Assembly (NCBI GenBank): GCA_000697355.1
Contig: JNEN01001243.1
Span: 124,001 to 188,000, forward strand
Direction of reading: 5' to 3'
From: Syncephalastrum monosporum B8922
Taxonomy: Eukaryota; Mucoromycota; Mucoromycetes; Mucorales; Syncephalastraceae
DNA: 64,000 nucleotides
Made by a program: the position numbers and the translations under genes. Numbering within the stretch: the stretch's first letter is position 1; each line of letters opens with the position of its first letter. The notes below the pieces were generated by a model, which saw only the letters and a list, made by a program, of their open reading frames with translations, was not told the origin of the DNA and searched no databases. Positions 1-64,000 of the stretch are shown here, one piece after another.

Positions 1-3000
1 TTTTTTGAAGCTTGTGTATAAATTCTTTGGTGCCTCTCCAAGTAAGTCAACCAAATCCGGAGTTGCACTCAACCTGCCCAACTGCACCTCCGTCATTCAT
101 GCGTGTGCTTGCATGCATCCCATGTTTATTTTCTAATCATTGGTGAAAGACTTCTACTTACACATAGCAATGAGAGCCTATCGAAGCAAGTCCCCTTCCC
201 TTCTCTTACCCCTTTGCTTTCGATTCTCCTAGGGTATATTGCCCCTCGCCTGACGGCCCTTCGTAAGCTTTTTATATATGACAAAGACCGTTAGACAAGG
301 AGTGAGCACGCTAGGGATTTGAGATTTACGGTTTTCAAATGGAGCCTGACGTATTTGGAATTTCCGTCCCCACTCTCTCTCAGACGCTCTCCACATGACG
401 TTGCTAAATATTAGGTATGTCTGATCCATGTAAAATAAAATAGAATAAAATAAAATCCAAGTGCAGTAGTAAAAGAAAAGGTGAGGGTCTGTACCGAGCC
501 GAGTGTAACCCACACTAGCTTGAGTTGGGTGTCGCACAAATGTATTTTCCAAAAATTGCCCTGTAGCTGCGTGCCGTGTGGCAAAAGATTTGATCGGGTA
601 AAAGGGGGGGGGGAGAAGGGACAAGGATGAAAAGTAGATATAGATGTATGTATGCTAAAGAAAATGAATGGTAATCTGTATGCAAGGAGCTACAGCAGTT
701 TAAAACACCAAAAAGGTATTTGTTGTACTGCTGATGCTGCTGTCGTGGTTGCTTGTTGGTGCAGAAGAGAGAGCGGGCAAATTTCTCATCGTGGCCCTTG
801 CCAATTTAGGCATTCTTTGTGTGGGGTTTCTTCGTTTGTCGTGAGGAAACAGATGGCGCATGCGCAAGGCAAGTAGAAAAATAAGAGGAACGGCTTGTGT
901 CTGCTGCTTTTGTGTTGTGTATACGTGTGTGCGCGCGGGCTTTGCACTTGAAACAAAATAGCCCTCACCTGCTCATATCACGAAGAATAGGACATCCACC
1001 CTTCCTTCCATCTGTCGCTCGCTGTAATCGCCTCCTTCCACTTTCCGCGGCTATCCTGTCCCCGCACCCAGTCCAACTCTGGCGGCCCAAAAAAAAAGCA
1101 ATAAGAAAAAAGAAAAAAAAAAGATAAAGAGAAGAAAAGAAGGTTGTATAAAGTTTATCTTGCACGCATGGTTGCCATTTCGCTGATTCATCGCCGACGG
1201 GGCGGACAGAAATAATTGATTCCGAGAACGTCAAAAAAATGCGTTGTATAATATGAAGAACGACAGACGGATATAATACACGTATATGTTTCAAATTCAA
1301 ATGCTTTGGACGCAGTAGAAGGTTTATCTTTAGTTGTAAATACGCATGTGTGTGTGCATATCTGTATGTGAGAGTGTCATGCGCATGACTGTCTTCCGTT
1401 ACCCGCTCTCAATGTACGAAAGGGCACGCACATCTGCCCTTGCGTTCTGCTATGCATTGGGTACATTGGTATTTAGGGGGTTAGCTATACAGCATGTGCG
1501 TGTGGATCGCTTTGCCCCAGACCTGGACACACGCGCGCGCAGTTTTCTTGTCTATCTGTCGCTCGATCTCCTTCTGTCTTCTACAACGACATGTTGCGTG
1601 CCGATACCAGCTGCATATATCGAAGAGCAGTCGGTGTTTCCCGCCCGGCGTTCACGAAATGTTATCTTTCAAGTTGCACATATCGTTACGATAAGCGATT
1701 CCGATTCACTTGTTCTACGCGGCGGATCGTTTTCCGGGACGACCTGTTCACAGACCACTTCACGTGCCCGCTACCCCAGGTGTGGCATAGAACACCTAGG
1801 ATCATCCATGGAATGTTTTGTACCAGTAATAAATAGGAAACGATATCTCAATATTTGTAACGCCTCAGATGTCAAATTTAAGAAGGCTTTGATCTTGATA
1901 GGAGGCGGAAAAGGAATCAGAAGACACGGCGCGTGCAGGCTGTGTCAAAAGAAAAAGAAAAGGGAAGGTTATCGTAGTACCAAAGACGCGCCATTGAGCA
2001 CAAAAGCGCGCTTTGCGGCACTACGCACACATCTGTGTACTCGTATATATAGACAGGTGTACAGGTGACGTTCATTATGACCGATGAGGTACCCATGCCT
2101 TTCCGCTATGCTTAAGCTCCTTTTTGATATATGGATCGATCATTTCGGAGGAGCTCGACGCACGTATCAACGCTGAAGTACGAATGTGTGTCACCATCTT
2201 GTGTCTCTCGGCCCCTTTTAGATCAAATATTCCATTCGTTTTGCTTTGTGCGTCGTTACGGATTTCGATCGTCATTATAATGACGACAAACCGCCGTTCA
2301 GTCGTCTTCTTTAAGATTCACAAAAATTTGTTCTCTCGATTTCTTCTTACTTAAAAAGTACTGGCAGAGGATAACTGTGCATCACATGCAATCTAAGAGG
2401 GAAACAGTACTAAACGCTCGTGGCTATTAGACAACCCATATAAATGGTGCTGTGTATGAGAACCGTGCAGAAGGGCAATTCGCTGAGCAATGGTCAGGTG
2501 GGGTATGTTTGTATCTTTTGCTCGGGTGGACAGGGGTGTCAAAGACAAAAAAAGAAAGAAAAAGGCACACACGCGCAGCACATCTACTTCGAAAGGCAGG
2601 ATATGGAGTGCTGTTAGAAGCAGCTCTCAAGGTTCATTATACGAAGAAAATATATTGTTCTTCCCTCCAACAGGCACGCATATATGACTCTGAACACGTC
2701 TTCGGTTTACTTTGGGTCTATGCAGGTATGTATGACGTTTCTAAGTATTATATGCTTCATGTGCATATGATATCTCTGTGTTGGGTTTAAGCTCCATCTG
2801 CAGGACTGATATGCTTGAGCGTGAGAAGGTTTCGTTTTCTCCTGAAGCAGCCTACAGTCAAAATACTGCTTGTTTGTGACAGCTAAGAACATGTGGGGAT
2901 AATACCAGGCACGCCACGCTGCAGCAATTACTTCTCAGACACGGACGCCTTTTCACGAACCAGCGAGGCAAGGGGGTGTTATTTACTGCCGAGCAGCAAT

Positions 3001-3741
3001 ACTGCATACATACACATACCACCGAAAATTCGCTGTGAAATATTAAGATGCACCTGACCCAATGTGAATTTTCCCTCTGCACGCTCCCAGATGTTGAAAA
3101 TCTCGTCCACATATGCAAATGCACTATTTCTAAAATTGACACGGACAGATGACACCTGAATAGTAATGTTCGAGACACACTCACATACTCAGTTAGGTCA
3201 GATAGAAGTGAACTGGTTTATTGGGAATATACACCTGTTGCTCATGCGACATCAATGGTTGCTATGCTTGACAATAGTAATGGTACGCATATTCTCAATG
3301 TTAAGACGCTAACGCCTAACAACCCACTGGGAGACGCCAAAACGTATACCCTATCCACACATAATGACCTGTGATACAACACAAGAACGATGTTTATGAA
3401 ATAGCACCGAAATCCCAGCGACTCGGGTTTCCGGCTTGCATACTGCTTTGTATCACTATGTCGAATCGTTGTTCTGGTACTGGAAGAAAAGAGATACCAA
3501 ACAAACAAGGTCCCAGTAAGTTGGGGGGTGGGAGGGGATGGTAAAGCTTATTGTGTCGCGGGGCTTTTGCAACAGATGTACAGAATTATTTTAAAGACCA
3601 GCTCGGGCGAGGACATACCAAAAGGCAACTTGCAATACGTGAACTCAGTACTGAAGTTTCAACGGCAGGAGTCTGCTTTGCCTGAAAGCGGATCTCATTC
3701 GGTATATCGTCCCGTCATTTTAATCTTTTATTTTTGTTATG
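1..3741. other. intergenic left flank, no supported gene
   Basis: No open reading frame here shows a recognisable domain or a chain of exons with matching phases. The longest ORF (plus strand, 1346-2068, about 240 codons) is rich in Arg, Cys and Ser and has no recognisable motif, so I read it as spurious. Short A-rich and T-rich runs are scattered through the stretch. It could hold a distal regulatory region, a non-coding RNA or a fast-evolving gene; I cannot tell which. Confidence 0.5.
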
Positions 3742-5760
3742 TTACAATTTACTCGAGGACTTGCTAGCCCCCGCGGACGCGAGTTCGCCCTGGTCAACAA
3801 AATCCAACGCCAATTGGGCCATCGGCTTAAACTTCTCACCATGTGCCTTGGCCTCGGCCGAGGATGCTTGTTTCCGGGCAACACGAGCGGCAATTCCTTG
3901 CAAAATAACAGCCAGCTTGATGAGAGTAGAATAAGAAAAGAAAGCAGCGTGTTCGTGTGAGTCAATATTCAAAAGATCAATACGACGCAACCCTTTCTTC
4001 ACACTTACGCGGAAACAAGCAAAGGCCACCGAGAACTGGAACTTCTCGAGAGGATAAGGACAGCCCACCTTCTGACAATAGTATTGGATGAGCTGCTCGT
4101 GATCAGGAATGGGCAAGGGCTCCTTGCTGTTCTTGAGACCAAAGAAACCCTCATTGGACGCGGGAATAAAGAACGGGTGCAGAAGGTTGGCCAGATCAGA
4201 AAGGGGATGACCTATGGTCGAGAGTTCCCAGTCCAAGACACCGATCACGCGAGGCTCAGTCGGATGGAAGACCTAATGAATGTTAGAACACACTTTCATA
4301 TTTACTTTACACCGCTTACCATATTGTCAATCTGATGGATTTGGCGGGAAAATGAGTAAAGTGATTTTAGCGACCTTTTCATTGTTCACGCTCCCCATAT
4401 ACAAGTATATAGTGATAAAAAAAGAAGGATTAAGGAGAACTCAAAGGCTGGGTATTACCTTGTAGTCACCGTGGACAATCGTGGCCTGATCGGCAACCTG
4501 GTTACGCTTAAACCAGGCATACAACTCGTTCACGCGTGGGATCGGGCCGACTGTTTCACCCGAGTCCTGGTCTTTCACCGCGGCCTGGGCTTCACTAATC
4601 CTACCGAGAGACTTCATTTGACGCTCATAGAAACCTGAATCACGGCCGTAGCCTTGGAGACCGATCTTGGCGTAATCGACCTTGTGCAGTTTGGCCAAGG
4701 TCTCAACGGCGGAATACCAGCTACAATGGTGAGGTAAAGGTCAGGATGCATGGCAGATTGACGAAGAAAAACACGGGCGTACCATTGTTTGCGCTCTTCA
4801 TAGGGCAGCGACAGCAGTCTGACATCGGAGAAGATTCTTCCCTTGAGAAACTCCATGACCTTTGAATGACAATCATCAGTATCTTGCGAAAAGGAGAAAA
4901 TGGGTCCATACATAGAAGGGCGTTCCAATCACGGCTGTGTCTTCACAAAGGGTGTACACCTTGGGGACGGGGACGTCGGACGAGGTACCCAAAGCGTTCA
5001 GGATGCGGTACTCGCGTTCGACGGCGTGGGCAGTCTTGGACAAGAGAGCTCCTGGCGGCTTCTTGCGGAGGACATATTGCTCTTTGCTATTTTAGGCATT
5101 CCATAGTGGGTTAATGCAAATGTCAAAACCAAAAAATTAAAAAACTTACTTTCCGTCCTTGAGCAGGTACGTTGGGTTGGATTGACCGAGCTTAAACTGG
5201 CTGATCTCAAGAGGGCGGGCAAAACCAGGAATGTGCTGAACGAGGTAATCTTCCAATGCAGGGCGATTCAGCTCATGGCTAGAAGAGAAATGCAGGAAAT
5301 GAAGACGGCATAAGCATATACGAATGTGACGCTATGGGTTCGTTTGACACACGGGCGGATATGTCAATACTAGACAGACAGAACCCCCATGTACGTGTGC
5401 GTGTGTGTGTATAGGCGTGTGTGTATGTGTGTATGTGTGTATGCGTGTGTGCGAGTATACAGTTTGCTCCTTGGACCAGCCCTCCTCTCCTTTCACTTGT
5501 TCTCGATGGCTCCTTCGATTGTATACAGACAGGGGAGGGGCACGGGGGAGAGGGACATGGTATTATTGGGGGTGGGGTGGGGTGGGGGAGGATAAGAAAG
5601 AGAAAAAAAGAAGAGGAGCAGCAGAAGGGGCGGGTGTCCCACTAGCAAGTGGAATGGAAAGAGAAAGAGAGGAGAATGGACCGTCCACAACGGCTGCCAA
5701 TGCAACTTACCCTTGGCGAATGTCAGACGTCGACTGACCGAATTCCTTCTTTGCACTCAT
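3742..5760 (-). CDS. ACAD10/11-type aminoglycoside phosphotransferase-fold kinase
   Basis: This is a multi-exon gene for a stand-alone APH/choline-kinase-fold protein of the type found at the N terminus of animal acyl-CoA dehydrogenases ACAD10 and ACAD11. The start is [17 protein letters not shown] (exon 5711-5760); exon 2 (5150-5278) carries the lead-in [16 protein letters not shown]. Further on are [12 protein letters not shown], the catalytic-loop motif IVHGDYK, which reads on into DN across an intron, and [15 protein letters not shown], the Mg-binding aspartate region. The protein ends SKSSSKL before TAA. No acyl-CoA dehydrogenase domain follows, which is common in fungi. ACAD10/11 kinase domains are linked to 4-hydroxyacid breakdown through phosphorylated CoA intermediates; applying that substrate here is inference. 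The next gene upstream is divergent. Confidence 0.85.
5391..5455. repeat. (GT)n-rich microsatellite in an intron
   Basis: An imperfect GT/TATG dinucleotide tract lies inside the first intron of the ACAD10/11-type kinase gene. It generates several meaningless overlapping ORFs rich in Cys and Val. Confidence 0.85.
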
Positions 5761-7376
5761 GGACTACTGGGTGAGAACAGTAAGAGAGCTGATCCGTGTC
5801 GCATTTAATTTGCCCTTTTACACACACGCCGATTTCTGATTACTCAAGCATAAGTGGTCGGACGCCAAATTTACCTCGGTACCTTATGCCTTACTAATGT
5901 CTATTCCATTAAGGCTCGCACTCGTCATCCTTGCCCGTGCGCAGCTCTACGTTATGAATTATGTTCATTTTATTTTCACCAAATATAACCCTCAATCTCA
6001 TATGCCTTAGGCTTGTAGCCGCACTAATCGCTTCGAGACATCATCACCACATTTGCGCTATCTCGGTCTTTTACCATCTTTGTACAATAATGGAGTTATC
6101 CACCCATAAATTTACCAACAAGTTTTTTTATTGGAGGTCCTGTGTTAAAAAAAAGGAGGGGGGTGCCGCTGATCCCTTGGATCAATGTATGTATGTACGT
6201 ATATGACTCCATAATAATAGTAAGCAACAGCGGTCGACGACAGTATAGCATGGATGGAAACCGGATCAGGATGCGAAAAAAAAAGAAAAGAAAAAGATGC
6301 ACCCGTCTTTTTGATCCATGGGCAAGCAAGGGCTATCTGCAGAAAGGTTGAGGGAAAATACAGCGTAAAGGAAGAAACAGAAAGAAAGAATATGGCAGGG
6401 TAAACACCCTGTTCTCACCCCTTGACTGCATCTTCTCGTTCTCTTTTTCTGTGAATGCACCTTTTATGACATGGGACCAAATGAAGACGCTTTCTATCCT
6501 GCATATCCTCGGCACAGTACCCAAGCTTATGGATATGTGAAAGGAACAATTACATACACACATATACTTATAGAACAAAAGGATGAGTGAGAGATCGACA
6601 AAGGACAATCAGCAGTATATCCTAAGGATCATTCAGGGTGGGCTGATGTCGCTAAAAACGCGCGTGCGCGCGCTCTTTTATGTGTGCGTGTGTTTGTGTA
6701 TGTGCTCTTAGTACGTGTACAAGGTACACACGTTCTACCAGCACGCTTTGCTGTCTCGTCAATAGCATCGCATTGTTTCTCCCATAATTCATACAAACCC
6801 CCGTAAACAATTAGAATTCACATGCGTATCATAAAAAAAGGTACTTTCAACTCTATGATTTATGGACAAGAAGGACCCTTCGGCGACAAGATAAAAAAAT
6901 TTGGGAGTTGAAGGTTAGGCAATAAAAGCAAATAGATTCTCTGACCCCTATCTATGTCGATACTCGTTTTGCTAAAAAATACAGACGGGCATCCATTCGT
7001 AGTCTAGCCCAGTCTCCTTTACAGTTCTCACTTGGGACTTGTAGCGCATATAAGCGTGCTTAGAATACACGATGCTAGGGCCAACCGTTGCTTGTGGGTA
7101 GAGGAGAAAAAGGGCGCCCCGGGGCCCTCCATCATGTATGTCTTATCCCTCACCTTGTGAAAAAGGGAACATCCAGTCTACGTACTTGCTCTTTTCCATA
7201 ACCCCTCCCAGGTTTTCTTGTACATCTCGGGGAAGCCTGATTTCTTTTAACAAGCCTGCCGGCCGCCGTTTTATTCCCTTCCTTTCTCTTCCTTCTACTT
7301 TACTTTTTACTTCATTCTCTCTACTTTATCTATTAATTATTACTAGAGTTTTACTTTAATCTTATTACATTACACA
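5761..7376. other. divergent intergenic region
   Basis: This 1.6-kb spacer separates two divergently transcribed genes and should hold both promoters. Pyrimidine-rich sequence runs over about 7255-7340 just before the receptor-like gene, typical of a fungal core promoter or 5' UTR. A short CG/GT-alternating patch lies near 6658-6700. I see no coding exon. Confidence 0.5.
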
Positions 7377-9128
7377 ATGACTCATCTTAGCGACTACAGT
7401 TTCCTCCGTAAGTATCACATTGACGACAATCCCCACATACACATATACACACAGGTTGCTCACCATTCGTCTGTAACATATAGAGCGCGCTGTGTCGCTA
7501 TCGTACCTCTATTTCTGGTTCATATACCGCATCTATACGACGGACCGTTTCCAGTGCATGCATCCTAGTCGCTTCCGCCAGGGAGAGCTCAAGAGTATCG
7601 TTACTCTTCTAATATTATTTATGCTACCGTTTCAGCTATTATATGGTAAGAAAAAGACCCATGTTCAGAAACCAAGGAACTCATACACAATCTTTGTCAG
7701 ATATAACATCATGTAAAATCAAATACGAGGAAGGCTTTGCAAGCATCTTTGGTCGCATCTTCACAAAGCCCGAAGTCATGTGGACGAAGGGCGACCAGAG
7801 TCTTGTCATTCCAACCGACTACAGTCTGTGTGTCGGCTTCTCGCTGCAAACGTAAGATACCACGTGATTCCACACGTCCGCCCTGATAGCTCACACTCTG
7901 ATAGTGGCACACTGTTGCTCTTGCAATGTTTCTGGAACTACCTTGCCAATTCGGTTGCCAAAGCGAGCTTCATGAGCAGTCGCGAGTTTCTCTTCTATAT
8001 TGTGTGGTCGTGTCTCAGTTTCATCTTGTTCCCGCTGCTGCAGTATAACTTTTCCCGTGATGTCTATGATCCCACCTATAAGGAAATCATGCCTGAGCTG
8101 GTCTATGGCTGTGGTATGTATAATATGCTATATCAAAAGAATAAGTAACTCAAGCAAAATCAGAACTCGGTATTGTCGCCGTCCTGGGTTTCATCTCTCA
8201 CTTCCGTTTCCAAAAACTACTGAACAACTCGCGCGAGTCCAACAATGCACGATCCATCACACACAAAATCCGCTATTTTCAGGAGCTCAACCTCATGCTT
8301 GCTATTATCCTCCTCGACTGCGCCCTGTCCTTCATCATCCTCAGCGCTGACGGTTTGACGGGTCGCAAGTACCTGAACGAACACAAGTTCACAGCCGACC
8401 TCTTGATCTGCAATATCAACGTCACCTCGATGATCACCTGGTTCTTGGTCTTTCTCATCTTCCACCCCAAGCCGCTCAACAGCGCAACAGGTTCGAGCAT
8501 GCAGCAACCCGCGCACGACTTTTTGTCGTCCTCCAAGCCGCTGGATGGCTTCTCGGGTGCGCCCACGACGCTCATGGTCCAGCCCTCTCAGGCCTCGAGC
8601 GACTATCTTCACTATACCGAGTCGGCCATCACCGTCCCTGTGCAGCATCATTACTCCAACACAAATGCTTTTCAGCTCGGTCCCTTGCCTGCCCAGTCCG
8701 GTAACATGGAAGAAATGAAACAACCCCTGAGCCCTTCGTCAACGCCCTCCACCGCTACTCTTGTATCGCAGCACCGCTACTCGGGTCGCAAGGATGGCAA
8801 ACAGGAGCTGCGTGCATCGCAACAGGCCGTCATGCCTCCACAGCCGCAGCAGCCGCAGCAGCAGCAGCAGCAGGTACCCGCGCAACAACAACAGCAGCCT
8901 GGCCATGTTGCCGTTACGCTTTCGGATGGCCATCACCCTCAGCAACTCGAACTCCTGAGCACGAGCCCGCAGCAACTGATGCCGAATGCAGCCACTGGCA
9001 ATGCTCCCATGAATGGTGGTGTTCCCGCAGGTCAGGAAGGAGACTGGAATAATGACAAGAATGTACGTCGCCAAAACTCAAACGACTCCATGTGGCTCCA
9101 ACAGACTCCCCGCGGTGGTAATCGTTAA
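7377..9128 (+). CDS. putative seven-transmembrane receptor-like protein with glutamine-rich tail
   Basis: Five exons join in frame: 7377-7408, 7484 to about 7636, 7701-7851, then from 7890 or 7905, and finally from about 8163 to the stop at 9128. Seven hydrophobic segments are visible: SLSYLYFWFIYRIY; IVTLLILFMLPFQLLY; a long segment around LLLLQCFWNYLANSV; FLFYIVWSCLSFILFPLL; ELGIVAVLGFISHF after an exon join; LMLAIILLDCALSFIIL; and SMITWFLVFLIF. A cytoplasmic-type tail of over 200 residues follows, rich in Gln, Pro and Ser, with a Q/P tract near 8840-8905. The topology and tail resemble a fungal G-protein-coupled receptor, but I see no family-defining motif, so ligand and class are unknown. 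The N-terminal exon and the exact acceptor at 7889/7904 are inferred from phase. A non-GPCR multispanning membrane protein remains possible. Confidence 0.6.
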
Positions 9129-10165
9129 GGCCCTCTCTCAGCAGGTTTCCAAGTTGCCTCCTCTGCATACACCTTTTATCATTCTCCTCCTCTTCTCTTT
9201 CGCCCTGAATATACGTATACTGCTATACGAATACGCCATCTACTTCATGCGCGTTTTCCATCATCATACCCAACTCCTATTTCTGTTGCGAGTACCTCTC
9301 CATTGCTAGTACATACAAATCTTACTTTTCCATTGCTTTCTTTCTTTTATTTCGCTATTTTCATTTCTTTTCCCTCTGGTTATTTATCACAATGATCAAA
9401 CATGAATGGTGCCTTTTTTTTTATTAGCCAAATGTGTATCGGTTTATGTGTATGACCCCTGAGATGATGCAGAGAAGATGCATCGTCAGAGGAAGTGCAT
9501 TTCTATATACATTTTTGTGGTGTTTTCTGCCATAGAAGCGATGAAAAATTGCACTTGGTTCGGTTCTCTCCTATGTGCTTCAGATGAAAGAGCCGCTTCC
9601 AAGCAATTTATCCTCTGCTATATACAATGAGGGCTTACACGCAAGCCCTTGTTGCCCTGTTGACGAGAAGACTTTGGTTATAAATGAATTACCAAAATAT
9701 AGGAGAAAAGTTGGAAAACACGATATATTACACAAATGTAACGAAAGTCCTCTAAATACAACGAGTCGAGTCCCTAGATGCGTAAGTTAAGCTCGAGACA
9801 ATTATGTGAGTACAAACGACTTGTACGCGTCGCTGTGGGGTTTAATTGCCGCGCATCAAGTGCATGTAATGGCAGTAAAAGAAAAATTAATGCGTGCGTG
9901 GATCTTGTCCTCATGACGATCATTTGATGTCTTGTGCTGATGCCATATTACTCCAATCCCACTCAGAACCTTAACATACTAAGCAATGATAGCTTGCTGA
10001 CTTGATATTTGCCCCAAGGTGAAAGGTGAAGCCTTAATATGATGGGATACAGCAACTGTTGTCCAATAGATTTTTGCGACAGCGGGATGTCAAAAAACCG
10101 AAAGCTGCTGCAATTGGTGATGACAGGTTTTTTTTTCTCTATCCTTCACATATACCAACGTCAAC
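9129..10165 (+). other. intergenic region between two co-oriented genes
   Basis: This spacer lies downstream of the receptor-like gene and upstream of the DHODH gene. A T-rich 3' UTR-like stretch runs to about 9425. The last 60 bases before the DHODH start include a run of nine T and pyrimidine-rich sequence. I see no coding exon. Confidence 0.5.
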
Positions 10166-11104
10166 ATGGCCGATCTTTCTACTAACATTGCTGGCGTGCG
10201 TCTGCCCAACCTCTTCTTCAATGCGTCTGGCGTGTGGTGCCAGCATGAGGCTGAGTTGGCTGATTTGCTCAAGAGCGAATCGGGCTCGCTCATTACCAAG
10301 TCGGCCACCTTTGAACAGCGACAGGGCAATCCCGAGCCTCGCTACAAGCCCTTGGCGGGTGGCAGCATCAACTCGATGGGTCTGCCCAACGAGGGCTTCG
10401 AGTACTACCTCGAGTACGCCAAAAAGTTTGATTACAGCCAGGAGAAGCCTCTGTTTGTTTCGCTTTCCGGCCTGAGCCTTGAGGACAACAAGAAGATGTG
10501 CCAGGCTTTTGCGGACGCCAACCTCGACTGCATCCTCGAGGTCAACTTTTCGTGCCCCAACGTCCCGGGCAAGCCGCAGCTCGGTTACGACATGGAAGCC
10601 ATGGAGGCCGCACTGGCCGCACTGGCGCCCATCATCAACAAGCCCTTTGGTATCAAGCTCCCGCCCTACTTTGACATTGCCCACTTTGATGCGGTGGCAG
10701 CCATCATCAACAAATTTGACCAGGTCCGATTCGTGACCTGCGTCAACTCGGTCGGCAACGGCCTGGCGATCGACTTTGACACCGAGACGGCCTTGATCAA
10801 GCCCAAGGACGGTTTTGGTGGTCTGGGTGGTCTGATGATCCTGCAGACCGCGCTCGCCAACGTGAATGCGTTCCACCGCCGCCTGACGGGCGGCAGACAG
10901 GTCATCGGTGTCGGCGGCGTCACGTCCGGCAAGGAGGCTTTCCTGCACGTCCTGGCGGGTGCGAGCGCTGTCCAGATCGGCACGCAGCTGAAGGAGGAGG
11001 GCCCCGCTGCTTTTGGTCGTATCAAGAAGGAGCTTGAGGAGATCATGGCTACCAAGGGTTACAAGTCGCTGGATGACTTCCGTGGCAAGGTCAAGACATT
11101 GTAA
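10166..11104 (+). CDS. URA1: dihydroorotate dehydrogenase, class 1A (fumarate type)
   Basis: This 312-residue intronless ORF encodes a cytosolic FMN enzyme of de novo pyrimidine synthesis that oxidises dihydroorotate to orotate, with fumarate as acceptor in this class. The motif NFSCPNVPGKPQLGYD puts a cysteine at residue 130, the class 1A catalytic base (class 2 mitochondrial enzymes use serine). Also visible are KSATFEQRQGNPEPRY near the N terminus, GIKLPPYFD, VNSVGNGLAID, and the FMN phosphate region VIGVGGVTSGKEA and GASAVQIGTQL. There is no mitochondrial presequence or membrane anchor. The length equals that of Saccharomyces Ura1 and Lactococcus PyrDA. It is one of the few intronless genes in the window, consistent with ancient bacterial acquisition, though codon use does not stand out by eye. 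It runs towards RPS18. Confidence 0.96.
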   Translation: MADLSTNIAGVRLPNLFFNASGVWCQHEAELADLLKSESGSLITKSATFEQRQGNPEPRYKPLAGGSINSMGLPNEGFEYYLEYAKKFDYSQEKPLFVSLSGLSLEDNKKMCQAFADANLDCILEVNFSCPNVPGKPQLGYDMEAMEAALAALAPIINKPFGIKLPPYFDIAHFDAVAAIINKFDQVRFVTCVNSVGNGLAIDFDTETALIKPKDGFGGLGGLMILQTALANVNAFHRRLTGGRQVIGVGGVTSGKEAFLHVLAGASAVQIGTQLKEEGPAAFGRIKKELEEIMATKGYKSLDDFRGKVKTL

Positions 11105-11331
11105 ATTTACACATAGTAAAGCATACTAGATATACAACAACTCCATATATAAAAGCATTTTCTTTTTCCCTTCGTCTCTCTCTCTCTCTGATTGTTTGTT
11201 TGTTTGGTTTCGAAGAAGACGCTCGTTTTATTGGATGCCAAAATGTCAAGCTCTGTAATGGTAAGAAAAAGAGACAAGAGAAAAAAAAAAAGGTTAACTC
11301 TCCATGCCAGATTACGAATGCAATACACGTA

Positions 11332-12181
11332 CTATTTCTTCTTGGACACACCGACGGTACGGCCACGACGACCAGTCGTCTTGGTGTGCTGACCACGGAC
11401 ACGGAGACCCCAGAAGTGACGGAGACCACGGTGGGCGCGGATCTTCTTCAGGCGCTCGAGGTCCTCACGGAGCTTGGTGTCGAGCTGGTTGGAGATGGCC
11501 TGGAAGTACTTGCCGTCAACGATATCCTTCTGTCTGTTGAGGAACCAGTTGGGGATCTTGTACTGCTGGGGGTTCTGGAGGATGGTCACAATACGCTCCA
11601 AATCCTCGTTGGTGCACTCGCCGGCTCTGCAATGCTAAGGTTAAGTCTCGTGCGGTCATGGTCATGGTCATAGATATGTATGTCCTACCTCTTGTTGAGG
11701 TCGACATCGGCCTTCTTGCAGGCAATGTTGGCAAAACGACGACCGACACCCTTGACGGAGGTCAAGGCAATGGTGATCTTGTCCTTGCCGTCAACGTTGG
11801 TGTTGAGCAGACGGATAATGTGCTGGAACTGTAAGACTCGTCAGTAAACCCCATTCGAAAGCGTCGAATTCTCATTGTCGTATTGAATCGTCTTTTACGC
11901 ACCTGGTTCTTCTCTGGCACCGCAAGGGACTAAAGCAATAAAAAAAGTAAAGGAAGGCGATAAAAAGGTAAGTCCATTGGTCCTGAACAGAAAGCATTGA
12001 ATTCCTCCATGATGGCATAATGACGACCATGACCCCCACTACGAATCACTTTTCGATTGTATCCGTCGATTTCTGCGTTCATCCATTCATCCGTTCATCC
12101 ATCGTTCATCCAGTGTCATCGTAGGCCATTCGTGTGTGGTCATGTCGTCTGTTATGCCGTGGAGGGTATGTATCCTACCAT
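11332..12181 (-). CDS. RPS18: 40S ribosomal protein S18 (uS13)
   Basis: The last exon (11332 to about 11630) encodes the uS13 C-terminal half, including [33 protein letters not shown] and [17 protein letters not shown], ending in TAG. Upstream exons give [32 protein letters not shown] and [19 protein letters not shown]. The exon ending at [10 protein letters not shown] joins through a roughly 60-nt intron. The initiator ATG must lie upstream of the SLAVPEKNQ exon. I place it at 12179-12181, immediately followed by a GTAGGA donor, giving a first exon of start codon only and a long first intron, but this start is uncertain. The product sits in the head of the small subunit. It is convergent with DHODH, with about 230 bp between. 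Confidence 0.93.
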
Positions 12182-13491
12182 CTTTGCGCGAAAAAGGGAG
12201 GCTTCTTCAGATGCTGTCGGCGAATCGCTATGGCCTCTGTCTCCCGCGCGCGCACGCGAATCTGCTGCAGTGCCCAGCCCCCCACCAATCCCAATCCAGT
12301 CCGGCCCAGCCCAGCTCTACTCTAAGCCACACATTGACACACACAAAACCTTCGCGCGCGCATGCCCTGGTCTCTTTACCTTCTCTTTCCAAAAGGTAAT
12401 TTTTTGTTCTTTTTCTGAAAAAAGAAAGGCTCTATCGAAGCTTTGCGGGTGTTTGCCATGACCCGGGAAGTCAATATGAAGCCAAGATACCTTCACATTC
12501 TATGTACTGTGATATTCATTCCATATCATTATAGGTTTTCCTTGGATATTTATCTTTTGCATCGATCATCATGATTTACAATAAAAAGTCTTTTCTCTGT
12601 ACATACATACTTGGCTTGGGACTTGTGTGGTTTTCTATAATCTATCTTATCCTGAATGCACACGTGCTCTGATGGGCTGGATACATGTATCAGGCTGCAG
12701 CAAAAGCATCATCACCACCTTTCTTGGATTGGATAGGATGACGTGTTTTGCCTTTTGCTTCAGTGTAATCTTTCCTATCCACGCTTGTGGTTATACTGTA
12801 TTTTCGCTTTTCTGCCACCGGACACCTTTGTTTTCGGAGAAAAACTTTTTCTGGATGTCTATCGATGGGCCGACATGCGCGTTCACAGGTGTCTATGGCA
12901 ATCGATGAGGTACGTAGAAACCTTGTGAGCGAACCATTCCATCTAGAGCAAATAGGGGAACGCCACCCCATGCCCGATCCGGTGCTTCCAAATCAGTCAT
13001 ATCAGGCACACACGCACACACGCACACGGTACGCTTGTGCTCTTTTAATGTGCATCGCGGACCCAAGAAAAGATCTTGCCATGGAATTCTCGACCTTTCA
13101 AAGAAAAGAAAAAAATAGAGCGTGCATCAATACAGTATGACGTAGGATATCGATCTCGTCATGCATTTGGCTCCAGGACGAAGCAGACGCCCCATGGGAG
13201 CTGGTTTGTTATCCTGCATCATGCATCTTGCATTAGCCAAACGTATGTATACCTCATATTAGGTCGATAGCCTGCAGATCACACAAAGATAAGCAGCGGA
13301 AATGGTAGAGAGTGAGAATAATATCAAGTCGAGTAAACTCGACAAAGAAAAGTTATATTATTTATAGAGAACACGTCTATATGGTAAAAACTCGAGGGGC
13401 TGTAGGTGACGGTCGGATTGTTTTTGTATGGTAAATGGATGGTGATCGAAGGTGGGGTGGCAAGAGGAGCGGAGTGTATATACGTTGTCAT
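12182..13491 (-). other. intergenic region upstream of RPS18
   Basis: This 1.3-kb spacer lies between the inferred RPS18 start and the 3' end of the HAD phosphatase gene, both on the minus strand. A CA/CG-alternating patch sits at about 13008-13030. No domain-like ORF or splice-linked exon chain is seen. The RPS18 promoter should lie in its left part. Confidence 0.45.
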
Positions 13492-14535
13492 TTAGACGTC
13501 AATGACTTGGCAGAAGCCGGTGGACTCATCGCGCACAAGCTTCTTCTTGCCGTCGACGATGGCCTTGGTCACATCATGAACTTCCTTGAACGTGTCGAAG
13601 GGAATGAAGGGGATCTTGTGACGGTTGCAGTAGATCTCCAAGTCGCGGTCCTTGCGCGCAAACAGCACATCGGCGTGCTTGGCAGCAGAGATGTCCGAAA
13701 CGCCATCACCACAGAACACAAAAACGGTGTCCGCAGGAGCAGCATCACGGGCCTCCTTCAGAGCTAAAGAGCATTGTCAGACTCTGATACTACCTCATCA
13801 TCAGTGCGACTTACTTCTCGACTTGTCGTTGCCATACTCGCTATAAGAGAGACGGAGAAAGAGGGGAATTTCTTAGTATAACCCCATGAATCCATAGAAA
13901 GGCACTTTTTTTACTTACGAGTCATCACGGTAGATGATCTTCCAGTTGCGGTCGACGCACTCACCGTCGTTGGAGACGATGCGGATATCCTTGGCCTTCT
14001 CGCCCAAGAAGTTGGTCATGATCTTGGACAGGAGGGGGTACAGACCACTGCTGATGATGGTCACGGGGAATCCGTTCTCGCGGCAGTACTCGTTAAAGTC
14101 AGGGAAGCCAGGGTCAATGCGGCAGTCTATACAAGAGTGAATATCTACGCATCCACACGTCATCTGTACTTACGGTCGAGGTACTCGGCCCAGGCCTCGT
14201 CCCAGCTAATGTGGACAGCGTCCCACATCTCCTGAAGACCTTGCCTACATAACAATCAGTCAGACACAGGCACCTGCAAGAGAGTCCCAGACTTACTTGT
14301 AGGTGATCTTCTCATCCAGGATGGCGTGCTCAATCTCGCGACGACGCGCGGGGCCGAGGGAGCGGTGGTCATCGATCAAGAGAAGACCGGTGTCTATTAT
14401 ACGTGAGCCATCGGTATACATGAAAAAGGAGGGAAGGCCGTGCGCATGAACGTGCGCAGTAACGCAGATAAACTTACCATCGAGCGAGAGGGTGCCGTCG
14501 AAATCGGTGAAGACCTGGACCTTAACAGGAGACAT
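13492..14535 (-). CDS. PYP1: HAD-superfamily phosphatase, Pyp1/YNL010W type
   Basis: The gene encodes a small cytosolic HAD hydrolase homologous to yeast YNL010W (Pyp1), a phosphatase acting on polyol phosphates. HAD motif I is FTDFDGTLSLD just after the start (MSPVKVQV). Motif II is VTIISSGLYPLLSK, with serine. Motif III/IV includes IIYRDDSEYGNDKSR and VFCGDGVSDISAAKHADVLFA. The C-terminal half has YCNRHKIPFIPFDTFKEV, matching the yeast pattern, and ends CQVIDV before TAA. At least five exons are seen: exon 1 is 14479-14535, split right after the motif I region, and exon 2 runs from 14396 to about 14298. A 'phosphoserine phosphatase-like' label would be the generic alternative; the close match of motif spacing to YNL010W favours Pyp1. 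Confidence 0.88.
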
Positions 14536-15578
14536 TGTTGCTGGTAGAAGAACTGGTGAAGGATGGAAAGAAAGAGAAAAAGAGAAAAGTGAGGAATTGG
14601 GCGAGCGTTGGGGCGAGCGCTTTGGAATTTATAGAGCCAGGCGAAGGGTTGTTCCGAATCGGGCCTGGTCTTCAATTCCCCTGACCTGACAGGACCCTAC
14701 ACCCAAAACAAGGTTTAATGACGTAGGAAGCGACCATCCCGATAGGCAAGTGATATCCGTAGAATAATCAATAGCCAGGTCAACGCACTTCTTTAAGGCT
14801 TGAGGCTCCGCCGCTATTCTGCCACACAGACGTCGCATCTCCTTGGAGCTTTCTAGATACGAGCTCAGCGGCGCTATGATATAATTTGTGCGGACCTGTC
14901 GACAGGCAGGCTCAGCGGAAATATTGATGGGGGATTTTGAGAGACAGCCAAACAAAATGGAATTTTGAAGAACACACGGTCTTCTGGGCTGTGCGCGCGG
15001 GAAATTATGGCAGTGGAGGATCTAAAGATCTCCGATTCGGCTGCCTTTCTTTTTCTCTTGCAGAAAATCGCTTTCCATTGATGAGGGAGAGATAGCGCAG
15101 AAAAGGCGAATCAGTCAGGCCTGGCCGTGTTGCACATGGCAAGCCCCGTGTTTTCTGTGTGCATCATTTGCGGTTTGCGTGTGTTGCGTTTTTGTGTCTG
15201 GCGTTGGCTACACATGCACACGGTTTTCACTTGGTTGGCCAGGAAATCAGGGAGAATCAAAGTTTGCTCTTGGGCTCTGTGACACATGCACACCGATTTT
15301 CGGCCCTTGTTTTGGAGAATGATGCCATCAGCGTATCGCGTCCTATCGCCGTATTACGTACACGCTCTCCAGTCGGGCGTGGCTCCCCAGAATCCGGAAC
15401 AGTAGAAAACGTGAAGCGACCACTTCTTTTATTGCGTTAGATGGCCATAAGCAAGGAACTCTATGACAAATAAATGGCCAATGATAATATGGCAATGCAA
15501 TCGTGATAAAGACACCAGCAGCTGCATTTTTCTTGACTCTTGGTTTTTCGTTTCCGCTTTCGATTACTATTACTATTG
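14536..15578. other. divergent promoter region (HAD phosphatase / Ybp-like)
   Basis: This 1-kb spacer lies between divergently transcribed genes. It contains a TATA-like element for the phosphatase gene at 14627-14633 (minus strand) and otherwise no recognisable coding sequence. Confidence 0.5.
14627..14633 (-). promoter_or_regulatory. TATA-like box upstream of the HAD phosphatase gene
   Basis: The sequence TATAAAT occurs on the minus strand about 90 bases before the phosphatase start codon. Position and sequence suit a core promoter TATA element; there is no experimental support. Confidence 0.4.
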
Positions 15579-18294
15579 ATGAACCTGTTCAACACGACGG
15601 GCACAGGCCTCCTCCACCCGGCCGAGCCTGATTTCATCCGCAAACGCGTCTCGGATCGTGAGCTCGATCGTCTGACCAATGCTATTGTCGACAAATATGA
15701 GCTAGTCATTCAAGTAATTCTGAGCCATACAAAGAAAGAGAGAGGAAACGGCTGGGTTAACGCGTACTAAACAGACCATTCTTGCCAACATTCGAGCCCA
15801 CGATCACTGCCGTGGCACACCGCGACCTACTCCCGAATCAGATCAGCTCGATGCGTATCTCGTCGATCTCTTGCTGGAGGGCCTCGAGTTTGAGGACAAA
15901 GTGCAGCGCACCATTCTATCTGAGCTACGACAGATCCTTTTCGCGACCGACCCGCCCGAGGCAGCCCCCGTCAAGGCGTACACGGCGCGTCTGATCGTGG
16001 CTCAGGAAGGCTGGACCCTGCTGGCGCGCGTGGACGCGTATTTACCATCGCACAGCGAGGAGCTGCAGCAGATAGCAGCCGAGATCTTTGAGCGTATTGC
16101 GGAATTGAGCAAACCTGCCGAGATCTGGCTGCTCGCACTCGAGCAGATTCCCTTGATGAACTGGCGCGAAGCCTACCCCGACCTCGACAAGTGCTCCTGC
16201 CTCACCATCCGCTTGAGCCACTGGTTCCGGATCTTTGGACAAGGTAATCATAACCAGACGACTGCACGTTCGCCTGCCTGACTCTGCCGATTGTAAAAGC
16301 GCTGGAGCGCAACCAGGGACGCGAACCCATCCAGGATATATTATACATCGTACGCCATCTTGACAAGACCCTGTATTGGGCCAAAAAGATCACGCTGGAG
16401 AAAATGAGCCTGGCTCCCGAAGAAGAACGGCCGGCGTGGAGTACCATTGTCTTTATCATGACCAACACTGTCTTGGATTATGTGAACTTTTGCAGCAGTC
16501 AATCTGAAGGTTTCAAGGACAAGACACCCGAGAAAATCGTCCAACAGAACTATCAGGTAAATGAGTATCCCCAGTTGACATGCACATACGCTCACCATGG
16601 GCTGGCTGTAGCAATACTGGCGTAACATCACCGATTACAAGGCCAGCTTATGGTTCCTTGCTGCCCATCTCATCACCTTTACTTGCGACAGAGTCATCCT
16701 CAATTTGGATCTTCGGCTGTGCGCCATCTATGTCCTCCTCTACCCGTCTAAATACAAAACTGTATTTGATGATGACGAGCTGGAAAATGTCCTCAAAATT
16801 TATCGGAAGGGCACCGAGGATCATCGTGCACTACTTGTGAATCGAGTCACGGTACGTCTTGCCTACTTGCGTCGCCTTGTACTTGACCTTCTTCGCCCAT
16901 ACCCTCTTTAGCAATTGGTTCAAACGCTCGGCGTCACCTTTGACGTGGTGGCCAGGATCAGGCACGCCCTCATCCAAAATCAAAAGATATTTCGAAAAGG
17001 TGCTTCCATGACCGAGACAGAAAACGAGGATTTCAATTTTGGTCCTTACGACTTTCGCCTGACCGACAATGGCCTTGTCTCTCTCTTGGCCGTTTCCTTA
17101 TACGACGCCTACCTTTATCCAATGCGGTTTGACGAGCCTAGCCGGAGTATCTTGCCTGTGGTGCTGGAACCCAAATGGATTGGTCGCGAGTTCCTCGGTC
17201 CTACGCTAAGCTTTATTAAAGAGTAGGCCCACCAGCCATATGTATGTCGGTCACTTATACCTCCATTAGTGCTACCAACACACCTCGGATAGACAAGGCG
17301 ATCTTCATTCTCATGTATCTGGCGTCAAATGTGATGACTGAAATCACCCTTGAATCGCTTGAAGAGCTTCTTCCACACGCTCTCGAAGAAGATGAGCCTG
17401 ACGCTCGATGGACGTTGATCCAAGCCATGCAGGTATTTATTAAAAGGGCGCCTGCGCTTGTTTCATTGATCCCCTCCCTCTTTATTTTTGGTCGTGTAGA
17501 GTATGGCGACCGCGACTACAATGTGTCCTGATCCACAGCTGCGTTTCTTGTGCTACACTCTGCTATCGCGATTCCTCGACATGTGCACCGATGACGCCAA
17601 GGTCTACATCCTCTCAGAGCTTTTGGAGAGATGTCCCTGGCCTGCCATGCGGGCTGCCTCGGTCGGTTTGTTAAAGGAACAAGTACAGCGCGCTTTCGAT
17701 GACACGGTATGTCCATTAAAAGAAGGAAAAATTGATGTCGACACACCTGACAAAAAAGCATGCTAGGATCTTCATATCTTGAAGACGCCCTTGCTAGTCA
17801 TGAGAATCGTGCCCATGATGTTTAAGAAAGAAACCAAGGGTCAATTTTGGGAGAACTATGGATTTCACATGCAAGCTCTGAACTTCTACCTTTACGTTCT
17901 TATCCGCGATCGGCAGACCAACTCGGTAAAGTAAATATTTCGAAGGACGTTCTTTGGCTAACCTCCTTATGAGTAGACCAAAATATGGGACGTGGCAGTC
18001 ATTGAAGTGATCCAGGATAATTACATTAATCCTCTAACGGAGGTGGCTGAAGCAATCAAGCAGGAAGCCCAAGAAAAAGAGAAACAACTGGATAAAACGC
18101 AAAGCTTACCGGAAGGCGAGGAGGTAGGCAAAATTAGATTTATGATTTCGTTAATCGTATTCTGACCCTCCTCCCATTTTCTTCAGAATCCTGCTGTGAT
18201 GGCCATGCGGGTAGAAATTCTGCAAAACGCAATAGAGAGTATACAGAACCAGTGGAACATGGAAAAGAGAAGGAAGGAAGCCGCTTCATCTTAA
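15579..18294 (+). CDS. Ybp1/Ybp2-family (glomulin/ALF4-like) HEAT-type protein
   Basis: This long, mostly helical protein is assembled from about nine exons. It starts MNLFNTTGTGLLHPAEPDF; an upstream in-frame ATG near 15540 would add a short basic-hydrophobic leader. Segments include FEDKVQRTILSELRQIL, EELQQIAAEIFERIAELS, LYWAKKITLEKM, NITDYKASLWFLAAHLITF, LIQNQKIFRKGA, AIFILMYLASNVMTEITLE, CYTLLSRFLDMC and WENYGFHMQALNFYLYVL. It ends in a charged coiled coil, NAIESIQNQWNMEKRRKE. This architecture matches the YAP-binding/Alf4/glomulin family (Kinetochor_Ybp2). In yeasts, Ybp1 supports Yap1 oxidation by H2O2 and Ybp2 acts at kinetochores; which role applies here is unknown. The TAA stop overlaps the stop of the convergent polymerase gene. 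Confidence 0.8.
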
Positions 18295-20553
18295 CAGTTG
18301 CGCATCTCTGGCTCGAGCCAAGGGACGTCCAACAGCTCAAACGCATGCTTCTCAGATTCGACCTTCATCGGGCTTCGGCTCTTGTCCTGGAAGAACCCAT
18401 GGCTAGTGACCTTGATGCCCTTCTCCTACATTATAATTCATTTTGTTATTACTATTTTACCAGCATCCCTCGTCAAAAATTCATCAATAACACTTGCCTT
18501 TTTGGCAAAATCCCGAAGTGCGCGTTCAAATTGACGCGAGCCTGTCCAACCGAGTACGGCTGTGGCATAATTTTCTTGTGATGCAACAATGATATCCACT
18601 TGTCGGAGGATCCCCGTGGAAGGTTGCAAGAAGGCAGTGAAGCACTTTTTTTTTTGTTTTCAAACGTCGGTGAGAGGAAACGGATTGGCGTCTTGACATA
18701 CCTTATCCAGCTCGTCCTGGCTGGCTTGGTGGAGGGCACTGCCGCTCGAATAGTTGGACATAGAGGCACGCATGGCTTTGGTGCCTGGCCCCGAGACCCA
18801 TAGACGGTGCTTGATATACCCTAGTGACACAGACCGAGTCAGCCACATTGGCAGGTGCAGACGAGTCAGACATTGTGAAGGGAGCTTGCCTTGGTCACTA
18901 AGTTGTTCTATCACTCTTTTTAGCAGCGAATCTGTCGTATGCTTGATATCCTTGCTAGTGACGATGATGTCCAAGTCACCATTTTCCTCTTTGCCCCGTC
19001 TAAGATATCCAAACATTGAATATCTTGTCGTATTGACTTATATGACCATGATGTATACCTGAAACCTCCCACAGGTGTTGAATAAGCCTGTGGATCCACC
19101 ACCGCGATCTCCTTGTTGATGATGTCAACAAGCTCCTGGACATCGGTGCGACTCATACTATAGCGCAAAAAAGCATGAATTTCAATCTTTCGATGTGCGA
19201 GCTCGGGTTTGCGTATTACTGCTTCTCAAAGTCCGGGAACAACTTGATGCCAAGTCGTACGGTGGAGGTTAGCTTGGCTTGATCCAGTACGTCTTGTAGA
19301 GTGCGATAACCGGTTTCCCACCAGATTCTCGCCGTATTAGGTCCCACACCAAACACAGAGCAAAAGAGCTCCATGGTCAGATACCACTCGCTAGTTAACA
19401 ATGCTTCCGCTTCTTCGATGGTGCCCGTACTAAGGTAGATGCGTGTCAGGTTGGCGATCTTTTTTCCGACGCCTACACCAGGAATAGATGATAAACAAGA
19501 ATGTCAGACAAAGTAGGATTTTATACATACCTGTGATTTGCGCGACTTCTTTATGTGAGCGGATTTGCCGCGGATAGGCCTAATCATGAGGATGAATGGG
19601 TAAGTACATATATATTATATCATCCTGGGTCACGTTAACCTTGATGGCTGAGATAGCATGGCGGTAGCTGAGAGAATTCTTGTCTTCCATGGTGAAATAT
19701 CGGCTCTTCTCAAAGAGTCTCAAGAGAAACACAAGCTTTTGGTTGTGGCGAGGTTTGAGGGGTGTCGGTCGAAGGCATTCGTACCTTGAATTGCGATACG
19801 ACGCGTCAAGGGGAATATCTATGCACCGTTTAATGTTTGTCACTCCGTATCGAGCTGTTTGCATACTTTTATCAATGTCTGATAGTCTTGAATGAATGTG
19901 AGCTTGTTTCGTACATGGAAATATATTTAATACGTACTTGATTTTAGCTTCTTCCGGAAACTCGGGTAGCTGTGGCGATTCAAGATGATTAAATCGCCGT
20001 GTCAAGACTTCGGCATCGTGCGCCGTTGTTACTTCCTCGGCTTCATTTTGAAGCGATGGTGCTGGCTCCTGCTTCTTCTTTTCATCTATGATTGTTTCGC
20101 TCTGAATTATATAATCGTCCAGTGGCAAGCGCTCCTCCTTGTCGACGCTGAAGAAGAGTTAAGCGCTGCATGAAGAGTGGATTTTGCATGAAAATATTAT
20201 ACCAGTCAAGCACCCACTGTGATCGGACGACGGGGACCTGGTCGCGACCAGATTTATGAATTCTAACGCCTTGTGTGATTGTTTCACTTACCTTTGGATT
20301 ATCCAGATGCCGGGCAAGTCGCGATGCCGATTTCAAAGCTGTTATTATCATGGTTGCCTTGGATTGGTCATTTACATAGGCACCGCCTTACGTAGTGCAT
20401 GACTGAGAATGAGTTCGAAACGTACACGCGATTGGAATAGATACCATATTCTTCAAGGCTTGATTTTAATGCTTCCACCGACAAAGGATCAAACTTCAGT
20501 GGCAAAATATAGCCATAGACGTCTTTAAAAAAGGTGGCTGTATCTTCACTCAT
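18291..20553 (-). CDS. POL4: family X DNA polymerase with BRCT domain (Pol IV/lambda/mu-like)
   Basis: This repair polymerase is expected to act in gap filling during end joining or base excision. The N-terminal exon starts MSEDTATFFKDVYGYILP. A BRCT domain is indicated by LARHLDNPK and VPVVRSQWVLDWYN. The 8-kDa helix-hairpin-helix region has AISAIKAYPRQIRSHKEVA then ITGVGKKIANL, and the fingers HhH is VFGVGPNTARIWWETGYRT. The palm carries VGGFRRGKEENGDLDIIV with two catalytic aspartates in DLD and the third in RQVDIIV, followed by GWTGSRQFERALRDFA (TGS motif). The C terminus HAFELLDVPWLEPEMRN is the typical Pol X ending. About nine exons. The exact subfamily (lambda, mu or yeast Pol4) cannot be decided by eye. 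Confidence 0.9.
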
Positions 20554-21664
20554 GCAATTTACAGAAGAGATAAACTAGGAAGAAATGTAGCGGCGAAAAA
20601 GTACGTGGAAAAGAGAGAAGGAAAATGAGGGACGTCTTCGTCACTCTGATGACGACATTGACAGGGCTTTATGGTTTTTTTTTTTATTTTCGTTATGACA
20701 ACACTTTGGGGTCATTTCACCATGTCAAGATCATGACAGAGATCAAGCCAATGAGATCCACAGGTAATCACCGTGGTCTGCTCTTCATTTTTTTCTCTCG
20801 GAAGCAGGGTTGGCAGTCAGGATGAAAGCGCATAAAAGTCGTGACATGCCGCGAATAGTCATTATTACACATCAACCGAGTGAAGTAGCCACTCTTTTGT
20901 AATGGCATGCTATCAATAACCAGCAAATATTTGAGAATGAATGAGACCATTCGCGCAGCATGTCAATTCCATTAGAATAGCATTCATACATATGTGTTCT
21001 GACGCGGGAATATGAAGATGTGATAGTCACACCACAGCTGCTATCTATATATGGACGAAGCCAATGGTATCTTGGATGTACTAGAATGATTGTCTCTTCC
21101 AAGTTTATCTCACACGGATCCTTTCCATGACTGTTCCCGGTACCAGCAGAGACTTCCCTACATATCGCAAAGTCAAGTGATTTGTGCTACACTGCTTTAG
21201 ACCGACAGAACGGAGATGAGTTGGGATGCAATTCGCATGAAAGGTGGTGTATCTAACAATTTGCTGTATATCTACACCCTATCAGTAGACAGTTCAGATT
21301 ACTTCAGTAAAGTAGACGACCCTAATCAGATGCTGATACTAATAAGAGCGCTGTGATGGAGATACGCACAATGTCCGAAACTGCGGGATGCCCTTCGTTA
21401 TACTTGTCCTGGCGTGGGTACTGCCCGAGATAGACAATAAAGTTCCCTTCCATGAGTATTTAACGTGGCAGGTGAGATAATGAAATCTCACGCTCTTGTC
21501 TCCGTCTCTATACTGACAAGATAACGTCGCCCTGATTTTGCGAAGTACACTGAGTAACATCCATCACACCTTATATTCAATTCTAACTCGCGTCCGGATA
21601 TCGTGTTCTTTTCTTTTTTCTTTCTCTCACATCCTCTTTCTACCCTCACCGCCCTCTATCCATT
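20554..21664. other. divergent intergenic region (Pol X / Dal5-like permease)
   Basis: This 1.1-kb spacer lies between divergently transcribed genes. A pyrimidine-rich block at about 21608-21658 sits directly before the permease start. No coding exon is recognised. Confidence 0.5.
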
Positions 21665-23519
21665 ATGACTGAAGAAAAGAAAGGGACAAATAATGAAGCA
21701 TTGGATACTGTAATACACAGCGAAAAGGTCGGGTCCAATGCCGAGTGCTCTATCGAGGAAGGCGGCACGAGCCAGAAGTTTGTTAAATCGGTTGAAGAGC
21801 GGCGCCTCGTACGCAAGATTAATATAGCTACTATTCCCTTTGTCTGTGCCATCTTGTTTACGCAGGTCTGTATCGGGCTTCCTTGCATTTGCAATTCATA
21901 AAAACTAACGATGAATGTCGTGGCTATCTCTTTTAGTTCATTGACAAGTCTACATTGAATTTCTCAGCTGTGCTGAATCTCTATGAAGACACAGGCATCG
22001 ATGGCTCGCAATTCAGCTGGCTGGGCTCCATCTTCTATGTTGGCTACCTGGCATTCCAGGTAGGTTGTTTCACCAAGCAGCGATTTTTCAGTTGACGGTT
22101 CCCATATGCGTAGCTTCCAAACCAATTCTTTTTGCAACGCGTCCCGATCTCAAAATATCTTGGTGTCATCCTACTGGTATGGGGTGCCACACTTGCTTGT
22201 ACAGCACTAGCACGCGACTTTTCCCAGCTGGCCGGATTACGTTTCTTGCTCGGCTTTTTCGAGGCCTCAACTTACCCATCCATCTTCCTCCTGATCAGTA
22301 CATTGTATCGCAGAAGCGAACAAGTGCTGTGGTATGGTACTATGTTTATCTGTAACTCGATGGCGACAGCTTTCGGTGGTCTTTTTGGCTACGGCATTGG
22401 TCATATGCAAGGTACGTTCAACACATAGACATGTCACAGTTATGGTTAAGCATTCCTCGCACAACAGGTGTTCGAGGCTTAAGCGCCTGGCAATGGTAAG
22501 GCCTTGTGTATAGGAGCTTGACGGATCTAACCGAGACGCAGGTGTATGATCATCTGGGGTGCGGTAACGACATTCTTGGGCTTTTTATTCTTCTTTTTCC
22601 TGCCCGATAAACCTCGCTCGCGTTGGTTCCGCCTGACACCAGAGGAAGAGAAAATTGTGGACGAACGGACGTTAGATAATGCGGTGGTGCGCAACAAAGA
22701 GATCAAACCCGAGCATATGATGGATGCGCTCAAAGAGCCACGTTTCTACTGCTATGTTCTGATCTCGTTCCTCTTGAATTTGCAAAATGGCTGTGTCACG
22801 ATCTTCAGCTCGCAGATTATCAAAAATATGGGCTTCTCCGTAAGTAAAAACCAGCGTCGATGACCAGTGCGAATAATAGTGGTGCCTGTCTCATATCTTT
22901 AATTTAGAGCCTAAATTCGATTCTGTTGAATATCCCAAAAGGTTTTGCCACAATCCTGCTGATTGGAATGGCAATGTTTTTGAGTCACCGGTTTAATCAA
23001 ATTTGTTCGGTGGGTGCGCTGATGAGCATTATCAGTTTGATCGGCGCTCTCCTGCTGGTAACGATCCCGACAAGCCCGGCCCAACTCGTCGGTATTTTTC
23101 TGGCCCAGACGAGTCCCCCCTATACTTTACTGCAGACATGTATCTCCAACAATGTCTCAGGATACACCAAGAAGATCTTTTATACGGGTGGTAAGCAGAA
23201 GTACTGGTCTGGAAATGTGTACATGAAGACTGATAATGTATGGTCAGGTAACATGGTTGCCTATTGCGTGGGCAACTTTGTGGGACCTTTGATGATGGTC
23301 GACAGCCAGGCGCCGCGCTATTGGGGCGCCATGTTAGGATACATCATTGCCGATCTGTTGGCGGTGATCCTGTTTCTTTATGTCCGGTACACGTTGGCAC
23401 GAGATAATAAGAGGCGTCAAGAATTGCATACGGCAGGTCACGTCCCACCTGCTCCACCGAACCGCGAACAGTTGGACTTGACGGATGGTGAGGATCTGCA
23501 CTTTGTGTACCGCCCTTAA
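21665..23519 (+). CDS. MFS transporter, anion:cation symporter (Dal5/allantoate permease) family
   Basis: The cytoplasmic N terminus MTEEKKGTNNEALD is followed by VRKINIATIPFVCAILF and IDKSTLNFSAVLNLYEDTG, the typical family start. Then come QFSWLGSIFYVGYLAFQ, LGVILLVWGATLACTALAR, GLRFLLGFFEASTYPSIF, MIIWGAVTTFLGFLFFFF and the loop LPDKPRSRWFRLTPEEE, all hallmarks of Dal5-type carboxylate/ureide permeases. The second half has FYCYVLISFLLNLQNG, TIFSSQIIKNMGF, NNVSGYTKKIFYTGGNMV and APRYWGAMLGYIIADLLAV. About twelve helices, seven exons. The last intron (23191-23247) is 57 nt and has no in-frame stop, so reading through it would add 19 residues. The substrate cannot be assigned; allantoate, vitamins (Tna1/Vht1 type) or other organic anions are possible. 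Confidence 0.9.
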
Positions 23520-23699
23520 TTGAGTAAATGATATATACTATACTATACCGCGTGTTTATTCAACCATTCAAACAGCAATGCATTTCTGTATGTTTTTTAC
23601 GAAAATAAGAGAGAGACAGATTGAGACAGAGGAAAATAAGAAAAGGGGAAGGAGCTTGAAAAGCAAATGGACGGGAAAGGTTCAGGGGTCGCGAGTGTG

Positions 23700-23727
23700 T
23701 GTACGTGTGTGTGTGTGTGTGTGTGTG
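23700..23727. repeat. (GT)n microsatellite
   Basis: A nearly pure GT tract lies just downstream of the histone H1 stop codon, in its likely 3' UTR, where it would be transcribed as a CA repeat. Confidence 0.9.
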
Positions 23728-23740
23728 AGGAGGACACAAT

Positions 23741-24576
23741 TTAGGCCGAAGCCGTCGCCGCAGCTGCCGTCTTCCGTCCGCGGGAAGCCGCTGCCTTTTT
23801 GGGTGCATCAGTCTTTTTGGTAGACGTCTTCTTTTTGGCAGCAGCGGTCGCTGCGCGCTTGCGGGGAGCAGCGGGGGTCTTCTTCTTGGTCGCAGTTTTG
23901 GAAGGCGCAGCCTTCTTGGCGGTGGTGGTGGTGGGGCTTGTGCTCTTCTTGGTTGTGGCAGCCTTCTTCTTTTCGCCCGTCGCTTTCTTCTCCTTGACGG
24001 GTTTGGCCAGCTTCACGGTGCCACTCAAACCTACAACACTCATATGAGTACCCACGCGGAAAGATAAGGAAGCGAAACGAAGGAAAAAAAAAAGGAAAAT
24101 AGTGAGGTCAGGCAAAATCGCGCTTGGGTGCGAATGCCCTCCCTTTTTTCTCCATTCGTTCCAGTGTTTAACTGTGTGGACCAATGATCTTACCCTTGGG
24201 AAGCTGGAAGATACCCTTGCCATGACCACGCTTGATAGCCGCGTTAATTTGGCTGTCAAAGTGGGCGCCCTGGGTGACCTTGTTGTTGGCCAAGATGTAC
24301 TTCTTGATAGCTTGGCGCGAGCTGCCCTTGCGTTCCTTGAGCGCTAGGATAGCGTCTGTAAAAGATGTGAGTAGGGTGACAGATGGAAGCGATTGATAGG
24401 ACGTACTTCGAATCATGGTCTCATACTGCAGATGGGGAAGCAGGCGAAGGCGGCGAACAAGATGGAGCGTGTGAGAACAAATAAGAGTCGTGAAACATGT
24501 AACTTACGGGAGGGTGCTCTCCCTTCGTCTTGGAGCTGGTGCTGGATGTCTTTGCTGAGTCGGTGCCTCGAGTCAT
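23741..24576 (-). CDS. linker histone H1
   Basis: Four exons encode an H15 globular domain and a lysine/alanine-rich tail. The start is [19 protein letters not shown]. The winged-helix domain reads [33 protein letters not shown] and [19 protein letters not shown] across three introns. The C-terminal exon (about 120 residues) is a typical DNA-binding tail of repeated KK/AA/T blocks with [10 protein letters not shown] and [14 protein letters not shown]. The TAA stop is at 23741-23743. The protein compacts chromatin by binding nucleosome dyad and linker DNA. The first intron after the start exon is CA-poor and short, and intron positions within the H15 fold suit a fungal H1. Identification is secure; no paralogue lies in this window. 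Confidence 0.93.
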
Positions 24577-26164
24577 AGTGATGCGATGTGTAAAGTGGTT
24601 TCGTCGTTGAGGGAAGAAACAAAAGTCAGGAAAAAGTGAAAGGAAAAGATAAACGAGGATGGAGGGTGCGTTTTCATTAAAAAAGGAAAGGGAGTGGACC
24701 AGGTCGGCTGATTGGTGCCCGACCGTTCATGCACACACACACACGCACACTCAGATTTTTTTTTACACACACGCGCACGCGTACACAAGAAAGAAAAAAA
24801 AAGCCCAGAGAGCCGCACAACTTTTTTGAGATTCCCCGCACACACACCGCACATTCGTACTTGACGGTCTGCTTGTCTTCTATATTTCGTCGGGCCTCCT
24901 GAAAGCAGAATAAGAAGAGCGCATGCATTATTGATTTTTCCCCCTTCGGCCGCAAAAATACATCCCATGTCTCTTATGTTCTCCCTCTCGCCCCTTTACA
25001 AACGCCTGGGCTGCCTGGGTGGAAAGAGAAAGCGCAAGAGACTTCGTTTTTTTTTTTTTTTCTTTGCTTGTGTCACATGCAGTATCATGACGACAGTCAA
25101 CCGCCAAATCATGTGGTCTTTCTCGGCATAAGACACCGGGTGTGCCTCGCATGACGGATCATTACTCTATTTCTTACAAACTTATCTACACTTTCTCGAT
25201 GATCGATGGTGGCACACTACACAAAGGAGTAGCTGTGCTGCGCTAAAATTGGTACTAAACTCGAATTGCTTGCTTTTCTCTCCTCCGCACACAGGCATAT
25301 ACACACTGTCAAATTACTAGCGGTAGTCTAGCACCTTACCTTTCGGCAGTGCAGACATATATGCTATGCCACAGCCACGGGTAACAACTGGAGAAAGGGT
25401 GGTCATGGGCTGAATGGCTCAGTCAAGTGTACAGCGAAAATGATGGGGCATGTGTCCATTAAGAATCCAGGTTTCGTTAACGAGTGGAAAGCGACAGGTC
25501 AACCAGTAGGGGTTGCGCGCGCGCGTGTGTGTGTGTGTGTGTGTGCTTGTCGATCTTGCCCAGCATCGCTTCCCTACCTTGTGGTACCGGCGGCCTGGTG
25601 TGGTACATAACCACGCGCACGGGTGGGCGGGCAATCACTGAAGATCGTGCTATTTTGAGATATTTATTTTGGATGCACGTCAGGGTATTTGACAGTCCAC
25701 CACAGCGATGACTTTTTCTATTCATGTCTGCTCTGTAGCATCGCTAACGCTTTGTTCCACGGTGTTGGATTGAAATAGATGGAGGGCGAATTAATTAGTA
25801 CAGGTATAGGAGGAGGATGCGACTATAATGAGAACGAGCATCATATTAAAGCAGTGAGCAGATAAAAATGCAGGGCACTGTCAGGTCCTATATTTGTACC
25901 CCCTAGAACTTCGTCTTTGCCTGTGCCAGTGAACCTCTCTTCTTAGACAGGACATGTGGCTCTTTTTCTTCTTCAGAATGAGACCCACACAAACCCATTT
26001 CTCACAGTAAGAGAAATATTACGCTACACGTGTTTCTGGCAGAGTGGAGCTGGAAAGCGCGAGAAAGATGTTCGGAGCTACTCTCTGTGTTGGGGTTCGA
26101 AAGTAACAAGGCAGCTCACACTCGCGGCACTCGGCACCTTCTTACTTCACTTTACCTTATCCCA
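24577..26164. other. divergent intergenic region (H1 / RACK1) with CA/GT microsatellites
   Basis: This 1.6-kb spacer contains a CA-rich block around 24731-24785, a T run near 25047, and a GC/GT alternating tract at 25515-25542. Both promoters should lie here. The RACK1 5' leader probably begins within the last few hundred bases; a 5' UTR intron cannot be excluded. No coding exon is recognised. Confidence 0.5.
25515..25542. repeat. (GC)n/(GT)n alternating purine-pyrimidine tract
   Basis: About 28 bases of strictly alternating purine and pyrimidine (GCGC then GTGT) lie between histone H1 and RACK1. Such tracts are Z-DNA prone in general; that is a known property of the sequence type, not shown here. 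Confidence 0.8.
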
Positions 26165-27917
26165 ATGGCTCACTTTGCTTTCCGCGGCGCCCTCAAAGGT
26201 AAGCTACACGAGGATGCATGTATGGATGGCTCGACTAACAGATGGATGGATGGATGGATGATTAGGACACAATGGATGGGGTAGATAACAGCTTTGCGCT
26301 TCGGCCAACTTTATTTTCGCTGACGCGAGTGCCCCCTCATTAGTTACTTCCATCGTCACCACGCCTGAGGCGCCCGACATGGTGGTGTCAGGTTCTCGAG
26401 GTACATCTTCCACTACCTCAAAAAGGGCCAGGGTTAACACTTTGCTCTCATAGACAAGTCCATCATTGTGTGGCATCTGAGCAGGTATGTTTGACAATAC
26501 GCGTCTGACTGAAACCCAACTCATGCTCTTTGTTTAGGTAAATACAGTGTCACATGATCTCCCAGATTTTGAGAGATGATGATGGACGCCTCTAAAGTCG
26601 AGGTGAATGCCATTTTTCTAATGAAAAATTGCTCACGATTGCCCTTTCAAAGGGATGAAATTGACTATGGCGTGCCACGCAAATCTCTGCTGGGCCACAA
26701 CCACTTCGTGCAAGACCTCGCCATCTCTTCTGATGGCCAGTACGTCCTGTCCGCCTCGTGGGACCAGAGCTTGCGTCTGTGGGATATCAGCACAGGAGAG
26801 ACGACCCGTCGCTTCATTGGCCATGCCAGCGATGTCCTGTCTGTCTCGTTCTCCCCTGATAATCGTCAGATCGTGTCTGGATCCCGCGACAAGACTATCA
26901 AGCTCTGGAACACCCTGTAAGTCTTTGGTGTTTATCTCTCTCCTCGTTTGATACTTACCCAGCTCTTTCGCTTGTTCAGGGGTGAATGCAAGTATAGCAT
27001 TACCGACAAAGGTCATCAGGACTGGGTCTCCTGCGTCCGCTTCTCGCCCAACCCAGCCATGCCTGCTATTGTGTCGGCGGGTTGGGACAAAGTCGTCAAG
27101 GTAAATATGAGGGCCACTTGTTGTGTTGGGTCATGAGAGGGTGACTGTGATGACTATTATAATATTTGCTACTACGGAGGCTTATGCCGGTGAGATCAAC
27201 ACCACCACCTTCTGAATGTCACTCTCAAGATGAAAAAGCGATTGATGGGAAAAGCAATTTTATGTATCTGATGACTGACCCGTTCTTATCATCTTAGGTA
27301 TGCATCTGTTTCCTGTGTTTCCTGTGTCTATCCCTTGCTGTGCTGGCTGCGACCATGATGACCAAACAAATATTTGCTACTATGGAAGCCCAAGAGGGGC
27401 TTGTGAAATCAACAAATACCACAAAAAACCTGACGCAGCGCGCACAGCAAAGCACTTGCTCTATTGCTATCATTTGCTGACTTTGGATTCGCTTTAGGTC
27501 TGGGACTTGACGAAGCTTGAACTGCGCAACAACTTCCTTGGTCACAATGGTTATATCAACACGATTGCCATCTCGCCGGATGGCTCGCTTTGTGCTTCGG
27601 CTGGCAAGGATGGCATTGTGCAGCTGTGGGATTTGAAGGAAGGCAAACCCTTGTACTCCCTTGATGCCGGTGAAGAGGTGCACACGTTCGCCTTCTCGCC
27701 AAGTCGTTACTGGCTTTGCGCAGGCACCAAGTCTGGCGTTAAGGTGTGGGATCTGGAGAAGCAGGAGCTCCTGGACGACCTGCGACCGACTGCCGACGCA
27801 GGTGCCCAGGTGAGCACTCCATGCTTGTCGCTCGCCTTCTCTTCGGATGGCGCTACTCTCTTCAGTGGCCACACCGACAACCTGATCCGTGTCTGGACCG
27901 TCATCAGCACCTTATAA
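26165..27917 (+). CDS. ASC1: RACK1/Asc1/Cpc2, 40S-associated seven-WD40 scaffold
   Basis: Seven exons (26165-26198, 26266-26280, 26344-26400, 26454-26484, 26653-26916, 26980-27100, 27498-27917) join in frame to 313 residues, the normal RACK1 length. The start is [21 protein letters not shown] repeats follow: [37 protein letters not shown] with [29 protein letters not shown] with [21 protein letters not shown] with [30 protein letters not shown]; and [17 protein letters not shown] near the end. RACK1 binds the 40S head and links translation to signalling. Exon 2 is a 15-nt microexon. Introns 26485-26652 and 27101-27497 each contain an internal acceptor abutting a donor, and the latter carries two box C/D snoRNAs. 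Confidence 0.97.
26534..26543 (+). promoter_or_regulatory. candidate zero-length exon / recursive splice site in a RACK1 intron
   Basis: Inside the intron 26485-26652, the acceptor-like TTTGTTTAG ends at 26537 and the donor-like GTAAAT begins at 26538. A CTGACTGA branch-like sequence lies upstream at about 26502. Translating past the junction gives an immediate stop in the required phase, so no exon starts here. The intron can be read as 53 nt plus 115 nt. Confidence 0.5.
27137..27226 (+). ncRNA. intronic box C/D snoRNA, U24 (snR24)-like, copy 1
   Basis: Box C GTGATGA is at 27147-27153 and box D CTGA at 27212-27215. A C'-like GTGAGAT lies at about 27190. A nine-pair terminal stem (one G-U wobble) joins 27137-27145 to 27218-27226. 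The guide AATATTTGCTACTAC (27161-27175) is the hallmark of U24/snR24 and, from memory, is exactly complementary to a conserved 25S/28S segment methylated by U24. The D' box is degenerate and the second guide before box D is only weakly U24-like. The host, a RACK1/Asc1 intron, is also the host of snR24 in Saccharomyces cerevisiae. Confidence 0.85.
27294..27303 (+). promoter_or_regulatory. candidate zero-length exon / recursive splice site between two snoRNA-bearing half-introns
   Basis: A good acceptor (ATCATCTTAG ending at 27297), preceded by the branch-like GACTGACCC, is followed directly by a good donor, GTATGC, at 27298. It splits the intron 27101-27497 into halves of 197 and 200 nt, each with its own donor, branch site, acceptor and U24-like snoRNA. 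After removal of the first half the exon end AAG would abut GTATGC, recreating a usable donor. Confidence 0.6.
27346..27439 (+). ncRNA. intronic box C/D snoRNA, U24 (snR24)-like, copy 2
   Basis: Box C ATGATGA is at 27355-27361 and box D CTGA at 27430-27433, with a C'-like TGTGAAAT near 27402-27409. A perfect six-pair terminal stem joins 27346-27351 to 27434-27439. The guide AATATTTGCTACTA (27369-27382) matches copy 1, but the rest of the RNA, including the sequence before box D, has diverged. It sits in the second half of the same RACK1 intron, followed by its own CTGAC branch site and TTTAG acceptor. Confidence 0.8.
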
Positions 27918-28319
27918 AAAGTCCTCTTCGCATAAACAAAAACTAGCATAGCTTATCCCACCTTTCTGTCCTGATTAAAGTTTCGCTTTGAATTAATGCA
28001 TGATGGGAGAAGAAAAATGTAAAACCTTGCTCGATCTGGTTATCGTCCCTTTTCACTTTTTCTTTTGTATTTATTCACTCTTTTGTAAGTATTCACCATG
28101 TTCCCGGTACGTGCAGGCACTCGCTTGTACATGATTTGCAGGTATGGGGAGGTTCAGCGTATCGATGATATTACCTTTCGCCATACTAAATCAGAGTAAA
28201 ATGTCGTGAAGCTTTGTGTCTTTAGGCGGTTATATGGTACAACATTTGCATCTCATATATTCGCATGACAATTGATGTGGCTATAGTATGGGTAAATAGA
28301 TGAAAAGCTCAGGCCATGC
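27918..28319 (+). other. intergenic region RACK1 / sugar transporter
   Basis: This 400-bp spacer between co-oriented genes contains the RACK1 3' UTR. It may also hide a missing first exon of the sugar transporter; I could not identify one with a convincing first helix. Confidence 0.45.
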
Positions 28320-30299
28320 TTGGTCACTGATACATATGCCCATCCATCCTATGTGTTGAGCAGTTATGATACAGGCATGTTGTCGGGATGCTTGGTCATG
28401 GTTCGCTTCCAGTCCCAGTTTTCAGTTTCGGATTTACCCAACGCAGCTGTTGTGGCATCCGTGCCTCTGGTCGCCTCTGTTTTTGCATCCATTGTAAATG
28501 CCGCGGGTTTCCTTTTATTACGTCGGCTAAAATGATGATTATACCCAGTTGTCTGGATTTATTGCAGATCGCATCGGCCGCAGGCCACACTTCTTCGTCG
28601 CCACTGCTATAAAACTCATAGGTTCAGTGGTCCAAATGACGGCAGATAGCTTTGCGACACTGCTGGTGGGAAGAATCCTCGCTGGTGCGGCCATAGGGTA
28701 GGCGTAAGATGCGACTATGATTCTGTGCTTTATGTAACATTGCCTGCCCACGTAGTATTTTCAGCATGCTTGTGCCCCTGTGTAAGCTCGGCTATAGTCC
28801 CAATATAATCGGCATAGCTGACCTGGTGTAGACCAGAGCGAAATATCTCGGCCGGGCGTGCGTGGTCGCCTAATCACCTTCTATCAATTCGGGGTTACAG
28901 TTGGGTTTTGCGTCGCGTTCTGGATCGACTATGGCACAAGCCATATTCCAAACAATTTGTCATGGCGCGTACCCGTTGGACTTCAGATCTTACCGCCGAT
29001 TGTGATGTTTATTGGTCTTTTTGCACTTCCAGAAAGGTATGTAATGCATATGGTGTAAGCCGCATGATTTTTTTTTTACATCCTTGGCAGTCCCCGTTGG
29101 TTGATATATCGCGGCCGCTTTGACGAGGCGCATGCTATCCTGACACGCCTACGGAGCAACGAGGGCGAGTGCCAGATGGAGTTCATTGGGATCGTGCAGG
29201 ATGTGACGTTTGACAGAAACTACTCTTCCAAAAAGTCATATTCGACACTGTTACAGAAAGGCATCGAAAATAACCGACGGCGCACCTTGCTTGGTATCGG
29301 TATTCATATGCTTACCCAGCTGACAGGCATCAATGTGCTCCTGTAAAGGTTTTTCGGATGATTGTGCATACAGATACTCACTTGTTTTATCAGGTTCTAT
29401 CTACCACATATCTTGCAATCGACGGGCATCACTGAAGTCAATTCGGAGCTGCTAGGCAATGGTGTGAGTGGCATAGTGAACATGCTGGCAACTATCCCGG
29501 TATTCTTCTTTGTAAGTTTCTTGTTCTTTCATACAACGCCCATGAACATTCCCCATAGATAGACAAATGGGACCGACGTCGCATTCTGAAGGCGGCATCG
29601 ATATCCATGGCTGTATGCATGATCATGATTGCCACACTACTCGGCGTCTATAGTGATCAGATGGTACAGCAGCCCGGGCACTTTTATCCCGGCGCTTTCG
29701 TTAATGTGAAGGTGTATATCAGCAACGGTAGCGCCACCTTTTGCGTCCTCGTCTTACTATGTCTTTTCGTTGCTTGTTTTGCTCTTAGCTGGTACGTCTT
29801 TTGAGACCCCATTCTTTGAGTTAACTATCCATACAGGGGGCCGCTGGGATGGATCTATCCTGCCGAGATCTATCCTCAGCTGATTCGTGCCAAGGCTATG
29901 GGTGTTACAACCGCTGCGAGTTACTGCTTTAATGTGGCGATATCTCAAGTCGCCCCTCTTCTATTTGAGTACATCACGTGGGGGACCTACGTTGTATTCG
30001 GGTGCTGCTGCCTTGTCATTACCTGGATTGTTCATGTTTATTATCCGGAGACGCGCGTAAGTTTAATTACCTTCCACGCTCATTCCGTCACTCATAGATA
30101 CCTTAAACCATGGCAGGGGCGGTCGTTGGAAGAAATCCATCTAATATTTAGCAACGCGTTGATTGACCAGCGGCCAGGTGCACACCATCCATCGACGGCG
30201 GCAGAAGCACTGGAACATCTCGAACTCGTGGGTTACAATAGCCATCATCAGCAACCCAGGACAAGCGGCAAACGCCCAGTGATGCCTAAACTGGTGTAA
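28320..30299 (+). CDS. MFS sugar transporter (SP family), N terminus uncertain
   Basis: The gene encodes a sugar:H+ symporter-type protein in about nine exons. After the helix-1 end YDTGMLSGCLVMVRFQSQF come GFIADRIGRRPHFFVATA (the GRR signature), LLVGRILAGAAIGIFSMLV with PLYQSEISRPGVRGRLITFYQ, WRVPVGLQILPPIVMF and LPERYSPRWLIYRGR (PESPRWL-like, here ERYSPRWL). The second half has GIHMLTQLTGINVLLFYLP, DKWDRRRIL, GPLGWIYPAEIYPQLIRAK and YYPETRGRSLEEI, all standard SP motifs. The start given (28320) leaves almost no first helix before YDTG. Either a short upstream exon ends at an acceptor near 28364, or the N terminus has been lost. The substrate is unknown. The 3' end faces the coiled-coil gene 100 bp away. 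Confidence 0.82.
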
Positions 30300-30399
30300 A
30301 ACACATGTACATGCAAAATCAATAACATAAATCAACAATATATATAAACTAGAGAAAAGAAGGAATGCATATCTATGTACAGAAGGTATGTGTGCTCGT

Positions 30400-31249
30400 C
30401 TATTCCCAGTCTTGAGCGAGCATAAAATTCAATCCGTCCACGCTTGCGACGGTGGCGGGGAGATTCTACGCGGTATGAATACAGCTGAGCTCATTTGTTT
30501 GCCAGAAATTACCTTTTCTAATCTGGCTTGTAAGGCCATGCTCGTGGAAAAGTCTTTTATCACCTTTTTGTCGACGACAGGTTGATCTAGCGGCCAGTCA
30601 GTGATCATAGTATGTAAGCCTGTCAGAAGATGGAGTTACCTTCGGGTGCCTGAGAAGCAGTGTCCTCCCCTTCTTTTGTTCCACTCTCGTCGGATGGCAC
30701 GTCGGGGGGCGCTTGTCGGGCGAGCATATCGCGCACGAGAGCCATTTGCCTGTCCATATCTTTCCGGGTCGGAAACACTTCTTGTTCCATCAACTGCTGC
30801 AAACTGCGTTCGGCTTCGCGTGCTTTTTCTTGCAGGGATGGATCAAAAGGCTCTTTTGCAGCGATGCGCGTCAGATATCAAGTAAGCAGTTCTCTCTTTC
30901 GTGCTTACCTAGCTTGTATTTCTCCAGGCTCCACGGCGTGGCAAATTCAACGTTGGAAAGGGTGTGCGTGCCTAAATCACACATGGTCTAAATGCACTAA
31001 GCACGCTTGTTGCCGTGGGGCGGTTCACTGTCCCTGTCTTACATCGTTCACAAGCTTTTCTACAAGTTTTTCCATTTGGTCCTGTGCATCTTGGTAGTGG
31101 TTTTCTTCTTGATCCTGTTCGCTGTTGATCCGCTTGTTGTTTTCTCTGGAATCCAACAGCAATTCCTCTTCCATAATTTCTTGGAGATCATTTTGGAGTT
31201 GGGCAAGAACAGAAAGATACTGTTCGCCTTTATCGATTGCCACCTTCAT
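30400..31249 (-). CDS. small coiled-coil protein, possibly Nsl1/Mis14-like kinetochore subunit
   Basis: Five exons give a predicted protein of about 195 residues. The N-terminal exon (MKVAIDKGEQYLSVLAQLQ, DLQEIMEEELLLDSRENN) is strongly helical and acidic. It is followed by TMCDLGTHTLSNVEFATPW and EPFDPSLQEKAREAERSLQ with VFPTRKDMDRQMALVRDML, and the protein ends NFMLAQDWE before TAG. The EPFD-x-L-x-EK pattern followed by a long helix recalls the Nsl1/Mis14 family of the MIND kinetochore complex, but I recognise it only weakly and the usual N-terminal segment is not seen. The start at 31249 has an in-frame stop just before it unless an upstream exon exists. A generic coiled-coil protein is the safe reading. 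Confidence 0.55.
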
Positions 31250-32024
31250 TTAGAGAACTACGATATATGTCGCGAGGAACAGGGAAGAAGCAATTGAGTG
31301 ATATCTGTGATCGAATTAGGCAGTCCTGCAAAAGTTGTGGAGTTTTGGAATTGGGTTTTTTACACTTCGAGGTCTGCTTATTTGGGGTATTGAAGTTCTC
31401 CGTTTTGACAGCTTATTCATTACTACATCTTTTCAGAGCGAACAGAGATGCAGAAAGCAGGCGGGTGGGTGGGTGAAAGACCGTAGCAGACCTCTCGTGT
31501 ATCAAGCGAGTCCTGTGCTACGCTAGGACAACACATGATAAAACTCGTTTGATACATATTCCAACAAATTATCCTGTCATTTCTCGCCATCTGTAAGTTT
31601 TGGGAAACTTATTCCTATATATTATTTGACATGCATTATACTGTCATCATGTCCAATAGGGAACCATGCTATGTTCTATATCTTGTACAACTTCATTCTC
31701 GTTTGTCATTTTTCAATATACCAAGTTATTCGTTGTTTCGACAGTGTTCCAGCATTTGTAAGAATGCGAAACAGAACCCCAAATAAATGAAATGCGTTTT
31801 CTCCACAGTCTTGCAGACCTCCGTAATTTTTTTTTTGATGTAAAGGACTTTTGTCTTGAATTTATAGTAAGAGCAATATGTAAAATTATACATTGGGTAG
31901 TGGAGGGAATCATTGTTTTTCAGAGTGAGAGGAAGAATAGAGAGGAAAAGCAGAGAGGGAGAGATCGATAGAGACAGAGGGAGGAGAGAGAGAGAGAGAG
32001 AGGAGGACAGAGAGAGCTATACAC
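31250..32024 (-). other. intergenic region with GA-rich tract
   Basis: This 775-bp spacer lies between two minus-strand genes. A purine-rich block over about 31921-32016, including a GAGA run, lies immediately downstream of the SNF2 gene stop codon and would be a CT-rich 3' UTR in its transcript. No coding exon is recognised. Confidence 0.5.
31980..32002. repeat. (GA)n microsatellite
   Basis: A GA dinucleotide run lies inside a wider purine tract next to the 3' end of the SNF2-RING gene. Confidence 0.85.
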
Positions 32025-35000
32025 TTATTGGCCACTACCACTGCTGGATGCTTGGCTCGATTCAAGATTCGCACCGTTACCAGGTCGGGGACCCATGATG
32101 CGGCTAGGAAGACCAGTCCCACGGAAAAGATACATAAGCTCTTCGAATCCAAGGCGTCCCAGCTGTTGAGCACCTCCTTCGCCGAATGCACCGTTCGCGA
32201 GGGCCTAAGAACCATTGTAAGTTTCGTGAGATAGCACCCTGGTCTTTTTCCCTACCTGTTTCCGCTTCTGCAGCTCAAGAATACGGTCCTCTACCGTGTT
32301 CTTTATGAAAATGCGGTGCACTTCAACATCCTTTGTTTGGCCAATACGATGAACTCGGTCGATCGCCTGATTCTCGAGCGCAGGATTCCACCAGATATCC
32401 ATTAGCTATAAATTAAAGAAAGTCAGCCTGCGAGGAGAGCATACACAGGGGCAGCCGCTTACGATCACACGGTTGGCAGCCGTCAGGTTTAGACCAAGCG
32501 AGCCGCATTTAGTCGATACAAGCAAGACGTTCTTGCCTGGCTCGGTTTGGAACGTTGAGATCACTTGGTTCTTCTGCTTCAGAGACATACTGCCGTCGTA
32601 CCGCATATAGCTGATATCATTCTCCCGAAGATGCTTCTCGAGTATATCCAGCTAGAAATCATAATGTTAGCGTCGCTCATCTTAGTCAAGCCGTATCCTA
32701 CTCACAAAGTTGGTAAACTGCGAGAAGATAATAGTCTTGTCTTGCCCATTCGTCGTGCGGCGGGTCTCGTCCAGAATCTCGAGCATCTTTCTGATTTTGG
32801 AAGTCGTTATAATTCGGCCCATCTCGTCGCGCATCTTCATCTCGGTCTTTTCCTTCTCTTGATCGCCCTGCTTGAGCTCCCGGACAAGATCGGGCGCGTG
32901 CACCTGCAGGAAGATACCCATCGGCACAACCTTGTCCTTATTGAGTGCTCCACGGCATTGCGGACATCGCTTCTCCCCCGTGCCAGGCGAGTTCATATAG
33001 GCTACCATAGAGGTTAGCTCCGAAACCTTCATTCTTCCTCGTCTCGACTTACTCGTCAGGCACTCGTTGCACATGATGTGACCACAGTCACCTAAGATCT
33101 GCGCATTGTCTGCCATATCCATACAGATGGGACACTAACAATGCGTTTAGCTATAGATACAATGAGTAACACGATAGCTTACCTCGACTTCGCTGACGTT
33201 GTCACTGTCATGCAAGATACGTTGGACGACGTTTGCGGGCATGTTCCTGGCTGAAGCCTCACGCTCTCCCTTGCGACGGCTTGCTTCCTCGGGATTCATT
33301 TCATATTTGGTCAAATCGGGATGCAGACATGATTGTCGCAGACGGAGTAGAAGCACCAAGATCTAATGATGGCAGATGAGAAACACAGCCTTATCTATCC
33401 CTCGCTTTCCTTACCGAGGAATAGTTTTTCATGACGGTGCCGGCTTCCACAAAGCGGTTAAAGTCCTTTTGACAGCTCTCGTTAACGAATTCATAAAATT
33501 CACGTTCTTCTTGCGAGAATTCAATGTGCGTGAAATGAACGTTCCGCTCCGGCAGGGAAAGAATAGGACGGCCATCAACCTTGGCTTTCTTGGAACGACG
33601 TAGTGAAATGGCTATACAAATGTATGAGTAAAACGCGCTTTTTTCTTTCTTGTCTTTTCCATACCTTTCATCAAAGCCTGGATTCTTTGCATGCCCTAGA
33701 TACGCGGGACAGTGTTAGCTAGAAACATCATAATATAATAATTATAATATAGCAAAAACTTACGAGTTGAGTTTTCTGTCTGTTGGCAATATCTTTGCGG
33801 AATTCTTCCCAATCGCAGTAAGGGGGAATACGCAGAAAGTGGACCAGTGACCATCTTGAGAAAGATCAGTCTCAGAACACGTATGAATCATTATATGCAG
33901 AATAGAACTTACAATTCATCAATCTTATTTTGGATCGGCGTGGCTGTCATGGCGATACGGTAGTCTGCTTCGAGTCGGAAACAGGCCATGGCTGCATTCG
34001 TTCTTTTGTTTTTAATGGAGTGGGCCTCATCCAGAATGACACGATGGAACTTGATCTTGGAGAGCGGGCCTACTCTATGCGTCTGGTCTGTGCATTCACC
34101 TGCCACAGTGGTATAAGCTGTGACGATGACATCGTAGTCGAGCAGATCCAAGGGGTCATCCGCGCGATTGGGTCCGTGGTGCACAAACACTTTGAGATGG
34201 GGTCGAGTCTTTGTGTAAACCTCGTTAGCCCACTGCATTACGAGCGAGACAGGGCACACAACGAGCGTCGCTCTGGACTTGAGTTTTGTCGCCCGCGACT
34301 TGCCGCTTCGCACTATCTTGTCGATCGGAGGTGCGTCCTCACAGGGTCGGGCCAGGATGAGGGCCATGGCTTGGATAGTCTATCCGGACATATGAATATG
34401 TCTTTCCATATACACATATATATAAAAAACAATGCTTTACCTTGCCGAGGCCCATGTCATCACACAAGAGGCCTCCTTTGCAGGACGTCTCCATCTTTAC
34501 GAGCCAGTTGAGACCGATCTTCTGGTGTTCGAGGAGGGTGACGGCGAGGCCTTCGGGGGTACCAGTCCGACTGTCGGGCGAGTGGTTGTCGTCGTCATTG
34601 ATGTTCTGTAACAAGTTGCGAAGCTGGCGTTCTGTCTCGGCCGCGCTCATCGTCCGCATGCCGGACAGGGTTGGATCCAGCGGGCGGTAGGCACCGGAGG
34701 ACGTGAAGTTGGCGGCGTTGCCAGAGGAGACAGGCGGCTTAAAATTGGCAAAGAGCCTATTCGTGACAGGGAGCGAGTTGACGCCAAAGAGCTGCGCACC
34801 CAAGCTACGGCGCAAAATGGCTTCCATCTCATCGTCGCTGTCCTGATACCCGGCAGAGGATTCATCGTCATCGTCCGAAATGATTTGAGGGCCGGGCTCC
34901 CGCCAGCTGCTGTATGCGGACACAGGCCGGAACGCATCAACGTCGATCGCACGGAAAGCATTTGCACCTTCGTTGCTGGGTTGCGTCAGGTCGATCACTT

Positions 35001-35925
35001 CATCGTCTTCGTCCCCCAGGACAATGACATCGTTATTGGTATGTGAGGATGAGGACGACGGACCTGCTGCAGAGGAAGAAGAGGCCGCAGAAGACGAAGC
35101 TTCTGCGCGTTGCTGTGGTTGCTGCGCATGTGGGGCAGGAGGAAGCTGTACTATTTGGCCATTGATGCTGTCTATTTCCATAGGTGTGGTCTTGGGACGC
35201 TTTGTGTTGTTTTGTTGCAACGGGTCAAAAGCACTCGGTCGCTTGCGCGGTGGCTCGCGCAGAGAGCTTTGTTTGATATGATGTGAAGGAGGTTCAACTT
35301 TGGCGATAACGGAACGAGTATTTGATTGGTGATGAGCTGTTGCAGGTGCTGACGGTGCTGATAATGCTGGTGAGGATGAAGTAGCAAAAGAAGATGCAGT
35401 TGCTGCCGGCGGGACTGGGGCAGGGTATTGGCCCGGGATATGACGGTTTTGAAGCTCGCGTTGATGCTCTTGCTCAAACTGTTGATAGAGCCGTTGAGCT
35501 TCAGCAAAGTCGCTCGCTTCGGAGGCTGGAGTGCTGCGGCGCTCAGCATCGAACTGCTCTTGCATCTGCCGGGCTATCACATCGTCTCCAGCCGTTTGCG
35601 CAGCAAGCCGCCGTTGGGCTCGAATCTCCTCGAGGTCGATGCCCATCGTCGCCAGGGCTTCTTCGGATAATCCTGCTTCTGACAAGAAGCGCAGCGTCTC
35701 CTGATCAACGCCATTGTCGTTCGAGAGTAGGCTGCCGTCGCCGTTTTCCTGTGCTGAAGGGGCACTTTGGACTGCGTCTTGCGTCAAGTCAAGCGCTTCT
35801 TCGTCGTCCGTCTCGACATGGGCACCACCTGCAAAAGCATAGCATAATTATGAGCCTCTGTTCCTTTATCCTTCGGTGAGACTCCTGGAATTTGGACACC
35901 TACTCGTCACCGGAGGAATCGACAT
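32025..35925 (-). CDS. ULS1: SNF2-family ATPase with RING finger, Uls1/Rrp1-Rrp2/Rad16-like
   Basis: A disordered N-terminal region of about 400 residues begins MSIPPVTS (exon 1 in 35904-35925) and contains a likely SUMO-interacting motif, [16 protein letters not shown], within the 34.9-35.1 kb region. The SNF2 motor follows: [37 protein letters not shown] (Walker A), [27 protein letters not shown] (DEAH) and [19 protein letters not shown] finger is inserted between the lobes: [28 protein letters not shown]. The helicase C lobe has [40 protein letters not shown] and [19 protein letters not shown]. This order is that of Uls1 and fission yeast Rrp1/Rrp2, SUMO-targeted translocases acting in DNA repair and replication stress. 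Rad16 is the alternative; the SIM favours Uls1. Confidence 0.9.
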
Positions 35926-36805
35926 TGAACGAAGGAGAAATAAGGATAGACAGTGGAAGAAAATTAAAGACGCACACTTGTCCCCGAAACTGAGACGCGA
36001 CCAATTGACATCGCGACGCGCTTCTGATATCTGAGTAACTGGTTTCTCTTTCCAAACCCATTATTCATGCCACCATTTTATCAGTAATGCAACAGTACTA
36101 CATGGCAACATTATGAGAACACAATTTTTTATCAAATATAGAAAGCAGTTCTTAATTGGACAATATGTAGATGCAACTATAGCTTTTATACAGCGTACTC
36201 ATACGTATCAGAAGAGAAAGTCAGCGCTATATACGAAGTGTATGAACTGTAACATATACCTACGTTGTCAGCAAGTCCTTTTATGTCTATTTATTTATAA
36301 CGCTCTGCGTCAGGGTGTAATGGCCGGTGGTAAATCGAAGAGGTCGTGAAAATGCAACAAAAAAAAACATCTCGTCATATCGATCTTGCAATACATATCG
36401 GTAATGTACTATATATACTCTCATGTAACCACGGCGAAAGTACGTACTGTATGTGTCATGCACAATGTGCATAAATTACTCTGACTTATGATGTATTCCT
36501 ACCCAAGTACTATTATTAGGCCCAGCTTGGCGACTATTTTGGGTCAGTGTAGAAGTACACAATCATGCATTGCTTTCGTCGCTAACCACTGACCATCAGC
36601 GTAGAAACGCAGATCGAAGCTCTACTAATAGAATACCACTCAGGATACAAAGGCTATATAAGCGGGTACTGTGTACTGCTATAATGTGATGATGCACATA
36701 TTAGATTACAGTGTGAACGCAGTAGCAGGTATGTATGATATATCATATAGAGTTATAGCTTTTAATACTTTACATTCCAGCAATGTTCTGGCTTACGTAG
36801 TTACG
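35926..36805 (-). other. intergenic region upstream of the SNF2-RING gene
   Basis: This 880-bp AT-rich spacer lies between the SNF2-RING gene promoter and the 3' end of the SulP gene. I see no coding exon or RNA gene. Confidence 0.5.
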
Positions 36806-39570
36806 CTAAACATGCTGGTGGATAAGAACAGGGGGGCATGCCATGTCATATTCTACTGCTTGGATGGCATCGGCGACTTCCTCGCATATCTGATCGGGAC
36901 CGAGAAGATCAAAAATGCCTGATCTGTCGAGAAGCGGCATGGCGTCGGGATGAACACGTGCCAAATAGACGTGTGTACGGCGCGCATGATAGGATTCAAT
37001 AATTTCCAAGAGACTCTGGACAGCACTGATAAAGAGCAGCAGAAATGAAACGCCATGATCAGACATCTGTATTTCTGTTCTGCTTTTAAAAAGCTTACCT
37101 TGCATCAATAAATTCCATGCCATCCAGGTCGAATATCATGTAGCGTACGTCATCATGCCGACGTGGCGCCTCGGACGGGTGGACAGACATGTCCCCGTAA
37201 TGCTCGAGCCTCCTCAGGCGATCCTTGAGCTGGCCTGCATTCAGAAATACGTCATACGTCAGTCAGCCCTTTTTTTTTTTTTTCATTCATATCGATAATG
37301 AAACATACCTGTATTGGCAAAATAGAGTGGCTCCTCCACGCGAACAATAAGGACATCTTCGAGGTGCTCCACCTTTTTTTGTCGACTGTTCTTAATAGGT
37401 CTAAACTCGTAAAGCGTTTCTTTGACGCGACCCTGCAGAAAAATAAGAATTTGCGTTAAGAAATTCTGTTCCCAGCCGACCAAAAGGGGCCGATGTCGAT
37501 CCCAATTCTCTTTTTTGATCCCCTATCTCAATGCCCGGTCCCACTGCAGATACATACCATGATGGTGATGCGAGGATAACTGGTTTGCCGGATCGTGATG
37601 AGCAGGCTGAACAGGACAGCGACGGCGGTGCCAAATTCGAGAGAGAATATCATCGTGGTTGTGAATGTCGTGGCTAGCATCGCCATATCCTTCCAGGCAC
37701 GTACTCTCCACATGAAACCCAGGTCATGCGGCGCCTCCTGGAGTAGGGCAATGACAGCCATAAAGATTATGCTGCTGAGCGTCGCGGATGGCAGATAGTA
37801 AAGTTCAGGCAGCAAGAAGCCAGTGACGGCGATCGTTGTAAAGCCTGAAATCATGCCGGACATTTGTGTTCTGGGTCCCAAAGCCTCGTGTACTTTGCTG
37901 CGGGGGAACTATTCATGTCGTACGCAGAATAATATAGGATAAATGGACCTACTCCTTTTTTTTTTTCAAATAGAAAAAGAAGAACAAAAGCTTACCGAGC
38001 CAAAGGCAGGAAACCCAGAAAAGAGGCCATTGAGGACATTGGCTGACCCGAGAGCGACGAGCTCGCGGTTTGCGCTGACAAAATAATTGTGTTTCCGCGC
38101 AAACGCCTTGGAAGCGGCAATAGATTCGACAAAGCCAATGACGGAGATCATGGCTGCGTTCACGAAAATGCCTTGAATGTCCGCTCCACGGGGCAGGGCC
38201 GGCATGCTAGGCCAGGGCAAGGGCGCATTGAACTGGCTATCGTCGCCGACGCGGCCGAGCACTTCGACACCCAGTTCATTGAGACGCCACGTACGACAGA
38301 CGAGGGTGCTGAGGACGACGGCGAGGAGCACCTCGGGTATGCGGCGCAAGCTCGCACACCGCTTCTTGAGTAACGAAAAGGAAATCAGCAAAACGAGGAC
38401 AGCCACGGATAAGGCGGTCGTGGCCGGATGGATCTGGTGCACGTGCGTAGCGAGGAACAGGATGCGTTCGACCGTGGTTGACTCGGGCGTGATGCCAGCT
38501 GCGTGCGCGAGGCTGCCGAGGCCAAGCAGAAAGATAGTCTGTTGTATCAGAACAACGACGGCGACGGCCGTGATAAAGCCTCGCAGAAGCGCGCGGCTCA
38601 TGAGGCTGTCGAGGAAGCCGAGACGCAGCAGACCGAGGCCGAGCGTGAACAGACCGACCAAGATGGCCATCAGGCTGGCTGCAGCGGCGGCGCTGTCTGG
38701 GTCGTCTTTGGGGAGCTTTTGATGGGCCAGGCCGGACCCGACGATCAGGGATACAGTCGCCTCAGGGCCTACCGACAGCTCCCTAGAGCATGTCAAAGGA
38801 AGGCTATCTACGTACATTTTCATCTAGACTTACGGGGACATGCCCAGGCATGCGTAGACGAGCGTTGACACCGATATAGTATATAGACCGTGGATGGCTG
38901 GGAGCCTGCAAAGGCCGGTTGCGTATGAAAGAGCCTGAGGAATGAAAAGGGACGACAAGCTCAGACCGGATATAAGGTCGCTTGGGAAGGTATCGAGCGA
39001 GAAAGCAGGCATCCACTGTAGCATGGGCACATAGTATTTGGATCGCGTCTTGAGCGTCTGCCACCGTGAGGCCGAGTCACGCTTACGGATATGGGTCGAG
39101 GGAACTAGATAGTGATTGTTCATTTATGTGCACATGAGAAGTGTACCACTTGCATGAACCTACTTGGACTGGTAGCCGACGTCACTCGCTGCAAAGCATT
39201 GTCATTTCCAGAGGAGGGTATGGAGAGGTAGGTCGTTGCATTTTTATCCATCAAGAGCGAGCCGCTCTCGTCTGCTATAAGGTTCTCACTCTCGGTGTCC
39301 GCATCATCCTTGCTTTGGAAGCTACTGCTGCTGCTGCTGGTACTACTACTACTGCTCTTGACGCTGGTGCTAATATTGCTGCGGTTGCTGGGGGGCATTG
39401 TTGGGCTGATAATATGGATTGTAGTTCTGTCGTCCTCTACATGTCTATTGTTGCTGTTGTCTTTAAGGTACGCACCAAAAGCAGAGATAGTTCTTATGTG
39501 AGACGATGTCATCCATGGTATTATATGGCATACCATTGTGGTAAAAAGGAGGAGAGGATCGGTGTGCCAT
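36806..39570 (-). CDS. SulP/SLC26 anion transporter with STAS domain
   Basis: A serine-rich cytoplasmic N terminus leads to PSTHIRKRDSASRWQ, MLQWMPAFSLDTFPSDLIS and SGLSLSSLFIPQALSYATG, then GLYTISVSTLVYACLGMSP and LSVGPEATVSLIVGSGLA, the SulP signature region. Many helices follow, including MAILVGLFTLGLGLLRLGF, LISFSLLKKRCASLR and VIGFVESIAASKAFARKHN with LGSANVLNGLFSGFPAFGS. The C-terminal STAS domain has LIVRVEEPLYFANTG, YMIFDLDGMEFIDASAVQS and IICEEVADAI-like ends, stopping at HQHV. The substrate (sulfate or another anion) is inferred from family only. I chose the start at 39568-39570 (MAHRSSPPFYHN) because a GTATGC donor there joins in phase to an acceptor before EDDRTTIHI; downstream ATGs at 39536 or 39398 are alternatives. 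Confidence 0.88.
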
Positions 39571-40375
39571 GATAAATGAGGCTGTCAGTGGAGATGACAG
39601 AAAAGAAAGGGAGGGTCGTCTGTGTTATGCAAAGTAGTGGTAGAAAATAAAAAAAAAAAAAAGAGGAAGAAAGGATGATAAAATACAGAAAGCGGATAAG
39701 GGATGACATTTTTATTCTTTTCATTATTTGACATCTGGCTTCCTTTTTGCTTTATAATTCCATGACAGTAGAAAGAGAGAAGAAAGGTGGGTTAAAGATA
39801 GATAAGATGCAGATGAGCATGGAAGCAACATTAGGTGTTACGTGCAGAATAATCCCGCTTCCACTTATGGCCCCGATTCGGGTTATGGAACCCCCCAATT
39901 TGAGTAGGTCCCTTTTCGAATAAGTTAATGGGCAAATATCACGGCAGTGACAAGAAAAAAACGAGCCAGGCAGAAGGCCAGCATAACAGACAACAAGTGG
40001 CGAATCAAGAGACTCCCTTTTGATTTCTCAGGGGAATGATTCATCGAAAAAAGAAACCCCCAAGTGTGGCTTGACCCAAAGTCAGATGACTGGAATATGG
40101 ATGTGCGCAACGAGTGGTGTATCTCCTTTGTGAAGTAAAAAAAGAGCGCTCTTTTTTTTCTCACTCGCTTTTCCTTTCGATTCGTCACCCCGCTCAGTAA
40201 CTCCCCAAACCCAAAACGCAGCCGACTCCAGCTCTGCCTTTGTCGCTATATATTTATACTGCATACATAAATATATCTCTGGAGACCTTATCTGCCTGCT
40301 ATCCCACAGAAACTGCCCACCATTACGTTCCATACGTGCACTTCCATTCCCGTCAAGAAAAGCCGCCTCTCGCTC
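39571..40375. other. divergent promoter region (SulP / Cdc4-like)
   Basis: This 0.8-kb spacer lies between divergently transcribed genes. It has A-rich runs near 39646-39665 and T-rich runs near 40150, with ATATATTTATA-like sequence around 40245-40257, about 120 bases before the Cdc4-like start. No coding exon is recognised. Confidence 0.45.
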
Positions 40376-42277
40376 ATGGACAGTGTCGGCCCCGAGGATC
40401 TCAGCCCACCGGCAACGCCCCCCAGCTTCTTTGCGACGTCATCCCAAGCCAATCTGGCCTCGTCAGCGATGGCTGGCTCGTCGAGGGATCCGCATCCGAC
40501 GCTGCGCTACCCTCTCTCGTCGAGCTTCGTCGATCCATCGCTGGGGGAGAATCCGGCCCAGCTCGCCACCATTTTCGACGAGGATCAGCTCGAGCATATC
40601 CGGCATCTCAAGGGGTCGTTCCAGCAGCTCACGTCACAGCAGAAGCAGTACCTGCTCTACGAGATAATCAATTGCTGCGACAGCTCGCAGCTGACCTACC
40701 TCAACAGCCTGATAGCCCCTCGCCTCAAGATCGATTTCCTCAAGGAACTTCCGATCGAGGTCTCCTTACACGTTCTGTCCTTCATCGACGACCCCAAAAC
40801 ACTCGCCCGCGCCGCCTGCGTCTCCACCTTCTGGAACTCGCTGCTGCGTGACGAGGCGACGTGGAAGACGCTCTGCATGAAGCACCAGTACCGACGACGT
40901 AATTCGAGCATATGCGGCGGCGAACTTTTGGCTCCGCCCAGCCAGCGCCGCAACTTCTCGTACCGCGAGTATTTCAAGCGCAAATACAACATCGCCTCGT
41001 CCTGGGTCCACGGCGGACGTGTCAAGGTCATCGAGGACGGCTTTGGCCAGGAGCTCGTCACCACCCTGCAATTCGACGAAAAGTACATTGTCGTCGGTTG
41101 CGATAACCACCGCATCGAGGTCTTTGACACGCGCACGGCCAAGAAGATCCGCACCCTCGAGGGACACGAGGGCGGCGTCTGGGCCCTTCAGTTCAAAGGC
41201 GGTGGCAAGTATGACCCCAGTCGCGTGCTCGTGACGGGCGGTTGTGATCGGTATGTGTCCTGCTTTCGCTTTCCTTTTTGATATGCATTCTCACGCGAAG
41301 ACGACTCGTTTCTGTCCATTTTTATGTCTGTCATCTCTGTCATCTCTATGCCATCTCCACATCATGTGTCTAGTGACGTGCGCGTATGGGATTTAGACAC
41401 CGGTCGACTACGACACATCCTACGCGGTCACACCTCCACCGTCCGTTGTCTCAAGCTCAAGGATAAGACGATCGCTGTCACAGGTTCGCGTGATACCACC
41501 CTGCGTGTGTGGGACATCCAACGTGGCGTCCTCTTGCACGTCTTGCTTGGCCACCAGCACAGCGTGCGCTGTCTCGACATCAGTGGGGACGTTGTTGCCT
41601 CTGGGTCGTACGACAACACTGCCCGTCTTTGGGACTTACGGACCGGACGATGCAAGCACGTGCTCGCCGGCCACTACCACCAGATCTACGCAATTGCCTT
41701 TGACGGACAGAAAGTCGTGACCGGCTCGCTTGACTCCAACATCCGCGTGTGGTCGGCCGAGACGGGTCAGTGCCTCGAGGTGCTGACCGGCCACACTTCA
41801 CTCGTGGGCCAGCTGCAGCTCAATGGGTCCACCCTCGTCAGCGGTGGCTCGGACGGCTGCCTGCGTGTCTGGGACCTTCAGCGGTACGAGTGCGTACACC
41901 GCATTTCGGCCCACGACAACTCGGTGACGTGTCTCCAGTTTGACGATCGCCGGATGGTCAGCGCGGGCAACGATGGGTATATCAAGTTATGGGACATGAA
42001 GCAGGCGCGTTGCATCCGGATATTCAGCGAGCCGGCCAAGACCGTGTGGAAGATACAGTTCAATGAGACCAAGGCCGTCGTCCTGATGCAGCGGCGACAG
42101 CACCCCGATTCGGACGTTGGCAGGACGGTGATGGAAGTGCATGACTTTGATACCGTAGACGATGGCCATACGAGCATGGGTTCCTCAAGTCAGCCCAACT
42201 CACCTTTCCCCAACGCCTTACCCTCTGCATTCACCTCTCTCACTTCGGGCTCCACGTCGTCTCATCCCTTTGCATAA
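40376..42277 (+). CDS. CDC4: F-box/WD40 protein, Cdc4/Fbw7-like SCF substrate receptor
   Basis: Two exons (40376-41250 and 41374-42277) encode about 590 residues. A Pro/Ser-rich start is followed by a dimerisation-type helix region, FQQLTSQQKQYLLYEIIN and LTYLNSLIAPRL. The F-box reads IDFLKELPIEVSLHVLSFI, then ARAACVSTFWNSLLRDEAT. At least seven WD40 repeats follow, starting VTTLQFDEKYIVVGCDNHR, then LEGHEGGVWALQF with LVTGGCDRDVRVWDLDTG, LRGHTSTVRCLKLKD with TGSRDTTLRVWDI, SGSYDNTARLWDLRTG, TGSLDSNIRVWSAETG and SAGNDGYIKLWDMKQ. The GHEGGVWAL and GCDRDVRVWD order is typical of Cdc4/Pop1. It should recruit phosphorylated substrates to SCF ubiquitin ligase. Met30/SconB is the alternative; the substrates are unknown. 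Confidence 0.88.
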
Positions 42278-42828
42278 TGGTTTCTATAGCTGTCTCCTCA
42301 TCCTCTTTCGTACCCTTTACTCTCCTGCTCCCATTCGATCTTGCGCACGGCGTCTTCTCCTTTTGTCTTCTGTTGCTTGGTCCTTCCTTCCTCCATTACA
42401 TACATACATACGACACACACGCTTTCTCGTTTCCTCTCTCGCTCTCCCACCCCACACACTCACACGAAGTCTTCCCAGCCCTCAGCAGCTGTATATCCAC
42501 ACACACTCGTTTTTTTTCTTTTCTTTTCTTTTCTTTTCGCATCGCCCTCACTGTATCATGTTTCCTCCCTCTAACTCTAACTCTAACGCTCTCTGACAAG
42601 TGTGGTCCTACCAACATACATCACATAAGGCTTCTATTTTTTTTTGTCTTTCGTTTTTCTTTTCTTTTACTTTTACTATATATTTTTAATGCGCTAATTG
42701 GGATATGCTGATCTGGGTTTGGTTGTACTTGTACGGTCTATAGATGATGCAGATGCGATAGATCGATGGATAGGAGAGAGAGAGAGAGGGAAATGATGAC
42801 ATCGAGCCGACGGAGTTTCGGGCCAAGG
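42278..42828. other. convergent 3' intergenic region
   Basis: This 550-bp spacer lies between tail-to-tail genes and is strongly pyrimidine-rich, with a TTTTC run at 42509-42538 and short CA runs. It has two overlapping open frames that look like UTR translations. A GAGAGA stretch at 42773-42789 lies near the F-box gene end. Confidence 0.5.
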
Positions 42829-43461
42829 TCATCGAAATGCATGAAACATGCGGTTCAGCGTCTTTCTGCGAGGACAGAGCCAGACGGGGCTGCACTTGAG
42901 CTCAAGGGGAAGCAGCTCTCGTTCGCCCGGCCGTTTCGCAGAACGCGTCTCCCGCCTTGCCACGCTGTAGCTGAACTCGGCCCCATTAAGGATCCGCTTG
43001 GAATGCCCTCCCACATGACGCACATTGACGGCGACGGACGACCCGAGAATGTCCAGCTCAGCTTCATCCCTGTCTTGGCTGGGATCGTGTTCCGCCAGAA
43101 GCACCTTGTAGAGGACCGGCCGTCGGAGCATCCGCGAGGCGTACAAGAGGCAGTCGTGGTCGGCCGGCATGGGCACAAAGGCGAACTGGGCGTCGGTGGC
43201 CGAGGCCAAGGTCATGTCGACGGCAAAGCGCCACCGGGATTCCTGGTCAAAGCACAGCCGGAGTCGGCAGCCCCGCCTGGAAACAATGACAAGCGCCAGG
43301 TCATGGAAACGGGGCGTGGCAAGCCAGGCCGCCAGCAGGTCGGGTGTGCTGAGGCAGCTCAGAATACGATGGAGGATTTCATTAGGAAGGCTCAAGAGAG
43401 ACACTCCTGAAGAGGGCTTGTTACGCCGGCTGTGGGCTGAAAAAAGGGTGAGAAAAGGCAT
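42829..43461 (-). CDS. F-box protein of unknown target
   Basis: A single exon encodes about 210 residues. It begins MPFLTLFSAHSRRN and the F-box follows at once: VSLLSLPNEILHRILSCLS, DLLAAWLATPRFHDLALV. The rest (RLRLCFDQESRWRFAVDM, FAFVPMPADHDCLLYASRM, VAVNVRHVGGHSKRILNG) has no WD40 or leucine-rich repeats and forms an unrecognised domain. It ends KTLNRMFHAFR. I chose the ATG at 43459-43461 because the F-box begins soon after it and a TATA-like box lies about 50 bases upstream; the open frame continues upstream but as T- and K-rich sequence. The role as an SCF adaptor is inferred from the F-box alone. Confidence 0.72.
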   Translation of the reverse strand: MPFLTLFSAHSRRNKPSSGVSLLSLPNEILHRILSCLSTPDLLAAWLATPRFHDLALVIVSRRGCRLRLCFDQESRWRFAVDMTLASATDAQFAFVPMPADHDCLLYASRMLRRPVLYKVLLAEHDPSQDRDEAELDILGSSVAVNVRHVGGHSKRILNGAEFSYSVARRETRSAKRPGERELLPLELKCSPVWLCPRRKTLNRMFHAFR

Positions 43462-43777
43462 CGGTCGGGTCAGCGTCTTCTTTTTCTTGTAAAGTCGTTT
43501 TCCGTTTCCCTTTTTATAGGTCGATGCCAACCCCCAAGCATGGAGCATGGGAGTATTAAAATGATGATCCGCTGATGTGACATTTAGTGCCACTGGGTGT
43601 CTTTTTTTTTTCTCACTCAAATGCAATGACCCCTGCTGCCAATCAAAGTGGCAAAAACCATCAGGAGGGCGGGACGGGATATCATATAAAACTCGTGCGT
43701 CATGCTGTGTAACCTGCTCGCTACGGAGAGAGAGAGAGAGAGGAAAGCATGTTCTTTTTTTTGTTTCTTTATAGGGT
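43462..43777 (-). other. intergenic region upstream of the F-box gene
   Basis: This 316-bp spacer includes a TATA-like box for the F-box gene and a GAGA run at 43726-43742. The eIF2A gene ends at its right edge. Nothing coding is seen. Confidence 0.5.
43511..43518 (-). promoter_or_regulatory. TATA box upstream of the F-box gene
   Basis: TATAAAAA on the minus strand lies about 50 bases before the chosen F-box gene start. This is a good TATA match at a plausible distance. Confidence 0.5.
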
Positions 43778-45971
43778 CTATCGTCGAAGTGCATTCAATT
43801 CTCGCAATATACTGGCTTCAGATGCCATTTTCTGGATCTATAAAAGAAAATGAGTTCACTGTCCATAAAACGGCCTTTTCACAAGATTACCTGAGAGTTA
43901 TCGAGCTTGTCACCTCGGCCCTGCTTATCCCGCAAATCCTGGATTTGTCTCAGCTTCTTCTCCAGGGTGCGGATCTTCTTTTGCTTCTCTTCGTCCGAAA
44001 TGGACGCGTTCGCGCCAGAGCCATTGGCGGCGGCCCGGCCATTGTTCGCTTTCTTGGCACCGGGAACATTGCGATTCGCCGCCCCAGGGACAGTGCGCTG
44101 GTTGCCGACCGAACCACGGCCGCTCAGGGCAGCCTCGCGCTCAGACAGCGTCGTCGATCGCACGTCGGCACCGCGGAGATGTGGAGGTCGGTAGGCGCCT
44201 GCGGGCTTCACAGCGGGCTTGGCAGACACATTGGAGAGCACCTTGACCGGGGTGGGGGCGGGCGAGGATGAGCGCATCGGGTACCGCGAGGCAGGCTCCG
44301 GACGCCAGCCCACCTGGAAAAGCTCATCGACGTTCTCCTCGTAGATAAGCGTGCCCGTATGATGCCACATCTTGAAACCATTGTCCACACGCAGGCGGGG
44401 CGTGAGCGTGGCCGTCATCAGGTAGCGACCGCACGGCGACCATTCGCAGTGGGACGCGTTAGGCGCCGAGAGCTGGTTCAGCTTCTTCAGCGTCTTGCGG
44501 TCCCAGAGGTCAATCGTGCCGTTCAAGTTGCCGAAACCGGCAATGGCGATCATGCAGCCCTGAGGGTTGAAGCGGACAAAGTTGCGCGGCTCGATGCCAA
44601 AGTTGTGGACCGGGTTCGCGCGGTGGTCAAAAAGACAGGCCTTCGCTGGCATCGAGCCATAGACGACGACAAACTCTTTCGAGTTCGGGCTCCATGTCAC
44701 GTCGTGCACTTGGCCCTCCTTGTCTGTGTAGCGCTGTAAGTATTTACCTTATACACGCCTTGTTGCCATGACGGCGAACTTACCCAGGGGTACACGACAG
44801 TCAAAGTTACCGGCCACGGCGAGGTAGTACAGGTTGGTTTCTAACACACAAGATGAGGCGATGATGCGACCCTTCAAAAGAGGAGGGGGACCTACCACCA
44901 TAGTATGACTTGCCCGTCTTGTCAACATCGGTCTGGGTCAGGACAAGAAGGTTGGTTCCGAGTTCATTCCAGAACATCTGGACCTGATCCGCCTTGTAAA
45001 AGGTCTTGTTGGACAAGGGCGCGTTGAAGGTGGGGATACTGTACATGCGCACGATGGCCGGAGCGCCCTAATAAGACAAACAGGTTAATAAAGCTAATCC
45101 CCATCGCGCTATCCCTGATGAAGGAAAGGAGGGGGGTGGGTTACCTTGCGCTCGGGAATAAATACGGCGACGGCAGGTGCCTTGCCCGGACTTAATGAGA
45201 ACTGAGCGACACCCTCGAGTCTGAGTTTTGCCCAGACGGCCTTGCCGACACTTTTGCTCTCCCAGAACTGGATCTCGTTGGTCACCAAGCGGGCGCAGTA
45301 CTTTTCGTCGCTGGTCCACTGGAAGCTCGAGCTGTTGAGCGACTTTTGCGAGAAGGCAGCAATCTGCTCGCCCGTTTTGGCGTCCCAGACAATCAAGTTC
45401 AGGCTTCCTGAACCATCCTCGAGTTTGGCTACAGTGTGTGTGTTAGACGAGTCTGACTCCCTGTTCATCGGGCATCGGTTCGATGTGATGGACTTACTCG
45501 GTCGCTCCCAGGTGGCAAGGTAGCTACCCTGAGGCGAGAACCAGAGATCAATGATCTTGGGCCGCTTAATCTCGCACCACTGGGTCCACTCCGAAGCATC
45601 AAACACCTTGACACTGAAGCATGATGAGTCAACAGGGGGAACCTCCGAGATTGTGACCTTAGGTACCTTTCATCAGTCGCGTAAGCGTAAGCATGACCGT
45701 ATTTGCTGTACTGGAAAGTCTTTACGGCTGTTTCGGGTCTGTCGACAGCATCGTGAGCAACACATTCGAAAGCACAGGCAAGGCAGAAGCAGCGCAGGAG
45801 CAGAGCATGTCAGCTTACTTTTCGAAGCCCTTGATGGGCTTGTAATCGGGATAACCCGACCACACTGTTAATTCTTTCTGGGACCGATCTTTTTCATAGA
45901 TGGATGAGTACTGCAGTGGTGAGAACAGACACGGGGAGAGACAACATACAAGAAAATTGGGTGGCAGCCAT
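43778..45971 (-). CDS. eukaryotic translation initiation factor 2A (eIF2A)
   Basis: The gene encodes a WD-type beta-propeller initiation factor that delivers Met-tRNA to 40S independently of GTP-bound eIF2. Segments in order: YSSIYEKDRSQKELTVWSG, DASEWTQWCEIKRPKI, WFSPQGSYLATWERP, LIVWDAKTGEQIAAFSQKS, LSPGKAPAVAVFIPERKGA, VRMYSIPTFNAPLSNKTF, DVDKTGKSYYG, DVTWSPNSKEFVVVYGSMP, IAIAGFGNLNGTIDLWDRK and YLMTATLTPRLRVDNGFKM. PAGAYRPPHLRG and a C-terminal coiled coil (KIRTLEKKLRQIQDLRDKQ) follow. The frame could stop soon after NSQ, but a GTAATC donor there joins to IQKMASEASILRELNALRR, matching the usual eIF2A ending, so the stop is at 43778. The start (45969-45971, MAATQFS) is the least certain part because its exon join is not clean. 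Confidence 0.92.
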
Positions 45972-46234
45972 CACTCTAGTAGGTGCTTGGGTGACGAAGA
46001 GCGGGAAAGGGAGGAGTGGGATGGAAAGGAGGAGGACGAGGAAGGAAGAGGCGACGGGTGCACACACGCAGCACTCGCCTGTCCACCCGCTCGCGCATCG
46101 GCCAACCCGCCTCGTCCATTCAAATTCTGGATAAGCCACTCCCTACGTGTCATGCAAATCAACGGCGTGCTGGGATGGAGGCGTTTATTATGCAGCTTAG
46201 AACTATGCGACACACTCTTCCATACATCTCTACC

Positions 46235-48002
46235 CTACTCTTCGTCTCCTTCTTCGGGCTGCACCACCAAGAAGTCCGTCGTTGTGTGGTTCGTGACCGA
46301 TAGATACTTTGGAATGCAGCTTCCTCCCGTGAAATCTGTTCATATCGCACCATTTAGCGTATCTTGTCACCCATGCGCCTCCCCCCCTTCTTCCATCCCT
46401 ATTCATACGTACCGAACGAGGTGTTTGGGTCGCAGTAGCATTTGCCAAGCGTGAGCCAGGATGGACCCGTAGGACAATGCTCGAAAAAATCATGCTTATA
46501 CCCGATATCATAGAACCAATGGACGTCCTTGGCTCCGAGCATAAGGGCGACAGCAATACTATGCTACAAACAAGATGCACCATTAATTTCGTGCAAGGAA
46601 CAGATAAAACCGTGTATTGTTGATATAGAAGTGCTGTACATACCACCGGGGCATCACCCCATCGTTCGTAGAAGAACCCTCCTGCTTGGTCAAGATGTCG
46701 AAAATAGGCCTGGTAGCCTTCGGATCGCATAAACTTGACCGACGCAATCTAGTATTTTCTGTTAGCCTACACCCAATGGACAAGAGAGAACCCACGCCAC
46801 ACGCCACACCCACACGCCACACGCCACCGGCTCAATTTGATACCTCAAAGTTACTCCAGAAATGACAAAGATTGTAAGACCAGCCGTTGTCATCCGTGAT
46901 CCAGTTGAGCAGGCTGTCTGGCCGAGTGCGCGGGTATATGTACTGAGGGTGCGCTTTCACAAATTCAAGGGTCGAGTCCCACAAGGTCTCCACTGTCGCA
47001 CGGTATTCACCCAAGGCAATCGTGAAACCTGGTTGGAAAGAAAAACATTCGAGGAGTAAGCACCATAAAGTATTTTGGAGATGGAGAAGGTCGCAGCCGG
47101 GCTATGCGGTATGCATGGTTGTACATACCATATTTCAGGTCTCTTTCTTGCATCAAGCGGAACGGATCGTATTCAATATCGCACGAAAACTTGACGCCCG
47201 GCTCCACACGCCTGTACATATTCTATGAGTCTTTCTGCTCTGGCTCTCTCCCGTTCAAGTACCAGTAATAGTCCAAGCCGTCCAAAAGAGGGTGCAACAT
47301 GAAGAAGCCAGACTGGTAACGGCACATGTGGCGGTAACTTTCGCTGCCGCCGTACGGAATGCCCATGGCCCGCATATGCTCGCGGCATTCTTGGGCATAG
47401 GTCTGGTTGATATGATCAGGGTAACTCCAATGCTCGGTGGGGACAAGGCCAAAGTACGTCTCAGCGTTTGTCATTTGGCGTGACATGTTTTTAAATTCTT
47501 CTGTGAATGGTTCCTCATTTAAGAAGATCCAGGGATAGTTGTACTTGTGATTAAATCGATCCTCCAGGTATCTCATGGAGGACCGCAGGGCATAGATTTC
47601 CTTGTTGCGGGCCAAGACGACGAAGGCAGCCTTGACGCGGCCCTGGCTTGTGTCGGTGAGCCGCGCGTACTCGCTGTCCTGTGGAGGGACGGCAACCACC
47701 GCAGCCTCATCCTTCTTGCTGGATTCAGCTGAGGGCAAAGGGCTTTCGCTGGGGGGAGATGATTCGTCCGCTGGTGTAAGGCGTGAAGGCATCCATAAGG
47801 CTTTGTCCGGGAGCGCATTCTGGCCGACGCGCCGAGCGGCGCTCATGAACGCCTCGTAGCATTGTTTGGAGGAACCACAGTTCAAAGCGTCTGTACTCTT
47901 GTCATGGACAAACAGGAGCCACACGGCCCCGAAGGTAGCCAGCCCGACGAGGATGAGACTGAGAGTCCACCGGGACAAGCATTGCCTTGCCGGTCGAAAC
48001 AT
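46235..48002 (-). CDS. GT15 alpha-1,2-mannosyltransferase (KTR/MNT family), paralogue 1
   Basis: This Golgi type II membrane protein has a short cytoplasmic [13 protein letters not shown], an anchor ([19 protein letters not shown]) and a Ser/Pro stem. The GT15 catalytic domain has [101 protein letters not shown] and [18 protein letters not shown]. The last exon gives [14 protein letters not shown] and ends in EEGDEE. The expected nucleophile glutamate (in SNFE) and metal-binding residues are present. The enzyme adds alpha-1,2-mannose from GDP-mannose to O- or N-glycans. About six exons. First of three tandem GT15 genes; paralogue 2 lies just upstream in the same direction. Confidence 0.93.
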
Positions 48003-48453
48003 TTCAATCGGAACGAGAGTAAGAAAAGAAGAAGAATATGAAAGAAAGAAGGAGTCGCTTGACTATGAAAATGGCGGCCCGTTTTCTCTAAAATGATAAA
48101 AAAAAAATTCCATTTCAAAGCGCTTTCACAAGAATGCAACACCATGCACACACTGCCGTCTGGCCCGTGCAGCGTTTTCTGTGCACATGCATTATACCAA
48201 ATTTGGCATCATGATCCAGCTGAAGGAAACGAGGGGTTTTGCATCTCCCATACGCTTGGTGTGTCGATATCAGGTGCGTATTGTGTGTGCGCACATTTTT
48301 TTTTCTTGATTCTGTTTAATAGAATATAGAATATAAAAATATAGAGTATACGTGATATAAGCACTATATAGATGTAAGCATTCCTGTATTGTGAACCCAG
48401 CCCGTGGGTGTTCCTATCTACATCGCTACAACTGTTTTGGCTCTTTGTCAAGT
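48003..48453 (-). other. intergenic region between GT15 paralogues 1 and 2
   Basis: This 450-bp spacer holds the promoter of GT15 paralogue 1 and the 3' end of paralogue 2. It is AT-rich near 48300-48370. No coding exon is recognised. Confidence 0.5.
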
Positions 48454-50040
48454 CTATTCAACCCCGATCCCGAGTTCGAATAAGTCGTCCAGTTCCAAGC
48501 GATCGACAATGAAATTGGTGCTTTCCACGAGCGCGTCACGGTCAATATATTTGAGCAGGTCAAGCGTACAGCTTTCAGGTCGGATGACTACTAGGGTGTG
48601 AGCTCACATCTTTCACTAAGCAGTAGAGCCTCACCAAAACTTTTGTCAACGTCGCATGTGCACTTGGATGCATACTTGGTTGTTAAGGGGCAGTGGGAAG
48701 CCACCAAGTATTCATAGCCCACCTCTTCAAAGTACTGAATTTGGTCGCGCTCTAGGAACATGGCTGCGGCTAATGTATGCACGGTTCCCTCGGACCACCT
48801 AAGTACGTATCGTAAGTAGCCATAGATAACCGAATGAGATGTACCTTTCATAAAAGAAACCACCCAAACGATCAAGAAACTCAAAGTACTGTTGATAAGC
48901 AGGAGATCTAAAGAACGCAAGATCGACAATGCCAAAATTGGACCATAGCTCGCAATTATTGTACTCGTCGTCTTCGTCCAGCATCCAGGGCATCACCGAC
49001 TGATCGCTGGGAACAATGAACTTCGGATTCGCGTCTATAAAGTGGCGTGTGACGGGCCAAAGGCTCTTGGAGGCCTCAGGCAACTCGCGTGCAGAGATGG
49101 CAAAGCCAACCGTCTTGTTGTTGGTACGCATTTGTAGAAAAGGATCGGTGTCCAAATCGCAGGTATAGTGCGATCCGGCTTCGACACGCCAGGCATAGTC
49201 GACGCCTTGCAAAAGGGGATGATGGAAGAAAAAGCCAGAATGGTACCTGTCCGTATGGACCAGAGTCAGTTACCGACTATACTGCATCCTAGCTTGTCTG
49301 CTCTCTTTTTTTTTTTTTGTTTTTAATTCTTTTTACCTGGCTCGCTGGTGATACAGCATACTATTGCCTTTGTAGACGTGCGCCGCCTCCATGTTTTTGA
49401 ATGCCTTTTCTGTCTTGGCTACTGAGACCCAGGCGGGCAGATCCCATGCCACCGAATCGATCTTGCCGAAGTAGACGCGCGATGCCGTGACACGACTCAC
49501 ATATTTACGGAATTTGGAAGCAAGGAACTCATTGCTGAGGATCACCCATGGGTATCGGTGGTGTTTGTTAAAGCGATCCTCGAGACTACGCATGGTTTCG
49601 CGGATACTGTGAATATCCTCGTTACGCACGACCATATAGAACACGCCCTTGACTGGCAGATGCTGCCATGCCGCCTCGTCGATCGGACCTTCGTCTGGTG
49701 GAGCCTCCTTTTCAATGTGCGAGACTTGCCAATGCTCGGGCAACGGTGCGCGGGACGATGGGTTTGTAGAGTGCTGGAGATGTTCATCTGTTTCTCCTAA
49801 GGGCACTTCTGTCTCTCTGCGAAAGCGGTTGCACATCTTTTGAACAAACTCAAGTCCACGCGGATCAACGGCGGCGTACTGCTCGTCACTGACGCGACTA
49901 ATCCCAAGATACAGACCGCCGATGAGTATGCTCAGAAACACAAGCGTCCGGACCAAAACACGCCACTTTCGGCGCCATGCAAAGGAGGCTGGAGCCGCTG
50001 GATGGTGTGATTTGTCGTACTTGTTGGATCGATGAAACAT
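48454..50040 (-). CDS. divergent GT15 mannosyltransferase-like protein, paralogue 2 (catalytic residue changed)
   Basis: The type II layout is kept: a basic MFHRSNKYDKSHH, an anchor (LVRTLVFLSILIGGLYLGI), a stem and a GT15 fold. Recognisable segments are [109 protein letters not shown] and IQYFEEVGYEYLVASHCP. Against its neighbours, CHFWSNFE reads CELWSNFG, so the expected nucleophile Glu is Gly. SESYRHMCR is replaced by SMLYHQRAR, and VEPxV by VEAGS. The frame is intact over several exons, so it is not an obvious pseudogene. It may be an inactive partner or have altered chemistry. It is divergent from paralogue 3 over a 311-bp promoter. Confidence 0.85.
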
Positions 50041-50351
50041 ACAGAAAAGAAAGAAAAAGGGGGTACGTTGAGAAAGAAGTCCTCGCGTTATTTACTGAGA
50101 AAAATGGGATACATACCGACTGACATCTCGCGTTGTCCCCCCTTGCAACAGATGTGTGCGCGCATTGACTGCAAGGGGATGCATCTTACCGGTTTAGAAC
50201 ACAAGATATGACCGTGTCTGTGGTATGCATAAAATGAAAAATCGCCAAAACAGAAAACAAAAAGCGGAAAACAAAACGAGTGTCCTTTCTGTCCCCTTTT
50301 TTGAGGCATTCTCTCTCTTCATTTCTATTTTTTCATAAACCTATCATCGCA
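50041..50351. other. bidirectional promoter region of GT15 paralogues 2 and 3
   Basis: Only 311 bp separate the divergent start codons, so the two mannosyltransferase genes probably share control elements. Pyrimidine-rich sequence lies immediately before the paralogue 3 start. I do not recognise a specific factor site. Confidence 0.5.
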
Positions 50352-51908
50352 ATGCTTGCGGCGGCGGCGCGACGATATCCTTACATCCTTTTACAGATCG
50401 TCGTGTTCACGTATGTTCTATGCGGTCTGGGATACATCGTTAAAAAGCACTATCGTGGTCACCGGCTACCATGGCAAGAGACGCCGACGCCACCTGATAT
50501 GGAAGGTGAAATGATTACCTCGACAGATTACAGCTTCGGTACACATCCCAGGAATTATACCACTGGGCCTCGCTACAACCCCCACCAAATGACCGTCCAG
50601 TTGCCGGAAGCAGGCAGCCATTCACCTCGCGTCAAAGCCGGCTTCATTGTGTTAGTGCGCAACAGCGAGCTTTTTGGCATGTTGCAGTCCATGCGCGATC
50701 TTGGTATGCTAACAGCAAAAATATCACTTTAACGTGCCGATGTTGATGGTTCTGCTCTGTTTTAGAAAATCACTTCAACAAAAAGTTCACATATCCATGG
50801 ATTTTTTTGAACAACGAACCTTTCACCGAGGAATTCAAGACATTGACGACGCAAGCTACGGCAGGCAAGACGTATTATGGCCTCGTCGATGAGTCTATGT
50901 GGTCCTACCCATCGTGGATCAACCAGACATTTGCGGCCGAGCGACGGGAGGCCATGGCTAGTGTGCCCTACGGTACGAGCGAGAGCTATCGGCACATGTG
51001 TCGCTTCCAAAGGTATATAATTATGGAAAGGCAAAAAAAAAAAAAACGCTTGACTTACATGTTTTTGGACATAGTGGCTTCTTCTATCGTCATCCTTTGG
51101 TACAGGAACTCGGCTGGGAGTATTACTGGCGCGTGGAGCCAGACGTGCGCTACTACTGTGAGCTCGACTATGACCCATTCCTTTACATGAAAGAAAACAA
51201 AAAGCAATACGGTATGTCCTTCCTAACAATCTGGGATTACTCTAACTCGTAAGTCGATCCAGGCTTCACCATCTCTTTCAAAGAGCATGCAGGAACAATT
51301 GGCACTTTGTGGCATACCGTACGCGAGTTTGTCAAACAGACGAGGATCATGGGCAAAGACTATTTTAGCAACTTTGCCGATGAGAGTCTTTACCGGTTCA
51401 TCACAGACGAGAAGGGTGACAGATATAATCAGTGCCACTTTTGGACCAATTTCGAGATTGCACGACTCGATCTCTGGCAGAGTGAGCCCTACTCAATGTT
51501 TTTCGAGTTCCTCGACAGGACGGGCGGCTTCTTTTACGAGCGCTGGGGCGATGCACCTGTCGTACGTACTTGTCCCCCAGGATTGTTCATGGGAAGTTGA
51601 CTGTTTTCAAAATCTAGCATTCCATCTTTGCCTCCCTGTTTTTGAGAAAAGACGAGGTACATTACTTTCACGACATTGGATACAAGCATTCGATATACCA
51701 GCACTGTCCAGAGTCAGAGAATCTTTTGCAAAGGTGCTATTGCGATCCAGGAAAAACACTAGGTAATGCTTGTTTCCTTCCAAGAAGACGGGGTCTAAAA
51801 GAGCTTCCAATAGATTATACGGATCCTATGAGCTGTCTCAACGAGTATATGGATGCCCAGAACGCACCAGTACCGGTGGGCAAGACAATCGGCGAAATAT
51901 TTGACTGA
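50352..51908 (+). CDS. GT15 alpha-1,2-mannosyltransferase (KTR/MNT family), paralogue 3
   Basis: The start is MLAAAARRYPYILLQIVVF with the anchor in the first 30 residues. The catalytic domain includes [109 protein letters not shown] and VHYFHDIGYKHSIYQHCP with RCYCDPGKTL, then a short C-terminal exon ending KTIGEIFD. All expected GT15 catalytic positions are present, including the Glu in TNFE. Six exons, with small introns at about 50704, 51015, 51211, 51561 and 51761. With paralogue 1 it is the functional enzyme pair of the cluster. Whether it acts on O- or N-linked mannans is unknown. Confidence 0.93.
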
Positions 51909-53251
51909 TCCATGGGATTGATTGACTTTCGCCTTTTTCATCGACTCCGTACGCCAATAAAATGCCCTCGGGCACTGATACGGGACACTCAGCAGATAAG
52001 CATGGATGCTGTCCAATTGCACTGCACCCAAAGCTACCTTAGACATATGCTTCGAAAGACTATGACGCACTTTATGTCATTGCTAATCAAAAATTAATAA
52101 CACCAAAAAGAGTCATTCCAAAGCATGGTCTCTGGTTGAATTTTGGCAACAGAACTTCGAATAACCATTTTTGTGTCTTTGGTCGAAACTGAGAATCTTC
52201 CCATATTACAAGGTTCCATTCACATTTTGGGTGAAGGTGTAGGAGTAGCTTTACTTCTCAACACCCATTTTTACCATTATAACCCCATTGTCCCATTCCC
52301 TACAGTATGGCAAGGGCTTACGAGATTCCTATCTCCTGGAATCTCGTGTCCTGGACATGTGTGAACACAAACGAGTGCCTGGATTCATTGTACGTACAGG
52401 ACTGTATATGTATAAAAATTATAATCTAGAATACAGCCTGTAAACCGGCAAAATCCCTACGATATTACAAGGCGTGTATAGTACAAAAGATACGTCTCGG
52501 TTTCTAATATCAAAGCTTAGTGCAAGAAAAATGCAAAATCTATTAGATCCTTTCCCGTGAGGAAGGCACAGGGGCCGCTAGGCTGTCGAAGACAGGGATG
52601 CCGTTGGAGCGGTGATCCATGTTTATGTATGCGTACATAGGATCTGTTCGTTGTGATATGTACATGCAGTATATCATATCGCTTGGGAGCATGTACAAAT
52701 GATTGACGAATCTACCTCGGTCGAGACTGCCTCACCGTGTCTATTCTGTGTTGACGCACGCGCGCCCACCCGGGCCCAACATGCTGACGATGCATATGGG
52801 TGCGAGGAGCACTTGATAAAGACCACCTTGAGATCACCTCCGGCTGAAGTGAAGACGGGCGGTTGTAAAAAAAAGTATTAAGGATAACGCGTATATCATA
52901 TAATGTAGCAAGTTCGATGATACGGTATTAATCACCAGCTTTTAGAACGATGATAGACAGCAGAATATTGTAGTTACAACAAGTTCAATCTATTTTATGA
53001 ATAAAAATCAAAGAATATAGTGAGGCTATTATCTGCTAGAGGCTATTATCAAAAAGAATATAATGTGCTCGATAATTATTACGGATCGTCACCGAATCAT
53101 GATGCGACGTCGAAGCTTATTTCTCGATGCATGATACACAGGATTCGTCGCACATAAAATAGTGGTTTCCAAGATCCATTCTAGGTATCTGCGATAACTG
53201 GCTTTGCTGACTACATCGAATAGTCCCATTATGGTGGTATCTCAAGACAGT
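51909..53251. other. AT-rich convergent intergenic region
   Basis: This 1.3-kb spacer lies between tail-to-tail genes. A short direct repeat, GAGGCTATTATC, occurs near 53022 and 53039. No ORF has a recognisable domain. I see no mobile element ends. Confidence 0.5.
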
Positions 53252-53916
53252 TCAATCAATGTCCATGGCATTAGAGTCGTGCACGCTGTCATCGTCGTCA
53301 CTTTCCTCCTCGTTCTTTTTTTCGTTTATCTACGTAAAGTTGGATGTCAGGAAGTGTATGCATAAAGAGATCTTCAAGCTTACTTTTCTCTCTTCTTCGG
53401 ACGTAGCATAGCGCCAGGAAAAATCGTGATACAGCAGAGTATCAGGCGATGGATGCCTTGTAAAAATAAGCCTATCTTTTCCAAAAAAAAAAAAAAGATC
53501 GCTGCTTACATTGGGTTTCTTAGGATAAAAGTTGGAATCACCAATTCACCGTCTGCGCCCTTTTGCTCCATGGGTAATACAGCTCCATTTACGTGGGTGC
53601 TGACAAGGGCTGTCTTTTCCACTTGCACATGCAAGTCGCGGTCTTTGGGTGGGCTCTCGTTGAGCTCAGGATACTGTGTAACGGATTGAGGCGAGACAGT
53701 TGCGTCGGTCATGACGGCCTCTGCTGAACTGGGAAGCCATCCTCCTTGTTGTCGTTGTGCAGGCTCGTTACCGAGTGACAGTGCTGCAATGTCGCGCGCA
53801 AACTGCTCTGAAATGTACTTCTTCCGAGCATGCTCGCTGCCGAGTCGATCGTAATCCGTAGGTGAAGGTATACGCTTAATGTGAGTGGGTGATCGATTCT
53901 GGTCGAAGGAAGCCAT
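53252..53916 (-). CDS. hypothetical protein with acidic C terminus
   Basis: Three exons give about 180 residues. The start is MASFDQNRSPTHIKRIPSP. A likely disordered middle holds LGSEHARKKYISEQFARDI and many Ser/Gln/Pro. A compact segment, VIPTFILRNPMHPSPDTLL then YHDFSWRYATSEEERK, spans the first intron and looks like the conserved core. The last exon is INEKKNEEESDDDDSVHDS and ends AMDID. I do not recognise a family. The acidic tail and basic N-terminal patch suggest a nuclear protein, which is inference. Splice joins hold the frame across both introns, supporting a real gene. Confidence 0.6.
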
Positions 53917-54444
53917 TCGTATTCAACAGGGAAAAGAAAAGAAAGAAAAGGAAAGAGCTTCGAAAACTGTCGCGCATGAATACAGCTAAAAAAATCAACT
54001 CCGGCTCAGTTGGCAGCTTGGGGGCGTTATAGGAGTGTTCTCTCTCTGTAAGATTACTATAAGTCAAGGTATATGATCAGCTTGGTACTTGGATAGGTTC
54101 AAGGATACCGTAAACTTGTGTAGCTGTATGGAGCATGCATAAAATATGAAACAGTGGTGTATTAGTGTGGTGTATGATAGGGAGAGGAATCATTTTAGTA
54201 ATCAAGCCTCTCTCCTTCCTTTTTTATTTGCCACCGTTTTATTGAATACTATATGCAGCAGATGTCATCGGTTGAAATGGATTGCAGAATATAATTGCTC
54301 ACCAGGTGGATCTTGTTTGATGGTAGTGAGACGATGGAACCGATATAAGTGCTACACAGACGGCGGATGATATGCTACGGAACGACCTTAATCGAGCGGT
54401 GAGTAAACTTACATGACAACTTTTTTTTCTTTGTTTCAGATACC
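53917..54444. other. divergent promoter region of two hypothetical genes
   Basis: This 528-bp spacer includes a probable 5' UTR intron of the right-hand gene: a GTGAGT donor near 54400 and a long T-rich acceptor TTTCAG at about 54439, five bases before its ATG. No coding sequence is seen. Confidence 0.45.
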
Positions 54445-54915
54445 ATGAGCGACTGCGATACCTGTGGAGGGTGCTTCTCAAGTACAACCCAATGTCAGCC
54501 GACAAAAGTGGGTGGAGCCGCCATCAGCCAAGACCAGCACTTTTACTCGCTGTTGCAACAAGCTAAATCAGCAAGAACAACTGCAAGCGAAGATCATGAC
54601 CACACGATTCCAACGATTGTCAGCATCCTATCCCAAAACGTATATGCCTCGCAAACAGCGCTGCTTGGCGCATACCGCCAACTGGAGCTTTCTGACTTTA
54701 TGGATTTAGCCACACTGTGCTACGAGCGGCACATTGTCGGATCGCACGTTGCTTGGGCCTGGGAGTTCTGCGACAACGATCCAAGCGCCTTGTTGTCGCT
54801 ATTAAAGCAAGGCAAAACTCATTCACTGTACGACCATCTCGACGGACAGGCAGAAGTGCATGAAGTTTTCAATGGCATGCCCGAAGGCGCTGCCGGGCGC
54901 GTCACACGCATATAA
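54445..54915 (+). CDS. hypothetical protein with cysteine-rich N terminus
   Basis: A single exon encodes 156 residues. The start MSDCDTCGGCFSSTTQCQP has four Cys within 17 residues (a CxxC-GGC cluster), which could bind metal. The rest appears helical: DQHFYSLLQQAKSARTTAS, TIPTIVSILSQNVYASQTA, ALLGAYRQLELSDFMDLAT and VAWAWEFCDNDPSALLSLL. I do not recognise a family. The good ATG context directly after a T-rich splice acceptor and the plausible amino-acid composition support coding; the lack of a known domain limits confidence. Confidence 0.55.
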   Translation: MSDCDTCGGCFSSTTQCQPTKVGGAAISQDQHFYSLLQQAKSARTTASEDHDHTIPTIVSILSQNVYASQTALLGAYRQLELSDFMDLATLCYERHIVGSHVAWAWEFCDNDPSALLSLLKQGKTHSLYDHLDGQAEVHEVFNGMPEGAAGRVTRI

Positions 54916-55216
54916 AAACATCATTATTTTTTTTGCTGCCCATTTTACATTGTTTGTCATTGCCTTATTTGACAACCAAAAGCATTGGCCGAAAACAGAA
55001 GCTGTGCTTGCCATCCTTCCCTTTTTTAATATTTTACCAACAACAACAACGATGTCTCTTCTTCTCTGTTCTCCTACATCCATCGCCTTGTAAGTCTTCA
55101 ATACCTACACGTGCATACGTTGTCTATACATCCTACGCGTCTCCCACCGATCTATCGTATTGACCTGAAACACTCTTTTCCAAGACCGAAGCACTTCATA
55201 CACACTGTCAGACACA
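54916..55216 (+). other. intergenic region upstream of F-box/WD40 gene 2
   Basis: This 301-bp spacer between co-oriented genes has T-rich sequence near 54926 and 55023. It contains the 3' UTR of the left gene and the promoter of the right one. No feature is recognised. Confidence 0.45.
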
Positions 55217-57022
55217 ATGTCATTTGTTCCTTCCTCTGTTGATGGAGACGCCACGCGTTCCGATGGCGATTCGGGCTATGCGCCTCACTTTCTGACGAAT
55301 TCCCGGGATGGTGACGACATTGTAATGGGCAACAGCGAGTCCTACTATGGCAGTGCACCAGGTGCAGGTCACGCTGGCTGGCCCGGTAGCCACCCTGTGC
55401 GTGGTATCGTAAACCAAGCTCGGAGGACGCAGTATCACACAGGCCGCACGACTGCTCCGACCATGCTCTTCAACCGCATTGCCTCATCCCCGAAACCGTA
55501 TGAGACGGGTCCCAAGCTCGGTAAAGTGACAAGCTGTTATTCCCATAACAGGCGAAATAGGGGTGCAAAGTGCACCAGCAGTGCAAAATTTCTAACTCTG
55601 TTCTTCATTTGATTGGACAGACTTTCTCAGCTGCTTGCCTTATGAAGTCGCCTCACAAATTATTATCCATCTCGATTTGCGCAGCCTCGCGGCCATGTCC
55701 CGCGTTTGTAAATACTGGTACAGCCTCTTCAACGATAACTCAATGTGGCGGAGGCGGATGGCATCCTGCAACTGGAGCGTACGGCTACCCCGCGAACTGG
55801 GCATTGTGTCCAACGACGATCACCGCATCGACTGGCGCTACTTCTTCCGACAAAAATACCAGCTCGAGCGGCGGTGGACCCTCGGCCAAGTTACCTCCCA
55901 TATCCTGATGGGTCATCAGGACAGCGTCTACTGCGTCCAGCACGATGAGCACAAGCTCATCACTGGCAGTCGCGACTGCACCATCAAGGTCTGGGATTTG
56001 GCCACATACCAGTGCATCCGCACCCTCCAAGGCCACCGTGGTAGCGTGCTCTGCTTGCAATACAAAGATCATGTCATGGTATCCGGCTCCTCCGATGCTA
56101 GCGTCATCGTTTGGGATATGCGGTCCATGCAAGTTATTCGACGTCTCGAGGTACGCTTGCTCACACATCACGACTGGATGATGTCAGTTGTTAACCTGTT
56201 ATTTATCCTGACGCAGGGTCATACTGGGCGGGTCTCTGGTGTTCAATTCAACGAACGCTACATTGTAAGCAGCTCCAAGGACGCCACCATTCGGATATGG
56301 GACTTCAAAACCGGGGCGCTCCTCAACGTCATCCAAGGCCACCGTGGTCCGGTGAATAGCATTCAACTCTATGGAAATCACATTGTCTCGGGCTCCGGTG
56401 ACGGTCTCGTCAAACTCTGGGACGTTCGGACCGGCGCGTGCATCCATCAATATGTCGGTCATGCTCACGGCATTGCATGTGTTCGCTATGATGGCAGCCG
56501 TATCGTCAGCGGGTCGAATGACCATACCATCAAAGTATGGGATGCCGAGGTATGCTACTGAACAAAAAAAGTAATATTCATGCAACGCTGACAACGAACA
56601 ATTCTCGTACCTTTTATTGCTAGACCGGTCGCTGCTTGGCAACCCTCGAAGGTCACCTTGGGCTCGTACGCACTCTCGATTTTGACAATGACAAAATTGT
56701 GAGCGCCAGCTACGACAAGAGTATACGCGTGTGGGACATGAGGTAGGATCCCCGTGATACTTGGATAATAGTCACTTACCCACTATTTTTGGTTTGTGCA
56801 GAACCGGTGCTTGCCTCCTTAACTTTCAAAGCGGGCACTCGAGTTGGGTGTACGACGTCTGCTTTGACAAGCAGAGGATAGTCAGGTAAAGCCGAGCGGG
56901 AATGCAGAATTTTATTTCGCGATTTGTTTGCTAACCTGAAGTGTACCCGTAGTACTGGTCAGGATGGCAGAACCTTAATCATGGATTTTGCCGAAGGCAT
57001 CGATACCCGGTACCTTGCTTAA
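55217..57022 (+). CDS. F-box/WD40 protein, Pof1/Pof11/beta-TrCP-like
   Basis: About six exons. A disordered start (MSFVPSSVDGDATRSDGDS) precedes an F-box, LDFLSCLPYEVASQIIIHL then LAAMSRVCKYWYSLFNDNS. A linker, RIDWRYFFRQKYQLERRW, leads to seven or eight WD40 repeats: LMGHQDSVYCVQHDEHKL with TGSRDCTIKVWDLATY; LQGHRGSVLCLQYKDHV; LEGHTGRVSGVQFNERY with SSSKDATIRIWDF; SGSGDGLVKLWDVRTG; SGSNDHTIKVWDAETG; SASYDKSIRVWDMRTG; and a last strand STGQDGRTLIMDFAEG. It should be a substrate receptor of an SCF ubiquitin ligase. It is clearly a different orthologue group from the Cdc4-like protein 13 kb away. The substrates are unknown. Introns include 55519-55620 and one at about 56151-56217. Confidence 0.88.
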
Positions 57023-57208
57023 ATTTGAAACAAAAGCCGCGCAAAAGGATTGACGACAACAAACCGGTCATACCGATGCATAAGAAAAACATGTCTCCCT
57101 ACACATGCAAAGTTTTCGCTCTTGCCAGCGATCACATCAGCTCACACGATTTCGCATGCACGCATTTATTCTCTCACCTCGTCTTTCCTGTCTCGCCTCT
57201 GAAACACA

Positions 57209-57210
57209 TA

Positions 57211-57245
<35 letters not shown>
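57209..57245. repeat. (CA)n microsatellite
   Basis: A near-perfect CA dinucleotide tract, continuing with CA/CG variation to about 57255, lies about 190 bases downstream of the second F-box/WD40 stop codon. Confidence 0.9.
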
Positions 57246-57248
<3 letters not shown>

Positions 57249-59296
57249 ACATACGTACCACACATTTTCGCCCACGTCCGCACATTGAACATACCACACA
57301 ACAAAAATAACAGTATATCACGCACATATTTTTCCCTTTCTACCGCTGTAACACTACACATCTACATTGTAATAATAAACATGGAACACGACTCAAAAGG
57401 CATCTTGACTAGACTGCGGAAACAGCGCACGGATCACCTACTATTCAGGCAACGCACGTATACACAATAATATACTCAGAGATAAATCTTATATACATAC
57501 TCAGATCCGGAAGGGCTCGCAGATCAGCGGTCGATAAGATGACCCAAGAAAAATTTATTAGGAAAGTCTTTCACGATGATGATGACCGGAACCCTTATTT
57601 GATGACGACGACAAACGACACACAAAAAAAGCGCGTTGCACGACAGAAGTATTAGAGCTCGAATTTCACCTCCGTCGTATAGCTGGAGTATTTGAATGGT
57701 TGTGGTTGGATTATAAGTGGAGACACATACACAAAGCTTTTAAGATGTGATGCTTGCACGGCAGGTCAGCTGCATGGTCGTCGTTTACCTTTTGAAGTTA
57801 CATCTGGTGGTACATGAACTTTAAAAAAATAAAATTATATTTGCACACGGGCCCAGCAAATAGAGGGACGAGGTATCCAAAGACTTTCACTCTCACGCAA
57901 CACATTGAACATAATGCACAAAATTGGCCCCGCCCTCGGGGTGGGGTGAGCTTAGCAGACACACATTCGATCAATTTTTGATCGGTACACATTCTTCTTC
58001 CGCGCATGAAAGCTGTCCAGTCAAAAGTGGACAGGCTACCCAAAGTGAATAGGCCATGGCCCCGTGAACAAAAAAATAGATGCTTACCTGTCGGGATGAG
58101 TCGTGCTACGACATATAAAGACAGACAGCACAAAAATAATATCACTGCGGGTGTGCGCTCAGACGTACATAAGACAAAAGCCTAGACCGGCCCACTGGTT
58201 CACCACGCGGTTTCATCGTTGGTAGTATCATCTTTTGTGCATAGCTGTTTTGTTCTTGTAGAAAGTGTATCAGTGTCCGTGCTTTTTGTCTTGTCCTACG
58301 GGCCCTCACCCCCAATTCTCTCATTGTAATAGAAATGCTGCCTCAGGATCCTGTATTGACGCGCTTGCAGAGAGTTAGAAGGAAATTGACCATAGCTCTG
58401 GTTCAGCAGTGTACTCTTGTGTTCATTCATGATTTATTTGTTTTGCATCGTTTTCCATTTGTACTCACCGCGTTGCTTTACTCACAACAACAATGGCAAG
58501 GACTGCATTCTATAATTATACAGTGTATGCTAATGAAGGAGTGACATGATGGTGGTATTATAATCGAATAATGTATGCACTGACTGACTTGCACGGCGGC
58601 GCGGGCGCAAACACGCGACCACCATGCAGGTCGCGCAGTGTATCAGGGTCCAACCTCATGCGCGCACGCTTACGGCACGCAAACGTACTCAAGAGGAATG
58701 CGGCTGCGACCGAGAATACGAAAAAACTTGTGTGAGATTAGCACGGGATCGCCTGTCCTTCCCTTTTATTTGTCCTCTCAGTCTCCCCCCCCCCAAACCA
58801 AAATTCACTTTACCCGCCTTACCCCTCGCCCTATATGACGCCCGTGCCAAATGCGTCTCAGCGCGCCGCCGGCGCATGGGTCGTGCACTGCTACTTTTTT
58901 TTTCTTCTTCTACGCTCTGCCGTATGCTATCCCATTACAGTACAGTACAGTTCTAATCGTCCGACCATGCGTTAGTTCTGGTTTTTACACCCCCCCCACT
59001 CCGTGCCTTGACTAAACACAAGCGATCACCGAGCAAAAGCAGAAGCAAATAAAGAACACTTGGGTTTGACAGGCCTTGGGCGTTATCTTTTTACCTTCGG
59101 GAAAACCTTTTATGAGGACATAGCGTGTATGTGTGTGCGTGCATGTGTTTCTCACTCACCCAACCGGATGTGTTATAGCTTGGACTCAATGGCGGGTCCG
59201 GATGATTATTCCTAGCATTTCTACGGCATTTGGCGATCCACAAGATTTGCTATCCTCTTCAAGTAGGTCACACCGTCCAACCTTGTTTTTCTATCT

Positions 59297-59305
59297 TATA
59301 TAAAA
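59297..59305 (+). promoter_or_regulatory. TATA box of the Rua1_C regulator gene
   Basis: TATATAAAA lies about 65 bases upstream of the ATG at 59370, with a pyrimidine-rich initiator-like stretch between. It is the clearest TATA element in the window. Confidence 0.6.
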
Positions 59306-59369
59306 AGTATGGATATTTCGCTGTCCATTCCTCTTTTCCTCTTTTCCTTTCTCTCTCACCACCACGAAG

Positions 59370-59405
59370 ATGGCCTTATTCTACCAGGAAGAGCAGAAAC
59401 ATGCT

Positions 59406-59439
<34 letters not shown>

Positions 59440-60028
59440 GCCACGCCTACTATTATCCTGCACCATCAGCAGGGAGTCCCATAAATAACGTTTGCCGAAC
59501 GTCTCCGGGGACAGCTGTCGCTGCCGTGTCTGTCATACCAAGCAGTACAACGAGCTTTGTCCAGCCACAGCAACAACAACAGCGAGCAGCCACAGCCACA
59601 GCCGCAGCGCACTATAACAGCAATGACATATCATGGCTGCTGGATCTCCCTCCCGCACCATGGGTGGATCATACAAGCACAACGCCAACTACAACTGTCA
59701 CTACAGCTACTGCCCATACCAAAACACCGGTTCAGTCATCCATCGTGTTGACCAAGGATACTCCTGCGCCATATTTTGTTTCGTCCGCATCCTCTTCTCC
59801 TGTCGATGGCGCGTTTTCTTATACAACAACAGCGGTAGATACCAGGAATGACATGGATGGTATCGTGCCGCAAGTATCACAACAGCAACAACAGCCTCTG
59901 ACTGGCAGCAACCCAGCTCCGTTTCAATATTCGATGCAGCCAAGTAAGAAAAGAATACATTACTTCGGTTCCTCGTAGAAAAGCTTATAATTGTCATGTG
60001 AAAAGATTTTTTGCTACAACAACAACAA

Positions 60029-60079
<51 letters not shown>

Positions 60080-61440
60080 TCGACATTGTCTCACCCACAC
60101 GGAACAGCAGCAAGATCTGCCAATAACGATTTAATGGATTGGTATCCAACGAGTGCCGCAGAACTATATCCGTCTCCGGAGGAGCAGCAGCAACTGCCAA
60201 CACAGACGCCAACAACCTCGATCGGCAAAATGGATGATTTTAACACGACTTATCAAGAGTGTCTCCGCTTGATGAACGGTCAGGACACGTTTTATGAACC
60301 GAACAAGGCAACCGCAACGACGGCCTACTACCCGTCACAGGCACAACAGCAACAGCATCATCACCAACAGCACCAGCAACAACAGCAACAGCAACAGCAA
60401 CAGCATACTGCATTTTCATCCATCGAGCACCACCAGCCCGTGGTCACGTCAAGTTTGAGCGAGCCATTGGTACCCCACACCACCACGCCTACGACACCGC
60501 CTCCGCCAACGATGCGCAAGCGGATCAAGTCCCTTGGATGGATCGAAGCAGACCGGACGGTGTCTGTCCCACCCACGCCACAACAGCAATTAAACGCTGC
60601 AAGCAATGACATGCTTCTCTACCAGTCTCATCATCAAAGATACCCGCTCCAGTACAATCCCAAGGCACCCGGCGTGGATTGGCACCTTGTGCAAGAAGAC
60701 CCAGATGCGATGCCTCGTCCGCAGAAACCGCGCTATCCTGGCGATGAATACAGCCCTCAATGGGTGCGCTATTCGGGCCATCTCAAGGAAGGTTATTGCG
60801 ATAGCTGTGTCCCTGGGAAATGGCTGCAATTGAAAAATAGTGCCTATTGGTAAATGTTACTCTCCCTTTTTTTTTTATTCCTCCTTTGGGGGGTTGAACC
60901 GAGAGGTGATCCGACCGTGTACATCGACGGGGTGTTGGTCTCTTTTTTTTTTTTTTATCTTGCTTTGTACTCACTTTTAAAATCGGCTGTTGCTAGGTAT
61001 CACAAGCAATTTTTTCATGGCATTTCGTCTGTCTCGGGTAAACAGTTCCTAGAGCCGATTAAACGACGCATGGGCGCCCACGATACCGTTGAAGGCCTTT
61101 GCCATCAATGCGGGAAGTATGTCCCTGTCTGCAATGGGAAACGTAAAAACAGCGTTTTGTGGTACAGACATGCTCACAAGGTAAGATGTCTGAGAGCACA
61201 CATACATACACACACACACACACACACATTCGATACCCATCCAACTACATCATCATCATTACACACGTACACACATATCCACCGAGAGATGTATTATAAG
61301 ATTTGCTCACATGTGTGCGCGAATTTTATTACTAGTGCCATGTGTATGATAAACCAACCAAAAGCCAGCCTAGCACCGTGCCGCCTGCCCTCCTGCCCGC
61401 CAATGGCAAGTACCAGCACCAGCAGATGCCGCCTTTTTGA
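59370..61440 (+). CDS. polyglutamine-rich regulator with Rua1-type C-terminal domain
   Basis: Four exons. A low-complexity region of about 440 residues carries several polyQ tracts (start MALFYQEEQKHAEQQQ). The C-terminal domain begins PGVDWHLVQEDPDAMPRPQ, PQWVRYSGHLKEGYCDSCV, PGKWLQLKNSAYWYHKQFF, HGISSVSGKQFLEP, LCHQCGKYVPVCNGKR and NSVLWYRHAHKCHV. Paired Cys and His (YCDSC, LCHQCGKYVPVC, HAHKCH) form the zinc-finger-like Rua1_C domain, named after Ustilago maydis Rua1, a transcriptional regulator. The domain is split by an intron just after SAYW and another after HAHK. The last exon ends in QHQQMPPF. It is probably a DNA-binding transcription factor; target genes are unknown. Nothing nearby suggests a secondary-metabolite cluster like that controlled by Rua1. 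Confidence 0.82.
60016..60079 (+). repeat. CAA/CAG repeat encoding polyglutamine
   Basis: A run of 21 glutamine codons, mixed CAA and CAG, begins right after the first intron of the Rua1_C gene. Shorter polyQ tracts of the same protein lie near 59408-59440 and 60376-60402. Confidence 0.95.
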
Positions 61441-61838
61441 AAAAAAAACACCTCTCCCCCATCGTTCCCCTCTCCATTCTTCCCACCTATCACTCACAAC
61501 AACAATTATCATTCTTATACCCCTTCCTTCACCCTACTCTTTCTTCTTTTCTCCATGGCATTGCTCTCTATATTTTTGCACGGATTATACGTTCTGTTCA
61601 CTTTTCCTTTTTTTTCCCCTCTTTACAGTATTAGTTTTACTACATATTATTACCTTTTTCGTTTTGCGTTTTTGTGTTTCCAGAGTATGATTTATATGAA
61701 GTACAAAGAAAGAAAAAAGTCAAATGATGTTACCATAAGGCAATTGATAAATATATTAAATATAAACGTGTACGTATACATAAGATGACTATTATCTATG
61801 GGAGAGACTGTTATGAGATGTGTGTAGTTTGAGATGAA
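61441..61838. other. convergent 3' intergenic region
   Basis: This 398-bp spacer lies between tail-to-tail genes. It is T/C-rich on the left (3' UTR of the Rua1_C gene) and AT-rich on the right, with AATAAA-like sequence absent but ATAAAT near 61749. No exon is recognised. Confidence 0.5.
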
Positions 61839-63077
61839 TCAATTGACACGTTTCCTATATAGACTGCGTTTGGATCGCTGTTGGAGGCGCGGCAAGGCTT
61901 CATCCCAAGGACCATGTATCTCACTTTAAAAACGTTGATAGGTGATGAGCAGGTGTTTGAAACGGTGGGACCGTGTCGTTTCCAAACTGGGCAAAAACTT
62001 ACTTTTTGTATCGTTGAATGAAAATAAGCCAGTAAGGGCAAATGAATGTGATAAAGCAGAAACCCAACAAATAGAGGCATACCACTGCTTTGGATACGCG
62101 TATGAACATGACGACAGATAGGAGGAGCATGACAACGGTAAGCGTAGCCTGGACAGTTGAGTCGAGATCTTGCAGGTATCGGCGAAAGATGGGAAAGAGC
62201 GCAAACCACTCGACCGCAAATGACAGGAGGCCAAAGACGTCGAGGTTGGTGTCCAGTCGCGAGGCAAGCAGCACAGATGCAAAGATGGCTGCATTGGTGG
62301 ATAAAGATCCGGGTATCCTAAAAGTGATGTGAGCATCTGAACATTCGAGACTGAAACTGATGTGATGTATGCTCTTACTTGACGCGAGCTTTACGCTGCG
62401 ACACATAATCATGAAAAAGGATGTTGGCGAGGAAACAGCAGACAGTGAGAGCCCAAATAGTATCGTTGCTGATGGGACTGGTGAGGGTCTTTAGGATGGG
62501 TGATAGACCGAGGAGAGTGGAAAAGAAGAAGATGGCACTTTTCGCGACGCGTATCCCTGCCATAGATAAATAAGACAGCAATAAAGTTATGGCAATAACA
62601 ATGTCACTTAGCATTTCTCGCATGGTATAGTATCAAATACTTACGGTTGAACGCATGGTGACGGTTAATGCGCCGGATCATAACGGTATCCCAGACGAGG
62701 TAGCCTGCACCGGTCAAAGTCGAGCCAGTCCATATCAGCTGACTTCCTGCCAAAGCACCCGTCCGAAGGTTGATGAAAAGAGCAACGAAGATGACGATGC
62801 TACTCAGGTGCTGCGTAATTATACCCGACTGATGGACCATTGTCCAGTAGTCATAGTCACGTATGTTGACTGTTTATATAGTATATAGTAATATGGTATG
62901 AATACAAAAGAACTAACGCGCATACGCTGTCTGGATGGAGGCAATGGTACCATTCTTTTGCAGTTCATCGAGAAAGGTCGTGTCGACATAGTTGTCCGGG
63001 TAGTTCTGCTTCACCCACAAGAGCTTTCTCCAGGGTGGACGGACAGGGTACTCTTCGCTCGGAAAGTAATGAGCCAT
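61839..63077 (-). CDS. GPI2: PIG-C/Gpi2, subunit of GPI-GlcNAc transferase
   Basis: Five exons encode a polytopic ER membrane protein of about 280 residues, a subunit of the complex that makes GlcNAc-PI in the first step of GPI anchor synthesis. The start MAHYFPSEEYPVRPPWRKL leads into LLWVKQNYPDNYVDTTFLD, the diagnostic PIG-C N terminus. Next come DYDYWTMVHQSGIITQHLS, IVIFVALFINLRTG, AKSAIFFFSTLLGLSPILK then TLTSPISNDTIWALTVCCF, FHDYVSQRKARVKIPGSLS, TNAAIFASVLLASRLDTNL, LLSFAVEWFALFPIFRRYL and CYLLGFCFITFICPYWLIF-like helices, ending EIHGPWDEALPRL and KRVN. A further upstream in-frame extension exists, but the ATG at 63075-63077 fits family length. It shares direction with mL46, 84 bp downstream of that gene's stop. 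Confidence 0.93.
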
Positions 63078-63161
63078 CCATGAGTTGATGCGACCACGAA
63101 AGTAAGAGTTGGAAAAAAAGTTGTAGGTGTGTGCGTGTGACAAGAAATGGGGAAATTGAAA

Positions 63162-63806
63162 TCAGAAGTCGAGGAGGTTTTCAAATGATTCCTTGTAAGT
63201 GGGCGACTCGATGGTCTTTTTGAGTTCCTCTGCTGTCAGCCAAGCAAAGTCCACGATCTCGACTTGATCAGGCTGGCACTGGCCTGCTACCCACTCTGCG
63301 CGAATGTATTCTACCTACATAAAAGTAAGTATTAATACCCCACATACTGCAGTGATGCACATCATAATGGCATATATAGTTGCCTTGTTGCCGTCCAGGT
63401 TCGCCCAACGTTGGAAATGAGCCGGGTAGCGATACTTGTAGCTGCCACACGGATGGCTGTCTTTGAGGCGGATCTGGATCTCCGGGCCGCACTCTTCCCT
63501 CAGCTCACGAAGCGCGGCTTGCACGACCGTTTCACCTGGGTCCACGCCGCCCTGAGGAAACTGCCATGCGTTATCTTTGCGTGGTTTGCGCACCACTAGA
63601 TATGTCGCTTGGTCGGAAATTCGGTCCAGGCGCCGTGTATCATTACTCGGGCGGTTTGCTGGGTGGGGACTCTTCTTCACAATGATGCTTGCTACATGAC
63701 GAAGACGGGCCTCATTCAATCCGCTCGAGAATGCCCGCGATGGCAAACATCGTGGCCATTGCGTGGATCTGGGGAAACCAAGGCCTAAACGACGGGCCCA
63801 CACCAT
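63162..63806 (-). CDS. MRPL46: mitochondrial large ribosomal subunit protein mL46, with intact Nudix box
   Basis: Two exons (63384-63806 and 63162-63314) encode 191 residues. The N terminus MVWARRLGLGFPRSTQWPR is a mitochondrial presequence. DTRRLDRISDQATYLVVRK and APCG-type SHPCGSYKYRYPAHFQRWA match mL46 (compare RRLDRxxDQxLYL in animal MRPL46). The Nudix motif is complete: GGVDPGETVVQAALRELRE then ECG, following AWQFPQ. The C-terminal part has VEYIRAEWVAGQ, EIVDFAWLTAEELKK and ENLLDF. Aligning to the mL46 pattern NLxxK-V requires a splice at AAG|GCAACT, that is a GC-AG intron (63315-63383). A free-standing Nudix hydrolase is the alternative, but the RRLDR/DQ lead-in favours mL46. Confidence 0.85.
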
Positions 63807-64000
63807 GCTTAAAACAGGTCACACTGACTAAAACAGGGTTCACATCCTGGTAAACTTTTTTTTTTTTGCACTTTGTGTGACCAGGCACAGCGAACCCACG
63901 CTCCACTCAATGTGGAGGCGGAGTTGATTGCCCGTTGTCATTGGTTATTTACATGCCCAACATTCAAAATAAATGTTCCTGACAAGAGCAAACGAGAGGA

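Follow-up and report, generated by a model that had tools for sequence, protein, structure and literature searches.

Intron 6 of the RACK1 gene in the window (the whole 64,000-nt stretch of DNA analysed here) is best read as two complete tandem introns joined at a zero-length exon, and the two halves probably leave as separate lariats, at least in some transcripts. The intron (27101-27497) is 397 nt long, and the midpoint CTTAG/GTATGC at 27297/27298 divides it into 197 and 200 nt. The tandem layout described in the sequence-only reading was recovered base for base: each half has its own donor, box C/D snoRNA, branch site and TAG acceptor. No exon lies between the halves, AG directly abutting GT, as that reading had also stated. 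The acceptors of 6a and 6b alike end in TTAG. The branch ACTGACC lies 20 nt ahead of the midpoint junction, and the median distance in the reference introns is 20 as well. The exon before intron 6 ends in AAG, and joining 27100 to 27298 gives AAG/GTATGC; the regeneration of a donor by removal of the first half, proposed earlier, can be read directly in the DNA. Feature coordinates are listed in Table 1.

Table 1. Features of the RACK1 gene, its introns 4 and 6 and the two box C/D snoRNA copies (positions in the window).
Feature	Position	Strand	Remarks
RACK1 gene, start codon to stop	26165..27917	+	exons set by homology
RACK1 exons 1-4	26165-26198, 26266-26280, 26344-26400, 26454-26484	+	
RACK1 exons 5-7	26653-26916, 26980-27100, 27498-27917	+	
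Intron 4, second abutting AG/GT at 26537/26538 (53 + 115 nt)	26485..26652	+	TTTAG/GTAAAT
Half intron 6a, 197 nt	27101..27297	+	donor GTAAAT, branch ACTGACC (A 27278), acceptor CTTAG
Half intron 6b, 200 nt	27298..27497	+	donor GTATGC, branch GCTGACT (A 27480), acceptor TTTAG
Zero-length exon, acceptor AG touching donor GT	27297..27298	+	CTTAG/GTATGC; 3/2000 shuffles
Box C/D snoRNA copy 1 with terminal stem	27137..27226	+	9-bp stem; SNORD24 22.7 bits
Copy 1 parts	C box 27147-27153; antisense 27161-27174; D' CGGA 27175-27178; C'-like from 27190; D box 27212-27215	+	
Box C/D snoRNA copy 2 with terminal stem	27346..27439	+	6-bp stem; SNORD24 27.0 bits
Copy 2 parts	C box 27355-27361; antisense 27369-27382; D' TGGA 27383-27386; C'-like from 27403; D box 27430-27433	+	

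With the six introns taken out, the seven exons of the host gene form a single open CDS of 942 nt, encoding 313 aa plus the stop. Among the best 120 of 5246 matches of the protein search, the top one is a protein of Syncephalastrum racemosum (87% identity), and the next Mucorales proteins share at most 75% identity, so that the source was taken to be a mould near Syncephalastrum. Intron 6 sits after codon 174. If 6a were retained, the first stop in the RACK1 frame would be codon 186; it would be codon 235 with 6b retained and codon 186 with both. The exon bounds were set by hand from homology and not by the gene finder, which missed the 15-nt exon and placed the end of intron 5 at 26997. This micro-exon (26266-26280) encodes most of GHNGW. 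It is absent from the annotated S. racemosum protein P0001, whose annotation may have overlooked it.

Two more RACK1 copies were found in the genome assembly (27,528,251 bases, 198 contigs), on contigs C177 (locus L009) and C132 (locus L010), with 72% identity over the matched part. Both are stop-free from residue 35 or 47 through the end, unlike the window gene with its six introns and snoRNAs. Nor did their fetched loci yield the guide word, so these two copies provide no intron for comparison.

Each half intron contains a C box (RTGATGA) and a D box (CTGA) joined by a terminal stem, of 9 bp in copy 1 and 6 bp in copy 2. Stems as good occurred in 110 of 20000 shuffles for copy 1 and in 625 of 20000 for copy 2. 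Box C/D snoRNAs carry an antisense to rRNA, some 10 nt long or more, immediately ahead of a D or D' box; both copies have one (14-15 nt), ahead of the degenerate D' boxes CGGA (copy 1) and TGGA (copy 2). Alignment marks the two copies clearly as paralogous: the local alignment of 6a with 6b scores 55 (best of 1000 shuffles, 39), and 50 of 69 aligned positions in the snoRNA cores are identical, gaps omitted. The guide is identical in both copies. The terminal stems consist of different letters, yet both pair, and both copies look maintained and intact. Compared with shuffles, copy 2 folds better (z -2.27) and copy 1 does not (z -0.91).

At the gathering score, Rfam gave no match in the window. 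A relaxed Rfam search of 25800-28100 gave six matches, with SNORD24 (RF00069) on top for both copies, at 27.0 bits for copy 2 and 22.7 bits for copy 1, neither of which reaches the gathering score of 41 bits. SNORD33 and snR61 matches overlap the snoRNA copies, and two minus-strand matches were taken as chance. A tRNA scan found none. The complementarity to rRNA (14-15 nt) and the terminal stems are stronger support for the snoRNAs than the Rfam score.

The genome's own LSU rRNA holds GTAGTAGCAAATATT, which pairs with copy 1 over 15 nt and with copy 2 over 14 nt plus one G-U pair. Both snoRNAs carry the same 14-nt LSU antisense, in agreement with the earlier statement that the intron holds two copies of one guide RNA. 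Five bases counted by hand from the D' box lead to the A that follows the U24 cytosine at a distance of twelve bases. In Neurospora crassa, Cm1418 is the CD50 (U24) site and Am1430 the CD51 (U24b) site (PMC2780460). The snoRNA table of the same source gives CD51 as U24b and names U76 in its last column, which is taken here as the human one (PMC2780460). Since the window snoRNAs point to the N. crassa A1430/CD51 site, they are assigned to the U24b type, and both are predicted to guide 2'-O-methylation of the LSU A equivalent to yeast A1449 (N. crassa A1430). As judged by the hand count of the predicted target base, they share with N. crassa CD51, S. pombe U24b and U76 a D' guide directed to the A 12 nt past the U24 cytosine (PMC2780460). 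CD51 is listed as a single copy in N. crassa (PMC2780460), whereas the window holds two copies in abutting introns. The sequence-only reading called these snoRNAs U24-like. SNORD24 is indeed their best Rfam match, but the guide is that of U24b (CD51/U76) and not that of the two-guide U24. As for a second guide at the D box, neither copy had a convincing match in the two LSU stretches compared (L006 and L008, ~2.8 and ~3.0 kb). An exact search of the 27.5-Mb genome for the C box followed by the guide, which would miss diverged snoRNA copies, gave two matches, both being the window copies, and none in the reversed control. The D-box form of this exact motif gave no match in the genome.

The strength of the midpoint sites was evaluated against other introns of the genome. 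Our own gene finder predicted 87 genes and 608 introns in 264 kb (the window plus 200 kb of contig C105). Splice-site scores were trained on 159 confident predicted introns, each no longer than 130 nt, the gene models being our own, computational predictions only. RACK1 introns 4 and 6 fall outside this set because of the length limit. Relative to the 159 introns, the midpoint sites rank at the 91st (acceptor with branch) and 58th (donor) percentiles, and the outer sites of intron 6 at the 69th (6a donor) and the 83rd (6b acceptor with branch). Seven AG/GT pairs in 528 kb (both strands, the midpoint itself counted) reach the midpoint joint score, giving an expectation of 0.0053 per 397 nt and 0.0016 per 120 nt, with thresholds that are post hoc since they were set at the observed scores. 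An abutting AG/GT as good was held by 3 of 2000 dinucleotide shuffles of intron 6. With an acceptor score of at least 7 and a donor score of at least 4, there are 15 AG/GT sites in total. Seven of them are at predicted intron donors, five outside predicted genes, one in a predicted exon and two within predicted introns; the last two are those of RACK1 introns 4 and 6. These results support the conclusion that the midpoint sites score as true splice sites do and are rare by chance, and the use of the midpoint in splicing is likely on this reading of the sequence.

From these features we infer that the halves are removed separately in some of the transcripts at least, and that both snoRNAs are released and direct methylation. 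Removal of 6a would recreate the donor AAG/GTATGC for 6b, and removal of 6b first would leave the 6a acceptor intact; therefore, either order would work. The junction forces no order, and 6a first, 6b first or all 397 nt together are compatible with it. The lariat of each half would be debranched and then trimmed to one snoRNA. Two-step removal would thus place one snoRNA in each intron and give both the usual distance to branch point and acceptor. Counted in this way, donor and C box are 46 and 57 nt apart in 6a and 6b (36 and 48 nt when measured to the stem). The D box precedes the branch A by 63 and 47 nt and the acceptor by 82 and 64 nt. Most intronic snoRNAs of N. crassa have 41-60 nt between them and the donor, and how far they are from the acceptor is said to matter for processing (PMC2780460). 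Were the 397 nt a single intron, copy 1 would stand 282 nt from the sole acceptor.

This distance is one of three points against the alternative that intron 6 is a single 397-nt intron, always removed in one step, with the midpoint AG/GT a product of chance or a relic and with the snoRNAs separated by an endonuclease or only one of them released. In its favour, both outer sites of the intron score well (donor 69th percentile, acceptor 83rd), and the gene finder, which is unable to model a zero-length exon, called one intron; the mRNA produced by one-step removal of the 397 nt is the same as that of two-step removal. Against it also stand the improbability of the midpoint by chance (3 of 2000 shuffles) and the lack of a strong hairpin in the stretch between the copies. 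This stretch has less structure than its shuffles, at least as stable a fold being reached by 193 of 200, and an RNase III-type hairpin was not seen in it. A hairpin-directed endonuclease cut is therefore not indicated. We consider it unlikely that removal is always in one step.

RACK1 intron 4 contains the second abutting AG/GT of the gene. Its midpoint acceptor ranks at the 74th percentile and its donor at the 69th (of 159 introns), and none of 2000 dinucleotide shuffles of intron 4 held an abutting AG/GT as good. The relaxed Rfam search (25800-28100) gave no snoRNA match in intron 4, so such junctions need not stem from snoRNA duplication. The 115-nt half of intron 4 folds better than shuffles (z -2.58).

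The sequence-only reading explained intron 6 by a precise tandem duplication of a snoRNA-bearing intron. The part concerning the snoRNAs stands, with cores that are paralogous (50/69), but the flanks are not clearly alike and doubling of the whole intron is not demonstrable from them. Outside the cores, similarity as high was reached by 315 of 5000 shuffles for the 5' flank and 878 of 5000 for the 3' flank, and by 268 and 117 of 1000 shuffles in another test. Tentatively, the whole intron may have been doubled in place, which would double the guide output; the zero-length exon would then be kept by selection as a cut made by splicing, and the RACK1 gene of this lineage would be prone to exonless introns, as intron 4 would indicate.

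It is quite possible, though short of probable, that the snoRNA alone was duplicated inside one intron and that a branch site, an acceptor and a donor arose later between the copies and split the intron. Such a history would resemble the stwintronisation model, but with complete sites. The flanks beyond the cores, which are not clearly similar, agree with it, and the AG/GT of intron 4, with no recognised snoRNA, shows that there are other routes to such junctions. It demands, however, that three good signals arise together at the right spacing. The flank test is also a weak argument in its favour, because old flanks would lose their similarity in any case, and the 5' flanks of 6a and 6b share a 13-nt stretch with 11 matches (as good in 315 of 5000 shuffles).

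A third route appears improbable, in which a copy of a snoRNA-bearing intron came in from another place and settled beside the original intron, as in the excision-and-insertion model of Luo et al. Whole snoRNA introns of fungi have been described as changing place (PMC3596301). A source copy is lacking here, however, the exact genome motif search having returned the window pair only, and landing exactly at an intron end is an extra demand. Relatives of the locus were also sought in other collections. The RACK1 pattern gave nine matches in viral contigs, none from a relative, and 34 in a collection of genome contigs, one of which is a 30% identical WD40 stretch of a bacterial MAG and none of which comes from a relative. 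The guide motif was matched by 39 stretches of viral contigs, many near-identical to each other; by our test the terminal stem is absent in 32 and present in 7, and all 39 were taken as viral coding sequence.

Exonless snoRNA introns are already known from non-coding fungal clusters, and what is new here is the coding host together with two paralogous snoRNAs of the same guide. For fungal snoRNA clusters, at least 61 exon losses that led to juxtaposed introns without exons have been described (Luo et al. 2013, PMC3596301). The ESTs and RT-PCR reported there fit either 5'-to-3' stepwise splicing or the use of alternative acceptors from the first donor (PMC3596301). Recursive splicing with an exon size of zero is described for relatives of Candida and cited for Debaryomyces too (Donovan et al. 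2016, PMC5033589). In fungal clusters I-III, as in the window, snoRNA introns abut with an exon size of zero (PMC3596301, PMC5033589), which here takes the form of CTTAG/GTATGC with one snoRNA per half. Clusters I-III have non-coding hosts and different snoRNAs per cluster, and exon loss by deletion is proposed for them (PMC3596301, PMC5033589), whereas the window has a protein-coding host and two paralogous same-guide snoRNAs. Exon loss was rejected as the origin of the RACK1 junction: the joined protein is complete, with no internal gap at the intron 6 site relative to the related RACK1 proteins compared here, which makes such a loss unlikely.

In S. cerevisiae, the intron of ASC1, the RACK1 gene, hosts snR24, so that both there and in the window a U24-family snoRNA lies in a RACK1 intron (PMC4848094). 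ASC1 has one snoRNA in one intron, whereas the window has two single-site U24b-type snoRNAs in abutting introns. By eye, K179 of Asc1 corresponds to K174 of the window RACK1. The snR24 intron follows codon 179 of ASC1, and the position of the RACK1 snoRNA intron is therefore probably ancient. The literature searched contains no listing of abutting twin snoRNA introns in RACK1.

Stwintrons resemble intron 6 in that one intervening sequence is made of two U2 introns removed in turn (PMC7138796). In a stwintron, one of the outer intron's splice signals is interrupted by the internal intron (PMC7138796, PMC8469720), whereas both introns here carry complete signals. No external donor, branch or acceptor is interrupted in intron 6. 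Long animal introns have recursive splice sites (zero-nucleotide exons), at which an acceptor abuts a donor and the donor is regenerated. The same regeneration at an internal acceptor is read here as AAG/GTATGC. Compared with these animal sites, the window introns are short and the junction parts two guide RNAs.

This locus places exonless snoRNA introns in a protein-coding host, whose reading frame reveals mis-splicing, and it shows that a snoRNA copy can be gained without a new exon. If the midpoint is used, splicing itself could part the two RACK1 snoRNA copies. Intron 6 offers a small natural test case for splicing as the cutting step that leaves each fungal intron with a single snoRNA: altering the midpoint would tell two-step from one-step removal with the protein untouched.

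The other U24 guide is borne by a locus on contig C78, with 11 nt complementary to the LSU and, by eye, a short TTTGCTAC word ahead of a CTGA. This U24-like locus scores 30 bits for SNORD24, below the gathering score of 41, and adjoins an Afu_514 match. The U24-like and Afu_514-like snoRNAs (locus L002, 1501-1566 and 1722-1822, minus strand), both below gathering scores, appear by eye to occupy successive introns, parted by a 9-nt exon, of a host that seems to be non-coding. LSU rRNA stretches are present on three contigs (L006, L007 and L008), and that of L007 is one base off from L006 and L008 just past the guide target (CAAGCGAG vs CAAGTGAG).
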